Assembly (NCBI GenBank): GCA_030426845.1
Contig: JAUHXR010000042.1
Location: 1-41,614, forward strand
Length of the DNA: 41,614 bases
Direction of reading: 5' to 3'
Origin: Polyangia bacterium
GTDB lineage: Bacteria; Myxococcota_A; Polyangia; Polyangiales; Sandaracinaceae
Positions 1 to 41,614 of this stretch are shown piece by piece. The notes under the pieces were generated by a model. It made no database searches and was not told where the DNA came from. It was given only the letters and a program-made list of their open reading frames with translations. A program made the translations under genes and the position numbers. How positions within the stretch are numbered: position 1 is the stretch's first letter; every line of letters begins with the position of its first letter.

Positions 1-1331
1 GGGGCGGCGCGGATGAGCGCGCGGTACTCCGTGACGACCTCGTCGAGGCGCCCCGAGCGCATGAGCAGAGTGATCACGCGGCGCCGGGTGTCGATGTCCC
101 GGCCGCGCACCGCCAGCGCGCGGCGGTAGGCCTCGAGGGCGGCGGCGTCGTTGCCCAGCTCGTCCTCGATCTCGCCCAGCAGCGCGCTCGCCTCGAACCC
201 GCGCGAGCGCTCGGCGCGCAGACGCTCCGCCAGCTCGGGGAGGCGATCGGCGCGCCGGTACGCGGTGCGCATCTGGTCGTAGATCTCCGCGCGGATCCCC
301 GCCTGCGCGCCCGCGAGCCGCAGCGCCTGTTCGAGGGTCTCCACCGACGCGTCGGTGCGACCGGCCTCGAGCTGGGCGCGGGCGAGCTCGAGGAGCACCG
401 GCGGGAGCACGCGGTTGTCGCCGCGGAGGCTCGCGCGCACGCGCTCGTACTCGGTGAGCGCGAGCTCCCACTCACCCGCGGCCGCGAGGGCGCGGGCGTA
501 CTCGCCGCGCAGGTAGACGCTCGTCGAGCCTCCGCCGGAGAGCTGCTGGTAGTAGGCGCGCGCGCCGTCGAAGTCGCGCATGTCCATCGCGAGCTGAGCC
601 ACCTCGCGCAGCAGCTCCTCGCGCGCGAGCCGGTCGCGCGTCTGCGCGAGCGCCTCGTCGAAGAGCGCCCGCGCGCGCGCCCGATCGCCGCCGGCGCGCT
701 CCACCCGCGCGAGGGCGACCCGCACGCCCGGATCGTCGGCGCGCAGCTCCATCGCGCGGAGGTACGCGGCGCGCGCCTCGTCGGGGCGATTCTGCGCGCG
801 GTAGAGGTGGCCGAGGAGAGCGTGGGCCGCGAAGTCGTCGGGCTGCGCCTCTCGCCGCGCGGTCAGCTCCTCGACCAGCCGATCGACGTTGCCGTCGCGC
901 TCCCGGTAGAGGTCGAGGAGCCGCCGGAACGCCGGCGTCTCGCGCGGGTCGGCGTCCACGATCCGGCGGTAGCGCGCGATCAAGACCTCGACCCGATCAG
1001 CGCCGCCAGCGTCGGTCGCGTCGGTCGCGGCCGCGCCCCGACCCGAACCGCCCCGAACCGAACCGCCCCGAACCGAACCGCCCCGACCCGAAGCACCCCG
1101 ACCCGAAGCACCCCGACCCGAACCGCCCCGACCCGAACCGCCCCGACCCGAAGCGCCGCCTCGCCGCGAGCCTCCTCGGCCCGCGCCGCGGTCACGGCTC
1201 AGCGACCAGTCGTCCTGCGCCGCCGCGCTCACGGGCGCGCCGAGCCCCAGCGCAAGCCCCAGCCCCAGCGCGAGCCCCAGCCCCACGCGCAGGAGGCGGC
1301 CGACGGGATCGAGCGGGAGGGATCGCGCCAC
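1..1331 (-). CDS. Secreted TPR-repeat protein, C-terminus beyond the left edge
   Basis: Reading from a GTG at 1331 gives an open frame that runs off the window. Residues 1–38 form a signal peptide: a short basic start, a long Leu/Gly/Ala core and a small-residue cleavage region before Gln-Asp-Asp. Residues ~59–98 are a low-complexity Gly-Gly-Ser-Gly-Arg linker made by a 15-bp DNA repeat. From ~110 the chain is helical with the TPR pattern (for example ALEAYRRALAVRG followed by a 'LLMRSGRLDE' helix), so it is probably a periplasmic or envelope-associated scaffold. There is no Shine-Dalgarno; a TATCCT hexamer lies 6 nt before the GTG, suggesting a leaderless transcript. The number of repeats and the partner are unknown. 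The frame is chosen because it alone gives a signal peptide plus TPRs; opposite-strand frames are Arg/Pro-rich shadows. Confidence 0.72.
   Translation of the reverse strand, partial: MARSLPLDPVGRLLRVGLGLALGLGLALGLGAPVSAAAQDDWSLSRDRGAGRGGSRRGGASGRGGSGRGGSGRGASGRGASGRGGSVRGGSVRGGSGRGAAATDATDAGGADRVEVLIARYRRIVDADPRETPAFRRLLDLYRERDGNVDRLVEELTARREAQPDDFAAHALLGHLYRAQNRPDEARAAYLRAMELRADDPGVRVALARVERAGGDRARARALFDEALAQTRDRLAREELLREVAQLAMDMRDFDGARAYYQQLSGGGSTSVYLRGEYARALAAAGEWELALTEYERVRASLRGDNRVLPPVLLELARAQLEAGRTDASVETLEQALRLAGAQAGIRAEIYDQMRTAYRRADRLPELAERLRAERSRGFEASALLGEIEDELGNDAAALEAYRRALAVRGRDIDTRRRVITLLMRSGRLDEVVTEYRALIRAA
1036..1155. repeat. 15-bp tandem repeat, eight units
   Basis: Eight consecutive 15-bp units (plus-strand consensus CCCCGACCCGAACCG) lie in phase with the TPR gene on the minus strand. 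Variant units alternate between ...AACCG and ...AAGCA endings. They encode repeated Gly-Gly/Ala-Ser-Gly/Val-Arg pentapeptides. The near identity of units suggests recent slippage expansion and likely length polymorphism between strains. Confidence 0.93.
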
Positions 1332-1378
1332 TGGGCCAGGATAACAAGGCCCGAGGGGCCCGCCCCCCGGCGCCCCGG

Positions 1379-2380
1379 TCAAGGGACGCAGAAGCGGAGG
1401 CCGCCGCCGGTGTCCTCGCACGTCTGCGTGGCCTGGTCGGAGCAGTCGGTGTCGCTGCCGCACGGCTGCGCGCAGACCCCGGGGGTGATCGCGCCGCCAT
1501 CCGGAGCGCCGCCGTCAACGCCGCCGCCGTCGATGACCCCGGCGTCGACCCCCGGCGGCACGACCTCGCCCTCGCAGGCGCTCACGAAGAAGACCGACGC
1601 GCCGCGCGACCCGGCGGGGTTGCAGTCGTCGTCCGCGGTGCAGGCCGTGCGGGAGACCGCCGCGCGCCAGGTCGTGCACGACTCCCCCGCGATCGGAACG
1701 CAGCTCCCGCCGTCACACGTGAGCCCGTTGGGGCACGGCGTCGCCAGGTCGCAGGTCTGCAAGCAAACCTGCTCCCGCCAGCCGAGGGCTTCGCGGCTCG
1801 CGCAGGTGCCGACGAAGGCCCCGCCGCCCGAGTCGCAGTCCTCCGTGGCGTTGCACGGCTCGCACTGCGCGGGCAGACGCTCGACGCAACGCCCGTTGGC
1901 CACGTCGCAGACCGGCTGGAGCCCCGCGCAGGCGCCAGGCTCGCCCGACGCGGCCCCGACGGTGTCCTCGCTGCACTGGCCGCACTGGCCTGACTGCGGG
2001 TGACATACCTCGGGGTCCGCGCACATCACCCCGTCGCACGGGAAGAGCGGACCCGCGTCGGGGCCCGGGCCGGCGTCGGGCGCGGGGCCGACGCGCCGCA
2101 CGCAGATGCCGCCCGAGCTGCAGGTCTCACGCGGGCCGCACTCCGCGTCGTCGCTGCACTCGGCGTAGCACCGGCCGAGCACGCAGACCTCCCCGCTCGG
2201 GCAGGTGAGCGGCGCGCCGCCGTCCATCCCCGCGCCGGCCTCTGAGGCCTCGACGTCGACGAGGCACTCGAGCGCCTGGTCCTCGATCGGCGGGGCGGGC
2301 GCCGCCGGCGTGTCATCGCAGCCGACGAGCGAGGTCAAGACGACCGCGATACCGCCAAGCCGGAGCCATCGTGCAAGCAC
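1379..2380 (-). CDS. Cys-rich lipoprotein of myxobacterial type
   Basis: The protein has 333 residues and starts at a GTG. A lipobox (Leu-Val-Gly-Cys, lipidated Cys at ~21) ends a 20-residue signal sequence, so the mature protein is probably membrane-anchored in the envelope. The rest is rich in Cys pairs, with units such as CPSGEVCVLGRC and CSDDAECGPRETC separated by Pro/Asp/Gly linkers, like the disulfide-rich EGF-like or 'Dickkopf-like' modules common in myxobacterial lipoproteins. No catalytic motif is visible. A TAGCGT hexamer 6 nt upstream of the GTG and a GTGACG box 18 nt above it form a plausible promoter for a leaderless mRNA. Function is unknown; adhesion, binding or structural roles are possible. 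Confidence 0.82.
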   Translation of the reverse strand: MLARWLRLGGIAVVLTSLVGCDDTPAAPAPPIEDQALECLVDVEASEAGAGMDGGAPLTCPSGEVCVLGRCYAECSDDAECGPRETCSSGGICVRRVGPAPDAGPGPDAGPLFPCDGVMCADPEVCHPQSGQCGQCSEDTVGAASGEPGACAGLQPVCDVANGRCVERLPAQCEPCNATEDCDSGGGAFVGTCASREALGWREQVCLQTCDLATPCPNGLTCDGGSCVPIAGESCTTWRAAVSRTACTADDDCNPAGSRGASVFFVSACEGEVVPPGVDAGVIDGGGVDGGAPDGGAITPGVCAQPCGSDTDCSDQATQTCEDTGGGLRFCVP

Positions 2381-2386
2381 GAGGGC

Positions 2387-2416
2387 ACGCTACCACGTCG
2401 CGCGAAGCGGCGTCAC
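2387..2416 (-). promoter_or_regulatory. Promoter of the Cys-rich lipoprotein gene
   Basis: On the minus strand GTGACG (2416–2411) and TAGCGT (2392–2387) are separated by 18 nt. The -10 box ends 6 nt before the GTG at 2380, so the transcript would begin at or next to the start codon. Inferred from consensus only. Confidence 0.45.
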
Positions 2417-2500
2417 CACGGCTGCGACCCGCGGGCGCGAGGCCGGGTCGGGGCCCGCCCCTTCTACCTGACGGGATCCCGCACTATAACCGGCCGACCG

Positions 2501-3163
2501 ATGACCACGATTCACGCCGGCGCCACGCTCGAGCGCCCTCCTGGAAAGAAGTACTCCGCGAGCCTTGGCTTCGCCGAGCTGGCGCTCCCCGAGCCGCTGC
2601 CCAAGGCGGGGACCCTGCGCGGCTGGGCCCGCGACCTGCCGGAGGAGCTGACCCTCGCGCTGGTCGTCCCCCCCGCGGCTCACACGTCCGCGGAGGGGCC
2701 GCTGCGCTTCGACGACGCCATGCAGCGCGCGTTCGACCGCTGCGTCGAGGGCGCGGACGCGCTCGGAGCGCGGTTCGTCGTGCTCCCGACCGACGGCCGG
2801 GTGACGACCGGGCAGCGGAGCCGCGACGCGCTCGCAGCCTGGTTCGAGCGCTGGCCCGCCGACGAGCGCCGACAGCTCGTCTGGCACCCCACCGGGCTGT
2901 GGGACCCGGAGCTCGCCGCGCCCTTCGCGGGCAAGCTCGGCGCGCTCCACGCCGTCGATCCGCTCGAGCAGGATCTGCCGGTCGGCGCCCCCGTGCTCTA
3001 CGCCCGGCTCCGCGCGATCGGAATGCGGGCCCGCTTCCACGAGACCCTGCTCCTCGACGCCCTCGACGCGATCGAGGCCGCCGCGCCCGAGCAGGCGTGG
3101 GTCGCGATCGAGTCGCCGCGCTCGTTCAAGGAGGCCTGCCGGCTGCAAGAGCTCGCCACGTGA
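2501..3163 (+). CDS. DUF72 (YecE-like) family protein, divergent
   Basis: The protein has 220 residues. The pattern of a 'LRGWARDLPEELTLAL' strand-helix near residue 40, a 'GARFVVLP' strand near 90, a Trp-His-Pro segment near 125 (where DUF72 proteins carry Glu-Phe-Arg-His) and a 'VLYARLRAIG' strand near 165 (family: YvRlhG) fits the TIM-barrel-like DUF72 fold. It is shorter than the usual 240–290 residues and several family motifs are altered. DUF72 has no established biochemical role. The ATG has no clear Shine-Dalgarno; TATAAC lies 10 nt upstream. The stop overlaps the GTG of the next gene, so the two are probably co-translated. The family assignment rests on pattern rather than strong motifs. 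Confidence 0.62.
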   Translation: MTTIHAGATLERPPGKKYSASLGFAELALPEPLPKAGTLRGWARDLPEELTLALVVPPAAHTSAEGPLRFDDAMQRAFDRCVEGADALGARFVVLPTDGRVTTGQRSRDALAAWFERWPADERRQLVWHPTGLWDPELAAPFAGKLGALHAVDPLEQDLPVGAPVLYARLRAIGMRARFHETLLLDALDAIEAAAPEQAWVAIESPRSFKEACRLQELAT

Positions 3164-4473
3164 GCGACGCCGAACCGCTCGCCCGCTGGCGCGTCCGGCG
3201 GGTGGACGGCCCGGCGCCCGGCGTCTTCGCGCTCACCCTCAAGCCCCCCGCGGGGGCCTCGACCGAGACGCTGCTGGTCACGACCTCGGGCTGGGGCCTG
3301 GTCGAGGCGCGGCCCCGCGGCCGGCCCGCGTCGGCCGCGGTCCAGCTCCTGCGCAAGCACCTCGCAGGCGGAGTGATCGAGCGCCTGAGCGCGGACGAGA
3401 CGGAGGCCCGGCTCGCGGCGCGGCGCGGCGATCGCCGAGCCGCGATCGTGCTGCGCGCCGACGGCGGCCTGACCCTCGAGGTCGATGGCCGAAGCCACCC
3501 GCTCGGCCACGGACCTCCGGCCCGCGAACCGCCGCCGACCGAGCTCGAGGCGCTGCGGGTGAGCGGGCTCCGGCTGGCGCGGGCCGCGTCCGGTGGCGCT
3601 CTGACGCGCGCGCGCGACGCGCTCGCCAAGCCCCTGCGTCGGGAGATCGCCAAGCTCCGCCGCCGCCTGACCAAGATCGAGGCGGACCGCGCCCGGGTCA
3701 CGGAGGTCGAGGCGCTCCGGGCGACGGGCTCCGCGCTCCTCGCGGAGCTGCACCGCCTTCCGCCCGACGCCCGCGAGGTCGAGGTCACCGACTGGACAAC
3801 CGATCCTCCGACCCCACACCGCATCACGCTCGGGCCGGGGCGCGGCCCGCGCGAGGAGGCGGACGCCCGCTTCGCCCGCGCGCGGAAGCTGGAGCGAGGC
3901 GCGGCGATCGCGACGGAGCGCGCGCACCTGACCCAGGAGGCGGTGGACACGCTCGACGCCCTGCTCGCGCAGGTCGAGTCGGCTGGAAGCGTCGAGGCGC
4001 TCGCACCGCTGCGCGCCCGCGCCGAGCGCCACGGCGTACGCCCGCTCGAGCCAGCGAAGCGAGGGCCTGCGCCCGCTCCGCGTAGGCCCTACCATCTGTT
4101 CCGTGGCGCGGGCGATCGGGAGATCCTGGTCGGCAAGACCGCGCAGGACAACGACGCCCTGACGCTCTCGGCCAAGCCGTGGGACCACTGGCTCCACGCG
4201 CGCGGGGTGGCCGGCTCCCACGTCGTCGTGCCGCTCCAGCGCGGCGAGAGCTGCCCCGCCGAGCTGCTGGTCGACGCCGCACACCTCGCCGCGCACCACT
4301 CGAAGCTGCGCGGCGAGGCGAGGGTCGAAGTGACCCACGTCTCGCGCCGCCACGTGCGCAAGCCCCGCGGCTACCCCGCCGGGGCGGTTCGGGTCGAGCG
4401 CGAGAAGGTGCTGACGCTCCGGCTCGAGCCCGAGCGACTGGCGCGGCTGATCCGGTCCGGCCGCCCCGCGTGA
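3160..4473 (+). CDS. RqcH/NFACT-family protein, short form
   Basis: The protein has 437 residues, starting at a GTG inside the stop of the upstream gene. RqcH (Rqc2/NEMF) binds obstructed large ribosomal subunits and recruits tRNA-Ala for alanine tailing. Residues 1–125 resemble a cut-down NFACT-N domain (LLRKHLAGGVIE at 63–74). Residues ~145–290 are charged helices like the coiled-coil arms. Residues ~310–420 are a well-kept NFACT-R (DUF814) domain with KTAQDNDALT, a Trp-Asp-His-Trp-Leu-His element and RGVAGSHVVV. It is much shorter than typical RqcH (~570), with no obvious helix-hairpin-helix region. By eye, the position of the conserved Asp-Arg pair after the LLRKH helix reads Ala83-Arg84, so tailing activity is doubtful. 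A role in ribosome rescue without tailing is an inference. Confidence 0.8.
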   Translation: MSDAEPLARWRVRRVDGPAPGVFALTLKPPAGASTETLLVTTSGWGLVEARPRGRPASAAVQLLRKHLAGGVIERLSADETEARLAARRGDRRAAIVLRADGGLTLEVDGRSHPLGHGPPAREPPPTELEALRVSGLRLARAASGGALTRARDALAKPLRREIAKLRRRLTKIEADRARVTEVEALRATGSALLAELHRLPPDAREVEVTDWTTDPPTPHRITLGPGRGPREEADARFARARKLERGAAIATERAHLTQEAVDTLDALLAQVESAGSVEALAPLRARAERHGVRPLEPAKRGPAPAPRRPYHLFRGAGDREILVGKTAQDNDALTLSAKPWDHWLHARGVAGSHVVVPLQRGESCPAELLVDAAHLAAHHSKLRGEARVEVTHVSRRHVRKPRGYPAGAVRVEREKVLTLRLEPERLARLIRSGRPA

Positions 4474-4494
4474 TCGCGACGCACGTGGCGCAAC

Positions 4495-4527
4495 GGAAAA
4501 CGCCCCGGACGATGGTTCGCCGGGGCG
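4495..4527 (-). terminator. Intrinsic-type terminator, minus strand
   Basis: CGCCCCGG (4501–4508) pairs with CCGGGGCG (4520–4527) around an 11-nt loop. On the minus strand the stem is followed by TTTTCC, as in a rho-independent terminator. It sits 22 nt after the RqcH-like stop, so it could also act as a hairpin for plus-strand transcripts, but the T-run serves only transcription arriving from the right. Confidence 0.6.
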
Positions 4528-4790
4528 CGGGGTCGCCACGGCGCGCGCCGTGTCGGCCAGAAGCCGGAATGTCAATCGAAGCGGAGGTTCCCGCTCCTCA
4601 CCTGGGGCCCCGCGCTGGGCGTTAGGCTCCTCGATTTGCCGCGACCCGGGTGTGGGAAGGCAGGTCGCGGGCCCCGATTCGCGACAACTCGGTCACCGAT
4701 GTTCAGGCACCGGTGCGGTCGTCGAAGAACGTGTCCCGGTCGGCTCGTGGGGCGACGAAGCTTCCCGAGAGTCCCCCGGTCGGTCTGAGC
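4528..4790. other. Intergenic region with structured-RNA potential, no gene
   Basis: No convincing reading frame on either strand. Several short inverted repeats are present, notably CCGCGACC (4639–4646) with GGTCGCGG (4663–4670). Read on the minus strand, the region lies between the H1-like gene's hairpin and the T-run terminator at 4495–4527, as expected for an independent small RNA or a long 3' UTR. A perfect TTGACA occurs on the minus strand (4575–4570) but without a good -10 box. I cannot assign an RNA family. Confidence 0.35.
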
Positions 4791-4820
4791 GCCGGCCACC
4801 GCGATGACGCGGTGGCCGGC
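4791..4820 (-). terminator. Perfect 13-bp hairpin after the H1-like gene
   Basis: GCCGGCCACCGCG (4791–4803) and its exact complement (4808–4820) flank an ATGA loop. It lies 20 nt past the stop of the H1-like gene and probably ends or stabilises its mRNA. There is no T-run on either side, so it is terminator-like rather than canonical. Confidence 0.6.
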
Positions 4821-4840
4821 CCCGACGGGGGAGGAACGCC

Positions 4841-5320
4841 TCAGCTGAGGAGCGAGCGGCTGCCCGGAGCGGGCGACTTCTTGCTCGACCGCTTGGCGGT
4901 CTTCTTCTTCGACGTCTTCTTGGCGGCCTTCTTCGCCGGCTTCTTGGCCACCTTCTTGGCGGCCTTCTTCGCCGGCTTCTTGGCCGCCTTCTTGGCGGCC
5001 TTCTTCGCCGGCTTCTTCTTGGCCGTCTTCTTCTTGGCAGCCTTCTTCGCCGGCTTCTTGGCCACCTTCTTCTTGGCAGCCTTCTTCGCCGTCTTCTTCT
5101 TGGCCGTCTTCTTCTTGGCGGTCTTCTTGGCCGCCTTCTTCTTGGCCGTCTTCTTCTTCGCGGTCTTCTTGGCGGCCTTCTTCGCCGTCTTCTTGACAGC
5201 CTTCTTGGCCGTGCGCTTCGCCGCCTTCTTGGCGGTGCGCTTGGCGGCCTTCTTTGCCGTCGTCTTCTTGTTGGTCTTCTTGGTGGCCTTCTTCTTGGCC
5301 TTCTTCGTGGGCTTCGCCAT
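4841..5320 (-). CDS. Histone H1-like lysine-rich DNA-binding protein
   Basis: The protein has 159 residues, almost entirely AKK, TAKK and PAKKAAKK repeats with Lys, Ala and Thr, like the C-terminal tail of eukaryotic histone H1 and the H1-like proteins of Myxococcus, Bordetella and chlamydiae. It is expected to be cytoplasmic, bind DNA without sequence preference and compact the nucleoid. The C-terminus changes to a Ser-rich tail (Ala-Pro-Gly-Ser-Arg-Ser-Leu-Leu-Ser). The ATG at 5320 is chosen because a strong GGAGGAGG lies just upstream; the open frame continues further up, but there it is AT-rich and non-repetitive. No globular domain is visible. The promoter region is far more AT-rich than the rest of the window, and a perfect 13-bp hairpin follows the stop. 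Confidence 0.9.
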   Translation of the reverse strand: MAKPTKKAKKKATKKTNKKTTAKKAAKRTAKKAAKRTAKKAVKKTAKKAAKKTAKKKTAKKKAAKKTAKKKTAKKKTAKKAAKKKVAKKPAKKAAKKKTAKKKPAKKAAKKAAKKPAKKAAKKVAKKPAKKAAKKTSKKKTAKRSSKKSPAPGSRSLLS

Positions 5321-5355
5321 GCGGACCTCCTCCCATGGGGTCTCAGGTCTGGCGT

Positions 5356-5385
5356 ACCGTATTGTCACGTCATGCAACGTGTCAA
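5356..5385 (-). promoter_or_regulatory. Promoter of the H1-like gene with an inverted repeat in the spacer
   Basis: On the minus strand TTGACA (5385–5380) is followed 18 nt later by TACGGT (5361–5356). The spacer contains CACGT-N6-ACGTG (5366–5381), a perfect 5-bp inverted repeat that extends imperfectly to 8 bp. It sits where a repressor or a MerR-type spacer-binding activator would act. The -35 match is exact; the -10 is weak. Confidence 0.5.
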
Positions 5386-5510
5386 GCAGAGGCAACCTAT
5401 AATTTATACCTAACTTAGCCCTCAAAGAGCCCAAATTGTTGAAAGCCAACATGAAACCGCCTGGAATCATTACGCTAAAACGTATGGCACCGTAGGGGCC
5501 CGGAACTCTT
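5386..5510. promoter_or_regulatory. AT-rich upstream region
   Basis: This is the most AT-rich stretch of the window and has no gene. It includes TATAATTTATA (near 5398) and a short TGTTG/CAACA hairpin near 5440. Minus-strand TATAAA/ATTATA words preceded by TTTGAG give a second possible promoter for the H1-like gene. It may act as an UP element or a binding site for nucleoid proteins, perhaps H1 itself. The rest of the gap to 5752 is GC-rich and shows only the 11-bp repeat. Confidence 0.45.
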
Positions 5511-5664
5511 GAAAAAGTCGCGGAGGACGCCGATCGTGACGATCTCCCCGAGGTCCCGAGCCGGTCGCGACCCCGGATCGACACTCGGCGCGAGCGCGTC
5601 GAGACCGCCCCGTCGTCCCGGCCCGCGCCCTACCCACCGCCCGGCCGGTCGTGCGCTGCGACCT

Positions 5665-5697
5665 GCGAGGGGACCGCGAGGGGACCGCGAGGGGACC
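5665..5697. repeat. 11-bp tandem repeat, three copies
   Basis: Three perfect copies of GCGAGGGGACC in non-coding DNA about 55 nt before the start of the OmpA-type lipoprotein gene. It could affect promoter or leader function of that gene, or be neutral slippage. Confidence 0.85.
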
Positions 5698-5752
5698 GCG
5701 GCCGTAGAGGCGAGGCTGGGGAGGTAGTAGGGTGCGGCCCGGAGGTGACCTG

Positions 5753-6571
5753 ATGCGACGGCTCGGACTCGCGACGTGCTCGGTACTGGCGTTGACGCTG
5801 GTGGCCTGCGGCTACTCCGAAGAGGAGATGCAGGCCCGGATCCAGCGGATCGACGAGCTCGAGGGCCAGCTGCGGGAATCCCAGCAGCAGAACGAGCAGG
5901 CTCAGGCGCGGATCGGCGCCCTCGAGACGCAGAACCAGGAGCTGGGTCAGCGCCTCCGCGCCCTCGGCCAGGAGGTCGAGGGCCTGGAGTCGGAGCGGAG
6001 CGGGCTACAGGACAGCCTCGCCGACACCCAGCGCGCGCTCGAGGAGCTGCGGGCCCGCGAGCGGCAGCAGCAGGAGCGGCTCGCGGTGTTTCGCAACATG
6101 CTCTCGCGCTTCCGGCAGATGATCGACTCGGGCCGCCTCCGGGTACGCATCGTGCGGGGCCGGATGGTCATCGAGCTGAGCAGCAGCATCCTGTTCGACT
6201 CCGGCCGTGACGAGCTGCGCGACGAGGGGCGCGAGGCGCTGTCCGAGATCGTCACCGTCCTCAACACCATCGACAATCGGCAGTTCCAGGTCGCCGGTCA
6301 CACCGACAACGTCCCGATGCGCAGCAGCCGCTTTCCGAGCAATTGGGAGCTGAGCGCCTCGCGCGCGGTGAACGTCGCCCGCTTCATGATCGAGCAGGGC
6401 ATGAGCGCCGAGCGCATCTCGGCCGCCGGCTACGCCGACACGCAGCCCGTCAGCTCGAACAGCACGGCCGAGGGCCGGGCCCAGAACCGGCGGATCGAGA
6501 TCGCGATGATGCCGAACCTGGACGAGCTCCCCGACCTCTCGAGCCTGGCGAGCGAGGGTGGCGCGAGCTGA
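5753..6571 (+). CDS. OmpA-family peptidoglycan-associated lipoprotein with coiled coil
   Basis: The protein has 272 residues. The signal sequence ends in Leu-Val-Ala-Cys, with the lipidated Cys at 19. Residues ~22–120 are a heptad-like Glu/Gln/Arg-rich coiled coil. Residues ~135–262 are an OmpA/MotB-type domain with ILFDSGRDEL, the VAGHTDNVP core, and the NWELSASRA and GRAQNRRIEI elements that line the peptidoglycan (diaminopimelate) site. It probably tethers a membrane to the cell wall, as Pal and OmpA do. The ATG at 5753 is favoured over the GTG at 5732 because GGAGGTG lies 5 nt upstream and the signal peptide starts directly. It may be monocistronic. Confidence 0.9.
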   Translation: MRRLGLATCSVLALTLVACGYSEEEMQARIQRIDELEGQLRESQQQNEQAQARIGALETQNQELGQRLRALGQEVEGLESERSGLQDSLADTQRALEELRARERQQQERLAVFRNMLSRFRQMIDSGRLRVRIVRGRMVIELSSSILFDSGRDELRDEGREALSEIVTVLNTIDNRQFQVAGHTDNVPMRSSRFPSNWELSASRAVNVARFMIEQGMSAERISAAGYADTQPVSSNSTAEGRAQNRRIEIAMMPNLDELPDLSSLASEGGAS

Positions 6572-6938
6572 GGTCGAGGCCCGACGAGCCCCCGGAGGAG
6601 CCGCCTGAGAATGCGACCTTCTCCGCCGTGGTTGGATTGACCGGCGTGGGCGTGTGCGACACACTAGCCCGCCGCGTCGACTCCGGCGTGGCGGTGTTTC
6701 TGACCGGTCCTTCAACCTGGAGTAGCTGAGGCGCGATCCATGTCGCCCACGCCCGGCCGTCGATCGCGGCGCCGCGGCTCATCCCTCGTGCCCATCGCGC
6801 TCAGTACCCAACGGGCTCCCTAGCCCCGTGCCATTCGCGCCCGGGGCTTTCGCGCGCTCGGCTCGCCCCGCCATGGACGCCGGGCGGCTCGCCCGAGGCC
6901 CGGTTGGACCGGTCTCCGAACCCAGATAGGAGTTCCTA
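6572..6938 (+). promoter_or_regulatory. cdnL upstream region with a candidate promoter
   Basis: A 367-bp gap without a convincing gene. TTGACC (6637–6642) and CACACT (6660–6665) are 17 nt apart and could drive cdnL, giving a leader of about 265 nt. That is unusually long for this window and leaves room for post-transcriptional control. An ACGGG/CCCGT hairpin lies near 6818. I recognise no riboswitch. Confidence 0.4.
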
Positions 6939-7442
6939 GTGCAGGCTCGCAAGCAGCAGTTCAAGGTCGGCGACAAGGCGGTCTATCCCGCCAAGGGCGT
7001 CGCCGAGGTCGTCTCCATCGAGGAGAAAGACATCGCCGGCAACCGGCAGCAGTTCTATGTGCTCCGGCTGCTCGACACCGAGCACAAGATCATGGTCCCT
7101 GTCGCCAACGCGCAGAACATCGGTTTGAGGCCCCCGATCTCCGAGCAGGAGATCACCGACATCTTCGAGATCCTCAAAGAGCAGACGATCGCGTTCGACA
7201 ACCAGACCTGGAACCGCCGCTACCGCGGGTTCATGGACAAGATCAAGACGGGCTCCGTCTACGACGTGGCCGAGGTGCTGCGCGATCTGTACCGCCTCAA
7301 GGCGGAGAAGTCCCTCTCCTTCGGCGAGCGCCAGATGCTCGAGAAGGCTCGCACCCTCATCGTCAAGGAGATCGCGGTCGCGCGACGTCGCAGCGAGGAC
7401 AAGGTCGTCGCTGAGATCGAGGCGATCTTCGAAGCGAACTGA
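6939..7442 (+). CDS. cdnL: CdnL/CarD-family RNA polymerase-binding regulator
   Basis: The protein has 167 residues, close to the 164 of Myxococcus CdnL. Residues ~7–65 form the Tudor-like RNAP-interaction domain shared with Mfd (FKVGDKAVYPAKGVAEV, then QQFYVLRLL). Residues ~75–165 form the helical DNA-binding domain, with TWNRRYRGFMDKIKTGS and AEVLRDLYRLKAEKSLSFGE nearly as in Myxococcus. CdnL binds the RNAP beta subunit and stabilises open complexes at housekeeping promoters such as those of rRNA genes. The start is a GTG with AGGAG 8 nt before it. The RNase E/G gene follows after 72 nt on the same strand. Confidence 0.94.
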   Translation: MQARKQQFKVGDKAVYPAKGVAEVVSIEEKDIAGNRQQFYVLRLLDTEHKIMVPVANAQNIGLRPPISEQEITDIFEILKEQTIAFDNQTWNRRYRGFMDKIKTGSVYDVAEVLRDLYRLKAEKSLSFGERQMLEKARTLIVKEIAVARRRSEDKVVAEIEAIFEAN

Positions 7443-7514
7443 GAGCGTCGGCGCACGGACCCCGCGCGCAGTCCTCTCCGGGGGCCGGGCGCCGCCGCCT
7501 CGCATGAGGCCGCG

Positions 7515-9050
7515 ATGTCGAACAACACGATCGTCATCAGCGTCGACGTCGGCGAAGTCCGCGTCGGCCTGATCGAGAACGGGAACCTCGCCGAGCTCTA
7601 CCTCGAGCGCGAGCGAGACCGCAGCCCCGTAGGCAACATCTACCTCGGCAAGGTCACCCGCGTGCTCCCGGGCATGCAGGCGGCCTTCGTCGACATCGGG
7701 CTCGACCGCGCCGCGTTCCTCCACGTGGAGGACGTGATCGCCGCGGGCGACCTCGACAAGCTCGCGTCCGGCGACGACAACGGCGACGACGACGCCAAGG
7801 GGGGCGGGGACAACGGCCGCAAGCGCGGCCGCGTGTCGCGTAAGACGCCCATCCGCGAGGTCCTCAAGGAGGGCCAGAAGATCGTCGTCCAGGTCTCGAA
7901 GGGGCCCATCAGCACCAAGGGCGCCCGGGTCACGAGCCACGTGTCCCTGCCCGGCCGCTACGCGGTGTACATGCCGACCATCGATCACATCGGGGTCAGC
8001 AAGCGCATCGGAAACGAGCGCGAGCGCCGCCGCCTCCGCGAGGTGATCGACTCGTGCAAGCCGCCGACGGGCGGGCTCATCGTGCGCACCGTCGCCAAGG
8101 GCCTGACCAAGGGCGGGCTCAAGGCGGACGTCGGCTACCTCGTCAAGACGTGGGACGAGGTCGTGGCCCGGCAGAAGCAGCGCACGAAGGCGCCGAGCCT
8201 GCTCTACGAGGAGCTCGACGTGGTGCGCCGGACGGCCCGGGACATGTTCACCGAGGACGTCCAGAAGATCATCATCGACGACGCCGAGGAGTTCGAGCGG
8301 CTCCAGAGCTTCGTCGGTGAGTTCATGCCCGAGCGCGTCGGCGACGTGGAGCTCTACGACCGCGGCGATCCGATCATGGACGCCTTCGGGATGGAGGACG
8401 AGATCGCGCGCGCCCTGAGCCGCAAGGTGCCCCTGCCCTCCGGCGGCTACCTGATCATCGATCAGGCCGAGGCGCTCACCGCGATCGACGTCAACACGGG
8501 CCGCTTCACCGGCAAGGGCCGCGACGTCGAGGAGACGATCTTCCAGACCAACCTCGAGGCGGTGAAGGAGATCAGCTACCAGCTCCGCTTCCGCAACATC
8601 GGTGGCCTGATCGTGCTCGACTTCATCGACATGGAGAAGACGAGCCACCGCGAGAAGGTCTACCGGGCGCTCCTCAAGGTCCTGAAGAAGGACAAGGCCA
8701 AGACGACCGCGGTGCGCATCAGCGAGCTCGGCCTCGTCGAGATGACACGCAAGCGCACCCGGGAGTCGCTCGGCCGGACCCTCTACGAGCCGTGCTTCTA
8801 CTGCGACGGCACCGGCCAGCTGATGAGCAAGACCACCGTCTGCCACGAGATCCTGCGGCAGATCCGGCGCGAGAAGGACTCGCTCCCGGGCTTCAAGGTG
8901 GTCGTGAACGCACACCCCGCGATCTGCGACATGTTCCAGCGCGAGGAGAAGCTGGCGCTCCAGCGCGCCAGCTCGCGGTACGCGAGACAGATCGTGCTAC
9001 AAGCTCGGAAGGACTATCATCTCGAGCAGTTCGACCTGAGCGGCCAGTAG
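7515..9050 (+). CDS. rng: Ribonuclease E/G family endoribonuclease
   Basis: The protein has 511 residues, about RNase G length, with no long degradosome-binding tail. It cleaves single-stranded, preferably 5'-monophosphorylated RNA in mRNA decay and rRNA maturation. The N-terminal S1 domain (NIYLGKVTRVLPGMQAAFVD, AAFLHVED) contains an acidic/Gly insertion at ~90–105 (Asp-Asp-Asn-Gly-Asp-Asp-Asp and a Gly-rich run). The DNase I-like catalytic core keeps both metal-binding Asp residues (AIDVNTG, Asp325; VLDFIDM, Asp369). The Zn-link motif Cys427-Phe-Tyr-Cys430 supports dimerisation. The ATG has only a weak GAGG upstream. The PilZ gene follows after 11 nt, so the two are probably co-transcribed. 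Confidence 0.93.
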   Translation: MSNNTIVISVDVGEVRVGLIENGNLAELYLERERDRSPVGNIYLGKVTRVLPGMQAAFVDIGLDRAAFLHVEDVIAAGDLDKLASGDDNGDDDAKGGGDNGRKRGRVSRKTPIREVLKEGQKIVVQVSKGPISTKGARVTSHVSLPGRYAVYMPTIDHIGVSKRIGNERERRRLREVIDSCKPPTGGLIVRTVAKGLTKGGLKADVGYLVKTWDEVVARQKQRTKAPSLLYEELDVVRRTARDMFTEDVQKIIIDDAEEFERLQSFVGEFMPERVGDVELYDRGDPIMDAFGMEDEIARALSRKVPLPSGGYLIIDQAEALTAIDVNTGRFTGKGRDVEETIFQTNLEAVKEISYQLRFRNIGGLIVLDFIDMEKTSHREKVYRALLKVLKKDKAKTTAVRISELGLVEMTRKRTRESLGRTLYEPCFYCDGTGQLMSKTTVCHEILRQIRREKDSLPGFKVVVNAHPAICDMFQREEKLALQRASSRYARQIVLQARKDYHLEQFDLSGQ

Positions 9051-9061
9051 GGAGGGCGCCG

Positions 9062-9400
9062 ATGGCGACCGGCGAGGACAGCGAGAAGCGGCGCGAAGAG
9101 CGCGTCACGATCAACAAGGAGTTCGAGTCGTTCGACGCGTTCATCCATGAGTACGTGACGAACATCTCGCGCACCGGCGTGTTCGTGAAGAGCAAGACGC
9201 CGCTCGACATCGGCACGCGCGTGAACCTCAAGTTCACGGTCATCATGGACGACATCGAGACGATCGAGGGAGTGGGCGAGGTGGTCCGCGTGCAGGACGA
9301 TCCGCCCGGGATGGGCGTGGTGTTCACCGAGCTCAGCCAGTACTCCCAGCACCTGATCGAGCGGCTGCTGACCGCGCCGCGGCCCAGCGGCGAGGACTGA
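9062..9400 (+). CDS. PilZ-domain protein, predicted c-di-GMP binding
   Basis: The protein has 112 residues and is a single PilZ domain. The cyclic-di-GMP signature is present: Arg10-x3-Arg14 and Asn34-x-Ser36-x2-Gly39 (NISRTGVFV), followed by beta strands ending GMGVVFTEL. This resembles the short stand-alone PilZ proteins of myxobacteria, which act as diffusible receptors affecting motility or exopolysaccharide. A strong GGAGGG lies 7 nt before the ATG. Its place right behind an RNase gene does not by itself indicate a target. Confidence 0.9.
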   Translation: MATGEDSEKRREERVTINKEFESFDAFIHEYVTNISRTGVFVKSKTPLDIGTRVNLKFTVIMDDIETIEGVGEVVRVQDDPPGMGVVFTELSQYSQHLIERLLTAPRPSGED

Positions 9401-9451
9401 AGCCTCGGCCGTGAGGGCCCGCGCGGGCGCTTCGAGGGACACCCAGACGAC

Positions 9452-9802
9452 ATGGGCATCGACGGACGGCGGCTGGCGGAGCTGAGCGACGAGGAGCTCG
9501 AGCTCGAGCTCCGTCGCCGGCGCTCCAAGCGGGGCTTCTCCGGGCCGGCCGATGATGCGCTCCCGCGCGGGCGAGGCGGGCGCAAGACGCCCGGGTGGAA
9601 GGTGCGGCAGTGGTACCGCAACCTCGAGCTCGAGCCGGGCGCGCCCCGCCAGGACGTCGAGGAGGCCTACCGCCGGCTCGAGGAGCGGTACGCGCCGGCT
9701 CGCCACGCCGAGGATCCGGAGCGTCACCGCGCCGCCCGCCAGCTCGTCGCGGGCCTTCGTGAGGCGTACCTCGGCATCCTGCGTGCGCTCGACGAGAAAT
9801 AG
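9452..9802 (+). CDS. Small J-domain-like protein lacking HPD
   Basis: The protein has 116 residues. Residues 1–50 are charged and begin with an acidic helix (LSDEELELEL) and an Arg-rich stretch. Residues ~54–112 follow the DnaJ fold: a Tyr-x-x-Leu start, 'APRQDVEEAYRRLEERY' as helix II, and 'AARQLVAGLREAYLGIL' as helix III. The His-Pro-Asp loop that stimulates Hsp70 is replaced by Pro-Ala-Arg-His-Ala, so it is probably a J-like interaction module rather than a co-chaperone. It follows the PilZ gene by 51 nt on the same strand; GAGGGA upstream is a weak ribosome site. Confidence 0.68.
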   Translation: MGIDGRRLAELSDEELELELRRRRSKRGFSGPADDALPRGRGGRKTPGWKVRQWYRNLELEPGAPRQDVEEAYRRLEERYAPARHAEDPERHRAARQLVAGLREAYLGILRALDEK

Positions 9803-9856
9803 CCGACGCGCCGCTCCTCGCGTCGAGGCGAAGCGCGCGAGCGAGCAGCTCGGAGC

Positions 9857-10381
9857 TCAGAGCGCGGCGGCGAGGGCGTCGCGCGCGGCCGCGGCTTCCG
9901 CCTCGTCGAGCCCGAAGAGCAGCGGGACGCGGTCGTCTCCGGCGACGCAGAACACCGACCGGTAGGCCCCGTCGACCCCCACGCGCACGTCGGTGACCGA
10001 GGCGGCGGACACGGTGACCGGCTCGCCGTCGCCGGCCGCGCGGATCGTGTCGCCGTCGAGCTCGACCCAGCTCACCGCGCGCGCGCGCTGCTCGCCGCGG
10101 GACACGAGCCACACCAGCGCGAGGATGGCGACGCTGCTCGTGCCGATCGCCGGGCCGCTGCGCGTCACGAGCGCGAAGGTGGAGAGGAGCGCGACGAGGA
10201 TGGCGCTCAGCGCCACCGGGGGGCGCAGCCAGAGCGGGCGGGCCTGCGTGTCCGGCCCGTGGCGCTCGAGCCGGAGCGTGCCCGCGCCGACGCGGTAGGC
10301 GCCCTCCGCGCCCTCGACGCGCGTCACGCGGATCACCAGGCGCCCTACCGCCTGCTCGTCTTGATCCGGGAGCCGAGCCAC
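9857..10381 (-). CDS. Two-TM membrane protein with a PH-like C-terminal domain
   Basis: The protein has 174 residues from a GTG. An N-terminal soluble segment of ~50 residues is followed by two hydrophobic helices (~55–73 and ~77–94). The C-terminal ~75 residues alternate beta-strand patterns and end in an Ala-rich helix (DEAEAAAARDALAAAL). This layout resembles bacterial PH-like membrane proteins and also the protein at 29872–30501. I do not recognise a family by motif. It lies 16 nt downstream of the FHA–DUF4388 gene on the same strand, so the two are probably co-transcribed. Confidence 0.66.
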   Translation of the reverse strand: MARLPDQDEQAVGRLVIRVTRVEGAEGAYRVGAGTLRLERHGPDTQARPLWLRPPVALSAILVALLSTFALVTRSGPAIGTSSVAILALVWLVSRGEQRARAVSWVELDGDTIRAAGDGEPVTVSAASVTDVRVGVDGAYRSVFCVAGDDRVPLLFGLDEAEAAAARDALAAAL

Positions 10382-10397
10382 GCAGAGGTACTAGGGC

Positions 10398-11354
10398 CTA
10401 CTCGACCCGGAGGAAACCGTTCTTGAGCAGGTTCACGAGGATCTGGCAGGTGTCCACGTCGCTCGCGAGGCTCTTGTTGAGGATCGTCTCCACGTGGCCG
10501 TAGTTGTAGGCGAGCTGCAGGACGTCGAGCTCCTCCGCCGAAAGGTCGCGGAGCGGCGGGATCATCGGCATCGCGAGGGAGATGCTCGCGTGCATCGGGG
10601 GCATGTCCGGGCCGAGGCGGCGGACCTCGTCGATCTGCCGCATCGCCTCCATGAGGATGCCCTCGGTGCTCATGTTGATCGGCTCGCTGAACTGCCGATC
10701 CTCGGGCGGCTCCATGTCGAAGGTGCCGTCGACCCAGGTGAGCACGCGGTACAGGCTCTTGAGCGGCGGCACGTCGAAATTGTCATTGACGACCGCGTAG
10801 ACGACGCCCCCGCCGTCGAAATAGATCTTGCCGACGTCGTGGTCGGTGCGAATGACGAGCACGCCGCTCTTCTTGCTGGCGGTGAAGAGCTGCATGAGGT
10901 CCGGGAGCGGGATCTCCGCGATGGAGCCGCTCATCGTCCGGACCTGTGAGGTGCGCCGGCCCGCGGCGACATCCTCGAGGTTGGCCGCGCCCGCGTCCGG
11001 CGCGGCGCTGTCAGCCGCGACGAGCTTGATGATGCTCGTACCGATGAGGATCCGGTCGCCCTCCTGGAGACGCGCCCGCTTGATCTTCTCGCCGTTGACG
11101 AAGGTGCCGTTCGTCGAGCCCAGATCCTGGATGAAGATCTGGTCGCCGGTGACCGTGATCTTGGCGTGGCGCCGCGAGACCATGTCCTCGACGAGGACCA
11201 TGTCGAGCTCGCTGGAGCGCCCGACGACGATCTCCTTGCTGTTCGGGAGAGGGAACTCGCCCCCCTGGTACTTGCCGGAGATGAACCTCAGCGCGTACTG
11301 CTTGGCCGACCGCGAAGGCGGCGGCGGGGTCATCTTGGGAACCGAGGGCTCCAT
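10398..11354 (-). CDS. FHA-domain protein with DUF4388 (PatA-like) domain
   Basis: The protein has 318 residues. Residues ~20–112 are an FHA domain with the phosphothreonine-binding signature (Gly45-Arg46, Ser60-Arg-Arg-His63, TNGTFVNG at 81–88). Residues ~141–245 match DUF4388/PatA-N (SGSIAEIPLPDLMQLFTASKKSGVLVI, quoted in part: SIAEIPLPDLMQLF). The last ~50 residues are helical. Such proteins read Ser/Thr-kinase signalling, plausible in a genome with Hanks kinases (one lies at 37818). There is no transmembrane segment, so it should be cytoplasmic. The ATG has a poor ribosome site; a good promoter lies ~65 nt upstream. Confidence 0.9.
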   Translation of the reverse strand: MEPSVPKMTPPPPSRSAKQYALRFISGKYQGGEFPLPNSKEIVVGRSSELDMVLVEDMVSRRHAKITVTGDQIFIQDLGSTNGTFVNGEKIKRARLQEGDRILIGTSIIKLVAADSAAPDAGAANLEDVAAGRRTSQVRTMSGSIAEIPLPDLMQLFTASKKSGVLVIRTDHDVGKIYFDGGGVVYAVVNDNFDVPPLKSLYRVLTWVDGTFDMEPPEDRQFSEPINMSTEGILMEAMRQIDEVRRLGPDMPPMHASISLAMPMIPPLRDLSAEELDVLQLAYNYGHVETILNKSLASDVDTCQILVNLLKNGFLRVE

Positions 11355-11418
11355 GCGTATCCGACTACTCCCGGGCCGCCGTGCGGCCGAGGGGACCTCT
11401 CTCCTCAGGGAACGCCAA

Positions 11419-11448
11419 AGGGTAGTTTTTTGGCGGAGTTGAGGTCAA
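11419..11448 (-). promoter_or_regulatory. Promoter of the FHA–DUF4388 gene
   Basis: On the minus strand TTGACC (11448–11443) and TACCCT (11424–11419) are 18 nt apart, with an A-run inside the spacer. This is one of the clearest sigma-70-like promoters in the window. The leader would be about 60 nt. Confidence 0.6.
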
Positions 11449-11517
11449 GCACGAGCAGACCTTCACGGTGCCCTGCGCGATCCCCCGACGCAAGGGGCTC
11501 CCCACTCGGCGCGGCGC

Positions 11518-11546
11518 TTGACCCCGGGGCCCGGGCCCGCGACGGT
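11518..11546 (+). promoter_or_regulatory. Possible promoter of the protease–propeller–barrel gene
   Basis: TTGACC (11518–11523) is followed after 17 nt by GACGGT (11541–11546), which ends 8 nt before the GTG start. The -10 match is poor. No Shine-Dalgarno is present, so a very short leader is likely if this promoter is real. Confidence 0.35.
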
Positions 11547-11554
11547 TCCCCTTC

Positions 11555-14449
11555 GTGGCCCGCCGGAACGCCGCCGTCGCCCTTGCCCTCGCGCTGATCG
11601 CGGCGTTCGGCGGGGTCGACCGGGCAGCCGCCCAGGCGCGGGATCCGACGGTCGAGTGGCGCACGATCGATACGCCCCACTTCACGATCTACTACCACGT
11701 GCCGCTCGGGGTCCTCGCCCGGCGCGTCGCGGTGGTCGGCGAGCGAGCCCACGCGGTGCTGTCGGAGGTGATGGCCTACGAGGCCGACCGGCGGACCTAT
11801 GTCGTCCTCAGCGACGGCACCGACTCGGCGAACGGCAGCGCGATCGCTCTGCCGATCAACACCATCCGGCTCAACGCCACCGCGCCATCGGCGATGTCGC
11901 CCCTCGGCGACTACGACGACTGGCTGAACCTGCTCGTCACCCACGAGCACACCCACATCGTGCACCTCGACCAGTGGTCGGGGGTGGCGTCGTTCATCAA
12001 CCTCCTCCTCGGGCGAACCTACGCGCCCAACCACGTCCAGCCGCGCTTCATCCTCGAGGGCGTCGCGACGTGGCAGGAGACCGAGCGGACCGCCGGCGGG
12101 CGCCTGCGCTCGACGATGTTCGACATGTACCTGCGGATGGACGCGCTCGAGGGTCGCTTCTTCGATCTCGACCAGGTCTCGAACAGCGCCGACCGCTGGC
12201 CGCACGGGAACGTCTGGTACCTCTACGGCTCGCAGTTCATCCGCTACGTCGCGGGCCGGTTCGGTCGCGAGGCCATCGCGGGCATGGCGGTCGAGTACGG
12301 CGGCGAGGCGATCCCCTGGGGCATCAACCGGGTGCTGTCGCGGGTCACCGGGCGCACCTTCGTCCAGCTCTATGACGACTTCCTCGCGGAGCGGCGCGCG
12401 CACTACGAGGCGCAGCGGGACGCGGTGGTCGCGGCGGGGCTCGTCGAGGGCGAGCGCCTCACGCACCACGGCGAGCTCGCGCGCCTGCCGCGGTTCCTGC
12501 CCGACGGGCGCGTGGCCTACTGGCGCGCCGACCGGCGCGACCGCGACCGCATCCAGGTCTTCGCGCTCGATCGACCCGACGACCAGTCGACCTGGGCGCG
12601 CGTCTCGGGCGACCCCGGCTTCGACGCCCACCCGAGCCAGCGCCAGGTGATCTACTCGCGGCTCGACAACCACCTCGACGTCTACCGGTTCCACGATCTG
12701 TTTCGCGAGGATCTCGAGACCGGGCGGGTCGATCGGCTGACCCACGGGGCGCGCGCCCGCGAGCCGGACGTCTCATGGGACGGCCGGCGCGTGACCTACA
12801 CCGTCAACGAGGCTGGAACCACACACCTGATGGTGGCGGAGCTCCGCGACGTCGAGGGCACCGCGCGACGCCTCCTCACCAACGCGCGCTTCGACCAGGT
12901 CTTCAACCCACGGTTCTCTCCCGACGGACGCACGATCGCGTTCTCCCGGTGGCAGCGCGGCGGCTATCGCGACGTCCAGCTCCTCGACGTGGAGACGGGC
13001 GAGATCACAGCGGTGACCCACGACCGCGCGCTCGACACCGGCCCGTGCTGGTCGAGCGACGGCCGCACGCTCTACTTCAGCTCGGACCGCACCGGCATCG
13101 CGAACATCTACGCCTTCTCGATGACGAGCGGGCGGCTCCACCAGGTCACCAACGTGGTCGCGGGCGCCTACCAGCCCGCGATCTCGGCCGACGGTCGGAC
13201 GCTCGTCTACGTCGGGTACACGAGCTTCGGGTTCGACCTCTACCGCCTCGACCTGAGCCGCCACCCGCGCCGCGCGGCGCCCAGCTACGAGGACCGCCGG
13301 CCTGCCGCCGTGGCCGACGAAGACCTGTGGGCGGGGCCGTCGAGCGCCTACCAGCCGCTCGACACGCTGTGGCCGCGCTCGTACCTCCTCGACCTCACCG
13401 ACAACGGCTTCGGCCCGGCGATCGGGGTGAGCGTCGGCGCGACGGACCTCGTGGGGCACCACTCGTGGGCGCTGCGCGCGGTGACGGGGGTGACCCACGG
13501 CCACATGAACGTCGACGCGACCTACTCGCTGCGCCGCCTGCCGCTCGCGATCGACGCCCGCCTCTTCCGCGTGGTCGCGCCGCGCGGCGGCTTCACCCTG
13601 AACGGCGAGGAGACCGAGTGGATCGAGGAGGCGGTCGGGGGAGAGATCGCCGTCGGATACACGCTCCCCGACGCGTTCCGCAGCCAGCGCGTCGGCCTCT
13701 CCTACCGCGGGACCTACGCGGACAACGCGGCGCCCTTCCCCACCCGGCTCGACCCGAACACCCCGCCGCCGCGCTACCCGGCGCTCGGCTACCGCTCGGA
13801 GCTCGTCCTGTCCTGGAGCTACTCCGACGTCGAGCGCTACGGCTACGACATCAGCCCGTCCAACGGGCGGGCGCTCGGCTTCGCGCTGTCGGTCTTCGAC
13901 CCGCTGATCGGCAGCACGCTCCGCGGCGTCGAGCTGACGTGGTTCTTCCGCCAGTTCATCCGCATGCCGTGGCTCCAGCACCACGTCCTCGCGTTCCACT
14001 ACACGGGCGGCATCGCGGGCGGCGACCTCCGCGGGCGGGGCTCGTTCGGGATCGGCGGCTTCGGCGCGGTGACCCCGGTCGACGGGCTGCTCAACGGCGT
14101 GATCCTCGGAGGCATCGCGCTCCGTGGCTACCCGGCGTTCGATCGCTCGGGCAACCAGTACCACCTCGCGCAGCTCGAGTACCGCTTCCCCCTCTTCCGC
14201 ATCAACCACGGGCTGTGGACGCTGCCGGTCTTCCTCAACCGCGTCTACGCCTCCGCCTTCGTCGACGCGGGGGACGCCTTCTTCGGGCAGCTCGACCTCG
14301 AGACCTTCCGACTCGGCGTGGGAGGAGCAATCCTCGTGGACTTCACGCTCGGCTACCTCCTGCCCTTCACGCTGCGCGTCGGCTACGCGCGCGGGCTGAT
14401 GGAGGGCGGCGTCGACCAGGTCTTCGGGCATCTGGGCGTGCCCTTCTGA
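11555..14449 (+). CDS. Gluzincin-like protease fused to a TolB-like propeller and an Omp85-type barrel
   Basis: The protein has 964 residues from a GTG. Residues 1–27 are a signal peptide ending in Ala-Ala-Ala-Gln. Residues ~32–285 form a peptidase-MA-like zinc domain with His130-Glu131-His132-Thr133-His134 (HExxH) and a downstream Glu168-Gly-Val-Ala-Thr element giving the third ligand. Residues ~285–585 hold several PD40/TolB propeller blades (FSPDGRTIAFSRW, SSDGRTLYFSSDRTG, ISADGRTLVYVG). Residues ~595–964 alternate amphipathic strands as an outer-membrane barrel, with an LRGY motif near 856 typical of BamA/TamA surface antigens. The likely product is an outer-membrane protein carrying its own protease and propeller. 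No POTRA repeats are seen. Substrate and side of the membrane are unknown. Confidence 0.85.
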   Translation: MARRNAAVALALALIAAFGGVDRAAAQARDPTVEWRTIDTPHFTIYYHVPLGVLARRVAVVGERAHAVLSEVMAYEADRRTYVVLSDGTDSANGSAIALPINTIRLNATAPSAMSPLGDYDDWLNLLVTHEHTHIVHLDQWSGVASFINLLLGRTYAPNHVQPRFILEGVATWQETERTAGGRLRSTMFDMYLRMDALEGRFFDLDQVSNSADRWPHGNVWYLYGSQFIRYVAGRFGREAIAGMAVEYGGEAIPWGINRVLSRVTGRTFVQLYDDFLAERRAHYEAQRDAVVAAGLVEGERLTHHGELARLPRFLPDGRVAYWRADRRDRDRIQVFALDRPDDQSTWARVSGDPGFDAHPSQRQVIYSRLDNHLDVYRFHDLFREDLETGRVDRLTHGARAREPDVSWDGRRVTYTVNEAGTTHLMVAELRDVEGTARRLLTNARFDQVFNPRFSPDGRTIAFSRWQRGGYRDVQLLDVETGEITAVTHDRALDTGPCWSSDGRTLYFSSDRTGIANIYAFSMTSGRLHQVTNVVAGAYQPAISADGRTLVYVGYTSFGFDLYRLDLSRHPRRAAPSYEDRRPAAVADEDLWAGPSSAYQPLDTLWPRSYLLDLTDNGFGPAIGVSVGATDLVGHHSWALRAVTGVTHGHMNVDATYSLRRLPLAIDARLFRVVAPRGGFTLNGEETEWIEEAVGGEIAVGYTLPDAFRSQRVGLSYRGTYADNAAPFPTRLDPNTPPPRYPALGYRSELVLSWSYSDVERYGYDISPSNGRALGFALSVFDPLIGSTLRGVELTWFFRQFIRMPWLQHHVLAFHYTGGIAGGDLRGRGSFGIGGFGAVTPVDGLLNGVILGGIALRGYPAFDRSGNQYHLAQLEYRFPLFRINHGLWTLPVFLNRVYASAFVDAGDAFFGQLDLETFRLGVGGAILVDFTLGYLLPFTLRVGYARGLMEGGVDQVFGHLGVPF

Positions 14450-14478
14450 CGTCTCGACACGAAGCTTCACCACGAAGA

Positions 14479-14505
14479 ACGCCGCCCCACGGGGTGGGAC
14501 GGCGT
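14479..14505. terminator. Bidirectional hairpin between convergent genes
   Basis: A 12-bp stem (14479–14490 with 14494–14505, one G-U pair on the minus-strand RNA) with a 3-nt loop lies 30 nt after the barrel gene and 53 nt after the end of frr on the other strand. On the minus strand it is followed by TCTTCG, a weak U-tract. It probably ends both transcription units. Confidence 0.6.
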
Positions 14506-14557
14506 CGGGCGACGAAGGTCGAGTCTGGGACGGGACGGCGAGGCCGACCCCAGCCGC

Positions 14558-15115
14558 TCAGATCTCCATCACGTCCTTCTCCTTCTTGGCGACGATCGTG
14601 TCGGTCCCGGCGTTCCCCTCCTGCACGATCGCCTCGACCTTCTTCATCGCGCGGTCGGCGTCGTCCTCGCTCACCTCGCCCTCCTTCTTGAGGGTCTCGA
14701 GGATGCCCTTGGCGTCGTGGCGCGCGGCGCGGATGGCGATCTTGCACTTCTCGCCGTAGTCGCGGACCACCTTGGTGATCTCGCGGCGCCGCTCCTCGGT
14801 GAGCATCGGGATCGGGATGCGGATGATCTCGCCGTCGTTCTGCGGATTCAGGTCGAGCGGGCTCGTCGCGATCGCCTTCTCGATGACCTGGATGGTGGTC
14901 TTGTCGTACGGCTTGACGATCAGCATCCGCGCCTCGGGGACGGTGATGCTCGCCATCTGGTTCAGCGGCGTCATCGAGCCGTAGTAGTCGACGCGGATCG
15001 AGTTGAGGATGTCCGGGCTCGCGCGACCGGTGCGGAGCTTGGTGAGGTCCCGCTTCAGGGCGGCGTGGGCGTTGCCGATCGCCTCCGTGAGCTCTTCCAG
15101 GGTCTCGTCGATCAT
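14558..15115 (-). CDS. frr: Ribosome recycling factor
   Basis: The protein has 185 residues, the standard RRF length. With EF-G it splits post-termination ribosomes in the cytoplasm. Family features are clear: LRTGRASPDILNSIRVDYYG (the conserved helix I end), TPLNQMASITVPEARMLIV, and the C-terminal helix with AIRAARHDAKGIL. GGAGAG lies 6 nt before the ATG. It is the last gene of the rpsB–tsf–pyrH–frr cluster, 71 nt after pyrH. Confidence 0.97.
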   Translation of the reverse strand: MIDETLEELTEAIGNAHAALKRDLTKLRTGRASPDILNSIRVDYYGSMTPLNQMASITVPEARMLIVKPYDKTTIQVIEKAIATSPLDLNPQNDGEIIRIPIPMLTEERRREITKVVRDYGEKCKIAIRAARHDAKGILETLKKEGEVSEDDADRAMKKVEAIVQEGNAGTDTIVAKKEKDVMEI

Positions 15116-15186
15116 CAGAATCTCTCCGTGGGCGAGGGGCAGCGGGCGAGGTGCAGCGGGGCGCGGGACACGTGACGGTTGCCGAG

Positions 15187-15918
15187 TCAGCCTTCTTCTG
15201 TGACGAGCGTCCCGACGTCCTCACCCATCACGACCCGCTTCACGTTCCCGTGCTGTTTGAGCGAGCACACGCGAATCGGGAGCTTGTTGTCGCGACACAG
15301 CGTGATCGCGGTGGAGTCCATGACCGCGAGGCGCTCGGCGAGCACACGGTCGTAGCTGAGGCGGCGCAGGAGGACCGCGTCGGAGTGGATGGCGGGGTCC
15401 TTGTCGAACACGCCCTCCACCTTGGTCGCCTTTACCAGCAGCTCCGCCCCGATCTCCATGGAGCGCAGCGCGGCCGCGGTGTCGGTGGAGAAGTAGGGGT
15501 TGCCGGTGCCGGCGGCGAAGATGACCACCCGCTTCTTCTCCAGGTGGCGCATCGCGCGGCGGCGGATGTACGGCTCGGCGACCTCCCGGATCTCGAGCGC
15601 GCTGAGCACGCGTGTCGGGATCTTGAGCTTCTCCAGCGCATCCTGGAGGGCGAGGGCGTTGATGACCGTCGCGAGCATGCCCATGTAGTCGGCGCTCGCG
15701 CGGTCCATCCCCTGGGCGCTCCCGCGGAGGCCGCGGAAGATGTTCCCGCCGCCGATCACGAGGCAGATCTCGGCGCCGAGCGCGTGCACCTCGCCCACCT
15801 CGGAGCTGATCGTGCGCAGCGTCTCCGGGTCGACGCCGTACCCGGTGTCACCGCACAACGCCTCGCCCGAGAGCTTGAGCATGACGCGGCGGACAGCGAG
15901 TTGTGGCGAGGCGCTCAT
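15187..15918 (-). CDS. pyrH: Uridylate kinase (UMP kinase)
   Basis: The protein has 243 residues of the amino-acid-kinase fold and phosphorylates UMP to UDP. It shows [10 protein letters not shown] at the start, [10 protein letters not shown] for phosphate binding, [19 protein letters not shown], and [19 protein letters not shown] near the nucleotide site. The ATG at 15918 matches the family N-terminus; the frame stays open upstream but that part crosses the tsf terminator. GGAG lies 14 nt upstream, which is far for a ribosome site. Any promoter must fit in the ~33 nt after the tsf terminator, so read-through transcription is more likely. Confidence 0.96.
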
Positions 15919-15950
15919 CGGCGCGGAGTCTACTCCTTTTCGAGGTCCCG

Positions 15951-15993
15951 AAAAGAGCGAAGCTCGCCTCCCCGGGGCGGGAAGGCGAGCTTC
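15951..15993 (-). terminator. Intrinsic terminator or attenuator between tsf and pyrH
   Basis: A perfect 11-bp stem (GAAGCTCGCCT, 15959–15969, with 15983–15993) is followed on the minus strand by GCTCTTTT. It should end most rpsB–tsf transcripts and set the lower expression of pyrH–frr by partial read-through. Confidence 0.75.
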
Positions 15994-16055
15994 ATCGGCG
16001 CTCGAGGCGTCTAGGTGACCGACCGCGATACGAGGATCGTGGGCGGTCATGCAGC

Positions 16056-16733
16056 TCAGGCGCCCGCGAGGGTCGCCGCGACGTCGGCCGCGAGATCGGC
16101 CTTCTTGACCTCGATGCCCTCGCCGAGCTCGTAGCGGACGAACCGGCGGATCGCGAGCTTCTCACCGATCTTGGCCGAGAGCGCCTCGACCGCGGAGCCG
16201 ACCGTGGTCTTCTCCTCGCGGGTGACGAGCTCCTGGTTCTCGAGGCACGCCTCGTTCATCCACTTGGCGAGCTTGCCCTCGATGATCTTCTCGAGCGCGG
16301 CGGCGGGCTTCTCCTTGCCGGTCTGCTTCGCCTCCTCCTCGAGCTGACCCTGGAAGATGCGCTTCTTCTGCTCGATGTCCTCGGCCGGGATCTCCGACTC
16401 GCGCACGTAGAGCGGCGAGCTGCTGGCGATCTGGAGGCCGATCTCGTCCACCAGGGAGCGGAAGTCCTCGTTGCGCGCGACGAAGTCGGTCTGGCAGTTG
16501 ACCTCGACCAGCACGCCGATGCGGTTGCCCGCGTGGATGTAGCCGTGGATGAGGCCCTCGGCCGCGATCGCGCCGGCGCGCTTGGCGACCTTCGCGAGGC
16601 CCTTCTTCTGGATGATCTCGAGCGCCTTCTCCTGATCGCCGTCGGCCTCGAGGAGGGCGTTCTTGCAGTCCATCATGCCGGCGCCCGTGCGGTCGCGCAG
16701 CGCCTTGACGTCCTTAGCGGTGACGTTAGCCAT
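16056..16733 (-). CDS. tsf: Elongation factor Ts
   Basis: The protein has 225 residues, the short EF-Ts form. It exchanges GDP for GTP on EF-Tu. The N-terminal UBA-like domain ([19 protein letters not shown]) and the core motif [13 protein letters not shown], whose Thr-Asp-Phe-Val contacts EF-Tu, are intact, as is the coiled-coil-like [11 protein letters not shown] helix region. The ATG is preceded by AAGGAGTAG. It follows rpsB by 33 nt in the conserved rpsB–tsf operon. Confidence 0.97.
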
Positions 16734-16766
16734 TCGAATCTACTCCTTGGAAGGAAAGGGGCCCGC

Positions 16767-17732
16767 TCAGCGGCGGGGGCGGCCGCGACCGCGGCGGCCG
16801 CGCTGGAACTCGACCTGCACGTTCTCGCCCTGGCCGGCCTGCACGCCGTAGCCCTGCTGCGAGTAGTCGCGCCGGCGCTGCTGACCCGCGACGCACGCGT
16901 CGGCGATGCGGCCGGTGAAGAGCTTGATCGAGCGGATCGCGTCGTCGTTGCCCGGGACCACGAAGTCGATCTGGTCGGGGTCGCAGTTCGTGTCGGTGAT
17001 CGCGACGATCGGGATGTGGAGCTTGCGCGCCTCGCGGATCGCGATGTGCTCGTGGTGCGGGTCGATGACGAACAGCACCGAGGGGAGCGTGTTCATCATC
17101 TTGATGCCGCCGATGAACTTCTCGAGGCGCTCCTGCTCGCGGCGCATCCGGAGCTGCTCCTTCTTGAGGAGCTGCTCGGCGGTGCCGTCCTCGAACATCC
17201 GCTCGAGCTCGCGGAGGCGCTCGATGGCGCCCTTGACGGTGCGGAAGTTGGTCAGCGTGCCGCCGAGCCAGCGGCCGGTGACGTAGAACTGACCGGCGCG
17301 CGACGCCTCCTCACGGACGACCTCGACCGCCTGGCGCTTCGTGCCGACGAAGAGCACGTGCCCGCCGCGGGCCACCGCCTCCTGGACGAAGTTGAACGCG
17401 CGCTGGAAGAGCACGGCGGTCTGGTCCAGGTCGATGATGTGGATCCCGTTGCGCGCACCGAAGATGAAGGGGCGCATCTTCGGGTTCCAGCGACGGGTCT
17501 GATGTCCGAAGTGGACGCCGGCGTCGATCAACGCGCGCAGCCCGATGGGCAGGTCGCCGCTGGCCGCGGGGTGCGAGTCGGGGGCCTCCACCATGGGCGC
17601 CTCGGGGGCGGTCGCGGCGGGAGCCGCCTCTGCCGCAGCAGCGGGGGCCTCGGCGGCGGGGGCCTCGGCGGCGGGAGCTTCGGGCGCAGGGTTGGCTTCG
17701 GCGGGGGCCGCCATGGTCTCTTCGTCACTCAT
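16767..17732 (-). CDS. rpsB: 30S ribosomal protein S2 with an Ala/Pro-rich N-terminal extension
   Basis: The protein has 321 residues against ~240 in E. coli. The S2 core starts near residue 58 ([20 protein letters not shown]) and includes [19 protein letters not shown] and [12 protein letters not shown]. Residues 1–57 are a disordered-looking Ala/Pro/Glu extension with repeated Ala-Pro-Ala-Ala-Glu units. The C-terminus ends in an Arg/Gly-rich basic tail ([10 protein letters not shown]). The ATG at 17732 is chosen because it has AAAGGAA upstream; an in-frame GTG 30 nt further up has none. It leads the tsf–pyrH–frr cluster. Confidence 0.95.
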
Positions 17733-17890
17733 GAGCTCGTTCCTTTCCGGTTGTTCCACCACCCCCTCGGCCGACGACCCACGCGCGAGGCGAGGGCACC
17801 GGATCGGTCCGTTCGAGCAGGGGGTGTGCGTGATTTCGGGCCCTTCGGTCGATGCCTCGGGGTCCGGCCCCGGCGATCCGAGGCGGCGCG

Positions 17891-17919
17891 TCTATACCAC
17901 GCCGAGCCGCGGGTGCCAC
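17891..17919 (-). promoter_or_regulatory. rpsB promoter
   Basis: On the minus strand GTGGCA (17919–17914) and TATAGA (17896–17891) are exactly 17 nt apart. The leader would be about 150 nt, long enough for S2 autoregulation as known for rpsB in other bacteria, though I recognise no specific leader structure. Confidence 0.6.
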
Positions 17920-17944
17920 CGGCCGGGCCGGCCCGGTCACGATC

Positions 17945-17974
17945 TTGACCCCGGACGGAATCGACGGGTATCCG
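17945..17974 (+). promoter_or_regulatory. Promoter of the M15-type peptidase gene
   Basis: TTGACC (17945–17950), 18 nt, TATCCG (17969–17974), then 7 nt to the GTG. Transcription would start at the start codon itself. It diverges from the rpsB promoter with 25 nt between the two -35 boxes. Confidence 0.5.
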
Positions 17975-17981
17975 GTAATGT

Positions 17982-18785
17982 GTGGACAGGACCTACTTCA
18001 TCCGACCTATGGTCATCGCCGCGGTGGCGGTCGCGTGGGGGCTCGCAGCGGGGAACGTCCAGGCAGACCCGCCGCCGGTGACGGTGCTCTTCGGCGCCTC
18101 GGCAGAGCCCGAGCCGGCGCCCTGTCCCGGCCCGGTGACCCTGGTCCGGCGGATGGGGGGCCTCGAGGAGCGGGTGGAGATGCCGCTGCTCGACTGCGAC
18201 GGCCAACCCCGACCCGAGGCGCTGCTGGCGGTGAGCGTCCTGGCGCGCCCCCGTGAGCGGGTGGAGGCGCCGACCGAGGCGGAGCTGGAGGCGTGGCGTC
18301 GGGGAGGTCGTCCGGATCGGATCGCGGAGGGTGTCCGCCGTCTCCACCCTGGCCTGCTGCGTCGGCTGCAGCGCATCGGCGACGCGTTCGAGGGCCACGC
18401 CATCGAGCTGATGAGCGGCTACCGCCCCGGCTCGGCGGTGACCAGCCGCCACCACCACGCGCGCGCCCTGGATCTGGCGGTCGAGGGCGTCGACCGCGAG
18501 GCGGTGCGCGACCTCGTGGCGAGCTTCGCGGGCACCGGCGTCGGCTGGTATCCGAACAGCGTCTTCGTCCACGTCGACGTCCGCGAGCGCCCCGCCTACT
18601 GGGTGGACGTGAGCCGCCCCGGCGAGGCGCCACGCTACCTCGCCAACGCGACCCCTCCGCTTCGCCCCGAGGGCTTGCCCCGAGAGGACGACCCGATCGA
18701 GGTGCCGCTCACCGCGGAGGATCTGGAGGTCCTGAGGCGCCAGACGGCGGACGCCCTGGCGGGCATCGTGGTCCCGAACCCGTAG
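17982..18785 (+). CDS. DUF882/M15-type zinc peptidase, probable cell-wall carboxypeptidase
   Basis: The protein has 267 residues. Residues 1–28 form a signal peptide ending Val-Gln-Ala, so the mature enzyme is periplasmic. Residues ~120–215 match DUF882/YcbK and the M15 peptidases: MSGYRPGS at 144–151; Ser155-x-His157-x-x-Ala-x-Ala162-x-Asp164 for zinc binding, with the usual Gly replaced by Ala160; and VGWYPNSVFVHVDV with His197 and Asp199. Such enzymes trim peptidoglycan peptides. The ~100 residues between signal and domain, and the C-terminal tail, are unassigned. The start is a GTG without a ribosome site but with a -10 box 7 nt upstream; an ATG at residue 10 is an alternative start. Confidence 0.85.
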   Translation: MDRTYFIRPMVIAAVAVAWGLAAGNVQADPPPVTVLFGASAEPEPAPCPGPVTLVRRMGGLEERVEMPLLDCDGQPRPEALLAVSVLARPRERVEAPTEAELEAWRRGGRPDRIAEGVRRLHPGLLRRLQRIGDAFEGHAIELMSGYRPGSAVTSRHHHARALDLAVEGVDREAVRDLVASFAGTGVGWYPNSVFVHVDVRERPAYWVDVSRPGEAPRYLANATPPLRPEGLPREDDPIEVPLTAEDLEVLRRQTADALAGIVVPNP

Positions 18786-18839
18786 AGACCACAACAGGCC
18801 TTGCCCCTGCCCCCGGCCCGCACGGGCACGGGCACGGGG

Positions 18840-18866
18840 CCCGTAGCGCGACTTGCGCGCTACGGG
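18840..18866. terminator. Bidirectional hairpin at convergent gene ends
   Basis: An 11-bp perfect stem (CCCGTAGCGCG, 18840–18850, with 18856–18866) and 5-nt loop overlaps the stop codon of the PPC lipoprotein gene and lies 55 nt past the peptidase gene. No T-run follows on either strand. Confidence 0.55.
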
Positions 18867-20833
18867 CGGGTCACCTCGACGTCCATCGTGAACGCGCCCT
18901 GGCTTCGATCCGCGAAGCCATCGACGAACACGTAGTACGTCCCCCGGTCGAGCACCGTCTCGACGACGCTGTGGCGGTTGTCGCCCTCGTCGTCGTTGCA
19001 CGCCACCTCGGTGCTCATGTCCGTGCAGTCGCGCCGGATGTAGATCGCGCCGTCGTACTGCTGCTCGCTCGTGATGCGCACGCGCGAGCGGCGGGCGAGC
19101 ACCAGCCGATAGACTAGGTCGTTGCTCTGCGCGCGGCCCGCGCACGACGCCTGGAAGCGATCGCTCGAGCTGCTGGTGTCGCCCGTCACCGTGCGCCCCG
19201 GGCGCAGGCGCGGCGCCTGCCGGCACGCCGACTCGAGCGCCTGGAGGTCGTCGAGCTGCACCTCGAGCCGCGCCGCGCCGAAGGCGTCGGCGGTCGTCCC
19301 GTCGACCACCAGGTAGTAGGTGCCCGGCTGCAGGTTGGTGTCGAGCATCGCCGGCCCGCCGCCACCGCCCGCCGCGCAGGCGATCTCCGAAGCCTGCTGG
19401 CCGCAGGTGCTCTGCAGGTAGATGGCGCCGGGGAACTCGCTGTCGAGGAGCTGGGCGCGCACCCGCATCCGGCTCTGCAGCGTGAGCTGGTAGACGACGT
19501 CCGGAGCGCCCGCGCCGCCGCAGCTCGCCTGGAAGTCGTCCGCCGCCGGGAACGTGTCCATCGCGGTGTCCTGCCCCGGCGTGATCGTGCCGGCGGAGCT
19601 GCAGCTGTCGGCCGGCGCCGAGCCGCCGGTGAGCGGCGCGAGATCGGCGCGCATCGAGTAGTCGCCCGCGTTGCCGTCGCGGAAGCCGTCCGCGTAGACG
19701 TAATAGCGTCCCGGGTCGACCGTCGTCACGAGCATCGAGTGCCGCGTGTCCTGGTGATCGTCGTTGCAGGCGAGCTCGCTGTTCGGGTTCGCGCAGTCCG
19801 AGCGGACGTAGAGCGCGCCGTCGTAGGTCGACTGCATCCGCACCCGCATCCGCGAGCGCGAGGGCACGTCGATCGCGTAGACCTGGTCGGGCGAGCGCGC
19901 GCCGCCGGCGCAGGTCGCGGTGAAGTAGCTCGGGCGCCCCTGGGTCGAGCCCGTCACCGCCTGGCCGGCCGTGAGCGGGGTCGCGCTGCCGCAGACCTGC
20001 GCGAGGTCCTGCAGGTCGGTGACCTCGGCCATCATCTCGAACTGACCCGCCGCGTCGCCGTAGCCGTCGACGACCACGAAGTAGGTGCCGGGGTCGAGCG
20101 TCGCGTCGACCTGGGAGCGGCTCGTGTTCGGCGCGTCGTCGTTGCAGACGATCTCCGAGCGCATCTCGCCGCAGGCGCCGAGGAGGTAGAGCGCGCCGTC
20201 GTAGTCCGAGTTCATCGTGACGGTGAGGTGAGCGCGGCGCTCGATCGTGACCGAGTAGACGAGCTCCGGCGCGTTGCCGCCCCGGATGCAGGAGCCGGTC
20301 ATCGTGGACTGCCCGGACGTGGTCGCGCCGCGCACCGCGGTGCCGGGCGTCAGGGCAATGGGCGCCGAGCAGGTGCCTCGCCCGGAGCCGCCGCCGCCGC
20401 CGCCGCCGCCCGCCGCCGGCATGCCGGACCAGCTCGAGAGCACGTAGCTGCCGCTGCCAGCCGCCATGCGCACCGCGATCTGGTAGTCGGCCTCCACATC
20501 GGGGCAGATCTGGACCGCGGCCTGGTTGTCGGTCGTGCGGTCCGAGGCGATCGGCTCGCCGGTGTCGTCGAGCACCTCGACGTCGATGTCGTTCACCCCG
20601 TCGGAGCCGAACGCGACGATCGTGTAGCAGTCGCCGCCGCGCAGCCGCGCGTTGATGCGCGCCGCGTCGCCCTCGCCGAGCGAGCCTTCGCTGATCTCGC
20701 CGCTCTGCGCGAGGCCCATCGCGGCCATGGAGTTGTGCACCGCCACGAAGCTGGGGCTGAGCCGCATCGAGCCGCCGCTGCAGCCGATCAGCGCCAGGCA
20801 CGGCGTCACGAGCAACTTGAGGAACCTGCGCAT
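18860..20833 (-). CDS. Lipoprotein with four tandem PPC-like domains
   Basis: The protein has 657 residues. The lipobox Leu-Ile-Gly-Cys places the lipidated Cys at 18. After a divergent ~130-residue N-terminal domain and a poly-Gly linker, four ~115-residue repeats follow. Each has a Cys near the start, a 'TPG..V.G' strand, a 'ASC.G....LVY' strand, 'YDGA[IL]Y.R..C....E.ACNDD', and 'PGTYYVFVDG', the pattern of bacterial pre-peptidase C-terminal (PPC, collagen-binding-like) beta sandwiches. The conserved Cys pairs suggest disulfides. The third full repeat has lost the CNDD acidic element (Cys-Ala-Ala-Gly instead), so it may not bind metal. The second ATG (20833) is chosen because AAAGGA is 5 nt away. 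It is probably a surface-binding protein. Confidence 0.87.
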   Translation of the reverse strand: MRRFLKLLVTPCLALIGCSGGSMRLSPSFVAVHNSMAAMGLAQSGEISEGSLGEGDAARINARLRGGDCYTIVAFGSDGVNDIDVEVLDDTGEPIASDRTTDNQAAVQICPDVEADYQIAVRMAAGSGSYVLSSWSGMPAAGGGGGGGGSGRGTCSAPIALTPGTAVRGATTSGQSTMTGSCIRGGNAPELVYSVTIERRAHLTVTMNSDYDGALYLLGACGEMRSEIVCNDDAPNTSRSQVDATLDPGTYFVVVDGYGDAAGQFEMMAEVTDLQDLAQVCGSATPLTAGQAVTGSTQGRPSYFTATCAGGARSPDQVYAIDVPSRSRMRVRMQSTYDGALYVRSDCANPNSELACNDDHQDTRHSMLVTTVDPGRYYVYADGFRDGNAGDYSMRADLAPLTGGSAPADSCSSAGTITPGQDTAMDTFPAADDFQASCGGAGAPDVVYQLTLQSRMRVRAQLLDSEFPGAIYLQSTCGQQASEIACAAGGGGGPAMLDTNLQPGTYYLVVDGTTADAFGAARLEVQLDDLQALESACRQAPRLRPGRTVTGDTSSSSDRFQASCAGRAQSNDLVYRLVLARRSRVRITSEQQYDGAIYIRRDCTDMSTEVACNDDEGDNRHSVVETVLDRGTYYVFVDGFADRSQGAFTMDVEVTRP

Positions 20834-20906
20834 CGTCATCCTTTCGAGCGTCCCCTCGGCGACCCCTTCAGCGACCCCGAGGGCGTCCCGGTCCTTGGAG
20901 GACGCG

Positions 20907-20936
20907 AGCCTACTCGATGCCGGAAGGCCTCCACAA
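20907..20936 (-). promoter_or_regulatory. Promoter of the PPC lipoprotein gene
   Basis: On the minus strand TTGTGG (20936–20931) and TAGGCT (20912–20907) are 18 nt apart. The leader would be ~70 nt and includes a ribosome site. A plus-strand CACAAT (20932–20937), 10 nt before yacG, overlaps the -35 box. Confidence 0.45.
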
Positions 20937-20947
20937 TCGGGTGTACC

Positions 20948-21142
20948 ATGACCTCGATGACGGCTTGTCCTACCTGTGGCGCCGCGGCGGGCCCGCAACC
21001 CGACAACGCGCACGCGCCCTTCTGTTCCCGACGCTGCCGGCTCCTCGACCTCGGCAAGTGGCTCAACGAGGACTACCGCATCCCGGACCCGGGCCCCGCG
21101 GACATGGAGCAGCCGCCGCGCCGTGACGGAGGCGCGCCGTGA
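20948..21142 (+). CDS. yacG: DNA gyrase inhibitor YacG, zinc-binding
   Basis: The protein has 64 residues, typical of YacG. Four zinc Cys are present: Cys7-x2-Cys10 and Cys26-x3-Cys30 (CPTCG and FCSRRC), followed by the family motif DLGKWLNEDYRIP. In E. coli YacG binds GyrB and blocks DNA binding. The ATG at 20948 has no clear ribosome site; a second in-frame ATG follows at 20957. The stop overlaps the GTG of the next gene (GTGA). Confidence 0.92.
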   Translation: MTSMTACPTCGAAAGPQPDNAHAPFCSRRCRLLDLGKWLNEDYRIPDPGPADMEQPPRRDGGAP

Positions 21143-22059
21143 GGGCCGCGTGGACGTGCGCCATCGCGCTGCTGATCGCCGCGCCCGCCGCGGCCCAAGA
21201 GGGCGAGGACGAGGCCCCGGTCGCGGGCCCGACGGCCGAGCCGCCGGCCGAGGAGATCGGGGCTCCGCCCCCCGAGGCTGAGCCCCCCGAGGCTGGGCCC
21301 CCCCAGGCTGAGCCGCCGGCGCCCACGCCCGCTCCGGCCCCGGCGACCACGACCCCGGCGACTACGACCCCGGCGACCACGACCCCGGCGACTACGACCC
21401 CGGCGACCACGACCCCGGCCGCCCCGGCGCGGGCCGACGCGAGCACCCCTGAGTACGCGCGCACCCGGTCCGACGACGACGAGGATGAAGAGGAGGAGGA
21501 CGGCGGCGACCCCTACGACTTCCTCTGGATCCAGCTCCAGGGCGGCGTGTCCTACGTCGACATGCGCGCGATCAACGCCGACAACTTCTACCCCGAGGTG
21601 GTTCGGCTCCGCGGCGTCGGTCCTGTGGGCACGGTCGCGGCCGGCTTCCGCATCGAGTTCCTCTCCGTGGGCCTCCGCGGCGCCCTCGCGCACTACTCCG
21701 ACGACTTCGACGTCGGCACGGTGACCGCCGAGGCGCAGCTCGCGATCCCGATCCCCGTGGTCCGCCCCTACCTGCGCGCCGGATTCGGCTTCGGCTGGCA
21801 CGGCGACGGCGACTTCAACGCGCCGGCCAACAGCCAGACCACGGTCTTCGGCTGGGTGTTCAACGCCGCGGTCGGCCTCGACATCTTCCTCGTCGAGTGG
21901 CTCTCGATCGGGGCCGCCGGCTCGCTCGACATCCTGAACATGAGCCGGCAGTCGTTCGACGAGGAGCCGACCAGCCCGACCGACGTGATGTTCACCGAGA
22001 CGGGCGACGCCGTGGGGATCCAGGCCCGCGGCCACGCCGGCGTGACGTTCCACCTCTGA
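21139..22059 (+). CDS. Outer-membrane beta-barrel protein with a Pro/Thr repeat linker
   Basis: The protein has 306 residues, starting at a GTG inside the yacG stop. Residues 1–20 are a signal peptide ending Ala-Ala-Gln. Residues ~21–105 are a Pro/Ala/Glu-rich linker with five Pro-Ala-Thr-Thr-Thr units, then an acidic run (~109–122). Residues ~125–306 alternate short amphipathic strands (GTVAAGFRIEFLSVGLRGAL, PYLRAGFGFGW) as in 8–10-strand OmpA/OmpX-like barrels. The linker should lie in the periplasm. No family is certain. Translational coupling to yacG is notable because the functions seem unrelated. Confidence 0.8.
   Translation: MRAAWTCAIALLIAAPAAAQEGEDEAPVAGPTAEPPAEEIGAPPPEAEPPEAGPPQAEPPAPTPAPAPATTTPATTTPATTTPATTTPATTTPAAPARADASTPEYARTRSDDDEDEEEEDGGDPYDFLWIQLQGGVSYVDMRAINADNFYPEVVRLRGVGPVGTVAAGFRIEFLSVGLRGALAHYSDDFDVGTVTAEAQLAIPIPVVRPYLRAGFGFGWHGDGDFNAPANSQTTVFGWVFNAAVGLDIFLVEWLSIGAAGSLDILNMSRQSFDEEPTSPTDVMFTETGDAVGIQARGHAGVTFHL
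21340..21414. repeat. 15-bp tandem repeat, five units in an alternating pattern
   Basis: Five 15-bp units alternate CCGGCGACCACGACC and CCGGCGACTACGACC, making a 30-bp higher-order period with one silent C/T change. They encode Pro-Ala-Thr-Thr-Thr in the linker of the beta-barrel protein. The pattern points to expansion by duplication of a two-unit block. Confidence 0.93.
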
Positions 22060-22085
22060 GCTCCGGCCGCGTGTACCCTGCGCCC

Positions 22086-24812
22086 GTGGTCGAGCCGCCG
22101 AGCGCGAGCGACCGGGAACCGGCACGATGGCTGACGATCGGCGCGGCCAGCGCGCTGATCGGCGTCAGCCCGAGCACCCTCCGCCGCTGGGACTCCTCGG
22201 GCGATCTGCCGGCCGAGCGCGACGCCAAGACCGGCCACCGCGTCTACGACGAGGTCGCGCTCCGGCGCTGGATGGCGGAGCGCGACCGCCCCGCGGATCC
22301 GGGCGCCGGCCCCGCGTGGCCGATCGCCGCCCCGCTGATCGGACGCGAAGCCGATCTCGCCGCCCTCGACGCCGCCTTCGCGGAGGGCGCGCGGCTGGTG
22401 GTGGTGATCGGCCTGCCGGGCGTCGGCAAGAGCCGGCTGGTGGCGTCCTGGGTCGCGCGGGTCTCGCGGGAGCGCCGTGTCGCGAGCAGCGCGGTCGGAT
22501 CCTGCGTCACGCGCGACGCGCTCGCCCAGACGCTCGCCGCCGTCGTCCCAGGGGCGGCGCGGGCCTCGAGCGCCGACGCGATGGCCGACGACCTCGCGCG
22601 CACGCTGCGCGAGGGACCGACCGAGCTGCTGGTGCTCGACGAGCTGGAGAACCTCGACCCCGACGCGCTCGCCTTCGTGGCGCGACTCGCCCGGGAATCC
22701 GTCCCCGTCGTCGCTACCTCGCGCGCCCGCCCCCACCTGTCCGGGGAGCGAGTCCTCCCGCTGCGGCCGCTGGACGCCGCGGGCGACACCTCACCGGCCG
22801 CCCGCCTGTTCGAGCAACGGGTGAAGGCGTTCGGAGGACCCGCCGAGCCGGACGCCCGGACGCGACCGGACGTCGAGGCGATCGTCCAGCGCCTCGGCGG
22901 GCTGCCCCTCGCGATCGAGCTGGCCGCGTCGCTCGCCCCGTCGGTGGGCATCGCCCGGCTCCGGCGCGAGCTCGAGACATCACTCGCCGCGCTCGACGCC
23001 GACGCCTCGCACGGAGCCCCGGCCCGGTCGGTCATCGACGCCCTCTCGCGGCTGTCCTCCGAGGCGGTCGCGGTGCTCGAGGCCGCGGCGGTGGTCGCGG
23101 GCCCGGTCTCGCTCGAGGACCTGGAGCACGTGGTCGGCGCGCCTATCCCGCTGGCGCCGCTTCAGGAGCTCGTCGATCACTCGCTGCTCGTGCCCGACGA
23201 CGCGAGCCCCACGCACCGCTTCACCGTGCATACGCTCGTACGGGAGATGGTGCTCGAGCGCGCCGGCGAGGGACGCCGCGCGGAGCTCGACACCGGCCAC
23301 GCGGCGTGGCGGGCGGCCCAGGCCCTGGACCTCGCGCGCGACCGCTCCTCGAGTGGGCTGCGCACGATCCTCGCGGCCGAGGACGGTCTGATGCGGGCCT
23401 GGGAGTGGTGGATCGCGCGGGCCGAGCGCGGCGAGGACGTCACGCCTGCGGCTCACCTCGCCGTCGCGCTCGGGCGCCCCGTCGAGATCCTCGGTCCGAC
23501 CCCGCGGACCCTCGAAGTGCTGGACCGCACCGAGGCCGCCACCGAGGGACAGCGCGGGGACCCGGCCGCGAGGGGCGAGCTCGCCATCTACCGCGGGTAC
23601 GTTCACCTCTCGCGGTCGGAGTTCGACGCGGCGCGTGCGCGCTACCGGGCGGCGGTGGCGCTCGCCGAGGAGGCGGGAGACGCGCGGGTCGAGGCTCTCG
23701 CCTGCTGCCAGCTCGCCTGGCTGGCCGCCCGGGACGGCGACCAAGAGGAGATGGTCGCCGCCCGCGATCGCGCGGCGCGCGCGATCGCCGCCTGCAAGGA
23801 CCCGGTCGCAGATCTCCTGCTCTCGAGCCTGCAGGCCCAGGACGACCTCAGTCGAGGCCACCTCGTCCGCGCGCGCCGTGGCTTCGAGCGGGTGCGCGCC
23901 CTCGCGGTACGGGTCGGCGACGGGAGCAACGAGGCCTCGGCGCTCGGGTTCCTCGGCGCGGTGGCGTTCGACGGAGGCGACGTGGACGAGGCGGAGCGCT
24001 GCTACCGCCGCGCGGTCGAGGTCGCGGCCGAGAGCGGCGCGCGCATCATGGAGGGCATCTTCATGGGGCAGCAGGCGCGGGCGCTGCACCTCGCGGGGGG
24101 CGCCGATCCGGAGCCGGCCTACCGGGCCGCGATCGAACGCTTGGAGCAGGCCGGAGCCGCCCGGTTCGCCCAGCTCTTCCGCACGTGGCGCGCCGTCTAC
24201 CTCGCACAGCGAGACGAGCTCGAGGCGGCCACGCGCGAGCTGGACCACTGCGACGCCTTCCCCGACCGGCAGGCCCGCGCGGTGGTCGAGATGCAGCGGG
24301 GCCACGTCGACCTCGCGCGGGCGCGCGACGCTCACGAGGAGGGCGCGCTTGCCGCGGCGCGGAGGCACTGGGCCCACGCGTGCCTCCGCGCGCAGGCGCT
24401 CGGCAGCGCGGCCGAACCGCTGCGCGAGCTCCGGCTGGTGCGCGACTACCTCGAGCGCTCGATCGTCGCGCAGCCCTTCGTCCTCGCGGGCGCCCCGTTG
24501 ACCGTAGGTTGGCGAGGTCAGTGGATGGAGGTCGACGGCGCGCGCGCCGACCTGCGACGGCGGGTGCCCTTGCGCCGGATCCTCTGGGACCTCGCGCTGA
24601 GGCGCCTCACCGAGCCGGGCCGCGCGGTCCCGGCCGAGGAGCTGATCGACTCGGGGTGGCCCGAGGAGCGCATCCTCCCCGACGCGGCCATCCACCGCTT
24701 GCACGTCGCGTTGTCGACCCTGAGGCGCCTCGGGCTGCGCGACCTGCTCCGCTCCGAGGACGGCGGCTACCTGCTCGCGCCACAGCACGAGGTCGACCTC
24801 GCGGGCGCGTGA
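22086..24812 (+). CDS. STAND-type regulator with an N-terminal MerR-like HTH and a C-terminal winged helix
   Basis: The protein has 908 residues. Residues ~15–63 form a MerR/excisionase-like HTH (LTIGAASALIGVSPSTLRRW then GHRVYDEVALRRWM). Residues ~84–300 are a P-loop STAND/NB-ARC-like ATPase: Gly109-Leu-Pro-Gly-Val-Gly-Lys-Ser116 Walker A, LLVLDELENLD Walker B at 181–191, Thr211-Ser-Arg213, and GGLPLAIEL. Residues ~330–800 are helical, including TPR-type pairs (ALACCQLAWLA, AERCYRRAVEVA). Residues ~805–900 resemble an OmpR/SARP-type winged helix (AVPAEELIDSGWPEE...HVALSTLRRLGLRDLL... EDGGYLL). The likely role is a signal-gated transcription switch. The GTG at 22086 has no ribosome site but TACCCT 6 nt upstream; a GTG 15 nt earlier is an alternative. 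It lies 26 nt after the barrel gene. Confidence 0.84.
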   Translation: MVEPPSASDREPARWLTIGAASALIGVSPSTLRRWDSSGDLPAERDAKTGHRVYDEVALRRWMAERDRPADPGAGPAWPIAAPLIGREADLAALDAAFAEGARLVVVIGLPGVGKSRLVASWVARVSRERRVASSAVGSCVTRDALAQTLAAVVPGAARASSADAMADDLARTLREGPTELLVLDELENLDPDALAFVARLARESVPVVATSRARPHLSGERVLPLRPLDAAGDTSPAARLFEQRVKAFGGPAEPDARTRPDVEAIVQRLGGLPLAIELAASLAPSVGIARLRRELETSLAALDADASHGAPARSVIDALSRLSSEAVAVLEAAAVVAGPVSLEDLEHVVGAPIPLAPLQELVDHSLLVPDDASPTHRFTVHTLVREMVLERAGEGRRAELDTGHAAWRAAQALDLARDRSSSGLRTILAAEDGLMRAWEWWIARAERGEDVTPAAHLAVALGRPVEILGPTPRTLEVLDRTEAATEGQRGDPAARGELAIYRGYVHLSRSEFDAARARYRAAVALAEEAGDARVEALACCQLAWLAARDGDQEEMVAARDRAARAIAACKDPVADLLLSSLQAQDDLSRGHLVRARRGFERVRALAVRVGDGSNEASALGFLGAVAFDGGDVDEAERCYRRAVEVAAESGARIMEGIFMGQQARALHLAGGADPEPAYRAAIERLEQAGAARFAQLFRTWRAVYLAQRDELEAATRELDHCDAFPDRQARAVVEMQRGHVDLARARDAHEEGALAAARRHWAHACLRAQALGSAAEPLRELRLVRDYLERSIVAQPFVLAGAPLTVGWRGQWMEVDGARADLRRRVPLRRILWDLALRRLTEPGRAVPAEELIDSGWPEERILPDAAIHRLHVALSTLRRLGLRDLLRSEDGGYLLAPQHEVDLAGA

Positions 24813-24981
24813 GCCCGAGCTCGACGTCGCCGCAGCTCCGAGAGGAACCGCGAGAGCGCGCGCCCGGTGCCGAGCCGATCGGCCACGTCGTGGTTTAGCG
24901 TGAACACCGCCGGGTCGGACCAGACTGGGCCGCGCGCGCGCTCCAGCCCGCTCGCATCGGCGCGACCCGAGGGCGTCCCGC
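24813..24981. other. Short intergenic region, possible gene remnant on the minus strand
   Basis: No complete gene. On the minus strand from about 24905 to 24815 a frame reads VFTLNHDVADRLGTGRALS with G/C-rich third positions like real genes here, but it has no upstream domain or ribosome site and overlaps the end of the STAND gene. It may be a decayed 3' gene end. Confidence 0.25.
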
Positions 24982-26130
24982 TCAGAGCGGGATCGGCGCG
25001 TCCGGGAGGTAGGCCGCGCGGAGGCGCACCCCGCGGTCGAACAGCAGCTCCCGGCGCGGCGGGACGAAGCCCGGCGCGCGCTCGGCCCGGGCCGGCGGCA
25101 GGCCCTCGAGGTCGCCGAACGTCGCCTCGCGCGCGAAGACGCCCACGAGCTCGGGGGCGTGCACCAGCGACCGGCGGTGGTCGATCGCGAGCGCGAGCGT
25201 GTAGGTGCCCGGGCGGTCGTAGGCGTCGCGATCGAGGCCCTCGAGGGTCGCGCCGCGCCAGAGCGGCAGCAGCCCCGGGCCCACCCGGCCTCGCTCGGGC
25301 ACCGCGCGCAACGAGGCACCGATCGCCGAGGCGAGGTGCTCCGCGAGCGGCCGATGCGCCTCGTCGAGCACGTGCACCGCCTGGACCCCCACCGCGCGCG
25401 CGACCCACGCCGCCTCGGCGAGCACCCGAGCGAGGCGCGGGCCCTCGAGCGCGACCTCGGCGTAGCGGCCGGCGATCGGGCCGCCGTCGTCCAGCAGGAC
25501 CGCGCCGTGCTCGACGAAGTAGAACCCGCGCGCGTCGGCCGGGGGGAACTCGCGGGCGCGCTCCAGCGCGGAAGCGAGCTTGCGCCTGAGCTCGACCGCC
25601 CCGTGGAGCTCGCGGAGCGCGCCGGTCGCCGCGTCGAGGTCGCCGGTCAGCATGGAGGCCCAGCCGAACTCGAAGAGCGCCCCCGGGTCGTCGGCGAGGC
25701 AGGGGTGGAGCGCGAGGGTGGCGAGGACCTTGTCGGGCCGGCCGGCCCGGGCGTGGGCCAGCGCGAGCTCCGAGCGCACCACCGCGTCGAAGGGGACGAA
25801 GCGGAGCGCGCGCTCGAGGAGCACCGCGGCGAGCTCGGGCTGCTCCTCGCTGAGCAGCTCGCTGCCGAGCTCGAAGAGACGCTGCGGATCGTGAGGCGCG
25901 TCGGCCGCCCGGTCGAAGAGCTCCGCGGTCTGCGGCTCGCCGCCGACCCGCAGCACGTGCGCGGCGAGGTGGAGGAGGCCGCCGGCCTCCGGGTCGGAGC
26001 GGAGCGCGGCCGCCGTCTGACGCCAGGCCACGTCCGGGCCTTCGGCGTCGAGCACCGCGCGGATGGCGCCCTCCACCTGACGCCGCTGGGCGCGGCGCCG
26101 CCGCCCGAAGATCGCGCTGAGCCAGCCCAC
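24982..26130 (-). CDS. TPR-like helical protein of unknown function
   Basis: The protein has 382 residues. It begins with a short basic segment (FGRRRRAQRRQ) and no signal peptide. Residues ~20–200 are Ala/Leu-rich helical pairs of TPR type (FELGSELLSEEQPELAAVLLERAL; quoted piece LLSEEQPELAAVLLERAL). Residues ~200–382 form an alpha/beta region with strands such as 'GFYFVEHGAVLLDD' and 'YTLALAIDHRRSLVH' that I do not recognise. The GTG start has GGGGG upstream. It follows hemG by 46 nt on the same strand, so it may be part of the CapA–hemE–hemG unit, but a role in haem synthesis is not shown. Confidence 0.72.
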   Translation of the reverse strand: MGWLSAIFGRRRRAQRRQVEGAIRAVLDAEGPDVAWRQTAAALRSDPEAGGLLHLAAHVLRVGGEPQTAELFDRAADAPHDPQRLFELGSELLSEEQPELAAVLLERALRFVPFDAVVRSELALAHARAGRPDKVLATLALHPCLADDPGALFEFGWASMLTGDLDAATGALRELHGAVELRRKLASALERAREFPPADARGFYFVEHGAVLLDDGGPIAGRYAEVALEGPRLARVLAEAAWVARAVGVQAVHVLDEAHRPLAEHLASAIGASLRAVPERGRVGPGLLPLWRGATLEGLDRDAYDRPGTYTLALAIDHRRSLVHAPELVGVFAREATFGDLEGLPPARAERAPGFVPPRRELLFDRGVRLRAAYLPDAPIPL

Positions 26131-26176
26131 GTGACGTGCCCCCTATCTCAGACCCTTCCGCCGGCGGGCGTCGCGG

Positions 26177-27553
26177 TCAAGCGCCGAGGGCGCGGTCGGC
26201 GACCGACTCGGCGTAGGCGATCGTGTCGGGGATGCCGACTCCGCGATAGGCGTTCCCCGCGAGGTAGAGCCCGGGGTGTCGGTCGGCCCGCGCCATGAGC
26301 GCGTCGACCCGCTCGACGTGACCGAGCTGGTACTGCGGCATCGCGCGCACGTAGCGTCCGACCGAGCTGAAGCGCGGCTCCGCCGTGACCCCGAGGAGCC
26401 GGCCGATCTCGCGGCGCGCGAGCGCGGTGAGGGTCTCGTCGTCCAGCTCGGCCGCGTCCTCCGCGTGCGCGCCGCCGATGAAGACGCGGATGAGCGCCTG
26501 GCCCCTGGGCGCGCGGCCCGGCCACTTCACGCTCGCGAAGGTGGCCGCGAGGATCGAGCGACGCTCGACCGCTGGCACCACCAGCCCGAACGCGTCGAGC
26601 GGGTGCGGGATCTGCGCCTCGGGCCACGCGAAGGTGACGGTCGCGGCCGAGCCGTAGGGGATGCCCTCGAGGCCCTGGGCGAGGCGGTCGTCGATCGGCC
26701 GAAGCAGCTCGGCCGCGCGCCACGCCGGGATCGCCACGATCACCCGGTCGGCGGCCTCGCCGTCCACCCGCCAGCCGCCCTCCACGCGCTCCAGGTGGCG
26801 CACCGGCGCCTCGGTGCGGACGCGGCCCCCGAGCCGCCCCGCGAGCGCGTCGATCAGCACCTGCATCCCACGGTCGAACGCGACGAAGAGCCCGTAGCGC
26901 GCCCCGCTCGCCGCCTGCTCGCTCGCCTTGTTCTGGGCCGCGAGCATGCCGCGGATCACCGAGCCGTAGCGGCGCTCCATCTCCACGAAGCGCGGCATCG
27001 TCGCCTCGAGGCTGAGGCGATCGGGGTCGCCGCCGTAGATCCCGCCGATCAGCGGCTGGGCGAGCCGGTCGAGGACCTCGTCGCCGAACCGACGCGAGAC
27101 GAACTGGGCCATGCTCTCCTCGGCCCCAGCGCGCCGCGGGACGAAGGGCTCCATCGCCGCGCGCAGCTTGCCGCGCCAGCTCATGACCTCGGTGCTCACC
27201 CACGGCGCCCACCGCGTCGGCGCCATCAGGCTGAAGCCCTCGGGCACGTGCACCATGCGCCCCTGGTGCACCACGTAGGCCCCGCGGTGCGCGTCGCGGG
27301 TGCTCACGATCCGGTCCGCGATCCCGAGCCGCGTCGCGAGCTCGACCGCGGCGGTCTTGGTGCTGAGGATCGAGTCGGGGCCCGTCTCGACCACGAACCC
27401 GTCGTGCTCGACCGTGCCGAGGATCCCGCCGACCCGCGGCGAGGCCTCGCGCACCGTCACGTCGAGCTCCGGCCGGCGCTCGAGGAGCCGGTGCGCGACG
27501 GTGAGGCCGGCGAGCCCGCCGCCTACCACCACGACCCGCTCGGCGCCGCTCAT
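26177..27553 (-). CDS. hemY: Protoporphyrinogen oxidase (HemY type)
   Basis: The protein has 458 residues. It oxidises protoporphyrinogen IX (or coproporphyrinogen III in the coproporphyrin branch) using FAD. The Rossmann FAD motif VVVVGGGLAGLTVAHRL is at residues 7–23, followed by VREASPRVGG, GFVVETGPDSIL typical of the oxygen-dependent oxidase, FVSRRFGDEVLDRLAQPLIG (in part) and the C-terminal GNAYRGVGIPDTI that closes the FAD site. Its ATG overlaps the hemE stop (ATGA), so the two are translationally coupled. The enzyme is sometimes labelled HemG; it is not the flavodoxin-like E. coli HemG. Confidence 0.94.
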   Translation of the reverse strand: MSGAERVVVVGGGLAGLTVAHRLLERRPELDVTVREASPRVGGILGTVEHDGFVVETGPDSILSTKTAAVELATRLGIADRIVSTRDAHRGAYVVHQGRMVHVPEGFSLMAPTRWAPWVSTEVMSWRGKLRAAMEPFVPRRAGAEESMAQFVSRRFGDEVLDRLAQPLIGGIYGGDPDRLSLEATMPRFVEMERRYGSVIRGMLAAQNKASEQAASGARYGLFVAFDRGMQVLIDALAGRLGGRVRTEAPVRHLERVEGGWRVDGEAADRVIVAIPAWRAAELLRPIDDRLAQGLEGIPYGSAATVTFAWPEAQIPHPLDAFGLVVPAVERRSILAATFASVKWPGRAPRGQALIRVFIGGAHAEDAAELDDETLTALARREIGRLLGVTAEPRFSSVGRYVRAMPQYQLGHVERVDALMARADRHPGLYLAGNAYRGVGIPDTIAYAESVADRALGA

Positions 27554-28596
27554 CGCGCGCTCTGCTCGTGCACGTAGTCGACGAGCGCCTTGGCCTGCTC
27601 GACCGTCGACCAGCGCAGGATGCCGTGGCCGAGGTTGAAGATGTGGCCGTCGCGACCGCCCGCCTGGTCGAGCACCGCCTGGGCGTGGGCGAACATGTTC
27701 TCGCGCGAGCCGAGGATCGCGGTCGGGTCCATGTTGCCCTGGATGCCGCGGTCGTGGCCGACGAGGTCCCACGCCTTGTCGAGGCGGATGCGCCAGTCGA
27801 CGCTGATGACGTCGCCGCCGGCCTCGCGCATCGCCGGGTAGAGCTCGGGGTTGCCCTGGCCGAAATGGATCGTCGGCACGCGGCCGCCGATCGCCTCGAA
27901 GATACCCTTCACGTGGGGGAACACGTAGCGGCGGTAGTCGGCGACCGAGAGCGCACCCACCCAGCTGTCGAAGAGCTGGACCGCCTGCGCGCCGGCGTCG
28001 ATCTGCGCGTTGAGGTAGCCCGCGATCGCGCGGCTCATCTTCTCCATGAGCGCGTTCCACGCGCCCTCGTCGCTGTACATCAGCGTCTTGCAGTGCCGGT
28101 AGTCGCGCGAGCCCTGGCCCTCGATCGCGTAGGACGCGAGGGTGAACGGCGAGGCGGCGAAGCCGATGAGCGCGACGCGACCGTCCAGCTCGCGGCGGAT
28201 GCGGCGGACCGCCTCCATCACGTAGTGGAGGTCCGCCGCGGCGTCGATCTCGTCGGCGACCCGATCGATCGCGGCCGCGTCGCGGACCGGCGCGTCGATG
28301 CGCGGCCCCTCGCCCGCCTCGAAGCGGAAGCCGATCCCGAGCGGCTCGAGGATCAGCAGGATGTCCGCGAACAGGATCGCGGCGTCGACCCCGAGCTGGT
28401 CGACCGCGTCGACCGTGACCTGGCACGCGAGCTCGGGCGTCTTGCAGAGCCCGACGAAGTCCACCTTCGACCGGATGGCCTGGTAGCTCGCCTGGTAGCG
28501 GCCCGCCTGGCGCATCAGCCAGATCGGCGTGTGCGGGACCGGCTCCCGCCGGCACGCCTTGAGGAACACGAGGTCATCCGACGGTTCAGCCGACAT
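27550..28596 (-). CDS. hemE: Uroporphyrinogen decarboxylase
   Basis: The protein has 348 residues, the usual length. It removes four carboxyl groups from uroporphyrinogen III to give coproporphyrinogen III. Signature elements are TPIWLMRQAGRYQ (with the substrate-binding Arg), AILFADILLILEPLG carrying the catalytic Asp, GFAASPFTLASY and IHFGQGNPELYPAM (family: G-x-G/T-x-x-L). The ATG at 28596 matches the family N-terminus. It lies 16 nt after the CapA-like gene and overlaps the next gene. Confidence 0.96.
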   Translation of the reverse strand: MSAEPSDDLVFLKACRREPVPHTPIWLMRQAGRYQASYQAIRSKVDFVGLCKTPELACQVTVDAVDQLGVDAAILFADILLILEPLGIGFRFEAGEGPRIDAPVRDAAAIDRVADEIDAAADLHYVMEAVRRIRRELDGRVALIGFAASPFTLASYAIEGQGSRDYRHCKTLMYSDEGAWNALMEKMSRAIAGYLNAQIDAGAQAVQLFDSWVGALSVADYRRYVFPHVKGIFEAIGGRVPTIHFGQGNPELYPAMREAGGDVISVDWRIRLDKAWDLVGHDRGIQGNMDPTAILGSRENMFAHAQAVLDQAGGRDGHIFNLGHGILRWSTVEQAKALVDYVHEQSAR

Positions 28597-28612
28597 GGGC
28601 CGGAGCGTCGGT

Positions 28613-29809
28613 TCAAGGCGCCGCGGCGTCAAGCAGACGCACCGCGTCGCCGAGGACCTGCCCGATCGCGCGCCGCCTCTCCGAGACGAGCTCCTCGTCG
28701 CTCACGCCCCACAGCGGCAGGACGCGGATGTCCGGCTGCTCCGCGCGCCTGCGCTCCTCGTCCCAGTAGTTGTTGTGCGTCCAGAGGGGGATCGCCTCGA
28801 CCGATCGCACCACGACGCGCGCGCCGACCTCGACCGCGACCCGCAGCCAGACCCCGTCGCGGGTCGCCGGCTCGCGGAGCGGCACCTCGACGCCGCGATC
28901 GCGCCGGCCGCGGCGGAAGTGGTAGCCCTGGTTCGAGATGAGGTTGCCGAGGCTGTAGACCACGACCGCCTCGCCGCGCGGGCTCGGCACGCGCTCGACC
29001 CGCTGCAGCACGTGGGGCCCGTGCCCGAGCACGACGTCGGCGCCGTGGCGCACGAGGAACGCGGCCCGGCTGCGCTGCTCGCTGCGGTCGTCATGTCGGT
29101 AGCCGAGGCCCCAGTGCATCGAGGCGACCACCACGTCGGCCTGCTCCCGCGCGCGCTCGAGGGCGCGCCGCGCGGCCGCCTCGTCCCACATCGCGATGCG
29201 GACGTCCGGCCGCCGCGTCCCCGGGTGACCCTGGAGGATCACGGTGAAGGCCACGAACGCGACCCGCACGCCGTCTTGCTCCACGACCACCGGCCCCGCG
29301 GCGTCGGCCTGCTCGGGCGCGGCGCCGACCGGCGCGATGCCCGCGTCGCGGAGGCTCGCGAGGGTGCTCACCATCCCGGTGTGGCGCTGATCCCAGGCGT
29401 GGTTGTTGGCCACGCTCACCACGTCGAGGCCGGCCCGCGCGAGGGCCGCCGCCGCCGCGGGGGGCGCGCCGAGCCTCGGCGGATCGCCGCGCGAGGGCTC
29501 CTCGTCGACGCTCAGCGGGGTCTCGAGGTTGGCGAAGGCCACCTCATCGGGGCCGATGATCCGCCCGAGGTGCGCGAAGAGGTGATCGAAGCCGTGCGCC
29601 TCGGCCGCCTCGACCACCCGGGTGTGGAACAGGATGTCTCCGCTCGCGCCGATGCGGACGACCCGGGGGTCCGGGTCCTGCGCGAGCGAGCCCGCGCTCG
29701 GGAGCGCCAGGGCGAGCAGACCGCACAGGGCTGCGGCGAGGGCGAGGAGTCGACCTCCCCTCGGGCTCCGGCTCGTCGAGCCCGACCGTCCAGACCGCGG
29801 GCGGCGCAT
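28613..29809 (-). CDS. CapA-family (PGA_cap) metallophosphatase-like protein
   Basis: The protein has 398 residues. Residues 1–44 are an Arg-rich n-region and a Leu/Ala core ending near Ser-Leu-Ala-Gln, a probable signal peptide. The mature part shows the PF09587 motifs in order: GASGDILFH (54–62), FANLETPLS, VSVANNHAWDQR, MHWGLGY, and VLGHGPHVLQ, with YSLGNLISNQ near the end. These match calcineurin-like metal ligands. CapA relatives are linked to poly-gamma-glutamate, but most family members are not characterised. The ATG at 29809 is chosen over a TTG at 29818 because the latter lies against the predicted -10 box. hemE follows closely. Confidence 0.86.
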   Translation of the reverse strand: MRRPRSGRSGSTSRSPRGGRLLALAAALCGLLALALPSAGSLAQDPDPRVVRIGASGDILFHTRVVEAAEAHGFDHLFAHLGRIIGPDEVAFANLETPLSVDEEPSRGDPPRLGAPPAAAAALARAGLDVVSVANNHAWDQRHTGMVSTLASLRDAGIAPVGAAPEQADAAGPVVVEQDGVRVAFVAFTVILQGHPGTRRPDVRIAMWDEAAARRALERAREQADVVVASMHWGLGYRHDDRSEQRSRAAFLVRHGADVVLGHGPHVLQRVERVPSPRGEAVVVYSLGNLISNQGYHFRRGRRDRGVEVPLREPATRDGVWLRVAVEVGARVVVRSVEAIPLWTHNNYWDEERRRAEQPDIRVLPLWGVSDEELVSERRRAIGQVLGDAVRLLDAAAP

Positions 29810-29817
29810 GTTGCACA

Positions 29818-29846
29818 AACGTGTGGGGTTCCGGGGCCGGAGTCAA
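29818..29846 (-). promoter_or_regulatory. Promoter of the CapA–hemE–hemY unit
   Basis: On the minus strand TTGACT (29846–29841), 17 nt, CACGTT (29823–29818), then 8 nt to the ATG at 29809. The transcript would have almost no leader. It is probably the main promoter for the haem genes downstream. Confidence 0.5.
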
Positions 29847-29871
29847 AAACGCCGAGACCGAGCCGCCGACG

Positions 29872-30501
29872 TCAGGCGCGCTCGTCGGGCGCGCGATCGG
29901 CCGCGGCCGACCCCGCGAGCGCGGCCTCTACCTCGGCCTCTGCCTCCGCCGCGAGCCCAGCCTCGTCCTCGAGCGGACCGTCCTCCGCGTCCTCGGGGTC
30001 GGGCGCGACCCGCACCCGCGGCGCGCAGCCGATCGCGAGGACGAGCGCCTCGGGATCCTCGCTCGACACGATCACGCCCTGGGCCTCGCCGCCCTCGTCG
30101 AAGTGGATCGCGACCACCGGCGTGCCGATCGGGAGGATCGAGAGGTCGTAGCGGGCTCGGTACGCGGCGCGGCGGACCCCGACCTCTACCGAGCGCACCG
30201 CGTCGCGCGGGATCTCCCGGAACCGGATCCCCGCTTGGAGGTGGATCGCCCGGTCCGTGACCACCGTGCGCGCGGCCGTGCCGGCCACCCCGAGCGCCGC
30301 GAGCAGCCCGCCCAGGATCAGCCCCGCGCCGGCCACGAGGCTGCCCGCAAGCGCGTCGCCGAGCGCGAGGCCCTGGCCGATCCCGCCGAGCGCGAGGGCG
30401 GCGCCGATCGCGACCACCGCGAGGCCCGGGCCCTTCGCGACGACCTTCTCGCGGAAGCGCACCGGGGCGCCGTCGTGCATCTCGCGCTCGAGCTCGTCCA
30501 C
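29872..30501 (-). CDS. Two-TM membrane protein, PH-like, with an acidic tail
   Basis: The protein has 209 residues from a GTG. Two hydrophobic hairpin segments (~24–45 and ~50–77, Gly/Ala/Leu-rich) are followed by a beta-rich domain (AIHLQAGIRFREIPRDAVRS, then VVAIHFDEGGEA) and a helix-like stretch. The last ~45 residues are Ala/Glu/Asp-rich and probably disordered. The layout resembles the protein at 9857–10381 and bacterial PH-domain membrane proteins. It lies 27 nt after folC on the same strand and is probably co-transcribed with accD–folC. No function is known. Confidence 0.68.
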   Translation of the reverse strand: MDELEREMHDGAPVRFREKVVAKGPGLAVVAIGAALALGGIGQGLALGDALAGSLVAGAGLILGGLLAALGVAGTAARTVVTDRAIHLQAGIRFREIPRDAVRSVEVGVRRAAYRARYDLSILPIGTPVVAIHFDEGGEAQGVIVSSEDPEALVLAIGCAPRVRVAPDPEDAEDGPLEDEAGLAAEAEAEVEAALAGSAAADRAPDERA

Positions 30502-30528
30502 CGCGGTCTCCAGCCTACCTCGGGTCCG

Positions 30529-31719
30529 CTACATCGCGATGGGGGGATCGCCCGCGATCCCGAGCAGCGCGGCCCGCGCCTCGGCGACGACGAAGAGCGA
30601 GCCAGCGACCACCACCGGCGCGTCGAAGCTCCGCGCATAGGCGAGCGCGTCCGCCACGTCGGCGAGGACGCGATCACCGGGCGCGGCCAGCTCCTCCGGC
30701 GGCATCGCCCGATCCAGCTTCGCTCGCGTGAGCACCACGCGCGCCGCCACCGGGCGCAGCGCCGCGAGCATCGCCGCGTGGTCCTTGCCGCGGTTGATCC
30801 CGATCACGAGCGAGACCTTCGGGCCTCCCGCGAGGTGAGCGGCCAGCGCGGCGGCGCCGTCCGGGTTGTGGGCGCCGTCCAGGAGCACCCCGTCGATCGT
30901 CTCGAGGCGCCCGGGCCAGGTCACGTCGAGCCCGCGCCCGATCGCGACGTCGTCCGCCCCAAGCGCGATCAGCGCGCCGGCCGCGACCGCCGCGTTCTGC
31001 CGCTGGTGCGCGCCGGCCAGGCGGGGCGGCGGGCCGTCGTAGGCGCGGTCGTCGAGCCGCACGCCGAACGGCTCGACGAGCCGAGGCCGGAGCAGCCGCG
31101 CGCCGACCCGCCGCGCGACGCGGACGATCGCCGCCTCCGCCTCGGGGGCCTGGGGCGCGAGCACGCAGGGGACGCCGGGCTTGAGGACGCCCGCCTTCTC
31201 CGCCGCGATCGCGCCGAGGTCCTCGCCGAGGATCGCGGTGTGATCGAGCCCGACCCGGGTGATCGCGGTGACCGCCGGCCGCGCGATCACGTTGGTGCTG
31301 TCGAGCCGCCCGCCGAGCCCGACCTCGAGGGTGACGCGTCGCACGCCGGCCCGCCGGAAGAGCGCAAAGGCGAGGAGCGTGACGGTCTCGAAGAACGTCA
31401 GCGGCACGCCCGCGATCGATCCCCGGATCGCGGCCCAGGTGTCGGCGACGTCGTCCTCGCGGACCGGCTCGCCGTCGATCTGGAAGCGCTCGGTCAGCGA
31501 GTGGAGGTGCGGCGACGTGAACAGCCCGCCGCCCCAGCCGGCCGCGATCATCCGGGCCACCGAGCCCTTGCCGTTGGTGCCCGCGACGTGCGCGACCTCG
31601 AGCCCGTCCTCCGGGTGATCGAGCGCGTCGAGCGCGCGGCGCATCCGCTCGAGGCCCGGCTGGATCCCGCGGGGCGCGAGCCCGTAGAGCTCCTCGAGCG
31701 TCCGCCGGTACGCGCTCAC
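30529..31719 (-). CDS. folC: Folylpolyglutamate synthase / dihydrofolate synthase
   Basis: The protein has 396 residues. It adds glutamate to folates and, in many bacteria, to dihydropteroate. The Mur-ligase ATP loop HVAGTNGKGSVARMI is at 44–58, followed by FTSPHLHSLTERFQIDG (folate-binding loop), FFETVTLLAFALF, LEVGLGGRLDSTNV and LDGAHNPDGAAAL near the C-terminal domain. It is slightly shorter than the ~420–430 norm. The GTG start overlaps the accD stop (GTGA), the accD–folC order found in many bacteria. Confidence 0.95.
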   Translation of the reverse strand: MSAYRRTLEELYGLAPRGIQPGLERMRRALDALDHPEDGLEVAHVAGTNGKGSVARMIAAGWGGGLFTSPHLHSLTERFQIDGEPVREDDVADTWAAIRGSIAGVPLTFFETVTLLAFALFRRAGVRRVTLEVGLGGRLDSTNVIARPAVTAITRVGLDHTAILGEDLGAIAAEKAGVLKPGVPCVLAPQAPEAEAAIVRVARRVGARLLRPRLVEPFGVRLDDRAYDGPPPRLAGAHQRQNAAVAAGALIALGADDVAIGRGLDVTWPGRLETIDGVLLDGAHNPDGAAALAAHLAGGPKVSLVIGINRGKDHAAMLAALRPVAARVVLTRAKLDRAMPPEELAAPGDRVLADVADALAYARSFDAPVVVAGSLFVVAEARAALLGIAGDPPIAM

Positions 31720-32558
31720 CCGAGCAGGTGGCTGAGGATCCGCGAGATCGTCGGCCGCATCGCGCTGCGCTCGGCGATGATGTCGACCATCCCGTGCTCG
31801 AGCAGGAACTCCGAGCGCTGGAACCCGGCCGGGAGCTTCTGGCGGATCGTGTTCTCGATGACCCGCGGCCCGGCGAAGCCGATCAGGGCCTGGGGCTCGG
31901 CGATGTTGACGTCACCGAGGAGCGCGAAGCTCGCCGCGACGCCGCCCGTCGTCGGGTTCAGCAGCACGCTGATGAACGGCTGGTTGGCCTCCTCGCGCAG
32001 CCGCCGGAGCGCGGCGACCGTCTTGGCCATCTGCATCAGCGAGAGGATCCCCTCCTGCATGCGCGCGCCGCCGGAGGCGCTCAGGAGGATCACCGGCTGC
32101 TTCTTCTCGGTGCCGCGCTCGAACATCCGCGTGATCTTCTCGCCGACCACCGAGCCCATCGACCCGCCCATGAAGCGGAAGAGGAACGCGCCGAGCTGGA
32201 CGGGCCGGCCGGCCATCGTGCCCTCGCCGACCATCATCGCGTCCTCGAGCCCGGTCTTCTTGCGGCTCGCGACGAGGCGGTCCGGGTAGCGCTTCGAGTC
32301 GGTGAACTCGAGCGGGTCACGGCTGAGGATGCCCAGATCGCGCTCCTCGAAGCTGCCCGGGTCGAGCAGCAGCTCCGCCCAGGCCTCGCCGCTCAGCCGG
32401 TAGTGGTGGCCGCACTCGGGGCACACCTCGTGGTTGGCGGTGAAGTCCTCCGCGCGCAGGGTCACGCCACAGACGTCGCACTTGCGGAAGACCCCCCGGC
32501 CGAGGGTCTTCTTGTCCGCCGCGTCGACGTCCGCCTTGGTCTTCCCGAAGAGCGCCAC
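31716..32558 (-). CDS. accD: Acetyl-CoA carboxylase carboxyltransferase beta subunit
   Basis: The protein has 280 residues. It forms the carboxyltransferase with AccA and makes malonyl-CoA for fatty acids. A zinc ribbon (Cys27-x2-Cys30, Cys46-x2-Cys49) precedes the crotonase-fold core, which has FRFMGGSMGSVVGEKITR, LLSASGGARMQEG and NPTTGGVAASFA (oxyanion and CoA-binding Gly motifs). The GTG at 32558 is chosen because it fits family length and the region above contains a promoter and a TTA codon rare here. A frame extension to 32591 exists. There is no ribosome site, so the mRNA is probably leaderless. Confidence 0.95.
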   Translation of the reverse strand: MALFGKTKADVDAADKKTLGRGVFRKCDVCGVTLRAEDFTANHEVCPECGHHYRLSGEAWAELLLDPGSFEERDLGILSRDPLEFTDSKRYPDRLVASRKKTGLEDAMMVGEGTMAGRPVQLGAFLFRFMGGSMGSVVGEKITRMFERGTEKKQPVILLSASGGARMQEGILSLMQMAKTVAALRRLREEANQPFISVLLNPTTGGVAASFALLGDVNIAEPQALIGFAGPRVIENTIRQKLPAGFQRSEFLLEHGMVDIIAERSAMRPTISRILSHLLG

Positions 32559-32565
32559 CGCGCGA

Positions 32566-32593
32566 GTTAAAGCACGGCCGCCGCCGGGCACAA
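32566..32593 (-). promoter_or_regulatory. accD promoter
   Basis: On the minus strand TTGTGC (32593–32588), 16 nt, TTTAAC (32571–32566), then 7 nt to the GTG at 32558. It diverges from the thioesterase gene, whose TATCCT box (32600–32605) is 6 nt from this -35, so polymerases may compete. Confidence 0.5.
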
Positions 32594-32614
32594 GCCCGCT
32601 ATCCTCCGCCGTCG

Positions 32615-33079
32615 ATGTCGGTGAAGAGCCCGTTCCGTACGACCCAGCGCGTCTACTTCGACGATCTGGACGCCCTCAACATCCTCCACAACGTCCGCTT
32701 CCTGCTGTTCATGGAGCGCGCGCGGGGCGAGCTGCTCAACGCGCTCGGCTTCCGCTGGGCCGACGATCTCGAGGCGAACCCGGACAAGTACCACGTGGTC
32801 GCGGCCCACGACGTCCGCTACCTCGTGCCCGTCCGAGGCGAGGGTGACGTGCTCGTCGAGGTCACCCCGATCCACCTCGGCACTTCCAGCCTGGTCCTCG
32901 AGACGAAGGTGCGATCGCTCCACGGCGAGACGATCCACGCCGAGTGCCACACGCGGCTGGTCCGGCTCGATCCCGCCGACGACCGCCCCTGCGCGTGGAG
33001 CGAGCGCTTCCGCGCCGCGATGGGGCCACTGGTGAAGCCGGGGGCAAAGGCCCCACCGGCTAGCCCGCCTGCCACCTGA
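32615..33079 (+). CDS. Hotdog-fold acyl-CoA thioesterase (YbgC/4HBT-like)
   Basis: The protein has 154 residues, a single hotdog domain. The catalytic region is VYFDDLDALNILHNVRFL, with Asp17/Asp19 and His25-Asn26, near the family pattern D-x-D-x-x-G-h-h-x-H-x-x-Y. It is followed by AAHDVRYLVPVRGEGDVLVE and LGTSSLVLETKV. It probably hydrolyses short or aromatic acyl-CoA thioesters. The C-terminal ~20 residues are Pro/Ala-rich. There is no ribosome site; TATCCT lies 9 nt before the ATG. The divergent neighbour is accD, so a link to acyl-CoA balance is possible but only suggestive. Confidence 0.88.
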   Translation: MSVKSPFRTTQRVYFDDLDALNILHNVRFLLFMERARGELLNALGFRWADDLEANPDKYHVVAAHDVRYLVPVRGEGDVLVEVTPIHLGTSSLVLETKVRSLHGETIHAECHTRLVRLDPADDRPCAWSERFRAAMGPLVKPGAKAPPASPPAT

Positions 33080-33149
33080 CGGGGGAAATCACGCGGGCTT
33101 CTCCGTGGCATCGGCCTTGCTCGAGTCGCGAGTCGGAGGTCACCTCGGA

Positions 33150-34175
33150 ATGAAGAAGCTCACCACCCTGCTCTCCCTCCTCGCGCTCAGCGGCTGCATG
33201 GCCGCCACGGGGAAGAGCGACTACCCGGACCTCGCGGCCGGCAAGGCGGACGGCTCGCTGACCGTCGAGACCATCGGCGAGCTCGTGTTCGGCGAGCCGG
33301 TCAACGGCTCCGCGGAGCCGGGCCGCATGCAGGAGTGGAGCTTCGCGCTGAGCGCGCCCGCCACCGTGACCCTCGAGACCTCGTCCTACAACGACGACTC
33401 CCCGGACACGATCGCCTACCTCGTCTCGCCCGAGATCGGGTACGAGGAGCCGCTCGAGATGGACGACGACGGCGGCGCGGGCCTCTTCAGCCGCCTGACC
33501 GTCGACCTCGACGCGGGCGACTACCGCGCGGTCGTCGGGACCTACGGGAGCTCCGCCGGCGAGTTCACGCTCGTCGCCGACTGCCAGGGTGAGGGATGCG
33601 GCGGGGACGTCCAGCCGGCCGATCCGTGGGCCGCGGCGCGCGACGTCCACACGATGCACGTCGCGTTCACCGACGCGACCCCGATCCCCGAGTACTACAC
33701 GCGCCCCGAGGGCGTCAGCCCCGTCAGCCTCAGCAGCCCCGAGTGGTGGCAGCGCTGGAGCGGCGGCGAGACCCAGAGCTTCAGCTGGGGCGTCGGCACC
33801 GACTACGGCAAGCGCTGCGGTCAGGCCTCCGCCATCCGCCTCCAGGCCATCATGGAGTACGAGGAGATGGGCGAGGACGGCGAGATGCACCGCCCCGGGC
33901 AGGAAGCGTTCGACGCGCTCCGCGAGGGCAGCGGCTGGCGGGGCACCATGTACAACTGGATCGAGGACGTCTCCGAGGGCGGCCGCGCGAGCTTCAACCC
34001 GGCGTACATGTGGGCGTGGCGCACCGGCGCGATCAAGTGGATCAGCGTCACCCACGAGGACGGCAGCTGCGACCTGCCGACCCTCGACCTCGTGCAGCGC
34101 TTCAGCGCGACCTGCCTCGAGCGCGCCGCGTCGAACGACGGCGAGATCCAGGGCTGCCGCACCTCCGGCCGCTGA
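33150..34175 (+). CDS. Lipoprotein with an N-terminal PPC-like domain
   Basis: The protein has 341 residues. The signal sequence ends Leu-Ser-Gly-Cys with the lipidated Cys at 16. Residues ~35–145 have the PPC-like beta-sandwich pattern (EWSFALSAPATVTLETSSY, DAGDYRAVVGTYGSSAGEF). After a Gly-Cys-Gly-Gly linker, residues ~160–341 form a Trp/Tyr-rich domain (PEWWQRWSGGETQSFSWGVG and a Cys-Gly-Gln-Ala-Ser helix start) that I do not recognise; the C-terminal half has a few Cys that may pair. The ATG at 33150 has GGAGGT 9 nt upstream. A terminator hairpin follows, so it is monocistronic. Confidence 0.8.
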   Translation: MKKLTTLLSLLALSGCMAATGKSDYPDLAAGKADGSLTVETIGELVFGEPVNGSAEPGRMQEWSFALSAPATVTLETSSYNDDSPDTIAYLVSPEIGYEEPLEMDDDGGAGLFSRLTVDLDAGDYRAVVGTYGSSAGEFTLVADCQGEGCGGDVQPADPWAAARDVHTMHVAFTDATPIPEYYTRPEGVSPVSLSSPEWWQRWSGGETQSFSWGVGTDYGKRCGQASAIRLQAIMEYEEMGEDGEMHRPGQEAFDALREGSGWRGTMYNWIEDVSEGGRASFNPAYMWAWRTGAIKWISVTHEDGSCDLPTLDLVQRFSATCLERAASNDGEIQGCRTSGR

Positions 34176-34194
34176 GACCTGCCGATCCTCCCCG

Positions 34195-34225
34195 CGACCC
34201 GCGCGCCGGCCTGGTGCGCGGGTCG
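34195..34225 (+). terminator. Terminator hairpin after the lipoprotein gene
   Basis: CGACCCGCGC (34195–34204) pairs with GCGCGGGTCG (34216–34225) around an 11-nt loop and is followed by TTCGCGTTCT. It lies 19 nt after the stop. The T content downstream is modest. Confidence 0.6.
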
Positions 34226-34270
34226 TTCGCGTTCTGGGTTCGTGCGCGCGCTTCGGCTCCGGCTTCGTGC

Positions 34271-35005
34271 TCAGCGGGCCACGATCGCGGACAGGTGGCG
34301 GCCGGTCCTCCCCGCGTCGCGGCGGTGGCTGAAGAACCGCGCCGCGTCCGCGTAGGTGTCGCCACCGACGTCGTCGATCGCGCGGGCGCCCAGCCCCTCG
34401 AGCTGCGCGCGCACCGCGGCGGCGAGGTCGACGTGCGGGCGCGGCTCGCGGCGCTCGGTGACCTCGACGCCCGGCGCGGCGGCCTCGATCGCCTCGGCGA
34501 CCTCGGGGCCGACCTCGAACGAGGCGAGGCGGATGTGCGGCCCGATCGCGGCGAGCGGTGCGCCGCCGAGCCGCGCGAAGGCCGGCTCGAGGATCCCCGA
34601 CGCGACGCCTCGCCACCCCGCGTGGACCGCGGCCACCGCGCCGGTCTCCGGGTCGGCGAGGAGGATCGGCACGCAGTCCGCGGTCCGCACCGCCACCGCC
34701 CAGCCGCTCACCCGGGTCACGAGCCCGTCGGCCTCACGCCGGCGCACGTCGGCGACCGCGTCCGCCTCCGTCACCTCGACCACCGCGCGCCCGTGGACCT
34801 GGCTCACCTCGTAGACCGTCGCGCCGCCGAGCGCGGCTCGAAAGCGCCGCCCGTTCTCCTCCACCGCCGCGGGATCGTCGCCCACCGTGCGCGCGAGGTT
34901 CAGCGACGCGAACGGGCCCTCGCTCACCCCGCCCGTTCGCAGCGAGAAGCCGTGGACGAAGCCGTGCGCGTCGAGCAGCGCGGAGCGGATCGCGAGCTCG
35001 CTCAC
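34271..35005 (-). CDS. pgeF: PgeF/YfiH-type peptidoglycan editing factor (multicopper polyphenol oxidase family)
   Basis: The protein has 244 residues. Homologues hydrolyse misincorporated Ser-containing MurNAc-dipeptide (UDP-MurNAc-L-Ser) in E. coli and include purine-nucleoside-active LACC1-like enzymes. The zinc ligands are kept: His71 (VSQVHGRAVV), Cys111 (VRTADCVPILLAD) and His128 (AVHAGWRG). The N-terminus shows FSLRTGGVSEGPFASLNL, typical of the family. The GTG start lies inside the stop of the upstream DUF1517 gene (GTGA). Confidence 0.93.
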   Translation of the reverse strand: MSELAIRSALLDAHGFVHGFSLRTGGVSEGPFASLNLARTVGDDPAAVEENGRRFRAALGGATVYEVSQVHGRAVVEVTEADAVADVRRREADGLVTRVSGWAVAVRTADCVPILLADPETGAVAAVHAGWRGVASGILEPAFARLGGAPLAAIGPHIRLASFEVGPEVAEAIEAAAPGVEVTERREPRPHVDLAAAVRAQLEGLGARAIDDVGGDTYADAARFFSHRRDAGRTGRHLSAIVAR

Positions 35006-35583
35006 CCGACCTCCGCGCCGAAGCGGGTCAGCTCGGGGTAGTTGCGCTCGACCTCGGCCACCGACGGGCGGTCGTCGGGGTCGGCCGGCGACCAGATCAC
35101 GTCGAGCGCCACGAGCTCGGCCGGCCCGACCACGACCAGGTCGTCGAGCGCGAGGCGGAAGCTCGCCCGGTCGATGGTGGCCACGTCCCGCAGCGCACGC
35201 CGCGCCGCGAGCACGATCGTCACCACCACCATCGACGGCTCGCTCGAGGGCGCTGACTTCGGCGCGGCCTTCGTCACCGTCTTGCCGTGCGCGGCTCGAA
35301 TCACCTCGTGCTCGAAGCGCTCGCGCGCGTCCTTGGCCGCCTCCCCGAACGTCGCCTCGGCCTTGGCCGGCGGCATCGGGGCGTGGCTCTCGACCGCGCC
35401 GTGGGTCCACGCCGCCTCGACCCCGCGCAGCACCGCCACCGCCTCGCGGAGCATCTGCACGAGGCCGGCCGGCGAGCTCGTGTCGCCGCTCCGCGCGATC
35501 GCGTCCATCGCCGCCTGCACCTCGGCCCGCGCGCTCGCGTCGAGGCCGAGCTTCACCACCGCCACGTCCATCGTCTCGCTCAT
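35002..35583 (-). CDS. DUF1517-family protein
   Basis: The protein has 193 residues. It keeps the DUF1517 layout: an N-terminal strand (VVKLGL), a helix, a 'DTSSPAGLVQMLREAVAVL' segment, Trp59-Thr-His-Gly (family: W-x-Y-G), a charged helix, a central beta strand (MVVVTIVLAARRAL), a helix starting Asp-Arg-Ala-Ser, and the terminal 'VALDVIWSPADPDD' with Tyr-Pro-Glu-Leu. Members occur in cyanobacteria, plastids and scattered bacteria and their function is unknown. This one has no signal peptide or TM, unlike many plastid members. It is translationally coupled to pgeF. Confidence 0.82.
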   Translation of the reverse strand: MSETMDVAVVKLGLDASARAEVQAAMDAIARSGDTSSPAGLVQMLREAVAVLRGVEAAWTHGAVESHAPMPPAKAEATFGEAAKDARERFEHEVIRAAHGKTVTKAAPKSAPSSEPSMVVVTIVLAARRALRDVATIDRASFRLALDDLVVVGPAELVALDVIWSPADPDDRPSVAEVERNYPELTRFGAEVG

Positions 35584-35623
35584 GGGCGCGACTCTATCGG
35601 ATCGCAGCGCGTCGGTACGGGCG

Positions 35624-36886
35624 TCAGTAGGGCGCGAAGGCCTCGGTGCTCTCGCGCGTCGCGTTGAGCCGATCGATCTCGGCGTCGGTGTACGCGTTCT
35701 CCGAGCCCTGGGGCAGCTCCTCGCGGATGAAGCGGATGACGATCCGCCGCGCGCGCGCGCCGTCGCTGTCCTCGGCCATGTCGTCCCAGATCGAGAAGAT
35801 GCGCTGCCGCCGCGCGGCGTAGGTGCGGCTGGTCGTGGCCAGGATCCGGCTGAGCCGACCCCGCAGCCCCCGAAGCGACGCGCTCATCTGCTGCGCGCGG
35901 TGCTCGTCCTCGAGTCGCTCGCGCACCTCGCGGGTGTGCCGCATGAACCACTCGCGCTCGGCGAAGTGCGGGTCCTGGCCGCCCGCGTTCATGAACGCCT
36001 CGGTGATGTCCATCGTGCCGCTGGTGCTGAACCCGTTGGTCTGCACGTTGGGCGAGTCCTCGAAGCTCACGCTGCCGTCCGGTCGGATGCGGGCGGTGAA
36101 CCGATGCCCGCGGTAGGCGAGCGATCCATCGGGCTCCCGCGTCAGCTCCGGCTCGGTGCGCGCGAGGTAGGCCCGCGCGAGCGCCTCACGCCGCAGGCCG
36201 GCCGAGAGGTTCGCCTCGATCTCCGCCTCGCTCGGGCCGGGATCGCCGGTGCCGCCGAGCCCCGCCGGCGGCCCGGTCCGCGAGGGCCCGGGCCCCGTCG
36301 CCACGAAGCCCCCGCGCGCGACGGACGCCGGGTTGAGCAGCGCCTGGAGCCGACGGCGCCGCTCCGCGTCGGTCTCGGGGCGCGGCGCGTCGGGGGTCAC
36401 CTGCGGCACCTCGATGGTGCTCGGCACCGGCTCGCCGGCCCCGACCGCGCCCGGCTCTCCGCCCACGTTGGGGCTCGGCTCGCCGCGCGGTCGCTCGATC
36501 TGCGCCGCGGGGGTCGGCGGCGGCACGACCGCGTCGTCGGGCAGCGGCTCGGGCTCCGGCTCGAGCGCCTCGGGCTCGGGCTCGGCCACCGGCGGCTCCT
36601 GCACCTCCGGGATCGGGGGGGCGACGATGTCGATCTCCACCGAGTCGGGCTCCACCTCGTGCGCCCCGAACGAGCCCACGGGCGCGCGCAGCACCATCCA
36701 CGCGGCGGTGGCGTGCAGGGCGACCGAGACGACCGTGGCCCACCCGACGCCCTTGAGCGGCGAAGGCGTGGGGGGAGATATGGAGGCGGCGGCGCGAATC
36801 GAGGACCTCTCGGAGCCTTGGACGGCCCGAACGTACGTTGGTTGCAAGCCGGCGCCAAACACCCAGCCGGCCGCGGGATTTCCCAA
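35624..36886 (-). CDS. TonB-like anchored protein with a Pro/Glu-rich stalk
   Basis: The protein has up to 420 residues. A single TM helix (~48–66, WATVVSVALHATAAWMVL) is followed by a Pro/Glu-rich region (~75–165), the layout of TonB and other inner-membrane stalk proteins. The C-terminal ~200 residues are charged and do not show a clear TonB CTD; a 'YRGHRFTARIRPDGSVSFED' beta stretch and an 'MDITEAFMNAGGQDPHF' helix are visible. The start is uncertain: TTG at 36886, GTG at 36862 or TTG at 36847. A TACGTT box at about 36890 argues for one of the later starts. Related proteins in myxobacteria often sit near lineage-specific envelope genes. Confidence 0.65.
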   Translation of the reverse strand: MGNPAAGWVFGAGLQPTYVRAVQGSERSSIRAAASISPPTPSPLKGVGWATVVSVALHATAAWMVLRAPVGSFGAHEVEPDSVEIDIVAPPIPEVQEPPVAEPEPEALEPEPEPLPDDAVVPPPTPAAQIERPRGEPSPNVGGEPGAVGAGEPVPSTIEVPQVTPDAPRPETDAERRRRLQALLNPASVARGGFVATGPGPSRTGPPAGLGGTGDPGPSEAEIEANLSAGLRREALARAYLARTEPELTREPDGSLAYRGHRFTARIRPDGSVSFEDSPNVQTNGFSTSGTMDITEAFMNAGGQDPHFAEREWFMRHTREVRERLEDEHRAQQMSASLRGLRGRLSRILATTSRTYAARRQRIFSIWDDMAEDSDGARARRIVIRFIREELPQGSENAYTDAEIDRLNATRESTEAFAPY

Positions 36887-36930
36887 CGTAGCGCCGACCC
36901 CCGGCCCGGTCGAAGCGAGCCCGTCCCGCG

Positions 36931-36959
36931 TTGCGCGGCCCCACGTCGCGTCCTACCTT
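36931..36959 (+). promoter_or_regulatory. Promoter of the SCP2–kinase operon
   Basis: TTGCGC (36931–36936), 17 nt, TACCTT (36954–36959), then 10 nt to the ATG. The leader would be only 3–4 nt. It diverges from the TonB-like gene. Confidence 0.42.
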
Positions 36960-36969
36960 CCGCCGCCTG

Positions 36970-37392
36970 ATGGGCATCAAATTTCCCTCGGCCGAGTGGA
37001 CGGCCGCCTTCCGCGACGCGATCAACGCCAACGACGGCTACAAGAAGGCCGGCGCCAACTGGACCCACGGCAAGGTCGCCTACGTGGTCGAGGCCCGGCC
37101 CGAGCTGGGCATCGACGGTGACACCGCCATGGTCCTCGACCTCCACGCCGGCGAGTGCCGCGAGGCGACGATGACCGACGGGGAGACCGCCGAGGCGGCC
37201 GACTTCGTGATCCGGGCCGAGTACGAGCGATGGAAGGAGGTCCTCAGCGGTGAGGTCGATCCGACCAAGGCGATGATGCAGAACAAGCTCAAGCTGAAGA
37301 AGGGCCACCTGCCGACCATCGTGAAGTTCGTGCTCGCGTCGAAGGAGCTCGTCCGCTCGGCGACGAACATCGACACGGACTACCCGGCCTGA
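36970..37392 (+). CDS. SCP2 sterol-carrier-domain protein
   Basis: The protein has 140 residues, one SCP2 domain. Signs are the FRDAINANDGYKKAGANWTHG start, a buried-strand segment 'TAMVLDLHAGECREATMTDG', 'ADFVIRAEYERWKEVLSGEV', 'DPTKAMMQNKLKLKKG' and 'LPTIVKFVLASKELVRS', the standard lipid-binding order. SCP2 proteins hold fatty acyl-CoA, sterols or other hydrophobic ligands. There is no signal peptide. The stop overlaps the next ATG by one base (TGATG). Confidence 0.88.
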   Translation: MGIKFPSAEWTAAFRDAINANDGYKKAGANWTHGKVAYVVEARPELGIDGDTAMVLDLHAGECREATMTDGETAEAADFVIRAEYERWKEVLSGEVDPTKAMMQNKLKLKKGHLPTIVKFVLASKELVRSATNIDTDYPA

Positions 37393-37811
37393 TGGCGATC
37401 GAGCTCGCGCCCGGGGCCGGCGACAACGGCCTGGCCACGATGATGGCCACGATGCTGAGCCAGAACCTGGCCGATCACCCGGACCGCCAGCCCACCTTCG
37501 CGCGGCTCGGCGGCCGCGTGGCGATCATCGCCGAGGACGCCGACGTGGCCCTCACGATGCGCTTCACCCGCGGCCGCGCGGTGGTCTACGACGGCATCGT
37601 CGGCATCCCCGACGTCACGGTGCGCGGCACCGCCGAGGTCATCGGCAACCTGTCGCTCATGGAGACGGGGCGCTTCGGCCTCCCCGATCCCAAGGGCGAG
37701 GTGAACCGCGCGATGGTCGACGCGCTCCGCTCGGGCGAGCTGCGGATCTACGGCCTGCCCGCGGGCCTGCCCCTCCTCGCCGGCCTCGGCGCGGTCCTCG
37801 CCATCGACTGA
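37392..37811 (+). CDS. Second SCP2-like lipid-binding protein
   Basis: The protein has 139 residues. It has SCP2-like strands 'GGRVAIIAEDADVALTMRF', 'GIPDVTVRGTAEVIGNL', and a helix with 'PDPKGEVNRAMVDALRSGELRI'. The N-terminal 'APGAGDNGLATMMATML' helix and the C-terminal hydrophobic Leu/Ala/Gly stretch (GLPAGLPLLAGLGAVLAI) differ from the first copy. Overlap with the upstream gene and a 6-nt gap to the kinase gene show one operon. It is probably a diverged duplicate, possibly forming a heterodimer, but this is inference. Confidence 0.72.
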   Translation: MAIELAPGAGDNGLATMMATMLSQNLADHPDRQPTFARLGGRVAIIAEDADVALTMRFTRGRAVVYDGIVGIPDVTVRGTAEVIGNLSLMETGRFGLPDPKGEVNRAMVDALRSGELRIYGLPAGLPLLAGLGAVLAID

Positions 37812-37817
37812 GGCCCG

Positions 37818-38924
37818 GTGCCCGGCGATCCCCTCGTCGGCCGATCGCTCGGGCCTTACCGGCTCGAGGCCCGCATCGGAGTCGGGGCGACCGGCGTCGT
37901 CTACCGCGTGTCCTCCGACGACGCGGCGGCGCCGCTCGCGCTGAAGGTGCTCCACGAGGAGCTCGGCTCGATCGGCGGCCTCGAGGGCCGCTACCGGCGC
38001 GAGGCCGCGATCCTCGGGCGGCTCTCCCACCCGAACATCGTGCGCATCCGCGACTTCGGCGCGGCCGAGGGCCGCACCTACATCGCGATGGACCTCCTCG
38101 TCGGCCAGACGCTCGAGGAGGCGCTCGCCGAGGCGCCCCTCCACCCGCGCCGCGCCCTCGCGATCTACGAGCCCGTCCTCGAGGCGCTCGCCCAGGCCCA
38201 CGCGCTCGGCATCGTCCACCGCGACCTGAAGCCGGCGAACGTCTTCTTGCACCGCGACGGCCGCATCATGCTCCTCGACTTCGGGCTCTCGAAGATCCTC
38301 AGCGTCGAGGAGGTCCGGGAGGGCGAGGAGCCGACCCTGACGCGCAGCGGGCGCATCGTCGGGACGCCCGGGTACATGGCGCCCGAGCAGATCACCGGCG
38401 CGTTCATCGACGCGCGCGCCGACGTCTACGCGCTCGGGGTGATGCTCTTCGAGCTGCTCGCCGACCGGCGCCCCTTCATGTACGAGCGGCGCTCGGAGCT
38501 CCTGCGCGCGCACCTCCTCGAGGACGTCCCGGATCCGACCGCGCTCCGGCCGGGCCTCTGGGTCGACCCCGCGCTCGACGCGCTGATCCGACGGGCGCTC
38601 CACAAGACCCCGTCGGAGCGATTCGCCGACGCCCGCGCGATGCACGCCGCCTTGCGCGAGCTCCCCGAGGAGGCGGCGCGGGTCGAGCGAGCCGCCCCGC
38701 GCACGACGCCGCGGCAGCCGTCCAGCACCAGCGCCGCGATCCTCACCAACCTCGAGCGCCTCGAGGTCATCGAGTCGACCTCCGCCTCGGGCTCGGCCGA
38801 GGCCGAGGTCGAGTCCCCGCCGCCGCCGCCCGCCCCGAGGCGCCACGCGCGCTGGCTCGCGTTCGGGGCCCTCGCGGCCCTCGCGCTCCTCCTCGCCCTC
38901 GCGATCGTCGCGCTGCGCGCCTGA
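37818..38924 (+). CDS. Hanks-type Ser/Thr protein kinase with a C-terminal TM anchor
   Basis: The protein has 368 residues from a GTG. The kinase domain covers ~14–285: Gly-rich loop GVGATGVVY (21–29), ATP-binding Lys43, catalytic HRDLKPAN (134–141, Asp136), DFG (154–156), a long activation segment, GTPGYMAPEQ, and 'ADVYALGVMLFELL'. Residues ~290–340 are a Pro/Ser/Glu-rich linker; ~343–366 is a hydrophobic helix, so the kinase is membrane-anchored with its domain in the cytoplasm. Its substrate is unknown. Its operon partners suggest a lipid-related process. The convergent ABC permease gene ends 17 nt away. Confidence 0.94.
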   Translation: MPGDPLVGRSLGPYRLEARIGVGATGVVYRVSSDDAAAPLALKVLHEELGSIGGLEGRYRREAAILGRLSHPNIVRIRDFGAAEGRTYIAMDLLVGQTLEEALAEAPLHPRRALAIYEPVLEALAQAHALGIVHRDLKPANVFLHRDGRIMLLDFGLSKILSVEEVREGEEPTLTRSGRIVGTPGYMAPEQITGAFIDARADVYALGVMLFELLADRRPFMYERRSELLRAHLLEDVPDPTALRPGLWVDPALDALIRRALHKTPSERFADARAMHAALRELPEEAARVERAAPRTTPRQPSSTSAAILTNLERLEVIESTSASGSAEAEVESPPPPPAPRRHARWLAFGALAALALLLALAIVALRA

Positions 38925-38941
38925 GCGCACTCGGCCCGGCG

Positions 38942-40258
38942 TCAGTCGACGATCTCGGCCTGGCGCAGGACCTGACGCCAGCCCGGCCAGCCGCCCGAGA
39001 GCAGCACGCCGACGCGGAAGACGCGCGCCCCGATCCGGACGCTGAGCCAGGTGCACACGAGGAGCACCCCCACGCTCCCGACGAGCTCCCACGCCTCGAC
39101 GCCGGCCGGGTCCTGCGCCATCCGCAGCACGATCGCGAGCGGCGCGGTGAACGGCACCCAGTGCATCACGAGCGGGCCGAGCCCGTGCGGGTCGTCGAGG
39201 AACATCGGCGCGAAGAGCATCGGCAGGAGCGCGAGCATCCCCCACATCAGGGTGAGCTTCTGGCTCTCGGCCGCGCTGCTCCCGAGCGAGCCGGTCGCGA
39301 GCATGAGGCTCCCGTAGAACAGGTAGCCGATCACGAAGAGCAGCGGCGCGATCACCACCGCGTCCCACGGCACGCTCACCGCCACGTCCTCGAGCACGCC
39401 GAGGAGCGCGCCGAGGGTGAGCGCGAAGCCGCCCGACCACACCGAGAACTGGAGCATCCCCGCCGCGCCGAGCCCGAGCAGCTTGCCCGCGAGGAGCTCC
39501 TGCGGGCGCACCGTCGCGAGCAGGACCTCGATGACGCGGTTCTCCTTCTCGCTCCCGATCGCCTGCACGAGGTAGCCGCCGGTGGTCATCAGGGCCATCA
39601 GCAGGAGCATCGAGAGGGTGATCGGGATGAGCAGCCTCGCGAGCGCGCTGAGCCCGACGTCCTCCACCGCGCGCACCTGGCCCGCCTCGTCCATCTCGTA
39701 GTGCTGCAGCCCCTCGAGGGGTCGACGCACGCGCTCGGCGAGCTCCGGCTGGACGCGCTCGTGCAACAGGCCTTGCACGAGGAGCGAGCCGACGTGGGCC
39801 CGCGCGGTGGCCACCGACACGTCGAGCGGCGAGATCTGCGCGGTCACGATCATGCGGACGCCGCCGTGGGCGACCAGATCGCGCGGGACGACCACCACTC
39901 CGTCGACCCGCCCCTCGCGGAGGAGCGCGCGCGCGCGGGCCTCGGACTCCACGCCGAAGAGCCCCACCGTGTCGTGGACCACCACCGGCGTGCCGGGCGG
40001 GAGCCGATCGGCGAGCTCGGGCGGCGGCGCGGCGCTCGCGCGCGCGTCGAGGTAGAGGAGCCCCGCCTCGTCCACCGCGGCGTAGAGCGCGGCCCGCTCG
40101 AGCTGGGCGCTCAGCGACTCGCGCTGGAGGTAGGCCGGGAGGCCGCCGATGAGCGCGAAGAACAGCGGGAAGCCGAACGTGAGCGCGAGGTAGGCCGGCC
40201 GCGTGACCGCGCGCCGCAGCTCGAACCCCGCGATGGTGGAGACCTTCGCGAGCCTCAT
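38942..40258 (-). CDS. ABC-2 family exporter permease (NatB-like)
   Basis: The protein has 438 residues. The first TM helix (~20–43, LALTFGFPLFFALIGGLPAY) is followed by a ~160-residue extracytoplasmic domain with 'PPGTPVVVHDTVGLFGVE' and a DUF-like 'LLREGRVDGVVVVPRDL' element. Five or six TM helices fill the C-terminal half, including SMLLLMALMTTGGYLVQAIG, the EKENRVIEVLLATVRP loop typical of ABC-2 permeases, and a 'MLATGSLGSSAAESQKL' coupling region. It resembles NatB/YhaP-type Na+ or peptide exporters. The ATG overlaps the stop of the ATPase gene (ATGA). Confidence 0.9.
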   Translation of the reverse strand: MRLAKVSTIAGFELRRAVTRPAYLALTFGFPLFFALIGGLPAYLQRESLSAQLERAALYAAVDEAGLLYLDARASAAPPPELADRLPPGTPVVVHDTVGLFGVESEARARALLREGRVDGVVVVPRDLVAHGGVRMIVTAQISPLDVSVATARAHVGSLLVQGLLHERVQPELAERVRRPLEGLQHYEMDEAGQVRAVEDVGLSALARLLIPITLSMLLLMALMTTGGYLVQAIGSEKENRVIEVLLATVRPQELLAGKLLGLGAAGMLQFSVWSGGFALTLGALLGVLEDVAVSVPWDAVVIAPLLFVIGYLFYGSLMLATGSLGSSAAESQKLTLMWGMLALLPMLFAPMFLDDPHGLGPLVMHWVPFTAPLAIVLRMAQDPAGVEAWELVGSVGVLLVCTWLSVRIGARVFRVGVLLSGGWPGWRQVLRQAEIVD

Positions 40259-41160
40259 CGCGCCGCCTCCCGCACCGCGTCCTTGAAGATCTGCTCGACG
40301 CTCGCCCGCGCGGGCTCGAAGCGCCGCACCCGCGCCCCCGCGCGCATCAGCCGCGCGAGCAGCTCGGCCGGGCTCACCTCGGGGTCGTGACGAACCCGCA
40401 GCGAATCGCCCTCCGCCGTCGCCTCCACGACTCCGTCCACCTCCGGCAGCGCGCCGCCGTCGAGCTCGAGCCAGACCTCGTGCGCCGCGCGCGCGGCACG
40501 GATCGCGTCGAGCGTCCCCTCGAGCACCGCGCGGCCCTGGCTCATGAAGACCACCCGGTCGCAGACGTCCTCGACCCGGTTCATGAGGTGCGTCGAGAGG
40601 ATCGTCGTGCGGCCCGCGGCGCGCCGCTCCTCGATGAGCCCGATGACCTGCTCGACGTGGATCGGGTCGAGGCCGCTGAACGGCTCGTCGAGGATCGCGA
40701 GCTCCGGATTCGACACGAGCGCGGCCGCGACCTGGACCTTCTGGCCCATCCCCTTCGAGAGCTGCTCCACCTTGCGCCGCGCCACCTCGGCGAGGCCGAC
40801 CCGCTCGAGCCACGCCGCGGCGCGCGCCTTGGCGTCGGCGCGCGAGGCGCCCTTGAGGCGCGCGAGGTACGCGAGGACGTCGATCACCCGCTCGTCGCGG
40901 TAGAGCCCGCGCTCCTCGGGCAGGTAGGCGATGCGGTCGTGATCGGCGCGCTTCACCGGGCGGCCGAGCACCTCGACCTCGCCGCCGTCGGGGCGGAGGA
41001 TGTCGAGCGCGAGCCGGATCAGCGTCGTCTTGCCCGCGCCGTTCGGGCCGAGCAGGCCGAACACCTCGCCGCGGCCGACCTCGAAGCTCACGTCGTCGAG
41101 CGCGACCCGCTCCCCGAAGCGCTTGTCCACGCGCCGGTAGCGGAGCGCGGGCTCGGTCAC
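40255..41160 (-). CDS. ABC transporter ATP-binding protein (NatA-like)
   Basis: The protein has 301 residues. Motifs in order are Walker A GPNGAGKTT (38–46), Q-loop region 'IAYLPEERGLYRD' as in the NatA/YhaQ group, signature LSKGMGQK (134–141, with Lys-Gly-Met in place of SGGQ), Walker B LAILDEP (154–160), D-loop and STHLMN. After ~215 a C-terminal domain of ~85 residues follows (EVWLELDGGALPEVDGVVEA), common in these exporters. It energises the permease next to it. Its GTG lies inside the stop of the sigma-54 activator gene (GTGA). Confidence 0.95.
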   Translation of the reverse strand: MTEPALRYRRVDKRFGERVALDDVSFEVGRGEVFGLLGPNGAGKTTLIRLALDILRPDGGEVEVLGRPVKRADHDRIAYLPEERGLYRDERVIDVLAYLARLKGASRADAKARAAAWLERVGLAEVARRKVEQLSKGMGQKVQVAAALVSNPELAILDEPFSGLDPIHVEQVIGLIEERRAAGRTTILSTHLMNRVEDVCDRVVFMSQGRAVLEGTLDAIRAARAAHEVWLELDGGALPEVDGVVEATAEGDSLRVRHDPEVSPAELLARLMRAGARVRRFEPARASVEQIFKDAVREAAR

Positions 41161-41614
41161 GAGAGGTGCCGGTACAGGCTGCGGACGCTGATCCCGAGCG
41201 CCGCGGCCGCCGCCTCGCGGTTGCCCTCGTGCCGGTTCAGCACCGCCTTGACGTAGCGCACCGTGAACTGGTCGCGCGCCTCCGCGAGCGGCAGCTCGGT
41301 CGGCCCGAGGTCGTCCTCCGCCCGCGGCGCCCCGCCCTCGAGCTGGAGGTGCGCGGGCTCGATCACCTTCGCGTCGCAGAGGATGGACGCGCGGCGCATC
41401 ACCGCGCGCAGCTCGCGCACGTTGCCCTCGAACGGGTGCCGCGCGAGCGCGCGCTGGGCCGACGCCGACAGCGTGCGCGAAGGCAACCCGAGCTGACGCT
41501 CCGCCTGACGCAGGAACAGCGTCGCGAGCACCTCGACGTCGGCCCCGCGCTCGCGGAGCGGCGGCAGCGTCACCGCGAGCTCGCGCAGCCGATAGAGCAG
41601 GTCCTTGCGGAAGC
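41157..41614 (-). CDS. Sigma-54-dependent transcriptional activator, C-terminal part
   Basis: The N-terminus is off the right edge; 152 residues are visible. The sequence enters in the AAA+ domain at FRKDLLYRLRELAVTLPPLR, with the arginine-finger region LRERGADVEV, then 'HPFEGNVRELRAVMRRA', all typical of NtrC-type activators. A short linker leads to a Fis-type HTH (VLNRHEGNREAAAAALGIS, VRSLYRHL) at the end. The GAFTGA loop and any sensor domain lie outside the window. It is coupled to the ABC exporter genes, so it may control that exporter or respond to its substrate. Confidence 0.92.
   Translation of the reverse strand, partial: FRKDLLYRLRELAVTLPPLRERGADVEVLATLFLRQAERQLGLPSRTLSASAQRALARHPFEGNVRELRAVMRRASILCDAKVIEPAHLQLEGGAPRAEDDLGPTELPLAEARDQFTVRYVKAVLNRHEGNREAAAAALGISVRSLYRHLS

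Follow-up and report, generated by a model that had tools for sequence, protein, structure and literature searches.

WD40-Omp85 has been described as one of ten subfamilies of the Omp85 superfamily (Heinz & Lithgow 2014, PMC4104836), and its members are said to have a WD40/TolB-like propeller before the Omp85 barrel and to lack POTRA domains. In the part of that account drawn on here, the propeller is not said to be preceded by a peptidase. The account also lists a "Metallo" subfamily, which it takes for metalloproteases because of their PF00149 domain; as this entry is named calcineurin-like phosphoesterase in Pfam, the subfamily so defined is not the one studied here. BamA, TamA and Sam50 share a 16-strand barrel fold with an RG(Y/F) loop and carry POTRA domains. 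In PlpD, a patatin-Omp85 protein, a patatin lipase stands N-terminal to the barrel with one POTRA and without a propeller, and this enzyme domain is periplasmic (PMC11116518). Among soluble enzymes, BepA of Escherichia coli, an M48 peptidase with TPR and without barrel or propeller, is a periplasmic zinc metallopeptidase whose targets are outer-membrane proteins at the BAM complex (PMC8423444).

We analyzed a gene for a 964-residue protein in a 41,614-nt contig of a myxococcal genome (the window; Polyangia, Sandaracinaceae). A sequence-only reading had interpreted the protein as a gluzincin-type peptidase, a TolB-like propeller and an Omp85 barrel in one chain without POTRA repeats, and profiles, motifs and fold matches bear this out (Table 1). 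The GC content of the three codon positions, 0.70/0.48/0.96, marks it as a genuine gene of a GC-rich genome; long antisense frames over the gene mirror this pattern and were dismissed as shadow frames. Over the full length, homologues can be aligned with identities from 69% to about 25%. As the three modules are found in one polypeptide across many species, faulty assembly does not account for the fusion, and the architecture is a widely conserved family rather than a local oddity. A simple scan of the window protein found no lipobox, and a promoter and terminator scan found nothing.

Table 1. Position of the gene and its features in the window
Feature	Residues	Window position	Strand	Basis
Whole gene, peptidase–propeller–Omp85 barrel fusion	1-964	11555..14449	+	GTG start, stop at 14447-14449; relatives align end to end
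Sec signal peptide	1-26	11555..11632	+	Hydrophobic stretch, then AAA-Q; ends near AAA26
Gluzincin-like (peptidase MA clan) domain	27-300	11633..12454	+	Pfam matches in relatives; M1-fold matches; ColG alignment
HEHTH (HExxH); putative zinc ligands H130 and H134, putative catalytic E131	130-134	11942..11956	+	Invariant in 68/68; in register with M1 HExxH
FILEGVA; putative third zinc ligand E168	165-171	12047..12067	+	Aligned to W..EG.A of collagenase G
Tyr222, candidate transition-state stabiliser (role inferred)	222	12218..12220	+	Invariant in 68/68
TolB-like beta-propeller with PD40 repeats	~301-570	12455..13264	+	PD40; TolB PDB matches; fold Z
16-strand Omp85-type outer-membrane barrel	~605-964	13367..14446	+	Strand count; fold; BamA profile; Pfam Omp85
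LRGY in L6 loop	856-859	14120..14131	+	Matches LRG in D. radiodurans BamA alignment

The propeller gave a PD40 match in the window protein at E=2.6e-25 (Pfam). TolB is both its nearest fold (Z 24-26) and its nearest PDB sequence (E down to 5e-33 with the family profile). It is TolB-like only, since its score of 118.5 bits stays below the 343 required by the TolB equivalog model.

The sequence-only reading had set Omp85-like folding of the barrel as a test beforehand, and the model passed it. In an AlphaFold2 prediction from nine sequences (mean pLDDT 69.6), 16 transmembrane strands begin at residue 609, and the LRGY motif follows strand 11 and precedes strand 12, the position it has in BamA; this is the (V/L)RG(F/Y) signature of loop L6 in the Omp85 superfamily. 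Among 65 barrel members, R857 is kept in 63 and G858 in 64. The modelled barrel matched BamA, TamA and Sam50 at Z 22-24 over about 280-315 residues, with an rmsd of 3.1-3.9 to most of the structures (Foldseek, VIA-align). Independently of any model, the family barrel profile aligned with D. radiodurans BamA over 311 positions (E=1.6e-7), LRG on LRG. The Pfam Omp85 family was matched by 11 of 33 members, and the fusion gene is not among its matches in the window's own genome, so routine annotation would overlook the barrel. BamA, TamA, FhaC and PlpD belong to branches with at least one POTRA before the barrel, whereas the window protein has the peptidase and propeller in that place: no POTRA family appeared among the Pfam matches of the 33 members at E<=0.01, and the short stretch between the end of the propeller (~570) and the start of the barrel (~605) has no space for one.

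Pfam did not recognize the peptidase domain in the window protein itself. Among 43 relatives, however, Peptidase_MA_2 was matched by nine (best 2.3e-11) and collagenase M9 by six (best 3.1e-8), and a profile search aligned both motifs with clostridial collagenase G, although at a weak E=0.019. The sequence has the HExxH and downstream Glu that define clan MA gluzincins, and an HExxH followed 20-45 residues on by W/F/YxxEGxA arose in 0.01% of shuffles of the window protein. The Glu in an EGxA helix is likewise common to Peptidase_MA_2, M1, M9 collagenase and M61, and a gluzincin fold is tentatively indicated; unlike these families, the domain has 33 residues between the motifs, and Pfam detects only some of the relatives. 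Structure matches of the whole model included no peptidases because those to the propeller and barrel filled the list, and fold matches were therefore obtained by folding the peptidase domain alone. This model has low confidence (pLDDT 61, with much of the region after E168 below 50). Its best 50 matches by Z were all M1-type gluzincins (Z 7.5-9.0), mostly over ~90-100 residues, and the alignments barely cover the E168 helix. In the aligned ranges of this pLDDT 61 model, residue 121 corresponds to residue 306 of LTA4H or 475 of IRAP; counting back from the range ends to the HExxH of these enzymes puts the HExxH of the window protein in register with theirs.

All 68 of the 68 relatives compared keep H130, E131, H134, E168, G169, A171, Y222 and G225 unchanged, and relatives with the invariant catalytic set reach down to about 20% identity and include unfused forms. 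The complete conservation, in unfused forms too, argues that catalysis is under selection.

The propeller and barrel probably correspond to WD40-Omp85: a WD40-like propeller precedes the barrel and POTRA is absent, the correspondence being to the published description (PMC4104836). The sequence-only reading had considered each module known, and this stands, the pairing of propeller and Omp85 barrel having been published as well. Pfam mostly fails to detect the peptidase domain, which is in keeping with its absence from the consulted part of the WD40-Omp85 account. Membership among the patatin-Omp85 proteins was rejected, as neither Pfam nor NCBIfam finds a patatin domain in the protein, which bears the HExxH domain instead. 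A literature search, with most subscription papers outside its coverage, found no paper on the peptidase–propeller–Omp85 architecture. The catalytic domain and the two-gene form described below are apparently unreported in the literature searched.

Of the 174 good Myxococcota genomes, 128 carry the peptidase domain at a threshold of E<=1e-15, mostly as a single copy. Among the nearest sampled relatives of the window, it is present in 46 of 47 good genomes. The full fusion extends to a second phylum, that of a record titled Nitrospirae, where about 20 of 99 genomes have it. Judged from these sequences, the spread of the domain and the fusions is housekeeping-like. Some Myxococcota have a second, diverged copy (L101-L107) that keeps HExxH and the EG.A motif. 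The barrel profile found no match in several of these copies, and several of their frames, at about 940-1030 aa, are long enough for another C-terminal domain. In the neighbourhoods, synteny was kept only within orders: no operon partner was conserved across orders in the 27 studied, and the only matches identified more widely were generic ABC ATPases.

Three related genomes of the second phylum (L067, L068 and L069) have the architecture split in two. A gene for a peptidase–propeller lipoprotein is followed by a separate gene for a POTRA-less barrel with LRGY (L067:1990-5033, + strand). In L067, the peptidase–propeller has 567 aa and the lipobox ILSAGC, and the barrel is encoded 180 bp downstream by a 386-aa gene with its own signal peptide. 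This barrel scores 2.2e-31 against the family barrel profile, compared with 1.6e-10 for the best other Omp85 of the window's genome. The far better score of the split barrel, together with the lipoprotein nature of the enzyme half, indicates that the two parts belong to one system whose enzyme half resides at a membrane. At the sequence level, the split is a clear sign that the two would work as a pair, with a membrane-located enzyme half. As the three genomes are close relatives, the split probably reflects one evolutionary event.

We propose that the window protein is an outer-membrane-anchored zinc endopeptidase that faces the periplasm and would serve the quality control or maturation of outer-membrane proteins, and give this reading a probability of roughly 0.45. 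From the sequences, the models and the analogies with known systems, we infer the periplasmic topology, the zinc binding, the proteolysis and the quality-control role. According to the proposal, Sec would export the chain, the signal peptide would be cleaved and BAM would insert the C-terminal 16-strand barrel. The gluzincin domain and the propeller would then hang under the barrel, in the place that the POTRA domains occupy in BamA. Like TolB and BamB, the propeller may recognize another protein, a substrate or a partner, and would present it to the HExxH/Glu site for cleavage at the membrane. The most likely substrates would be misassembled or immature outer-membrane proteins or lipoproteins. 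Given the wide spread and the lack of gene partners, a BepA-like role in outer-membrane protein quality control fits best; what is shared with BepA would be a zinc metallopeptidase at the periplasmic face of the outer membrane, the likeness of role being our analogy.

A dedicated role in maturation or secretion would likewise fit the near-single-copy presence, and the main rival explanation, possible but clearly less probable than quality control, is a device in which the periplasmic protease trims a specific client and the Omp85 barrel inserts or exports it, as one TpsB-like or TamA-like machine. Protein assembly or translocation is given as the general function of Omp85 proteins in the consulted part of the subfamily survey (PMC4104836), almost every family member retains the LRGY loop, and protease and barrel remain paired even when split. 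The protein lacks POTRA, however, the substrate-capturing part of known translocases, and no client gene is conserved next to it in 27 neighbourhoods. Its occurrence in most Myxococcota points to a general role and away from a client-specific one, and PlpD shows that an Omp85 barrel can mainly hold an enzyme. A broader variant, a little more doubtful still, would combine the ideas: a phylum-wide, POTRA-free machine in which protease, recognizing propeller and an insertase or translocon barrel proofread or process outer-membrane clients and then insert or export them, with a two-gene version elsewhere. The protein could also be an assembly factor, and the consulted part of Heinz & Lithgow reads WD40-Omp85 proteins as BamA–BamB-like fusions (PMC4104836); the peptidase fold would then be a scaffold, with proteolysis not the main function. 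We consider this improbable, as the full invariance of H130, E131, H134 and E168 in fused and unfused forms is hard to explain without catalysis and HExxH is retained even in the diverged paralogues.

The sequence-only reading had also raised the possibility of a self-displayed protease, the barrel moving the protease and propeller to the cell surface for, e.g., predation or nutrient acquisition. Predators that secrete proteases or bear them on the surface occur among the Myxococcota, which speaks for such a role. In that case, the Omp85 pore would need to let through an alpha-rich peptidase and a propeller in its folded state. They are unlikely to pass such a barrel, and we thus read the protein as periplasm-facing and barrel-tethered; the linker between propeller and barrel is also short. 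PlpD was once proposed to display its enzyme in this manner (type Vd), but its enzyme domain was found to be periplasmic (PMC11116518). As the peptidase–propeller of the split relatives also bears a lipoprotein signal, the Omp85 topology, the lipoprotein form and the analogy with PlpD together favour a periplasmic protease, and surface display appears to be a remote prospect.

With this family, the Omp85 superfamily would gain a predicted catalytic metallopeptidase, and the requirements of a working Omp85 barrel could be examined in a POTRA-free setting. Found mostly as a single copy in about three-quarters of the good Myxococcota genomes and with an invariant active site, it is a strong candidate for an unrecognized part of outer-membrane quality control. 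By sequence and analogy, it is probably an uncharacterized, outer-membrane-tethered protease that faces the periplasm and is encoded by one gene in most Myxococcota genomes sampled.

Barrel-less forms occur as well. The Salinibacter plasmid pSR116 encodes a peptidase–propeller annotated as "basic secretory protein-like" (L100:3369-7186, + strand), and among plasmid relatives, it was found alongside propeller matches only. The gene downstream resembles a serine carboxypeptidase by eye, and the barrel profile found no match in it. In the tree of peptidase domains, the split and Salinibacter sequences group together on long branches.

The neighbourhood shared by close relatives of the window consists of RNase E/G, an FHA-DUF4388 gene and frr-pyrH-tsf-rpsB. 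In the window, frr, an amino-acid-kinase gene (likely pyrH), tsf and rpsB stand in a row at 14558-17762 on the - strand, convergent with the fusion gene. The gene for the FHA and DUF4388 protein, kept in close relatives, lies on the other side (10398-11354, - strand) and is divergent from it. Farther upstream, the window encodes an NFACT-domain (Rqc2/RqcH-like) protein at 2371-4473 on the + strand.
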